From a virus: a stretch of DNA of 26,941 nucleotides. Location of the stretch: IMG/VR virus record IMGVR_UViG_3300025112_000150, positions 1 through 26,941 of that record; one strand, written 5' to 3'. Both the position numbers and the translations under genes were made by a program. The stretch's first letter is position 1, and the number at the start of each line of letters is the position of its first letter. The notes beneath the pieces were generated by a model. The model was not told the DNA's origin. It saw only the letters and a list, made by a program, of their open reading frames with translations, and ran no database searches. Positions 1 through 26,941 of the stretch are shown here, in pieces.

Positions 1-52
1 GACCTATTACTAAAGAAGATCAAACAGTTTGTCGATTTGATATTATCTAAAA

Positions 53-295
53 TCAAATTTTAGAATATTTCTGCTTCATAGCCTTAACTAATGTTAACGA
101 CTCCACAGACTCAGCCCCACTATCCGTAGGTGAATAAATCTTTTTGTTATGTTCTATCCCTGCATGAACCAAATTTTTAGGATGAAATCCTAAATCTAAA
201 ATATTCTTAGCAGCATTTATATCTCTGTCAACTTCTTCATTGCAAGATAAGCATTTCCAAGTTCTGTCTTTGAGAATCAAATCTTTTTTAATCCT
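53..295 (-). pseudogene. Fragment of IS200/IS605-type TnpB (OrfB), C-terminal zinc-ribbon end only
   Basis: The open frame encodes the tail end of a TnpB-like transposon-associated nuclease. The signature is visible: L-x-L-K-D-R-T-W-K-C-x-x-C followed by DRDINAAKNIL, which is the second half of the OrfB zinc ribbon plus the family's conserved DRDxNAAxNI motif. The first CxxC knuckle, the RuvC-like core and everything N-terminal are missing. A TGA at 296-298 blocks the frame upstream, and the next bases encode nothing similar. The only start in the frame is TTG at 280, inside the domain, with no good RBS. An intact TnpB is roughly 350-450 aa; about 80 codons remain. I infer a dead remnant of an insertion, or one end of an element truncated by rearrangement. 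No transposon end or omegaRNA can be defined in the 52 bases that remain to its left. Confidence 0.8.
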
Positions 296-329
296 TCAAA
301 ATAATAATTATTTTTGAAAGTTTTGTCGA

Positions 330-337
330 TATAAATG
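330..337 (+). promoter_or_regulatory. Possible late-promoter-like -10 box (TATAAATG)
   Basis: TATAAATG matches seven of eight positions of the T4 late promoter box TATAAATA and lies 28 bp upstream of the ATG of the only plus-strand gene. That gene faces away from all its neighbours and so needs its own promoter. A TATA-rich octamer in AT-rich DNA can occur by chance, and no matching box was established upstream of other genes here. Confidence 0.25.
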
Positions 338-355
338 TATCGTTAACCTATCAAT

Positions 356-360
356 GGAGA
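356..360 (+). promoter_or_regulatory. Shine-Dalgarno that fixes the start at ATG 366
   Basis: GGAGA lies about six bases before the ATG at 366. An ATG at 354 in the same frame overlaps this site and has no RBS of its own, so 366 is the better start. Confidence 0.7.
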
Positions 361-365
361 ATATT

Positions 366-554
366 ATGGATTTTACTATCAATTTTACAGAACAAGAACT
401 CGAAATAGTACTTAGATGCTTGGCAGAACAACCTTATAAAATTGCAGCACCAGTTATACAAAAACTGCAAGTTGTTATACAAAAGGCTCAAGCCGAAGCA
501 CAAGCTGAAATAAACAAACCAGTACCTGGACCAGAAGATGACGCAGATAGTTAA
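366..554 (+). CDS. Small conserved-type phage protein, 62 aa, function unknown
   Basis: This is the only convincing plus-strand gene in the window. The protein starts MDFTINFTEQELEIVL, has a compact predicted alpha/beta N-terminal part (about residues 1-40), a Gln/Ala-rich helix, and an acidic Pro/Gly tail. From general knowledge, similar short proteins with an N-terminal hydrophobic strand, then a glutamate-rich helix and LAEQPY-like segment, occur in T4-like and cyanophage genomes without known function; that likeness is from memory only. The gene is convergent with the membrane-protein gene at 551. The two stop codons share the palindrome TTAA at 551-554, which reads TAA on both strands. 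Confidence 0.7.
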   Translation: MDFTINFTEQELEIVLRCLAEQPYKIAAPVIQKLQVVIQKAQAEAQAEINKPVPGPEDDADS

Positions 555-919
555 TCTCTACGCATATTTTGTTCTATGCTTTTTTGTATTAGTTGCATAG
601 AAGGATCTTCTTTATTTTTATAAGGCAAAATTTTAAGCTCTATCTCAGGATGGAGCTTTTTATTATGTTTAGATATGTTGTTGACCGTTTTTTTTAATTG
701 CTCTATTTCTTCTGTATTATAATCAACTTTTGGGGCTAAGACTTTAATCGTAGTCTCGATATGCATCTGTGTCTTTTGAACTTTGCCGAAATTTTCTCCA
801 ATACGGAAGTCTACAGATTCTACGCCCTTCCACACATAAATTGCCGCTCCTATAACAATAGTTGTTACAAGTACAGAAACGGCATTAGTTAATACTTTTG
901 ACCAATCAATTTTTAACAT
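551..919 (-). CDS. Single-pass membrane protein with coiled-coil-like tail, 122 aa
   Basis: There is one hydrophobic segment near the N-terminus (about residues 10-32, a run of V, T, I, A and Y ending in VW). It is followed by a charged, heptad-like region with NTEEIEQLKKTVNNI and a basic/acidic C-terminus. I chose the ATG at 919. A TTG at 994 would add 25 residues containing a second hydrophobic patch (LLICRYICIAVKYAL), but it has no RBS; the ATG lacks a strong RBS too, so the start is uncertain. The gene lies beyond the terminator that follows the capsid gene, so it may use read-through or its own promoter. N-terminal anchor plus coiled coil is compatible with a holin, a spanin partner or a virion membrane protein. 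I cannot choose between these. Confidence 0.65.
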   Translation of the reverse strand: MLKIDWSKVLTNAVSVLVTTIVIGAAIYVWKGVESVDFRIGENFGKVQKTQMHIETTIKVLAPKVDYNTEEIEQLKKTVNNISKHNKKLHPEIELKILPYKNKEDPSMQLIQKSIEQNMRRD

Positions 920-1010
920 TTTTACGTATCGCCCTAGGGCGTATTTAACTGCTATACATATATATCGGCAGATTAGAAGAATTTCTTTAAACAAATTAAT
1001 AATTTCTTGA

Positions 1011-1057
1011 CATAGAAAAAGAAGAGCAAGCCAAATGACTTGCTCTTCTTTCCTATG
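1011..1057 (-). terminator. Rho-independent terminator after the major capsid gene
   Basis: The arms 1011-1030 and 1039-1057 are complementary over about 19 bp with one bulge, around an 8-base loop (1031-1038). The core AGAAGAGCAAG/CTTGCTCTTCT is perfect. Read on the minus strand, the 3' arm runs into TTCTTTTTCT, giving the U-rich tract. It lies about 40 bp after the capsid stop codon and probably ends the head operon transcript. It may also stop transcription in the other direction. Confidence 0.85.
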
Positions 1058-1068
1058 TACGCCTATGG

Positions 1069-1088
1069 TTACAGCTAACTAGCTGTAA
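1069..1088. repeat. Short perfect inverted repeat between capsid stop and terminator
   Basis: TTACAGCT and AGCTGTAA form an 8-bp stem around a 4-base loop (AACT). It lies ten bases past the capsid stop codon and just before the main terminator. It has no U tract, so it is not a terminator by itself. It could protect the 3' end of the capsid mRNA or simply add to termination. Confidence 0.5.
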
Positions 1089-1097
1089 GAATTAAGT

Positions 1098-1976
1098 TTA
1101 CGAACCAGCAGCAGTAGTTACTTGGATAAGGGAAACTGCGTAATCATTAATTACCACAATTCCTACCTCTTCATAAATAACCCAGCCTAAGCGTAATTTT
1201 TTAGGATCATCAGCAGGCAGAACTGTGATATCTTGTCTAATTGGGAATGCGCCAACGGTATCTGGGGATGCGACTACCAGAATTTCGTCAGTTTCCATTC
1301 TCGATGAAACGTGGATATCGGCTGTCCACAGGTGACCGTAGAGACCAGTCGTGATGATTTCACGAGTTGTTGCCTCGTCGTAGAAATCTTTACCGAAGGT
1401 TCTGATTGATGCATACTGGTTAGCATGCAGAACGATCTTCGTAGCAACAAGGTCATGCTGCTCGATCAGACGGAACGCTGTATTCAGCGAAGCGGTTGTC
1501 AGCGTACCAACGTTTGTTACAACTTGTGTACCAAGCGTATTTGCGGCTGCTGTCAAAGCTGCGAAGATGTTAGTATCTTCTTCCTTCTGGATAGCTTCTT
1601 TAGCCTTGATCTGTGCTCTGTCTACGATGTAGAATCTACGAGCCTTGATCTCAGACAGTCTAACAGTTGGGTGAGCAGCGATCTCGAACGTAGGAACGAG
1701 AATTTCTTCGCCTTCCTGGATCTGATCTGGTACAGCCCCCCTACGAGCGATAACGTGTGCGATTGCAGCAACGTCGCGTTCGTAACGAGCAAGTGCGCCC
1801 TGTGGAAGTTCGTCAACCATCAGAAGCTTACGTCCAACAGCTTGATACTCCAACGAACGTCTGATAGGTTCTACCATAGCTTGCGCCAAGGCAACTCTAC
1901 CTTCATCGGTGTTCAGAGCTTGTGCAATGATTTCTTCTTTTTGCGAATCAGTAAGTGAATTTTTTGCTAAAGCCAT
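1098..1976 (-). CDS. Major capsid protein, HK97 fold, 292 aa
   Basis: This protein forms the icosahedral head shell. An N-terminal helical arm (1-45) is followed by RRSLEYQAVGRKLLMVDELP, a probable E-loop strand pair with EGEEILVPTFEI at about 88-99, a long spine-type helix (IKAKEAIQKEEDTNIFAAL, about 122-140), and a C-terminal P/A-domain region with VLHANQYASIRTF and VIYEEVGIVVINDYAVSLI. The order and length match HK97-fold capsid proteins that lack a fused delta (scaffold) domain, which fits a separate scaffold in the upstream 1906-aa gene. The start is secure: AGGAG stands seven bases before the ATG. The bases look richer in G and C than the surroundings, as expected of a highly expressed gene. 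It sits directly after the decoration gene and before a strong terminator. Fold assignment is by sequence feel and gene order. Confidence 0.88.
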   Translation of the reverse strand: MALAKNSLTDSQKEEIIAQALNTDEGRVALAQAMVEPIRRSLEYQAVGRKLLMVDELPQGALARYERDVAAIAHVIARRGAVPDQIQEGEEILVPTFEIAAHPTVRLSEIKARRFYIVDRAQIKAKEAIQKEEDTNIFAALTAAANTLGTQVVTNVGTLTTASLNTAFRLIEQHDLVATKIVLHANQYASIRTFGKDFYDEATTREIITTGLYGHLWTADIHVSSRMETDEILVVASPDTVGAFPIRQDITVLPADDPKKLRLGWVIYEEVGIVVINDYAVSLIQVTTAAGS

Positions 1977-2063
1977 TTTAGTCTCCTTTTTTTATATCTG
2001 TCCCTAAATATTCCTTGAAATTTTAGAGTACTAGATTGTTAATGTTTTACTGGTTAACTACTT

Positions 2064-2609
2064 TTAGTGAATCAGTATGAATTCGATGTAATTACCAAGA
2101 GTAATTGAACCGGATACGTCTGTGCCAGGTACGCCACTTGGGTATGCACCAGGAACGGTTACGCAAACGCCAAAGACAACAGCGGCACCACCAGTTACAT
2201 TACTGATCAAGCCAGCGGTAGTAACGAAAAGTTCGTCGCCAGTTGTATAAGATACGTCCGCGAACTGATCGCTCAAGAAACGTCCACCACCGTTATAAAC
2301 GGTAAGCAGCGAAGACGCGACTGTTTCATCGAAAAAGTCAGAAACTCTATTCTGAGTCGAAGTCTGTCTGTTTCCGCCAGCACCAATTGTCAGGTTAGCA
2401 GCGTAAGGTGTACCGCCACCAGCGTTCATAAGGTTGTCGCCAGCTACGCCCAAAGCTCTTTCGGCGATTGTATCGGTCAACTGAACAAATCCAGTTGCGC
2501 CCAATTTTACAGGCTGCCCAGCTTCGATTGTACCATTAGTTGTGAAATCCCAGTCAGGGTCTACGTTGTACTGATCTGCGACTACATGTTGAACAGTTAT
2601 TAAAGCCAT
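2064..2609 (-). CDS. Capsid decoration / head-stabilising protein, 181 aa
   Basis: The protein is rich in Gly, Thr, Val and Ala with short beta-type segments: TIEAGQPVKLGATGFVQLTD near the N-terminus, then ALGVAGDN and a C-terminal GSITLGNYIEFILIH. The pattern AGQPVKL..GFVQ..D...ERALGVA is typical of the DUF2190/lambda gpD-like cement proteins that bind the outside of HK97-type shells. Position supports this: it lies between the protease-scaffold and the capsid gene, 24 bp after the former and 87 bp before the latter. A strong AGGAG RBS precedes the ATG. Like the capsid gene, it uses more GC-rich codons than the rest. A minor capsid or spike role cannot be excluded. Confidence 0.75.
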   Translation of the reverse strand: MALITVQHVVADQYNVDPDWDFTTNGTIEAGQPVKLGATGFVQLTDTIAERALGVAGDNLMNAGGGTPYAANLTIGAGGNRQTSTQNRVSDFFDETVASSLLTVYNGGGRFLSDQFADVSYTTGDELFVTTAGLISNVTGGAAVVFGVCVTVPGAYPSGVPGTDVSGSITLGNYIEFILIH

Positions 2610-2633
2610 GTTAATCTCCTTTTATCTTTTGTT

Positions 2634-5600
2634 TTATCTTCCGTATTTTTGACGGAGTTCTGTGTCTGGAATACTGTCGGCCTCTTTGTTTCTTATGTCT
2701 AAGCTAAACAAACCTTGCAGAGATTTTGTCAATTCAGTTTGCTGATCAACATGTTCTGACTGTGCTCGTTTTTCTGTACTAGTCTCAGAGATAAGTACGG
2801 CTGGCCCTTCTAATCCGTCAGACGAAGCGTCGAGTCCTTTTTTCACAAACATACCCTTCTCAAGGTCAGCCAATTGATTTGGCTTGTAAGCAGAAAGTTC
2901 TGCTACCTTGGTTGCAAGCTGGCCGACTTCAATGAGTCCGCTTTGCAGCATTCTACCAGCTAATGCGTATGCTTCTTTTGTTACTTTGGAATCTTCCTTG
3001 CTACTCGCAAGTGCTCCGCTATCAGTTTTTCCTGTCATTTGATCTTCTTTTTCTGGAGCGATTTTTTCATTGTCTTTTTCGCCGCCAATTCGATCATCTT
3101 TTGTAGGAATATCTGGTGTATCTTTAACAGGATCTGGCTTATCGCCAATAGATTCCTGTTCGTTACCTATAAAGTCATTGTCTTCTGGGATGCCATCAGG
3201 TGTAGTTTTTGCTTCAGGGATGTCGCCAATAGACTCTTTTTCATTTCCGATAAAGCTGTCGCCGCTATAAGGCTTTACATCTTCGTCGTCTTGAACTTGT
3301 TCTCTTTTGACTTTCTTTTCGTCAGCATTTTTAACAAGTGTATCAGCAAGAGCGTGAACTCTATCTTTTGTAGATGCTGCTTTCGAATTTCCGGCTCCCT
3401 CTTCGCCGCCAGTTGCTTTGTTATCAAGCTCAGGCTTTAAAGCAGGGTCATCTTTTTCGCCGCCAATCCTGTCGTCTTTCGTAGGAGCGGAAGCGTTATC
3501 TAGTTTTTGTAAATCTGCTGGTTCTGCTCCCATCGTTGCAGTTCCAGTTGGTGCAGAAGGTTTATCGGCGGTGAATGAAGATTCATCGCCAATTGTTGAT
3601 TTTCCAGAATATCCTTTTGCAGTATCTTGAGCGTTCTGAAGACCAATGTTATCGGCTGATTTGTTAAGGACAGCAAGAACTCCCGAAAGGTCCATGTTGA
3701 TCTCGTTTGTCTTGTTAATGTGTCCTTTACTCATTTGAGTCGATTCCTTTACAATGTCTTCGTCCGTCTCTGCCATACGTGGATCACCTTCTTTGTAGTG
3801 TCTGTCTTGTATATTCTCTACTTGCTCTTCAGTTCCTCTATTATTTTCACAATTTTTTAATTCGTCTTGAACTGGAGCGACATTATCTTCGACTGGAGCA
3901 GGTGCTTCGGCGTTATCTGTACCCATTTCCATAGGTTTTGTTTCGCCGCAATGAGGACAACCTTCGCCACTCGCCATATCTTTTTCTTCGCCTTCGATGA
4001 TTTCGTCTTCAATAGCCTCTTCATCATCGATCTCGTCAACGATCTCGTCATCTATCACACCATCAGTTACATCATCTACGATCTCATCAGTTGCGTCTTC
4101 AACGAGATCGTCTGCTCCTTCAATTCCTTCTGGTCCTTCGATTTCAACGTCAATTTCAATGCCTTCATCGATTCCGTCTATATCACTCTCGCCGCCAACA
4201 GCAACTTCAACTGCTTCTGCGACTTGTTCTGCAATTTCTATTGGGAGTTCGATAGTGACTGTAGATTCACCGCCTTCTTCGCCGCCGAACGGATCGAAGT
4301 CGCCTTCAAACTCGCCGCCACCGTCAAAGTCATCTTCAGGACCGTCAAAGTCTTCATCCTCTGTAACTATGTCGCCAATTTCGTCAGAAACGATATCATC
4401 GAACTTAGCGTATTTAGCTTTCATTGTTTGACAGATTGTTGAAGCTTGTTTCAGTTGGAAACCTTCTCTTACATAATCTTCTATGCATTCTTCGGTTCCA
4501 CTCTTATCGCACCAAATATCAGCAACTTTGATAGCGAGATAATTCGAATAAACATCTGCTTTCTTAAGAGCTTTGCAGATTGCGTCACAAAGAAGTTCGC
4601 CTTCGTAAGGACCACTCAAAGCTACAGCATCAAGACCATATCTTCGTGCAATTCTTTCTTTGCAAATTTCTTCTGGGAAATCTTTGACAGGACCAAGAGC
4701 CTGTTTATAGGTTCCTATTACAGATGTAGCAGTACTTGCTGTTTTTGTAAGTCCAGATTTCTTCATAGCAAGAATGACATTACCCTTTTCTTTAGGAGTC
4801 AAAGCATCAAAACCAGCTTCTGTAACATCGCTGGACGCAAGAGCTTTGATGAACATATCTTTCTTTCTTGAGCAATCGTCGCATTCGAAGTCTAACGCAG
4901 TTGGGTTCCATTCCCATTGAGCGTAAATAACTTCTGGTTTATTTTTATTGATTGCGTAAGATACTTTGTAAGCTAACCCAGTATCCATGCATTTTCTTTC
5001 GCCATTAGCGAGTTTAACAGTCTGAGTTGTTCCAGTGAACGGACTAACAGAACCTAACTCGATACCAGCTTCGGAAATTTTAGTTGCTGCTTCTTTGGTT
5101 ATTCTAGCCATTGCAGCAAAGTCCGTATTTGCCATTGCTGGCATTCCAGCAGTTTCGGCTACAGGCTCTTCCATAGCACCAGGTTCTGGGAGTTCAAAGC
5201 CTTCTCCTTCGATTGGGCTTTCTTTTTCAGCACCGTCATCTTGACTGTCGCCAAGAACATCTGCCCATCGAGTTACATTAATAGAAACTTTATATTCGAA
5301 TTCAGATTGACAGTTATTACATTTACCAGCGCCTTTGATGATATCAACATCTTGACTGGTACAAACTGGGCAAACAGAGCCAGGAGGTTTAGGCATCAGA
5401 TCTTCAGTTCCACCTAAATCATCTCCAAGGTCAGATTCTTCGAAACTTTCCATAGGAGGTTGGTTCATTGGATCGCCGCCAGCATTAGGAAGTGTTGCTC
5501 CCGCTCCTGGTCCTTGAGCCGCTCCACCTTGCCCACCCATCTCGCCGCCCAACATCTGAGCTTCTTTGACTAAAGTCTTTCTTCTCTCTTGTCTACTTGC

Positions 5601-8354
5601 TAAAACAGTACCGTTCTCTCTAGCTTCTTCTAGTTCTTCATCTTCCCAATCATTTATCATTTTTTCTTTTTTTAATCTTTTGTGTTCCTTAAGTTTGTCT
5701 TTTCTAGACATGAAAGGATTCATTTGATTCTCAAAGTCCATTTCTGGCTTACGATTACGTTTGAAATCATCGACAGTATCGATTGCGAACTGAGCAACAG
5801 ACGTTTTCTCTTTTTCTGTTAAAGCATTAACATCTTTAACTGTTGCAACTACGACTCCAGCCCTCTCGTCAACATCTATGTTTGTAATAGCTGTTTTAAG
5901 ACCGCTGTCATTAATCTGCTCGTCTGCAAATTTATGAGTTGCTTTTACAAAAGCCTTTTTGTCTTTTATGTCTGCCACAATTTCGTTAATAGAAGCTTTG
6001 ATCTGGTAAAGACCGTCTTCTTCTCTACCAAGTTCGTTGATAGCTGAATCAAACTGTGCTGTTTTGGATACAACTTCATCAACTGAAGGTCCGTTAGCAA
6101 GTTTGATTTTAGCAGATTCTTCAGCCTGCTTTAAACCTTTTTCGCTAGAAAGAACATGCTTAGATCCTTCGATAAGATCGTCAGCACTAATGTCTTTAAG
6201 GTTGCTACTCATGCTTGCGATTAAAGCGTCAACTGCATTTGGAGTCTCTACGCTTGACGATGCAAGCTTCGAGAAGTAGTTGTATTTACTCTTTTCTGCC
6301 GCAATAGCTTCTTTTTTATTAGGCATTGCGTTTACTAAAATAAGCATCGCTGCTTTATTGATGTTTTTAGGATCATTGATGAAAGCTGCTGCCTTCATAA
6401 CTTCAACAGGAGTTTTATTGTAGAAAGCGATTGTGTCAGAAACAGAATCCATAGCTAATTTAACAACCTTTGTTGGATCAAACGCATATGCCCAACGAGC
6501 AAGGTCGCCATCCTGCTTAGGAAGCTGCTTTTCGGTGATAACATCCCAATCTACATATCTGTGATGAGATAGGAAATCGCCCATTTGTTTTTCTGTTACG
6601 ATGTCATCTTGACTCTTGCTAAGTTCAGAACCGATTAAACGACTCATTTCGGTCCATTGCTTTTCAGTTATAACTTCTGGATAGTCGCCCCAACGAGCAA
6701 CATAATCAGCAGTAACGCTATTGAATTGTTTTTCAGTAATAACTTCATAAGATCCAGTACGTTCTTGTGGGCTAGGCAGTTTACCTGTCAAACCAGCATC
6801 TTTGTGTTTATTAGGATCATTAAGTTGCTTTTCGGTAGTAACATCTAGGTTTTCGTTCCATTGCTGCCCCGCCCCTTTATCCTTTTCAGGCAGTTGCTTC
6901 TCAGTGATGACATCTGTAGAATGTGCTTCAGCAGTCTTTTCAATATCAACATTATTTTGACTGTCTTTGTTGGTGTCGGCCATATTTAACTCCTTATTTG
7001 ATAACATATCATGAGATATTCTTGTAAGATTTTTACTTAGTTTATTAAACTTCTCTATTAATATTTGAGAATGTTTTAAAAAGTCCTCTTTTTTTCTTGA
7101 TAATTTTGGAACAGTTACAGTCCCAAGACCACTCATATCAGATTGTTGCGTTCCAACAGGTTGAGTCGGAGCCGCTGGTTGAAGAGGTTCAGCACCAGGA
7201 AGTGGCTGTTGTTCAGCACCTAACTCTTCAGATCCTTCTTTTGGAAGCTCTATACTTTCCGCTCCAGTTAACTGCGGAGAAGGAAGCTGTCCATAGCCCA
7301 TTTCTGTAAGTTCATCAGAAATATTTTGCATTTCAGCTAATGTTTTTACTAAATCACTAACATATTCCATTGAAACATACTTTTTTTGAGCCATTAATGA
7401 TTTAGCTACTTTTTCAACAATATCCATAGCAGTGACAAGCTCATCTAACTCTTGCTTGCCAGCAACTTTTTGCATTTGCCCATCTATAGAACAAACTCCA
7501 GAATTGCAACCCTGAGCTTCAGCCATTTTAATAACTCTATTTTTAAGTGAAGCAACCTTCTGTTCCATACCAGTCTTATTGAATATTTCTTGAACTAAAC
7601 AATCATGACAAGCAGGATTTACTACAAATGAATCTTCGATAAATTTGATACCAAAGTTATGCTCATATATCTGAGCTTCTTTATATTCATTAGTTTGACT
7701 ATCTTTTGATGTAGATCCGCAGATAGGACATGTGTCTTCGTGTCCTTCTATCTTTATAGGACTATCGTGATATGAACATTTTTGTTTACCGCTAAATTTC
7801 TTATTCTTTCTATGTTTTACGCAATCGCAATATTCGTCAGCTACAGATGCACAGTTGTGACAAATGCTGCAAATGGAAGATGTTACGGAACAACCCATAG
7901 AAGTTCCAGTTACGATTTCTTGCTCAACGCCTCTAGCTAGAGAGGGCCATGCAACTCTATCAACTCTTGCGATAGTATATATGCCACCTTTTGTTCTATC
8001 GTACCAAGCATGAACAATAATACCTCTTGCTTTTTCAATATCATCATTTTGGTGATTGCAGAAGACAGGAACGCCAACGAAAGAAGGTGTTGCTTTAATT
8101 AGTTCGCCTTCAGAGAAAGCATCTCCATTATCATTAACTTCATCTTTTTTAATAGCAAATATTTTTACAAATAAATGTTCTGGGTGTTTTCCAATTGCAG
8201 ATTCAATATCAAAACCACCTAAATCAGATTCTCTATTTTTCATAATAGAAGCGGTTTTAACACGTTTCATATTATATTCAGTCCAATCAGGTCTGTTGAG
8301 AGGATCTACTTTTTGGATAGTTAAATTGCTTGTTGCTGTTTTTTTAAAAGCCAT
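2634..8354 (-). CDS. Giant prohead protease-scaffold polyprotein, 1906 aa
   Basis: Residues 1-260 look like a prohead maturation serine protease. A probable catalytic His lies in FCNH (H101), a probable Ser in GTSMGCS (S152), and a strand FGIKFIEDSFVVNPA follows at 234-248. Extra Cys pairs (C162/165/168, C176/178, C209/212, C249/252) suggest zinc knuckles inserted in the protease. Then come a Pro-rich linker (355-410), a helical stretch, six (V/I)xTEKQ repeats (482-611), helical scaffold-like regions, a zinc ribbon at C995/998/1012/1015, a Cys-rich helical region (1230-1310), a very acidic belt (1319-1458), a CPHCG knuckle at 1466, IGGE/IGNE repeats (1597-1761) and a helical C-terminus. Typical proteases of this class are about 200 aa, so most of this protein is probably scaffold that is later cut out. 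The RBS is AAGGAC. An internal start at M458 is described separately. The protease call is good; the rest is inference. Confidence 0.82.
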   Translation of the reverse strand: MAFKKTATSNLTIQKVDPLNRPDWTEYNMKRVKTASIMKNRESDLGGFDIESAIGKHPEHLFVKIFAIKKDEVNDNGDAFSEGELIKATPSFVGVPVFCNHQNDDIEKARGIIVHAWYDRTKGGIYTIARVDRVAWPSLARGVEQEIVTGTSMGCSVTSSICSICHNCASVADEYCDCVKHRKNKKFSGKQKCSYHDSPIKIEGHEDTCPICGSTSKDSQTNEYKEAQIYEHNFGIKFIEDSFVVNPACHDCLVQEIFNKTGMEQKVASLKNRVIKMAEAQGCNSGVCSIDGQMQKVAGKQELDELVTAMDIVEKVAKSLMAQKKYVSMEYVSDLVKTLAEMQNISDELTEMGYGQLPSPQLTGAESIELPKEGSEELGAEQQPLPGAEPLQPAAPTQPVGTQQSDMSGLGTVTVPKLSRKKEDFLKHSQILIEKFNKLSKNLTRISHDMLSNKELNMADTNKDSQNNVDIEKTAEAHSTDVITEKQLPEKDKGAGQQWNENLDVTTEKQLNDPNKHKDAGLTGKLPSPQERTGSYEVITEKQFNSVTADYVARWGDYPEVITEKQWTEMSRLIGSELSKSQDDIVTEKQMGDFLSHHRYVDWDVITEKQLPKQDGDLARWAYAFDPTKVVKLAMDSVSDTIAFYNKTPVEVMKAAAFINDPKNINKAAMLILVNAMPNKKEAIAAEKSKYNYFSKLASSSVETPNAVDALIASMSSNLKDISADDLIEGSKHVLSSEKGLKQAEESAKIKLANGPSVDEVVSKTAQFDSAINELGREEDGLYQIKASINEIVADIKDKKAFVKATHKFADEQINDSGLKTAITNIDVDERAGVVVATVKDVNALTEKEKTSVAQFAIDTVDDFKRNRKPEMDFENQMNPFMSRKDKLKEHKRLKKEKMINDWEDEELEEARENGTVLASRQERRKTLVKEAQMLGGEMGGQGGAAQGPGAGATLPNAGGDPMNQPPMESFEESDLGDDLGGTEDLMPKPPGSVCPVCTSQDVDIIKGAGKCNNCQSEFEYKVSINVTRWADVLGDSQDDGAEKESPIEGEGFELPEPGAMEEPVAETAGMPAMANTDFAAMARITKEAATKISEAGIELGSVSPFTGTTQTVKLANGERKCMDTGLAYKVSYAINKNKPEVIYAQWEWNPTALDFECDDCSRKKDMFIKALASSDVTEAGFDALTPKEKGNVILAMKKSGLTKTASTATSVIGTYKQALGPVKDFPEEICKERIARRYGLDAVALSGPYEGELLCDAICKALKKADVYSNYLAIKVADIWCDKSGTEECIEDYVREGFQLKQASTICQTMKAKYAKFDDIVSDEIGDIVTEDEDFDGPEDDFDGGGEFEGDFDPFGGEEGGESTVTIELPIEIAEQVAEAVEVAVGGESDIDGIDEGIEIDVEIEGPEGIEGADDLVEDATDEIVDDVTDGVIDDEIVDEIDDEEAIEDEIIEGEEKDMASGEGCPHCGETKPMEMGTDNAEAPAPVEDNVAPVQDELKNCENNRGTEEQVENIQDRHYKEGDPRMAETDEDIVKESTQMSKGHINKTNEINMDLSGVLAVLNKSADNIGLQNAQDTAKGYSGKSTIGDESSFTADKPSAPTGTATMGAEPADLQKLDNASAPTKDDRIGGEKDDPALKPELDNKATGGEEGAGNSKAASTKDRVHALADTLVKNADEKKVKREQVQDDEDVKPYSGDSFIGNEKESIGDIPEAKTTPDGIPEDNDFIGNEQESIGDKPDPVKDTPDIPTKDDRIGGEKDNEKIAPEKEDQMTGKTDSGALASSKEDSKVTKEAYALAGRMLQSGLIEVGQLATKVAELSAYKPNQLADLEKGMFVKKGLDASSDGLEGPAVLISETSTEKRAQSEHVDQQTELTKSLQGLFSLDIRNKEADSIPDTELRQKYGR
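3072..3482 (-). repeat. Duplicated TKDDRIGGEKD and FIGNE-ESIGD peptide repeats
   Basis: Two copies of TKDDRIGGEKD (residues 1625-1635 and 1751-1761) flank two copies of FIGNE(K/Q)ESIGD (1701-1711 and 1728-1738) in the C-terminal part of the giant protein. The DNA copies are similar but not identical, which suggests an old internal duplication retained at the protein level. Confidence 0.8.
6522..6914 (-). repeat. Six VITEKQ-type repeats in the protease-scaffold protein
   Basis: The motifs are VITEKQL (482), VTTEKQL (505), VITEKQF (538), VITEKQW (561), IVTEKQM (585) and VITEKQL (605). Spacing is 20-33 residues with unrelated linkers, often containing W, Y or D residues. T-E-K-Q is invariant and always followed by a large hydrophobic residue. 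The DNA of the copies differs at synonymous sites, so the peptide, not the DNA, appears to be what is conserved. Confidence 0.9.
6981..6995 (-). promoter_or_regulatory. Internal Shine-Dalgarno and in-frame ATG (Met458) inside the protease-scaffold gene
   Basis: AAGGAG (6990-6995) stands six bases before an in-frame ATG at 6983 (Met458 of 1906). This is as good as any gene start in the window. It lies after the protease domain and just before the VITEKQ repeats. Initiation here would give a 1449-aa protein without the protease, the same arrangement as lambda C/Nu3. The K-E codon pair AAG-GAG is not the usual AT-rich choice here, which hints at selection. It could still be chance. Confidence 0.5.
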
Positions 8355-8463
8355 TTATGTCCTTTTAAACTGTAGTGTTTTAATGTGTTAATTTAATGAG
8401 TGCATAAAACTCGTAATAGGTTAAGGGTGGTTGTAAGTATTCAGATAATTCAATATAATCGAA

Positions 8464-8571
8464 TTAATCGTTCCACCATCTCATCCAGTGATACCAGTGG
8501 TTGGTAAGCCATTTAGGTTCGTTAATCAGAATCCAACAGACTCCAACTCCTGCGATTATTACAAGTCCCAT
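8464..8571 (-). CDS. Tiny Trp-rich membrane protein, 35 aa
   Basis: This short gene lies between the coiled-coil membrane protein and the giant protease gene. The ATG at 8571 is preceded by GAGGA at a good distance, which separates it from random small frames. The protein has one hydrophobic segment (MGLVIIAGVGVCWILI, residues 1-16) followed by a tail with six Trp in total (W13, W21, W26, W29, W32, W33), including WYHWMRWW. A small single-pass membrane peptide with an aromatic, basic tail fits a holin-like or membrane-associated role, but nothing identifies it further. The 109 bases between it and the giant gene hold no other gene I can support. Confidence 0.6.
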   Translation of the reverse strand: MGLVIIAGVGVCWILINEPKWLTNHWYHWMRWWND

Positions 8572-8599
8572 TTCTATTTCCTCAAAAGTAAAACATAGG

Positions 8600-9034
8600 T
8601 TAATGCGTTGTTTTCATTTTCATACACTCTTTAAGTCTAGCCACTTCTAACAAAATTTCTGATAATTCTGCTCGCATTCTGTTAATTTCTTTAGCGTGTT
8701 GTTCATCTTTGATCATCATAATCTCTTTTAAACCTCTGAACTGTGTTTCTACTTCAATGAATTTTTCGCCTACTTTGGCGATCTCGGCTTGATCACTTCT
8801 TTCTCTTGCGTCATCTGCATTCATTTTAACTTTTAGTTCTTTTATATCATCTCTCATATAGTCTAGATTTTGGTTCATTGGTTTCATCATGGCATAAACG
8901 CCAGCTATGACTAATAGTAGAGAAATTACGCCAGCAAACGCCTTTGTAGAACTCCCCTGAGCTTGCCCGTTTTCACCAGTTTTTCTAGAATTTTCGTTTA
9001 TCGTTACCGTTGAAGGTGTATTTTCTGTACTCAT
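8600..9034 (-). CDS. Single-pass membrane protein with long coiled coil, 144 aa
   Basis: A polar Ser/Thr/Asn-rich N-terminus (1-30) precedes one membrane segment (about 31-50, AFAGVISLLLVIAGVYAMM). A long charged heptad-like region follows (55-140, with DDIKELKVKMNADDARERS and RMRAELSEILLEVARLKECM). The RBS is weak (GAAAG). Its neighbours are the Trp-rich small protein (28 bp downstream) and a hypothetical gene 45 bp upstream. The layout resembles the 122-aa protein beyond the capsid gene. Candidates are a holin or i-spanin-like lysis protein, or an internal head membrane anchor. I cannot tell which. Confidence 0.75.
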   Translation of the reverse strand: MSTENTPSTVTINENSRKTGENGQAQGSSTKAFAGVISLLLVIAGVYAMMKPMNQNLDYMRDDIKELKVKMNADDARERSDQAEIAKVGEKFIEVETQFRGLKEIMMIKDEQHAKEINRMRAELSEILLEVARLKECMKMKTTH

Positions 9035-9079
9035 TTTATTATCTTTCGTTATGTAGGAAAAAATCCTTTAAAATAATTA

Positions 9080-9511
9080 TCAACCTTTTATGTGCCTAGG
9101 GATTTTAACAGGAGCTAGATTACTTTCATTATACTTCTGTTGCCCTTTAGGGAATGGTATTCCCCACATCTCTACCGCGTGACTCAAGGCAGATAAAATA
9201 TTAGTAAAATACTTCCCACTCGGAGCATAAGCTTTCACCTTTTCTTTTTTATATCTTGGAGGAAGCTTTTTAACTCCTGCAAAGAAAGATTTCTGACCAC
9301 TTTTTTGGACTGCTGGACCGACAACGACAAAATAGTCTGCATTTGTTGTATAATCGTGTCCCTCCCATCGATGGTACGAACCGGGTCCAATCTCTTTGTC
9401 AAAACGCTCTTTTAGTGGAGCAGATCTTTCATGGTAAGTTTCATCCCAACGGATGCCCCTATCACGAATTCTTTTTCTACTAGCGAATTTTAAAAGATTG
9501 AATGTTTTCAT
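9080..9511 (-). CDS. Unrecognised basic protein, 143 aa, coupled to the portal gene
   Basis: The start codon overlaps the portal stop codon by four bases (ATGA), so translation is probably coupled. The protein is basic and aromatic, begins MKTFNLLKFASRKR and contains GPGSYHRWEGHDYTTNADYF, a block with KKLPPRYKKEKVKAYAPSGK, and SALSHAVEMWGIPFP. There is no membrane segment and no recognised catalytic motif. The N-terminus resembles the start of two other proteins in the window (see findings). Position directly after the portal suggests a head or neck protein, as an inference only. Confidence 0.75.
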   Translation of the reverse strand: MKTFNLLKFASRKRIRDRGIRWDETYHERSAPLKERFDKEIGPGSYHRWEGHDYTTNADYFVVVGPAVQKSGQKSFFAGVKKLPPRYKKEKVKAYAPSGKYFTNILSALSHAVEMWGIPFPKGQQKYNESNLAPVKIPRHIKG

Positions 9512-12500
9512 GTTCCAATTAAATACATATATCCCAGATTATCATCCAACTCTACCTTTTTGTATATAAGTTTAGCCGGATCGCCTTCTGAAATTTCATT
9601 AGCTATTTTAATCATTTCGCCATCTTCTGCACTTTTCCTTTGTTTAATCGAATCTTTAATGTTTTTTATAACAACATCTCGTACCGCATCAATACGTTCT
9701 TCTATAGCCTCTTCATTAAATCTCAGTATTCTCCAACCAACGTTAGATAGTTTTTGGTCTCTTTGAATATCATGTGCCTTTGAATCAGCTTGATCGTGCC
9801 AAATAGAACCATCTGCTTCTATTCCCATACCTATATTTGGAATAGCAAAGTCTATAACATATGGTTGCTGCTCTCCAGCGACTGGGACTTTATATTGAGC
9901 GAATGTTTTTAGCTCAGGTGGTAAACCTAAATTCATAAGCATTTTATACATTCTACCTTCTAGTTTTGTGAGCTTAAGCATAGGTTGAGGTTGAGGCTCT
10001 TGTTCTTGAGGACCATTCCCTTTGCCTCTTTTTTCAACTTTTAATGGAGGTTCCATGCCGCCTGCTGCTGCTCCCATACCGGGTGCTCCTCCACCCATAG
10101 GCATTCCTCCACCCATATCTCCGCCAGGCATACCGCCAGGCATTCCACCTCCCATGTCCATACCGCCAGGCATTCCACCTCCCATGTCCATACCGCCAGG
10201 CATTCCACCTCCACCCATGCCCATACCGCCAGGCATTCCTCCACCGCCCATCTGACCGCCAGGTCCAACTTGAACAGCTTCTTCTCTCAATCTCTCAATC
10301 TCTTGGTCATAATCTAAATCAAATTCTTCTAACAATGTTTGAGATGAAATTAACTGTTTATCATGGAGTTGTACAAGCATTTGTTTTTGACTAGAAGTAT
10401 CTCTGAGTTGCAGATCGTTCCATTTTATAGTTGGATGGAGATAAACAGTCTCACCGATCTCTTTGCTTTCTTCCTCATCAATGAATCCTTGCATCATTGC
10501 AATAGGAAGGAAAATATGTTGTTCAATCCATTCTGCCAACTGAGCACGCCAACTTTCAAGTCTTCTTATCATAACTTCTACGCCAACTTGAGCAGCAGAA
10601 TTTCCTTGAATTGTTATTTTGTCATTACGTTTAGTAACAAATAATCCATGGGGAACAGTAAAACAATAAACTTTGCCTGAATAGCTTTTTTTTGTAATTT
10701 CTTTACCGTTTTTATCTTCTCTTTTTGTTTCAAGTGTAGGATATTTTCCTTTGAATCCTTTAGATAGCGTTAGAATGTATTGATCATGTTTTGTGATATA
10801 TTCATGACCAGTTTTATTGAAATATTTTTTAGATTTATTTTCTTGTATTTGTTTTACTGTTCTCATCGCAACAGAAGTAGTATATCCACATTTAAACGCT
10901 ATCTCTTCTATGTCTTGAGTCAATTGCTTGCTAGATGTAAGATACTTGTAGTGCCCGTTTTTTCTACCATCATTAGAGAACATATGTGTTCCATCACCCA
11001 AAATAGCGGATTTAAGTATAACCTCTAAACATTCTTTTGATAAATTTTTAACCCAACTAGGAATGCGTTTAGTAGTAGAGCTTCCTCCAAAATTATCCTT
11101 AAAGTAGTTAGCTAAATCTTCATTGTATGTTATAAAATCTTTTTCAGTTTTATGATATTTTTCAAAGCATCTGTTATATAAATCAGACACCTGACTATAA
11201 GCGTTGCCTTTTTTAGTCTGACTTATAGCGAAACTTTTAACTTTCCCTCTATCTTTTTTAGCATATCCTTCTGAAACATAAAATCCAGCAAGTTCACAAA
11301 AATCATATATAGAATATTCTTGTTCTCCTACTTTAACACTTTCTTGATAGTTCCCATCAAAATTTTCTACGCAACCAATTAGTTTTGCTCTGCGTTTTAC
11401 ATCTTTGGCTTCTATAAATCTAAACCCATCTTTTTCACGAGGTTGTACATACATTCTATGGTTCGGCGTAACTAGAATATCTATCTTGTCAGTATTAAAA
11501 TGGACTAGATCTCCTTCATAGTCGAAAACATGTTTTTGACTATAATTGTGATATTCTAATGCTTTTGTATCCGGATTATAACAACCTATTTTGTCTTCAT
11601 TGGTTATTTCATCATATTTTTTAAAACCAGAATCAGTTAATGTTAACGTATCTTCGCTATGACAGTAACTACCCATTTCCCCGTTTAATAATGCTTGGTT
11701 TAACATGAAACCGTCAAGAAGTTCTTTTCCAATATAGTCAAGTTCATTGTTAATATTATGTATCTTGCCGGTATTACCACAAATAGCTACTTTCCCATTT
11801 TTTCTTATAAAAACCCAACTATTAGGGACTTTAACACAATAAACTTGTCCATCATATTCTTCTCTCAAAATGTGTTGTTTTCTTAAATTGAATTTAACAT
11901 TTTTTCGTCTTTCAGAACAATAAATTCTATATATAAGTTTTTGATTAGGATTCTTTTTACTATTATCTTCTGTACTTATAGTTGGCCAGTATCCTATTTT
12001 TAAACAAATCTCGGACCAATTATCAGCTAACTGTTTTGATATTGTAGTGTATCTGTGACGATGGGTTTGCATATCAGTTCTTGATCCACCGTCTCCATCC
12101 ATCATCGCTTTATATATAATTTGTAATTTATTTTTAGGGAGATCTAGTATCCATTTAGGAATTTTTTTATTCCAAGAATGCGAACCAAACTCTTTAGATA
12201 AATATCTAGCTATTTTTACACTATTAATTGTAAAAAGCTCACATCCGTTTCTGCGTTTGTCGCTATATGTAGAGTATGATGGATAAGCGGTAGCTACAGA
12301 GGATTCAATAGAATTAAAAGCTGCGTTTGTTTTACTTTGACTGATTGTGCAAGCTTGAATTTGTTTTTCTTTTTTTAACCCTTTATTCGTTTCTTCTTTG
12401 CTTCCACCTTCTGTAATGTAATACCCGACAAATTCGAGATACTCTTCTAGTGAAAGATGATTTAACGGAGAATCTGCATATGGAAGTTCATCTGGGGTGC

Positions 12501-13866
12501 TTCCTATCCAATCTGTTGTAGATAATAATTTGTCATTGTGTTTTATATTTTGTGAATAAACTTCTTCTAATTTACCTTTTCTTTCTATAAGCATCCTGTG
12601 ATTAGGCGTAACATTAATATCAACTGATTTTGCTTTGAAGCGATATGTCTCTCCAAACAAATCAGAATTATAATAGTATTCATGGTATTCATCAGGATAT
12701 TGATATTCCATCTGTCCTGTTTCTTCATTATATGTAGCTACAGTTTCTTTTTTATTCAAATCTTTAAATAGCTTCCAACCTTCAGATGTTAATATTTCTG
12801 TACTGTCATCATAGCAGGCACCATGCCATTCGTAATCAAAAGCATGGTGAGTAACTAACGTCAAGTTAGGATCATTTGCAACAGCAGAAAGCTGATTAGA
12901 AACGTCAGATATGTCTTGTGGACCAGCCGGTCTGTCTTTGTCTCCTATTTTTACAACTCTAATAGGAAGAATAAGTCTTTCGGCTACAATCCAGTTAGCT
13001 GTCATTAACTTCGTTTTGTAAGCAAGAATGGTGAACGCCCTTCTAAGCAACGGATTACCATATGCCCCATAAGGACTTGGATTGTGTTTAATATGGCTTA
13101 CAGACCTATTAGAGAGGGGTATAGGAGCACCAGTAGACACTAGCTCGATCAATCTTTTAGGTAAATTGTCATAAATCTGTTTTGGTCTTTTTCTTTGGAC
13201 AATCATTCTTAATTCTTCATCTGGAACTAGGGCGATTACTGGTTCAGATACCAGCGGGTTCATTTGTACTTCAATCCAATCAGGATTAAGTATGACGATT
13301 CTACTTATAGATCCGCCTGAGTGATTGCATGATTCTCCATTCGGAAGTGTGCCGGTTCCACCGCAATGGTGACAAGTTACTTCTACCCAAGGAAAAACGT
13401 CACCAATAAGAAAGTATTCATGACTGATAAGTTTTGCCCAATGATTGATTCTTAATCTTTTGGTTTGACGTTCATAATATTTAAGAACTTTTTTATTCTT
13501 GCATTCAAGTTTAAATCCATTGACTGGGAATGTAGAGTAGAAGTCAACGGCTGCTGCTACTTTGCATTCGTTATCGTAATAGAATCTGACCCATTGATAT
13601 ACTTCTCTTCTTCTGGAAGCAATCTGCCAGTTTTGAGGCGTGTGAAGTGGGCTAAAGAACATAGGTTGCGTCCAAATAACGGATGCTCCTGATCCAGCCA
13701 TTTGTGCGCATTTGGTGACAGGCATGTTAGCTGTAAGGCTACTAGCTAATCCACTTTTGTTTTGATAGTTATTTCCACTCCCAGTGCTATAACCCTTTGT
13801 CGAAGCAACCAAGGCTTTCTTTCCTTGAGTGTCTTTTTTTAATAATGAAAGTTTTGTGATAGGCAT
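9508..13866 (-). CDS. Portal protein with two inteins and a C-terminal DUF559/Vsr-like nuclease domain, 1452 aa
   Basis: The portal forms the dodecameric DNA channel at one head vertex. After removal of both inteins (351-698 and 735-1089) the extein is 749 aa and reads smoothly across both joints. Portal features include a long N-terminal region with SPLHTPQNWQIASRRREVYQ, a DnaJ-like zinc knuckle CHHCGGTGTLPNGESC (165-180), RRAFTILAYKTKLMTANWIV in the wing, and a helical segment EMGSY/SAAQVGVEVMIRRLE beside the second joint. A Gly-Met-Pro tract (1201-1270) links to residues 1300-1400, which look like a DUF559/Vsr-type PD-(D/E)XK nuclease: VIDF (D1339), GIEADG (E1350, D1352), H1357, then QRDQKLSNVGWRILRF. 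The RBS GGAGG is strong. The downstream 143-aa gene overlaps by ATGA. Portal identity is supported by motifs and by gene order with terL and the capsid gene. Confidence 0.85.
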   Translation of the reverse strand: MPITKLSLLKKDTQGKKALVASTKGYSTGSGNNYQNKSGLASSLTANMPVTKCAQMAGSGASVIWTQPMFFSPLHTPQNWQIASRRREVYQWVRFYYDNECKVAAAVDFYSTFPVNGFKLECKNKKVLKYYERQTKRLRINHWAKLISHEYFLIGDVFPWVEVTCHHCGGTGTLPNGESCNHSGGSISRIVILNPDWIEVQMNPLVSEPVIALVPDEELRMIVQRKRPKQIYDNLPKRLIELVSTGAPIPLSNRSVSHIKHNPSPYGAYGNPLLRRAFTILAYKTKLMTANWIVAERLILPIRVVKIGDKDRPAGPQDISDVSNQLSAVANDPNLTLVTHHAFDYEWHGACYDDSTEILTSEGWKLFKDLNKKETVATYNEETGQMEYQYPDEYHEYYYNSDLFGETYRFKAKSVDINVTPNHRMLIERKGKLEEVYSQNIKHNDKLLSTTDWIGSTPDELPYADSPLNHLSLEEYLEFVGYYITEGGSKEETNKGLKKEKQIQACTISQSKTNAAFNSIESSVATAYPSYSTYSDKRRNGCELFTINSVKIARYLSKEFGSHSWNKKIPKWILDLPKNKLQIIYKAMMDGDGGSRTDMQTHRHRYTTISKQLADNWSEICLKIGYWPTISTEDNSKKNPNQKLIYRIYCSERRKNVKFNLRKQHILREEYDGQVYCVKVPNSWVFIRKNGKVAICGNTGKIHNINNELDYIGKELLDGFMLNQALLNGEMGSYCHSEDTLTLTDSGFKKYDEITNEDKIGCYNPDTKALEYHNYSQKHVFDYEGDLVHFNTDKIDILVTPNHRMYVQPREKDGFRFIEAKDVKRRAKLIGCVENFDGNYQESVKVGEQEYSIYDFCELAGFYVSEGYAKKDRGKVKSFAISQTKKGNAYSQVSDLYNRCFEKYHKTEKDFITYNEDLANYFKDNFGGSSTTKRIPSWVKNLSKECLEVILKSAILGDGTHMFSNDGRKNGHYKYLTSSKQLTQDIEEIAFKCGYTTSVAMRTVKQIQENKSKKYFNKTGHEYITKHDQYILTLSKGFKGKYPTLETKREDKNGKEITKKSYSGKVYCFTVPHGLFVTKRNDKITIQGNSAAQVGVEVMIRRLESWRAQLAEWIEQHIFLPIAMMQGFIDEEESKEIGETVYLHPTIKWNDLQLRDTSSQKQMLVQLHDKQLISSQTLLEEFDLDYDQEIERLREEAVQVGPGGQMGGGGMPGGMGMGGGGMPGGMDMGGGMPGGMDMGGGMPGGMPGGDMGGGMPMGGGAPGMGAAAGGMEPPLKVEKRGKGNGPQEQEPQPQPMLKLTKLEGRMYKMLMNLGLPPELKTFAQYKVPVAGEQQPYVIDFAIPNIGMGIEADGSIWHDQADSKAHDIQRDQKLSNVGWRILRFNEEAIEERIDAVRDVVIKNIKDSIKQRKSAEDGEMIKIANEISEGDPAKLIYKKVELDDNLGYMYLIGT
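10131..10210 (-). repeat. 30-bp tandem repeat coding for GMPGGMDMGG units
   Basis: Two identical 30-bp units (10131-10160, 10161-10190) and a 20-bp partial third copy lie in frame in the portal gene. Diverged copies continue on both sides from about 10041 to 10270. They encode the Gly-Met-Pro linker between the portal core and the nuclease domain. Slippage would change linker length in 10-residue steps without breaking the frame. Confidence 0.9.
10600..11664 (-). mobile_element. Intein 2 in the portal (355 aa, LAGLIDADG type)
   Basis: It begins with Cys735 (CHSEDTLTLT) and ends with Asn1089 in ITIQGN, followed by Ser1090. Block B is VTPNHRM, identical to intein 1, and block F is VYCFTVPHGLFV. 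The LAGLIDADG motifs are LAGFYVSEGY (E866) and LKSAILGDGT (D958). It again has Gly-Asn instead of His-Asn at the C-terminus. Only 36 extein residues separate it from intein 1. Confidence 0.9.
11773..12816 (-). mobile_element. Intein 1 in the portal (348 aa, LAGLIDADG type)
   Basis: It begins with Cys351 (CYDDSTEILT) and ends with Asn698 in VAICGN, followed by Thr699 as the +1 nucleophile. Block B is VTPNHRM (about 419-425) and block F is VYCVKVPNSWVF. The homing endonuclease core has LEFVGYYITEGG (E476) and IYKAMMDGDGG (D590/D592), so both acidic LAGLIDADG positions are present. The penultimate residue is Gly, not the usual His. Confidence 0.9.
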
Positions 13867-13883
13867 AAGTCCTCCAAAATGAC

Positions 13884-14294
13884 TTAACCATCAATGGCTA
13901 AGTCTGTACAAGATTTTTCTACTTCTTTATCGTCGTAATTCTTGCCATCACTATACATAACTTCGTCTTTACACATTTTGAATTCATCAGACTTATAGTC
14001 ACCAAGTCTTTCTTTCTTCTTTTTTTTCTTTTTTGACTTATCTTCTTCGTCATCAGTTCCAGCCTGTTTAGTGTTTGCAGCACGAGCAATAGGAGTATTT
14101 TTCCGTATGAATATACCTTCATTGCTATAAGGGTTAGGTTGTTTTCCTTTAGGATCTGGTTGATGGATATTAAATCCATTAGTCTCTACATTTGTCGAGT
14201 CGGCTCCGCAATTTTTACATCCTGCTGAATCACCAAGTTCAGAGCCACAGATCATGCAAGTTCTTTTTGGTTTACATGGTTTTGGACCTTCCAT
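13884..14294 (-). CDS. Zinc-ribbon protein, 136 aa; probably the frameshifted tail of the upstream gene
   Basis: A compact double zinc knuckle lies at the N-terminus (C13, C16, C26, C29: CMICG...GCKNCG). It is followed by a polar region, a run of eight Lys (about 88-95) and an acidic Cys-containing tail. The ATG at 14294 has only a weak, distant RBS. The frame stays open for 17 further codons upstream (to 14345), right into a run of ten A's at the end of the 402-aa gene. Those codons read LTEAQLKEPRRAPGQSY, which resembles the KQLK(D/E)xR motif of another protein here. A -1 shift on that run would fuse the two products into about 555 aa. The portal gene begins 17 bases downstream. Function unknown. 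Confidence 0.7.
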   Translation of the reverse strand: MEGPKPCKPKRTCMICGSELGDSAGCKNCGADSTNVETNGFNIHQPDPKGKQPNPYSNEGIFIRKNTPIARAANTKQAGTDDEEDKSKKKKKKKERLGDYKSDEFKMCKDEVMYSDGKNYDDKEVEKSCTDLAIDG

Positions 14295-14341
14295 ATAAGA
14301 TTGTCCAGGTGCTCTTCTAGGTTCTTTGAGTTGAGCTTCAG

Positions 14342-15550
14342 TTAGCTTTTTTTTTTAGCTGAAGCTTCTTTAGTCCAGTTATAAGGTTTTCCTGACGATG
14401 CAGGTTCATAGCCTCTATCGTTTTCTGCTCTCATAGCTTCTAATCGGGCTTCTGTACTTCTTTCTTTTGCGATATAAGGTTTACGCAGTTGACCAGGTTT
14501 CAGTTGTAAGTTATTCTCTTCAGGAATCCACTTGTCAACTTCAAAGCGTTTTTGAATATATCCGCCAGTCCAATTGCCATCTTTATCTTTATATGGACGA
14601 CTATATTTGTCCATGATATTGCCACGCCAAATGGTTTCCCAATCGATATTCCAAATATCGTCAACAACTAATCCAAAACCCTTATTTCTTTCAACTATGT
14701 GATAGTCAGAAATAGGTTGTCTTAGGAATGGATCAATTCTGGTTTCGCTTGGACCGTACATAAACATGTTGTCAACAGCACCTTTATGTTGTGCTGTTTT
14801 AGTTAGGTTGTATGCTTTTTTAGCATTTTGCTGAGCTAGTTTTTTAATTTGACCGTCCATCTCTTTAACGAAAGCTGAAACTTCTTTGTAATCAGCATCT
14901 ATAATGCCTTCTGCTGGGTCTGCTTCGAGAATTTTATTTTCGTCAGGAAGTATCTCAAAAATGCTATTTGCAATGTCCAGTTTGTCTTCCGGGTCATTTG
15001 TTCCTTCATAATAATCTTTTAAAGAGATTTTAATAGCTTTAGCATAAGTTTTAGGGACTTTTCCCCCAATGATGGATGCTGCTGTGTATCTATCTGCTTG
15101 CTGGTCTAACCAGTTTTTAAATTCTGCGTGATCTCTCCATTTGTCTTCTCCTTCATCTCCCATAAGTTGATCTTCAAATGGATCTTGTATGTAATCAAGA
15201 TCTGGAGCAAATTCGCCGCCCTGATCAGGCATCCCATCCTCATCTGGATCTGGTCTGTATTGAGCTTTTTTAAGGTTGAAAGTTTTTGTTTTTGCTATCA
15301 TTTCTATATTTGTTCCTTGTTCTATGGCTAAATCTCTTTGAGCGTTTGCGTGGTCTTCAACCTGATTCATAACTTCACTCCCTTTATCGGCTAAAAAACC
15401 TAACTCTTCTGCCCAAGCAATCATTTGTTCTGGTGTCCAATTTGCGAAGTCATCTGGCAATGTCTGCCCTGTTTCTTGAGCCTGTTGTGTAAGATCCGTA
15501 AAAAGATCTAGTTGTGGATCGCTAAACTGTGCTTGTTTATTCTTTCTCAT
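14342..15550 (-). CDS. Unrecognised acidic protein, 402 aa
   Basis: The protein is soluble, without membrane segments. Residues 1-80 are Gln/Glu-rich and helical (WTPEQMIAWAEELGFLADKG). A segment reading KTKTFNLKKAQYR (about 86-98) resembles the N-termini of other proteins in the window. An acidic linker (99-140) follows, then a helical middle (YAKAIKISLKDYYEG, FVKEMDGQIKKLAQQ) and a C-terminal third with ISDYHIVERNKGFGLVVDDIWNIDWETIWRG... and QLRKPYIAKERSTEARLEAMR. No known family could be named. It overlaps the 210-aa gene by 14 bases at the start and ends on the A10 run, which may direct part of the ribosomes into the zinc-ribbon frame. Location among head genes suggests a virion protein. 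Confidence 0.75.
   Translation of the reverse strand: MRKNKQAQFSDPQLDLFTDLTQQAQETGQTLPDDFANWTPEQMIAWAEELGFLADKGSEVMNQVEDHANAQRDLAIEQGTNIEMIAKTKTFNLKKAQYRPDPDEDGMPDQGGEFAPDLDYIQDPFEDQLMGDEGEDKWRDHAEFKNWLDQQADRYTAASIIGGKVPKTYAKAIKISLKDYYEGTNDPEDKLDIANSIFEILPDENKILEADPAEGIIDADYKEVSAFVKEMDGQIKKLAQQNAKKAYNLTKTAQHKGAVDNMFMYGPSETRIDPFLRQPISDYHIVERNKGFGLVVDDIWNIDWETIWRGNIMDKYSRPYKDKDGNWTGGYIQKRFEVDKWIPEENNLQLKPGQLRKPYIAKERSTEARLEAMRAENDRGYEPASSGKPYNWTKEASAKKKS
14347..14356 (-). promoter_or_regulatory. A10 slippery run, candidate -1 frameshift site
   Basis: Ten A's on the minus strand cover three Lys codons and the first base of the last Ser codon of the 402-aa gene, two codons before its TAA. The zero frame contains A-AAA-AAA, a classic -1 slippery heptamer. 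The -1 frame opens here and runs into the zinc-ribbon protein. I did not find a clear stimulatory hairpin. A homopolymer indel in the assembly is the main alternative. Confidence 0.5.
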
Positions 15551-16169
15551 TATCTGTCATATTGTCAAACATTTTGTTAAACTGATCGCTTGTCTTTGTC
15601 GCCGGTTTAATATCTTTCCATGAATCATCTTTAACAACTTCTTTTGTAAGTTGTTCGCCAGCAGTTTTCTCAGGAATTCTCTCAAATTCAGCACTATCAA
15701 AAATGCTAATATTGTTCTGAGGCATACTATATTTGCTACCACTATATTCTCCAGAATTAGCAACGCTATCAGCTTTTCTCATATCTGTGTCTTGCAACGC
15801 TTGAGCCATATTGTCAAGTCTTTCTTCTTTGATAGCGTTTCTATTGGATTTTAACTGAAGATTTTCTTCTTTGATCTTTTCGCCATTATCTTGTTTCGCG
15901 GCTAAAGATTCAATAATTTTAGAATCCCAAATACTATTGGATGTTTGTGAACCGATCTGTTTAGATGGTCCACCAAAATCGGAAACGCTTCCTCTTCCTG
16001 CTGACAAGATAGAACCAGCCCTATTATCTATCGCGGAACTGTTATCTGCCTTTTGAGCGGGTTTAAGGGGAGCTTCATTGCTTTCAGTAGCTGCTTCTGC
16101 TGCTTTGGCTTCTATCGTTTTATCTAGAAAGCTAATTAATCCCGATTTATTGTGTCTTTGTAATGTCAT
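15537..16169 (-). CDS. Unrecognised polar protein, 210 aa
   Basis: The protein is low in hydrophobic residues, rich in Ser, Asn, Lys, Glu and Asp, and probably mostly disordered with short helices (SGLISFLDKTIEAKAAEAA; KIIESLAAKQ). There are no Cys clusters and no membrane segment. The start is set by GGAGAAGGAG just before the ATG, and the gene is joined to its upstream neighbour by TAATG. It overlaps the next gene by 14 bases. No function can be assigned. Confidence 0.7.
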   Translation of the reverse strand: MTLQRHNKSGLISFLDKTIEAKAAEAATESNEAPLKPAQKADNSSAIDNRAGSILSAGRGSVSDFGGPSKQIGSQTSNSIWDSKIIESLAAKQDNGEKIKEENLQLKSNRNAIKEERLDNMAQALQDTDMRKADSVANSGEYSGSKYSMPQNNISIFDSAEFERIPEKTAGEQLTKEVVKDDSWKDIKPATKTSDQFNKMFDNMTDNEKE

Positions 16170-16822
16170 TATTCTCCTTCTCCTGTTATTTGTCGTCTTA
16201 AATCGGGATTTCTCTCTAAAATCACCCGATATAAATCGTCAGCATATTTTATAGATTGAACTGATGATGCTTTTTTCTTTCCTTTACGATCTTTTGATGG
16301 ACCGTAAACATCATCCAGATCATCACCTAGTTGAACATCGTCTTCCTCTTCTTTTTTCTGTGACGAAAAGCTAATATTAATTTTTTTGTCTTTTCTTTCA
16401 GCTTCGCTAAAAGTTAATCCAAAATCATTTTGAATATCATTGACTATTTGATTAAAATCATTGTCTGAGATTCTTTTTCTTGTCCCATAATATCTATCTG
16501 GGATAACTACATCTATTTCTCTTATTCCACCCGAAAATATCTTTTCGTTGACAAATTCTTTTTCAAACTCTTCAAGCCTTCTTGGAGGATAGCCAAATCT
16601 TTCAAGAGTTTTAAAAATGTACTCTGTTAAATCTGGTTCGCCATCTTCTGTTGGCTGTTCTTGTGGAATCTGTTCAGTCTGTGGTTGTAGATCATCTCCC
16701 TCAGATCCCAAATTGTTAGGGATCTCGGTTTCAGTCTCAAAATTGCCGAAAGAATTACCGTCACTCATCATATTAGTCTGAGCGACCATACGCTTTCTCT
16801 TCCCGCTGGGAACAAAACTCAT
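16169..16822 (-). CDS. Unrecognised protein, 217 aa, with a central folded domain
   Basis: The N-terminal 60 residues are polar and Gln/Glu/Pro-rich. Residues 65-150 look folded: YIFKTLERFGYPPRRLEEFE, then IREIDVVIPDRYYGTRKRIS and NDFNQIVNDIQNDFGLTF. The tail is charged (DDVQLGDDLDDVYGP, KDRKGKKKASS) and ends in a basic helix. It has an AGGAG RBS and a TAATG junction with the next gene. The fold is not recognised. Operon position suggests a head or connector accessory protein. Confidence 0.7.
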   Translation of the reverse strand: MSFVPSGKRKRMVAQTNMMSDGNSFGNFETETEIPNNLGSEGDDLQPQTEQIPQEQPTEDGEPDLTEYIFKTLERFGYPPRRLEEFEKEFVNEKIFSGGIREIDVVIPDRYYGTRKRISDNDFNQIVNDIQNDFGLTFSEAERKDKKINISFSSQKKEEEDDVQLGDDLDDVYGPSKDRKGKKKASSVQSIKYADDLYRVILERNPDLRRQITGEGE

Positions 16823-16845
16823 AGTAAACTCCTATTAATGATTGA

Positions 16846-17478
16846 TTATTTTTCGGCGAGAAGAGCTTCTACGAACTCAGGTGGATAGTACTGAGAGTAG
16901 TATGTCTGCAAGAAGCTTCTTGTTTTGCTATTAAGTTTTGCAACTTTAACAAACTCAGTCTTCGTATCAGCTTCAGTCTTCTTATTCTTACCAGTCAAAT
17001 CGCCAGCCTTTTCAGACTCGCCTTTTTGGTGAAGAGGTTCTACGTCAAGCTGACCAGAAGATTCGCCTTTTTTGTCTTCGTTCTTACCAGAAGCTTCTTT
17101 AACGTCATCGTCATCTTTCTTGTCGTCATCATCTTTCTTTCCATCGTCATCATCGCTGGATTCGCCTTTGCATTTGCCTTTGCAGATAAAGTTAGGCTTA
17201 CCGCATTCGCACATGCCTTTTTCGCCAGCTTCTTTGGTGATTTCTTCAGCTTCTGCTGAGCAGTCTTTCTTCTCGTCTAAAACTTTAGGCTCATTAACGA
17301 GCTTACCTTCAGCTTCAGGCTGTCCGCTAGAATCAGCTTCATCTTTCTCTTCTTTCGAAGCTTGCTTTGTCATCATCCCATTCTGGGAAGCGACTTTTTG
17401 AATGATTTCATCAAAAGTTTTGCCTTTACCAAGACTGATGGTGTTCGAACATAGTTTGATCTCAAGATCCTTACTCAT
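16846..17478 (-). CDS. Cys-knuckle and Asp/Lys-rich protein, 210 aa
   Basis: The N-terminus has MSKDLEIKLCSNTISLG. A Cys cluster lies at C90, C92, C99 and C103 (MCECGKPNFICKGKCKG), suitable for one metal ion. A strictly charged tract of DDDD/KK blocks follows (about 109-126). The C-terminus has VAKLNSKTRSFLQTYYSQYYPPEFVEAL, a probable folded helix pair. The RBS AAGGAG is strong. The 102-base AT-rich gap before it (17479-17580) has a small inverted repeat, TTCCA/TGGAA, but no promoter I would defend. Function unknown. Confidence 0.7.
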   Translation of the reverse strand: MSKDLEIKLCSNTISLGKGKTFDEIIQKVASQNGMMTKQASKEEKDEADSSGQPEAEGKLVNEPKVLDEKKDCSAEAEEITKEAGEKGMCECGKPNFICKGKCKGESSDDDDGKKDDDDKKDDDDVKEASGKNEDKKGESSGQLDVEPLHQKGESEKAGDLTGKNKKTEADTKTEFVKVAKLNSKTRSFLQTYYSQYYPPEFVEALLAEK

Positions 17479-17580
17479 TTTTATCTCCTTAACATTTAAA
17501 TCCTTCCAATACTGGAAAAATTAGATTAATTTTGTTATTCCTTTTATTTTCGTGCTTTAAAAATAAATTCCTTTATTTTA

Positions 17581-19173
17581 TTATTTTACTAGACGGAAAT
17601 ACGACTTTGCTGCAACCTCTCCAATCGATGAGGTAAAATTTCCTGATCCCTGTTGTGCTCCAATAGATGAAGTATGTTGATCTGTCCATGCTGTCTGTGC
17701 TGGTGCTGCTGATGCCATTCCATCGCTATTTTGTTCAAATAGATCTTTTAATATCGTAGTAATACTTCCTTTTATTTGTGACTGTGCTCCTGTTGGGCTA
17801 GGTACGGCTTTTATATAGTCTGTAAGCAGAGGGAGAATAGGCTGAAACGCATTTACTAAAGCCTTATGAACAGTTACATTGTTTAACTTCTGTCCCTCTT
17901 GTTGTGGTTGTTGATCCGCTTGCGGTTGAGCGTCTAAAAACTGCTTGACAGCACTTGGAAACGCTTGCCTCAGGTTTTCAGCAATCTGATTAAAATTTTG
18001 AGCAGATTTTCTAATAGTAAAGCGAGATCCGGCAGCTTTATTATTTCGCAAAACAGCAGTTAATTGAGCTTGATCTTGGGGATTTAGTGCCAATAAAGCC
18101 CTAGTCACTTCTTCTTCGTTTTTTCCCTGTATTGCTCCAAGTAAAGCTTGTATAGGAGTCATTTGTTCTTGTCCTTCTGTCTGCTGTTGTACTTCTGCTT
18201 GCTGTTCTGTTTGTTGGACCTTTTGTAATATTGTGTTTAAAGTTGTAATACCTTGAATAGCAGTGTTATTAAGAGAGTTAGGATCAGTCGATATTTCTAG
18301 TTGGGTAATAATCGGTCTAACTTTATTTTCAAAATCTCTTTGTATTAACTTGACTCCTCTTGAAGAAAAAGGACTAAACTGTCTTGCATTATTTTCATAT
18401 ATTTGTAAATAATTGCGTCCATCTTCATACTGAGTACGAAGAAGTTGTTTACTTTGATTATTAAGAAGTTTTCCTTTGTTGTTTTTTATTTTTTCTAAAT
18501 GAGACATTAAAATTTTAATTTTATCTACAAAAGCAGATACCATTCTTTGATAATCATCGCCCTTACCTTTCATTGCGTTCCATGCATCGCCCCAAAACCC
18601 GGCCTCTTTGATTATTTCCTGAGCCTCTAGTGCTAATGATTTCGCTTCTTTTTTGAATCCCTTTTGACCCATATCTTCAGCGAACTGTAACATTGAGTTA
18701 GCTAGTTTTATTTGGTCTTTTACGTATTCGGCTTTTCTTTGTTCTATTGTGTCGTAAACAGCTACAGTAGGGAACATTCCGTTTTCTACTTTTTCAGCTA
18801 CAATCTTTTTAAAATAATCTTGTTCAGCTTTTATTACTTTTTGGTCAGCTTTACTAAATTTCATTTGTTTTTCATCTTGAGCGTATTTTTCCCATCCACT
18901 TGTAGGATTGTTAATAGATTCTACATACTCATTTTGACATTCTTGCCAAACGACTTGTGATGCCTTTTTAGGAGTTTCTGCTCTTTTCTGTCTGTAACAG
19001 TTGCTCCAGCATCTTTCGTTACGAATCCAGTAACCTTGTACGCCAACATATTGAGCAGTTTTAATCTGCACTAAAGCGTCAGCGAATTTGTCTATTTGAG
19101 ATGCCAATTTAATTCTTTTTTGGCTATCTAGTGAACTTGCAATTTTTGTAAGGTTTTGAACTATTTTTTCCAT
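17581..19173 (-). CDS. Large helical, Gln-rich probable virion protein, 530 aa
   Basis: The start reads LTKIASSLDSQKRIKLASQID, an amphipathic helix. A striking conserved-looking block follows at 48-83: YWIRNERCWSNCYRQ with C55 and C59, then WQECQNEY with C79. The middle is long alpha-helical (FSKADQKVIKAEQDYFKKIV; LQFAEDMGQKGFKKEAKSLA). Residues 310-345 and 410-425 are Gln-rich and look flexible. The C-terminus repeats TSSIG twice. It joins the WYL-like gene by TAATG, with AAGGA before the ATG. Size, helicity and position suggest an internal head, neck or ejected protein. No homologue could be named with confidence. Confidence 0.75.
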   Translation of the reverse strand: MEKIVQNLTKIASSLDSQKRIKLASQIDKFADALVQIKTAQYVGVQGYWIRNERCWSNCYRQKRAETPKKASQVVWQECQNEYVESINNPTSGWEKYAQDEKQMKFSKADQKVIKAEQDYFKKIVAEKVENGMFPTVAVYDTIEQRKAEYVKDQIKLANSMLQFAEDMGQKGFKKEAKSLALEAQEIIKEAGFWGDAWNAMKGKGDDYQRMVSAFVDKIKILMSHLEKIKNNKGKLLNNQSKQLLRTQYEDGRNYLQIYENNARQFSPFSSRGVKLIQRDFENKVRPIITQLEISTDPNSLNNTAIQGITTLNTILQKVQQTEQQAEVQQQTEGQEQMTPIQALLGAIQGKNEEEVTRALLALNPQDQAQLTAVLRNNKAAGSRFTIRKSAQNFNQIAENLRQAFPSAVKQFLDAQPQADQQPQQEGQKLNNVTVHKALVNAFQPILPLLTDYIKAVPSPTGAQSQIKGSITTILKDLFEQNSDGMASAAPAQTAWTDQHTSSIGAQQGSGNFTSSIGEVAAKSYFRLVK

Positions 19174-19766
19174 TATAATGTCCTTTTAAAAGGCTGAATG
19201 TTTCGCCTACGTTGTCTTCTCATGTAGTTTCTTCTCTCTGTAGAGAAGTTAAACTTAGGCTCAAACGTTTGACCAGTAAATATATAGTTAGATATATTCG
19301 ATCCTATGAAGCTTCTAACATCACCAATTTGTTCATCAAATGTAACAAAAATTCTTCTATGCGTTGTTCGTGCATAAAAGTCTCCGTGAGGTTCTACATC
19401 TCTTGTAATAGCTCGTCCTGATTTACAGGTATATTCTATTCTTATTACTTCTTTATTATGCTTAGCCCATCTTAGCGCTTGAAAAACAGACGGAAAAGCA
19501 GGATACTCTTGAATTTTTTCTTCATCTATTTCAGGCAGTTCAGCTTCTGATGCTTCCTCTTCTTCCATCTTTCCCATCGCTTCTTCTGGGGTGAGAATCG
19601 GAAGATCGCCTTCTACCATATCATCTTCTACCATATCATCTTCTGGCATCTCTATATCAAAAGTTTGTGCGTCATACATATCGAGAGGTTCATCTGGGCT
19701 ATCTGGGTCATATAACATTTGTGCCTCAATTTTCTTCAAATAGTTTTGTGTTGCTATTACTCTCAT
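19173..19766 (-). CDS. WYL-domain-like protein with acidic N-terminus, 197 aa
   Basis: Residues 94-171 follow the WYL pattern: FQALRWAKHNKEVIRIEYTC, then G-x-x-x-T-R-D-V-E-P-H, an aromatic/Thr strand, and DVRSFIGSNISNYIFTGQTFEP. WYL domains have an Sm/SH3-like fold, bind nucleotides or nucleic acid ends, and usually sit on transcriptional regulators. Here there is no helix-turn-helix. Instead the N-terminal half is very acidic with a DDMVEDDMVEGD duplication, and the C-terminus is Arg-rich (YMRRQRRRNIQPFKR). The ATG at 19766 lacks a well-placed RBS; an ATG at 19718 has GAGG five bases upstream, so translation may begin there. It is coupled to the 530-aa gene by TAATG. The domain call is moderate; the role is unknown. 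Confidence 0.6.
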   Translation of the reverse strand: MRVIATQNYLKKIEAQMLYDPDSPDEPLDMYDAQTFDIEMPEDDMVEDDMVEGDLPILTPEEAMGKMEEEEASEAELPEIDEEKIQEYPAFPSVFQALRWAKHNKEVIRIEYTCKSGRAITRDVEPHGDFYARTTHRRIFVTFDEQIGDVRSFIGSNISNYIFTGQTFEPKFNFSTERRNYMRRQRRRNIQPFKRTL

Positions 19767-19790
19767 TAGATATAAATAACTTTATTTCCT

Positions 19791-20168
19791 TCATTTTCCT
19801 TCAACTTTTTTGAAAGTAACTATCGTTTCGCCAATTTCATTTTTTTCCAGATCTACTTTATCTCCTATTTTAATTCCATTCACACTAAAAAAATCTAAAT
19901 TCGCCTCTATAGCCATTAAACAATCAGTATCACTTGATACCGCTTTCATAGACATAGGTTTTATATTTGTTATTTTAATTATTTTATTTTCAGGAGAGAC
20001 AAAAGCAATATCTAATGGAATATATGTATTTAATCCCCAAAAATTAAGAACTTTAGGAGTTGAAAACTTAAAAGCCATACCAGAATCTTCACCAAGTTTA
20101 TTTCTAAACATCAGACCTTGCTGATGCAAGCTTGGTGTATCTGCCATTTCTACTGTCATTTTAAGCAT
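19791..20168 (-). CDS. DUF192 family protein, 125 aa
   Basis: The family pattern is clear. ADTPSLHQQGLMFRNKLGED (9-28) corresponds to the ADTp..r..GLMfR..L signature; then GMAFKF and FWGLNTYIPLDIAFVS (43-58), where family members usually have fWMknT.iPLDiaFi; near the end MAIEANLDFFSVNGIKIGDKV. DUF192 proteins are small beta-rich proteins of unknown biochemical role, often secreted in bacteria and sporadic in phages. There is no signal peptide here, so it should stay in the cytoplasm or enter the virion. The start overlaps the previous stop (TAATG). Confidence 0.85.
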   Translation of the reverse strand: MLKMTVEMADTPSLHQQGLMFRNKLGEDSGMAFKFSTPKVLNFWGLNTYIPLDIAFVSPENKIIKITNIKPMSMKAVSSDTDCLMAIEANLDFFSVNGIKIGDKVDLEKNEIGETIVTFKKVEGK

Positions 20169-20554
20169 TACTCTACCTCAAAATCTATATTTTGTCTTTC
20201 TAAATCGTAAATAAAATCTTCGAGTTCTGCTTCTTCTACATTAAAAATAATACCGTTTTCTACTTTTGTAGCTATCGTCGCAGTAGTGTCATTGTATCTA
20301 GAGTATAAATCAAACCAAGTATCTACAGACTCCTTGTCCATAGCTCTTTCTTTTTTGCTTTCGAATAATTCTTCAACTTTTGGAATCATTCTAAATTTTT
20401 GCAGATCATCATCAAAACCATATTCAAAAGCTAATTTGCCACCATTGAATTTTAACATCTTTTTCTTTTCGTGGTCGTACCAAATTAACTCTCTATCTAT
20501 GGCTTGTTTTGTTATAATCTCTTTCTCTGGATTTAAAACAAGAACGTTTTTCAT
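20168..20554 (-). CDS. Unrecognised acidic protein, 128 aa
   Basis: It looks like a small soluble alpha/beta protein: MKNVLVLNPEKEIIT, ELIWYDHEKKKMLKFNGGKL, a helix with PKVEELFESKKERAMDKE, and a C-terminal acidic helix EEAELEDFIYDLERQNIDF. There are no Cys residues and no membrane segment. It is tightly joined on both sides by TAATG overlaps, between the winged-helix-like gene and the DUF192 gene, with GAGGA before the ATG. No family recognised. Confidence 0.7.
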   Translation of the reverse strand: MKNVLVLNPEKEIITKQAIDRELIWYDHEKKKMLKFNGGKLAFEYGFDDDLQKFRMIPKVEELFESKKERAMDKESVDTWFDLYSRYNDTTATIATKVENGIIFNVEEAELEDFIYDLERQNIDFEVE

Positions 20555-20994
20555 TATGCGTTATCCTCACAAAATCTATTCCACCATGATTGTTCATATT
20601 TACTAGTTTGCTTTTTAGAAGCTTGTCGTGCGTTAATGTTGTTCTTTGCCGTAATATAATCTATATCATTGTTACTATCGAAAAATGATTTATCATTACC
20701 TAAAATCATTGTTTTAATTATGTCAGACCCTTTTGAGGTTATTTCTACCTTGTCACCAACACACCTAATCAGTCCTTGATCTGTCATAGCTTCTATCTCT
20801 GTTGGACTCAATGTCTTAGGTTTTTTATATATTTTTGCAGATACTTGATTGTTAGTGTCTTTCCATACAGAATATAGAGATTTAGCACTTTTAGGATCTA
20901 CATGATCTTTTGTCTTGTAGGTTTTTAGATCTACATCATAAAGATTTCTCATTAAAAAGTCTAATACGTTTGAATGTTGTGATTGTTTTTTCAT
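20554..20994 (-). CDS. Winged-helix-like protein, 146 aa
   Basis: Residues 62-100 read LSPTEIEAMTDQGLIRCVGDKVEITSKGSDIIKTMIL in sequence (positions given, written in two overlapping parts: LSPTEIEAMTDQGLIR and GDKVEITSKGSDIIKTMIL). A helix, then GLI, a hairpin and iTxKG is typical of the second half of a winged-helix domain. The remainder is polar. DNA binding is possible but not shown; in phages such folds also occur in structural proteins. The start lies inside the end of the HNH gene (ATGA overlap) with AAGG upstream. Confidence 0.6.
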   Translation of the reverse strand: MKKQSQHSNVLDFLMRNLYDVDLKTYKTKDHVDPKSAKSLYSVWKDTNNQVSAKIYKKPKTLSPTEIEAMTDQGLIRCVGDKVEITSKGSDIIKTMILGNDKSFFDSNNDIDYITAKNNINARQASKKQTSKYEQSWWNRFCEDNA

Positions 20995-21683
20995 AATTTA
21001 CCTTTGTTAAGCCATTCGTTTGTTAGTTTCCATTCTTTCTCATTTAATTCTAAGTAATGTAGATGCCTATGACAATTACTACATAAAACAATACATTTTT
21101 CTATTTCTTTTAATATGCGTTTTTTACCATATCCCATAGAAATACAATTAGATATAGTAAAATCTTTTTGTGTTGGATCTTTATGGTGGAAATCTAAACA
21201 AAACCATTTTTCTTCGTTGCATTTTTCGCATTTAGATTTCTTTTTTATACTATTGACCCAATTTCTTTTTTCTTTTTTCCTTAATCTGTCCCTTTTGTTT
21301 ATTTCTTCTTGATGGTTTTTTCTGTAATTTCTAGCATTCTCTGCGTCTCTTTTTTTAAATTTATTAGTTGTCTTTTTTACATTTCTATTGTAATGTCTTT
21401 TTTGTGCTAATTTAGATTTCTCTTTTTTGCGATCTTCTTGACACTGTTCTCCACCACAACATCTATTTTTTAATTCATGGACTTTAAAACTATTGCCACA
21501 ATATTTACATGTTGTTCGTCGTTTTCGTATCTCTTTTTTATTGTCTTTTAAGTATTTTTTTTGTCTTATTTTTACAGACTCTTTAAAACACTCTTCAGAA
21601 CAATACTTTCTTTTATGAACATCTGATCTAAATTCTGTTTCACAAATTAAACATTTTTTACATAATCCTTTTATCTTATTCAT
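20991..21683 (-). CDS. Free-standing HNH endonuclease with zinc knuckles, 230 aa
   Basis: The C-terminal third is an HNH nuclease: KCEKCNEEKWFCLDFHHKDP (C152, C155, H166, H167) and CIVLCSNCHRHLH (C201, C204, H205, H209). The N-terminal half has Cys clusters at C8/11/14, C28/32, C59/62 and C75/76/81, and a very Lys/Arg-rich middle. This layout fits a mobile homing endonuclease that recognises a long DNA site. The gene looks more AT-rich than its neighbours and is inserted between otherwise tightly packed genes, overlapping the next by ATGA and keeping that gene's RBS. It has its own GGAGA RBS. A role in DNA packaging, as for HNH proteins next to terL in some phages, is less likely because it is 3 kb from terL. 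Confidence 0.85.
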   Translation of the reverse strand: MNKIKGLCKKCLICETEFRSDVHKRKYCSEECFKESVKIRQKKYLKDNKKEIRKRRTTCKYCGNSFKVHELKNRCCGGEQCQEDRKKEKSKLAQKRHYNRNVKKTTNKFKKRDAENARNYRKNHQEEINKRDRLRKKEKRNWVNSIKKKSKCEKCNEEKWFCLDFHHKDPTQKDFTISNCISMGYGKKRILKEIEKCIVLCSNCHRHLHYLELNEKEWKLTNEWLNKGKL

Positions 21684-21751
21684 TTAAAAATCTCCAAATT
21701 AACTAGTTCTACGTAATAATTCAAAGAGTAAAAGCAGTTTCCTCTAACATA

Positions 21752-21776
21752 TTTGGTAAAAAAGAATTATTCTTTT
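21752..21776 (-). terminator. Possible weak AT-rich terminator
   Basis: AAAAGAA and TTCTTTT form a 7-bp stem around three bases (21760-21776), followed on the minus strand by TTTTTTACC. It lies 30 bp after the stop of the 270-aa gene and upstream of the HNH gene. The stem has almost no GC, so termination would be weak. Confidence 0.3.
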
Positions 21777-21805
21777 AATATAATGTATTCATTTGTCAAA
21801 TAGCT

Positions 21806-22618
21806 TTACCATTTTGATAACGTGCTTCTCGAAGGATAAGGGTCTTCTGTGCCTCTATCGTACCAACTATAAGGTTCGTTCCTTAGTTCCCTCCAATAAT
21901 AACCTTCACCTGCGCGACCATCATTGTTATAGTTGTCAAATCCTTTTCTATATCTGCGTTGTTGCTGTTTATCTTTTTGTCTGCCAGCAACTTCGTCTGA
22001 AATATCGTTCCATTCAAAAGCTCTTTCAAGCATAGGAAGATCTAAGTTCGACCATGGACCAGCGACTCCTCTTGCTGTTTTGACCACATCTCTACTAGTA
22101 AAAACTTGACCGCTTAAAACAAAACGAAGAAGTTTCCTAATATATGATAGAATGCAATTCTTTCTTATAGTCCAATCTAAACATAGTTTGTAATCAGGAA
22201 CAGACATCATGACATCTTTAGAGAAGTCGATAGAATCAGTATTTAACGCTAGTTTAAGGTTTTTGAAGAAACCTATTTCTATTAAACTCTTCCTACATCT
22301 ATCAGATGCGGAGCATAAAAGACGAGCTAAAATATCAATATCTTTAAGCGAGTTTACAAAAAGTTTCACTAAACGAACATCTATGCCAACTGATGCGTCC
22401 ATTTCTTTTTTTTGTTGTAACAGTTCGGAAAGTTCATTCCAAAGTTTATCAAGTAATTTATTATTGTTTTTGATCTGCTTGTCAATAAGTTGTATTTTTG
22501 TTTGGATGGGAGTCTGATACATTTTATTTTTGTATCTAAATTGACATATTTTTTGGTCTATGAGTTTTACTCCATAGTAATATGTCTCTTTTTGTAGTAT
22601 GTCCCAAGTACTTTTCAT
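21806..22618 (-). CDS. Unrecognised protein, 270 aa
   Basis: The N-terminal half is helical (YQTPIQTKIQLIDKQIKNNN, LLDKLWNELSELLQQKKEMD). The middle is Cys-containing (LLCSASDRCRKSLIEIGFF; DYKLCLDWTIRKNCILSYIR). The C-terminal part has a distinctive segment ARGVAGPWSNLDLPMLERAF followed by a Gln/Arg/Tyr-rich tail (QQQRRYRKGF, GYYWRELRNEPYSWYDRG). It has no catalytic motif I recognise and no membrane segment. The tail looks like an extended, nucleic-acid- or capsid-binding arm. The RBS is weak (AAAGACT). It follows the Lys-rich protein by 9 bp, and a 122-bp gap separates it from the HNH gene. Confidence 0.7.
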   Translation of the reverse strand: MKSTWDILQKETYYYGVKLIDQKICQFRYKNKMYQTPIQTKIQLIDKQIKNNNKLLDKLWNELSELLQQKKEMDASVGIDVRLVKLFVNSLKDIDILARLLCSASDRCRKSLIEIGFFKNLKLALNTDSIDFSKDVMMSVPDYKLCLDWTIRKNCILSYIRKLLRFVLSGQVFTSRDVVKTARGVAGPWSNLDLPMLERAFEWNDISDEVAGRQKDKQQQRRYRKGFDNYNNDGRAGEGYYWRELRNEPYSWYDRGTEDPYPSRSTLSKW

Positions 22619-22627
22619 TTTTAGTCT

Positions 22628-23488
22628 TTAGAATAAATCTTCTTTATTTTGATTTAATTCTGGTCTTTTGGCAAGAAGTGCTTTTTCTTGCTCTTGGTCA
22701 ACAAAACCTATATCATCGCCTTCTCCACTATTGTCATATGCCAGCATGTCAGTAGTTTTCTCTTCTCTCTGGTTGCCTACTGGTTTAATAGAGGATTCAG
22801 ATATTTTTTTAGCAGCTTCTTTTAATTTCTTTTGAGCTTTTTTTGCTGCGGCTGTCTTTTTTGAAGCTTTTTTAGTGGTCTTCTTCGTTGTTTTTCTAGC
22901 CTTTTTAGTGGTCTTTTTAGCAGTCTTCTTTGTTTCAGTTTTAAAAATATCAACTGATTCTTCTTTTGGTTCTGGTTTCGCCAAAGGATCTATTTCTATT
23001 TCTACTCCTTCATCAGAAAAGTCTATGTTCGTACCTACTTGGAGACTTTCAATCTCTATGCCACCAATGCGATCCATAGCTGCTTTGGTGCTTTCATCTT
23101 TATTCAGCATGGTCTGCTTCTCCATGTCAAAAGCACTCATTTTAGTTGGAGTCGCTGTTGCATCTATTTCTGCTTGTAGCTCTTCTATTGCTTTTTTTGC
23201 TTGATGAATTTTATCTTCTTCTTCTAAATCATCTTTTTGACTAGCTTTATTAAGCTCAGTTAACGTCATTTTTTTTGTTACTTTTTTCTTCATCGACTCT
23301 TCTTTAACTTCTTTAATCTCTTTAACTGCATTCACATCTACGATAAGTCCTTTGAGAATAGCTGTTGATACATTTATATCAGTTTCCTGCTCTGGACTAA
23401 GTTCAATAACTTGCCCTGCTTTAACTGGAAATCCGATAGCGTCTATAGACAATTCTCCTCTTAATTTCCTTGATACTCTAACTTTCAT
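22628..23488 (-). CDS. Protein with histone-H1-like Lys/Thr/Ala repeat tract, 286 aa
   Basis: The N-terminal 50 residues form a small beta-type domain (MKVRVSRKLRGELSIDAIGF, then VKAGQVIELSPEQ). A charged helical middle and an acidic segment (VEIEIDPLAKPEPKEE) follow. Residues 187-229 are made of KKT/KKA repeats (KTAKKTTKKARKTTKKTTKK), like the tails of histone H1 or bacterial AlgP/HC2-type proteins that bind DNA by charge. The start at 23488 is chosen because AAGGGAG stands seven bases before this ATG. An upstream in-frame start at 23575 would overlap the previous gene by 74 bases without an RBS. It may bind packaged DNA, but this is inference. It also contains a DRIGGIEIES segment similar to the repeats in the giant protein. 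Confidence 0.75.
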   Translation of the reverse strand: MKVRVSRKLRGELSIDAIGFPVKAGQVIELSPEQETDINVSTAILKGLIVDVNAVKEIKEVKEESMKKKVTKKMTLTELNKASQKDDLEEEDKIHQAKKAIEELQAEIDATATPTKMSAFDMEKQTMLNKDESTKAAMDRIGGIEIESLQVGTNIDFSDEGVEIEIDPLAKPEPKEESVDIFKTETKKTAKKTTKKARKTTKKTTKKASKKTAAAKKAQKKLKEAAKKISESSIKPVGNQREEKTTDMLAYDNSGEGDDIGFVDQEQEKALLAKRPELNQNKEDLF

Positions 23489-23495
23489 TTTGGTG

Positions 23496-23502
23496 CTCCC
23501 TT
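23496..23502 (-). promoter_or_regulatory. Shine-Dalgarno that fixes the start at ATG 23488
   Basis: AAGGGAG overlaps the last base of the upstream stop codon and stands seven bases before the ATG. It argues against the longer open frame that begins at 23575. Confidence 0.7.
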
Positions 23503-23966
23503 CAGTTCTCTGTGTGTAGTTTTTTCCGCGTTCTGTCAATGACAGTTCTATACCTTTGCATATTATGAGGGCCAACTGGCTCTCTATTAGTCATATCGAT
23601 ATATTTTTCTCTTGAATCCACAAATGGTTGACTTTGATTGCCTCCACCTACGCCTTCTCCTATAGGAGCTTTGTCACCTTCGCCTTCACCGCCAATAAAC
23701 ATATGCTCTGATGCTGGAATATCTTTTTTCTTTTGCTCCGCATAGTTGCTGCCTGGCGAAAAATCATCTGGAAAACTTTTCCCTCTAGCTCTACCGCCAA
23801 AACTTCCTGGATTGGTCTCTTCACTTCCAGGAGTATTTAGCTTAGTTCCCTGCCCATCACCAGGACTAGACTTGGTGCTATATGGATCAGCGAACCTACT
23901 ATCAGGATCTTCCATTCTAGGGATATTTCCCCGATAAGCCAATTTGTGAAGCTTGTAAAAATTCAT
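23502..23966 (-). CDS. Unrecognised Gly/Pro/Ser-rich protein, 154 aa
   Basis: The protein begins MNFYKLHKLAYRGN and is then mostly low-complexity and polar (PGSEETNPGSFGGRARG, GEGVGGGNQSQPF). It carries a FIGGEGEGDKAPIGEG segment similar to the FIGNE repeats of the giant protein, and ends with a basic stretch RYRTVIDRTRKKLH. It is probably disordered. It starts three bases after the stop of the 251-aa gene, so it is likely translated by coupling; no strong RBS is visible. Possibly a head-internal or scaffold-associated protein, inferred from shared motifs only. Confidence 0.65.
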   Translation of the reverse strand: MNFYKLHKLAYRGNIPRMEDPDSRFADPYSTKSSPGDGQGTKLNTPGSEETNPGSFGGRARGKSFPDDFSPGSNYAEQKKKDIPASEHMFIGGEGEGDKAPIGEGVGGGNQSQPFVDSREKYIDMTNREPVGPHNMQRYRTVIDRTRKKLHTEN

Positions 23967-23969
23967 TTA

Positions 23970-24725
23970 TTAAATAAACTCGTTTGGATTGTCTTTCTTA
24001 TACTGTTCGTAATCTCTTTCTTCTTGTTCTCTTTCTTCTCGCTCGTCACCTTCAATGTCAGCTTGATCGGCTCTGTAGTCTTCGTCAGCAGCAATATCCG
24101 CTTTATGATCTGCAAGAATTCTCATTTTATTAGCATTGATGCTATTTACGATGAGTTGTTCGTCATTGGTCAAATCTCTACTCTGCGAAGCGGCTTGTTT
24201 ATAAACGTGATACAGCATTGCATCAGCGTCAGATAACAAAGAAGCCTTCTTATCAAAAGATGGATTGCTTTTATTGAAATCTTCTCTTGAATCGTAGTTA
24301 GATAGAAGTTGACTGCCTTGAACGTTATTCTTAATTTTTTTACCGCCTCCTACAAGAGCGTCCCAGAAGGCTTTATTTTCTGCTGATAGGTTTCCCTTAT
24401 TCTCTTTATCAAAGTCTTTCTGTGCCTTTCTGGCAGTTTCCAAGGGCATATCCATGAGGACAACGCCTTTGTCTCCTCTTGTATCTACAGATGAGCCAGT
24501 CCCAACATTAAGTTGTTTTTCTAAAATGATAGAATCAGATGCATTGCGAACGTCTTTAAGCTGCTTTTCTCCGATCTTATCTCCTTGTGGGTCTTTTCTG
24601 TCATCTTTAAGCTGTTTGTCAGTTATTACAGCGTCTCCATCCTGAGAAACACCATAAAATTTGTTCTGTTCTTGCAGCATTTTTTCAGTCGGTTTAATTT
24701 GGGCTTGTTTTTTAAAGTTATACAT
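23970..24725 (-). CDS. EKQL-motif protein next to terL, 251 aa
   Basis: The N-terminal 75 residues carry three copies of the motif found in the giant protease-scaffold: VITDKQL (33-39), IGEKQL (51-56) and IILEKQL (66-72). Two of them are followed by K-D-x-R. Helical segments come next (ETARKAQKDFDKENKGNLSA; ADAMLYHVYKQAASQSRDLT), and the C-terminus is a highly acidic helix (about 210-245). The start has TGGAG upstream. There is no catalytic motif. Shared motifs with the protease protein suggest that it is a substrate or partner of head assembly, although it is encoded beside the terminase. Confidence 0.75.
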   Translation of the reverse strand: MYNFKKQAQIKPTEKMLQEQNKFYGVSQDGDAVITDKQLKDDRKDPQGDKIGEKQLKDVRNASDSIILEKQLNVGTGSSVDTRGDKGVVLMDMPLETARKAQKDFDKENKGNLSAENKAFWDALVGGGKKIKNNVQGSQLLSNYDSREDFNKSNPSFDKKASLLSDADAMLYHVYKQAASQSRDLTNDEQLIVNSINANKMRILADHKADIAADEDYRADQADIEGDEREEREQEERDYEQYKKDNPNEFI

Positions 24726-24755
24726 AATTTATCTCCAGTATGTTGTACACTAGTT

Positions 24756-24783
24756 ATAATACTAAATTATCACTATATTACAA
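24756..24783 (-). promoter_or_regulatory. Possible sigma70-like promoter after terL
   Basis: On the minus strand TTGTAA (24778-24783) and TATTAT (24756-24761) are separated by 16 bases, matching 4 of 6 and 5 of 6 consensus positions. It lies in the 80-bp gap between terL and the 251-aa gene, about 30 bp before the ATG. AT-rich DNA gives such matches easily. Confidence 0.35.
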
Positions 24784-24805
24784 TTTTCCTTTGTTGTTCT
24801 TGAAA

Positions 24806-26698
24806 TTATCTATTAAAAGCAGATGGTGGGACACCTGTATTTTGATTTCGTTGAGGTTGTCTAGTTTCCATCTGTCTTGCTACCTGACCGCCAGGTCCAG
24901 TTCCATATGACGCTCCACTCATAGATCTCCAGTTAATTGCGTTACTACTCGGCACAACTCCCATATTGACTAATCTGGCTCCCGGAAGTTTATGAGCTAC
25001 AGCATTCATTGAAATATAACATGCACCAGCAAGAGCATCTGTCAAATCGTCAGTTCTAACATCTCCATCTTTAGGAGCACTAACCCTAAATCCTTTTACA
25101 GTTGTCTTCCTTTGTAAATGAAGCATTTCATCTTGCATTAGTTTATGTCTGGGTATCCAAATTTTATCGCTATTCATCAATACTTCCAACTGAGTATATA
25201 TCGCCATTTTATATTGAGCAGAAAAGTGAGTACATTTGGCTGGTACTCCTGCCTTTTTAAGTTTCTCAATACTTTGTATGGAATTCCAAACATCATATGT
25301 AACCATACCTAAATGGAATTTTCTTCTTAAATTGATGACATAATCATCAACCTCTTCTATTCTAACTGGTTTTCCTGGTAATGGTTTCCAATATTTTATC
25401 TGATCAACAACTATCCTAAAATCAGATTTGTTTGTTTCTGTATTTAAATACCTTTCTCTATGTATGATAACAAGAGCATAGTTGTGACTTGTAGTCGCTG
25501 GGTCTAGGTGAGCAAAGTACGTAAATCCTGCTCTTCCTGTTTCTTGTAACTCAAGTCCGGGTTTAAAGCATCCTATAACTTTATCTCTCACGAAGAAGCT
25601 CTCACCACCGGTACCAGAGAACTCTGCTCCATACTCCATCAAAAAGTCTTCTGCATTCATGGATTCGTTGTTTTTTCTTAATGACTTTTCGGTCATTTTT
25701 GGATTTACGTGCCATGTAGGAAGTTTGCACATTAATCTATCTTGTACTAGATGGGCTTCTTTATAAAGTCTGTGGAACAGTCCCTCTTCGCCTCTAGGAG
25801 ACGAGATACAAACAAGTTTACTATCTAGTACTCGCTCTGTTTGTTCTTCTCCATTTTCGTCAATAACTTTTATGTTGCGACCAAATGTTTCCAAACTAGG
25901 GGTAAGAGCGGTAAATATTCTTTCGCCGGAAGAAGCTCCGCCTGAAGTTTTATAACTTGCAACTTCGTCCATCAGCAAAACGAATATCTGCTTACCAAGC
26001 AGAGCGTCAGAGTTACTGTGTCCAACTTCTACAACGATAGAACCTTTAGTTCTTGATTTAAACAAATCATTGTTTTTTTTGTCTTGTGGAGTCAATAGGA
26101 AAATTTTGTTCGCTTCTATTCCATCTGGTATAAACTTATTTTGGAAGTAAGGAGAATAAAGAATTCTTGTTTTGACTTCATTAAACGCAAGTTGTGCCTG
26201 AGGAGCGGCAGTAGCAACCGTCAGAATCGTAATTGGGTTTGAATCACTTAATCCATAAATGGCATAAGGGTTTCCTCCAGCACATTCAAGAAGCCTCATA
26301 GCTTCGTATGCCATAATAATCCCACACAAGAAATCCTTTCCTGATCGTCTTCCCCATATCAGAATTAGTTGTCTGAATACTTCCGTTTGTTCAAACTTTG
26401 ATAGTAAGTCTCCTCTCTCTTCAGTATTGCATCCTATGTCTTTACACATTTGAATTTCTTCTTCTGTCAAAGTTATGTTTTTATTTCCTACAGAACCTCT
26501 ATAGAATATTTTTAAAATCAGTTTTTGCATAGGGTAAAGTGTAATCCCCTGTCCACCAAGATCTAGATATTCCTTTTTTTCGCAAAAAGAAACGATATCA
26601 GGAATTGAACTACCAATACCGTCCTTTGAGGATAGCTCTGTCTTCATTTTTTGTATCAAATCTTTAACTGTTTTTTGTGGCTTTTTTGTTCTAGGCAC
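24806..26698 (-). CDS. terL: Terminase large subunit, 630 aa
   Basis: This is the ATPase-nuclease that pumps phage DNA into the prohead through the portal. Numbered from the GTG at 26698: Walker A GRRSGKD (116-122), Walker B VLLMDE (240-245), a coupling-type CISSP motif (297-301), and a RNase H-like nuclease with FAHLDPA (D399), VTYDVWN (D469) and DGDVRTDDLTDALAGA (D550, D551, D554). All key residues are present, so both activities are probably intact. The C-terminal 50 residues are Gly/Gln/Asn-rich. I moved the start from a GTG at 26815 to the GTG at 26698, because AAAGGAG stands six bases before it and the longer form would run through the end of another coding frame. The length is within the usual range for large-phage terminases. 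Confidence 0.95.
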   Translation of the reverse strand: MPRTKKPQKTVKDLIQKMKTELSSKDGIGSSIPDIVSFCEKKEYLDLGGQGITLYPMQKLILKIFYRGSVGNKNITLTEEEIQMCKDIGCNTEERGDLLSKFEQTEVFRQLILIWGRRSGKDFLCGIIMAYEAMRLLECAGGNPYAIYGLSDSNPITILTVATAAPQAQLAFNEVKTRILYSPYFQNKFIPDGIEANKIFLLTPQDKKNNDLFKSRTKGSIVVEVGHSNSDALLGKQIFVLLMDEVASYKTSGGASSGERIFTALTPSLETFGRNIKVIDENGEEQTERVLDSKLVCISSPRGEEGLFHRLYKEAHLVQDRLMCKLPTWHVNPKMTEKSLRKNNESMNAEDFLMEYGAEFSGTGGESFFVRDKVIGCFKPGLELQETGRAGFTYFAHLDPATTSHNYALVIIHRERYLNTETNKSDFRIVVDQIKYWKPLPGKPVRIEEVDDYVINLRRKFHLGMVTYDVWNSIQSIEKLKKAGVPAKCTHFSAQYKMAIYTQLEVLMNSDKIWIPRHKLMQDEMLHLQRKTTVKGFRVSAPKDGDVRTDDLTDALAGACYISMNAVAHKLPGARLVNMGVVPSSNAINWRSMSGASYGTGPGGQVARQMETRQPQRNQNTGVPPSAFNR

Positions 26699-26704
26699 AA
26701 TTTG

Positions 26705-26711
26705 CTCCTTT
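26705..26711 (-). promoter_or_regulatory. Shine-Dalgarno that fixes the terL start at GTG 26698
   Basis: AAAGGAG stands six bases upstream of the GTG and seven bases after the stop codon of the upstream gene. The frame-consistent GTG at 26815 has no RBS and overlaps that gene by 98 bases. Confidence 0.75.
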
Positions 26712-26717
26712 AGTCCG

Positions 26718-26941
26718 TTAGCTTCCACCGTCATTAATATTACTTGAATAAATGGGATATCCAACTCTTGCAGAAACATCGGCAAAAAGTTGTCCAACTT
26801 TGATTCCAAATTCACTTAAATAATCATTTATATTAGTATATATAGTATTATCCAAAACATGAAGTTGTAAAGCTCTTACGAAACTACTAATACTATTTTC
26901 TGTTGTGAATCTAGTATTTAGTTTAGTCTCTATTTCTGCGA
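26718..26941 (-). CDS. 3' end of an unrecognised gene upstream of terL (partial, 73 codons visible)
   Basis: An open frame enters from the right edge and ends at TAA 26718-26720. The visible 73 residues look like real protein, partly helical: ISSFVRALQLHVLDNTIYTN (about 17-36), then LSEFGIKVGQLFADVSARVG (41-60), ending in SSNINDGGS. The terL RBS lies directly after its stop, the usual operon spacing. Terminase small subunits often lie immediately upstream of terL, but nothing in the visible part proves that identity. The start is outside the window. Confidence 0.6.
   Translation of the reverse strand, partial: AEIETKLNTRFTTENSISSFVRALQLHVLDNTIYTNINDYLSEFGIKVGQLFADVSARVGYPIYSSNINDGGS

Follow-up and report, generated by a model that had tools for sequence, protein, structure and literature searches.

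A conserved array of six candidate docking motifs in a predicted nested protease-scaffold gene of a virus

The head module and its protease domain

The window, by which we mean the whole stretch of 26,941 nucleotides analyzed here (positions 1 to 26,941 of the IMG/VR virus record IMGVR_UViG_3300025112_000150), carries a head module with genes for the terminase large subunit, the portal, and the major capsid protein (Table 1). A gene for a long polyprotein sits between the portal and major capsid protein genes, with a further gene, for a 181-aa protein, between it and the latter.

Table 1. Positions of genes, domains, motif copies, and candidate processing sites in the window
Feature	Positions	Strand	Basis or remark
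Terminase large subunit (TerL)	26815..24806		Head module
TerL-adjacent protein, 251 aa, no protease domain	23970..24725	-	Motif copies, family search
VITDKQL copy in TerL-adjacent protein	24609-24629	-	
IGEKQL copy in TerL-adjacent protein	24558-24575	-	
ILEKQL copy in TerL-adjacent protein	24510-24527	-	
Portal with intein-like insert	13866..9508		Intein_splicing and LAGLIDADG matches within ORF
Protease-scaffold polyprotein	2634..8354	-	ORF call, 1906 aa; aa 57-189 match PHROG 2774 (E=2e-21) and head maturation protease phrog_18299 (E=3e-11)
Candidate cleavage site K33-T-A35, before protease domain	8250..8258	-	[KR]-x-A in 29/29
Protease domain, aa 43-263	7566..8228	-	H101 and S152 (of S-M-G); AF2 model, pLDDT mostly 80-95
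Candidate cleavage site K266-V-A268, after protease domain	7551..7559	-	[KR]-x-A nearby in 26/29
Predicted long helix, aa 422-459	6978..7091	-	AF2, pLDDT about 33-64, low confidence
Shine-Dalgarno TAAGGAG of internal start	6990..6996	-	GGAG and start codon here in 58/61 relatives
Internal in-frame ATG (M458)	6981..6983	-	Predicted product aa 458-1906, 1449 aa
Candidate cleavage site K473-T-A475, just before repeat 1	6930..6938	-	Nearby in 29/29 and 60/60
Repeat 1, VITEKQL	6891..6911	-	Sequence
Repeat 2, VTTEKQL	6822..6842	-	Sequence
Repeat 3, VITEKQF	6723..6743	-	Sequence
Repeat 4, VITEKQW	6654..6674	-	Sequence; W in 54/61 relatives
Repeat 5, IVTEKQM	6582..6602	-	Sequence
Repeat 6, VITEKQL	6522..6542	-	Sequence
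Candidate cleavage site R620-W-A622, just after repeat 6	6489..6497	-	Nearby in 28/29; within 30 aa in 60/60
Helical domain after repeats, aa 627-720	6195..6476	-	AF2, pLDDT about 76-95
Major capsid protein	1976..1098		Head module

In an AF2 model covering aa 1 to 632 of the polyprotein, the best structural match of the protease domain is T4 gp21 (5jbl_B; VIA-align Z, 9.7 over 128 residues; rmsd, 2.7), and the VZV protease scores highest among the herpesvirus proteases (Z, 8.8). As modeled, the domain has the fold of a gp21/assemblin maturation protease, and H101 and S152, both invariant across the aligned relatives (alignment A4), would by that fold be the catalytic residues. Homology to this domain is also detectable in cultured phages, among them Bacillus phage G (gp19) and Bixzunavirus Alice (gp90), which share 29 to 33% identity with it and a position in the head module. 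Two relatives of the window (L002 and L003) have a 387-aa intein-like insertion, which the window is without, at the active-site motif S-M-G / C-S-V, with a LAGLIDADG match in L003. Two others (L024 and L028) have insertions in the same active-site region, of which there are two in L024, and an Intein_splicing match was obtained in L061, from the same contig as L028.

Six repeats and an internal start signal

The polyprotein contains T-E-K-Q followed by a large hydrophobic residue six times, starting at aa 484, 507, 540, 563, 587, and 607 and continuing with L, L, F, W, M, and L, respectively; nucleotides 6522 to 6914 correspond exactly to D481 to L611. This agrees with the initial annotation, and reading the window protein also bears out its statements that the linkers between copies are unrelated and that four copies have I-x-E at P3 to P1 (I-T-E at aa 484, 540, 563, and 607), the remaining two being T-T-E (aa 507) and V-T-E (aa 587). 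Its placement of the repeats right after the protease region needs correction, since the domain ends at approximately aa 263 and is followed by about 200 aa of helical, proline-rich linker. Exact TEKQ would be expected by chance about 0.04 times in the polyprotein, and at most two copies arose in any of 5000 shuffles. The repeat copies are encoded by different codons and so do not stem from a recent duplication of the DNA.

By pattern scan and profile search we gathered 61 distinct relatives with repeats, on contigs of up to 548 kb. In these the repeats align in register, with six copies recognizable under a relaxed pattern in 40 relatives, five in 14, four in 2, and three in 5, counts that come from mutually related genomes and from an alignment of sequences picked for having repeats, so that they are not independent tests and overstate the evidence. 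The conserved core is I/V-T-x-x-Q-(L/W/F/M): the T is kept in 51 to 60 of the 61 relatives across the six positions, and the Q in 56 to 61 at five of the six positions checked. Of the 360 register cells for the residue that follows T, 294 contain Glu, 57 Gln, and 9 another residue; in two of the relatives, L080 and L104, every one of the six copies has Gln there. Conservation is strongest at T and Q and not at the proposed P1. A strict VIT[E/Q/K]xQ[L/F] pattern, searched at the DNA level, was found in 16 relative records at places consistent with the repeat block, apart from one hit judged by its coordinates (G015 at 154971). A further relative (L110), with the repeats seemingly in a separate ORF, was set aside, its contig being full of frame breaks. 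No VITEKQ repeats were found in the polyproteins of phages G, Alice, Phrappuccino, and Stormageddon, a phage collection searched by tblastn with the repeat region gave no match with E below 4, and open-licence papers yielded no mention of VITEKQ.

Just before repeat 1, an in-frame ATG with an upstream GGAG is present in 55 of the 61 relatives, and TTG or GTG with GGAG in 3 more; of the three relatives without GGAG there, two have AAGGA. At other in-frame ATGs the baseline for GGAG is 158 of 3005 (5.3%). Moreover, the GGAG occurs in different codon phases (22, 1, and 32), and protein sequence alone is thus not its explanation. An internal in-frame start with its own ribosome binding site is the arrangement of a nested protease-scaffold gene of the lambda C/Nu3 type, and on the evidence of sequence comparison a second product, initiated internally at M458, probably starts with the repeats; its role as a scaffold is suggested by the position of the gene between portal and major capsid protein. 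The lambda C protease itself has another fold. Its gene overlaps the scaffold gene Nu3 (PMC8508860); as predicted here, a single frame holds an N-terminal protease and an internal start for the scaffold portion alone, whereas the sequences are unrelated as far as tested, and the scaffold here would be 1449 aa long and carry a repeat array. Possible further internal starts, less conserved than M458, lie near the C terminus (e.g., aa 1527 and 1541). In a group of relatives (L020, L024, and L037) the repeats follow an additional domain, and in L024 and L037 a strong Shine-Dalgarno sequence with an ATG lies ahead of that domain, as a third nested start would.

In two AF2 models, both of low confidence in this region (pLDDT roughly 30 to 60), the repeat block is largely disordered apart from short helices, and neither contains a packed repeat fold. 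These helices start at the residue following T, for all six copies in one model and for four of six in the other, again at low confidence. A Foldseek search of the repeat and helical region against the PDB gave no match. The sequence hydrophobic-T-x-x-Q-hydrophobic matches a helix N-cap with a hydrophobic staple; it would suit a docking motif that forms a helix, but a purely structural role as well.

Motif copies occur, in addition, in the TerL-adjacent protein, which in the window has no family match to a protease and whose best motif score was not reached in 2000 shuffles. Among the relatives, the terminase neighbors in L151, L160, and L169 contain one strong copy and some others weak copies, and in the rest no copies stand out. 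As a second carrier of the motif this protein is convincing only in some genomes. The initial annotation had held that repeats without a linked protease would count against self-cleavage, and the window protein together with some of its relatives provides such a case in a weaker form.

K/R-x-A as a candidate cleavage motif

Among residue pairs at spacing two, K-x-A shows the highest enrichment in a set of 59 polyproteins (2108 observed versus 899 expected; z, 40), with K and A at spacings 1 and 3 to 8 near or below expectation; this limitation to i,i+2 argues against an effect of composition or helices. I-x-E reaches a z of 12, in a count that includes the repeats themselves. The residue following K-x-A is preferentially S (3.05-fold) or Q (2.4-fold), and the enriched K-x-A with S next to it may hint at a herpesvirus assemblin-type site. 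Candidate sites lie on both sides of the protease domain and of the repeat block (Table 1), as traced in a set of 29 intein-free relatives; in the larger set, K/R-x-A is found on both sides of the block in 60 of 60. Observed-to-expected ratios for K/R-x-A are 0.54 inside the block, 2.1 before it, and 2.28 after it. We infer that K/R-x-A is a better candidate cleavage motif than I-x-E, with Ala at P1 and Ser favored at P1'; its enrichment could also reflect another short motif.

The N terminus of the major capsid protein has a conserved EGR[VT]A, but the whole stretch around it is conserved and L070 and L088 lack R-x-A at this place, so that it weighs neither way on cleavage. Several proteins of the head module (530, 402, 251, and 143 aa) also have K-x-A close to the N terminus, as could be expected of processed propeptides, the ORF at window positions 17581-19173 being among them. 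Open-licence papers yielded no mention of a prohead protease together with KXA.

T4 gp21 cuts after I/L-x-E, and herpesvirus assemblins cut between Ala and Ser. The prohead protease gp245 of SPN3US cuts after A-X-E with Ser favored at P1' (PMC10052503). The pattern here would follow the same kind of P3-P1 rule as these two phage enzymes, but with K/R-x-A indicated in place of a Glu-terminated site. With herpesvirus assemblin the candidate sites would share Ala at P1 and the preference for Ser at P1', and with UL26/UL26.5 the gene shares a nested protease-scaffold organization and, in the model, a similar protease fold. The systems differ in that UL26.5 is a separate transcript, whereas the second product here would use an internal ribosome binding site, in the Lys/Arg at P3, unlike assemblin sites, and in the repeat array, which has no known herpesvirus counterpart. 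Polyproteins of the phage G gp19 and Bixzunavirus type likewise have K/R-x-A above expectation, and gp19 contains LEKVAS shortly after its protease domain, comparable to K266-V-A268 of the window; unlike the window, gp19 and Alice gp90 yielded no VITEKQ repeats.

Possible roles of the repeat array

In one of its two readings, the initial annotation proposed that the repeats may be where the linked T4 gp21-type protease cuts its own polyprotein, after I-x-E. The gp21-like fold of the modeled domain, the four I-T-E copies in the window, and the prevalence of Glu in the register cells speak for this. However, Glu at P1 is not conserved as in a T4-type I/L-x-E site: it is replaced by Gln in copies that retain T, Q, and the hydrophobic residue, and an I-x-E protease would not cut any of the six copies in L080 and L104. 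Conservation peaks away from P1, the enrichment of I-x-E falls far short of that of K-x-A, and another candidate site brackets the block. On the strength of the Gln replacement and the K/R-x-A pattern we rejected cleavage at I-T-E; the T-E-K-Q repeats are probably not cut sites, and self-cleavage there is highly improbable. The same bracketing sites, together with the depletion of K/R-x-A inside the block, would suit a cargo peptide that is released in the head by K/R-x-A cuts and either stays with the DNA or is ejected with it, yet the block, lying at the beginning of a product predicted to be initiated internally, is better placed for a scaffold role, and we regard cargo as quite improbable. 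A structural role, in which the repeats self-associate or form a solenoid on assembly through helix capping by T and Q and bind no other protein, accords with the N-cap and hydrophobic-staple pattern and with the model helices that start at each T. The mostly disordered prediction, the varying linker lengths, and the motif copies in a second protein make it unlikely, though less so than cargo.

The binding motif that the annotation had offered as an alternative fares better, being favored by the predicted disorder, by the helix that follows each T, by a Q that hardly varies, and by the second carrier in the head module. We therefore consider it rather likely that the locus is a nested protease-scaffold gene with a docking array of six motifs at the start of the scaffold, bracketed and not cut by the protease. 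Translation from the first ATG would give the protease-scaffold fusion, and translation from the internal ATG, which is conserved and has a Shine-Dalgarno sequence of its own, the scaffold alone, starting with the six repeats. Each repeat would be a short linear motif in a mostly disordered chain, with the T capping a short helix. The array would most likely dock the scaffold on a head protein, be it the major capsid protein, the portal, or another head component, with avidity arising from about six copies. Cleavage after K/R-x-A outside the repeats would free the protease domain and release the repeat block whole. More tentatively, and as less likely than not, we suggest that a gp21-fold protease with K/R-x-A, Ala/Ser-preferring specificity is combined with a docking address that the TerL-adjacent protein shares, both carriers binding the same head component.

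Beyond a few model systems, little is known of scaffold recruitment and removal in very large phage heads. This family makes the question testable: the motifs of its array can be mutated one at a time, a second product is predicted, and the predicted cleavage rule is closer to that of herpesvirus assemblins than to that of T4. If this rule is true, processed head proteins would become predictable here and in the relatives of phage G and the Bixzunavirus phages.
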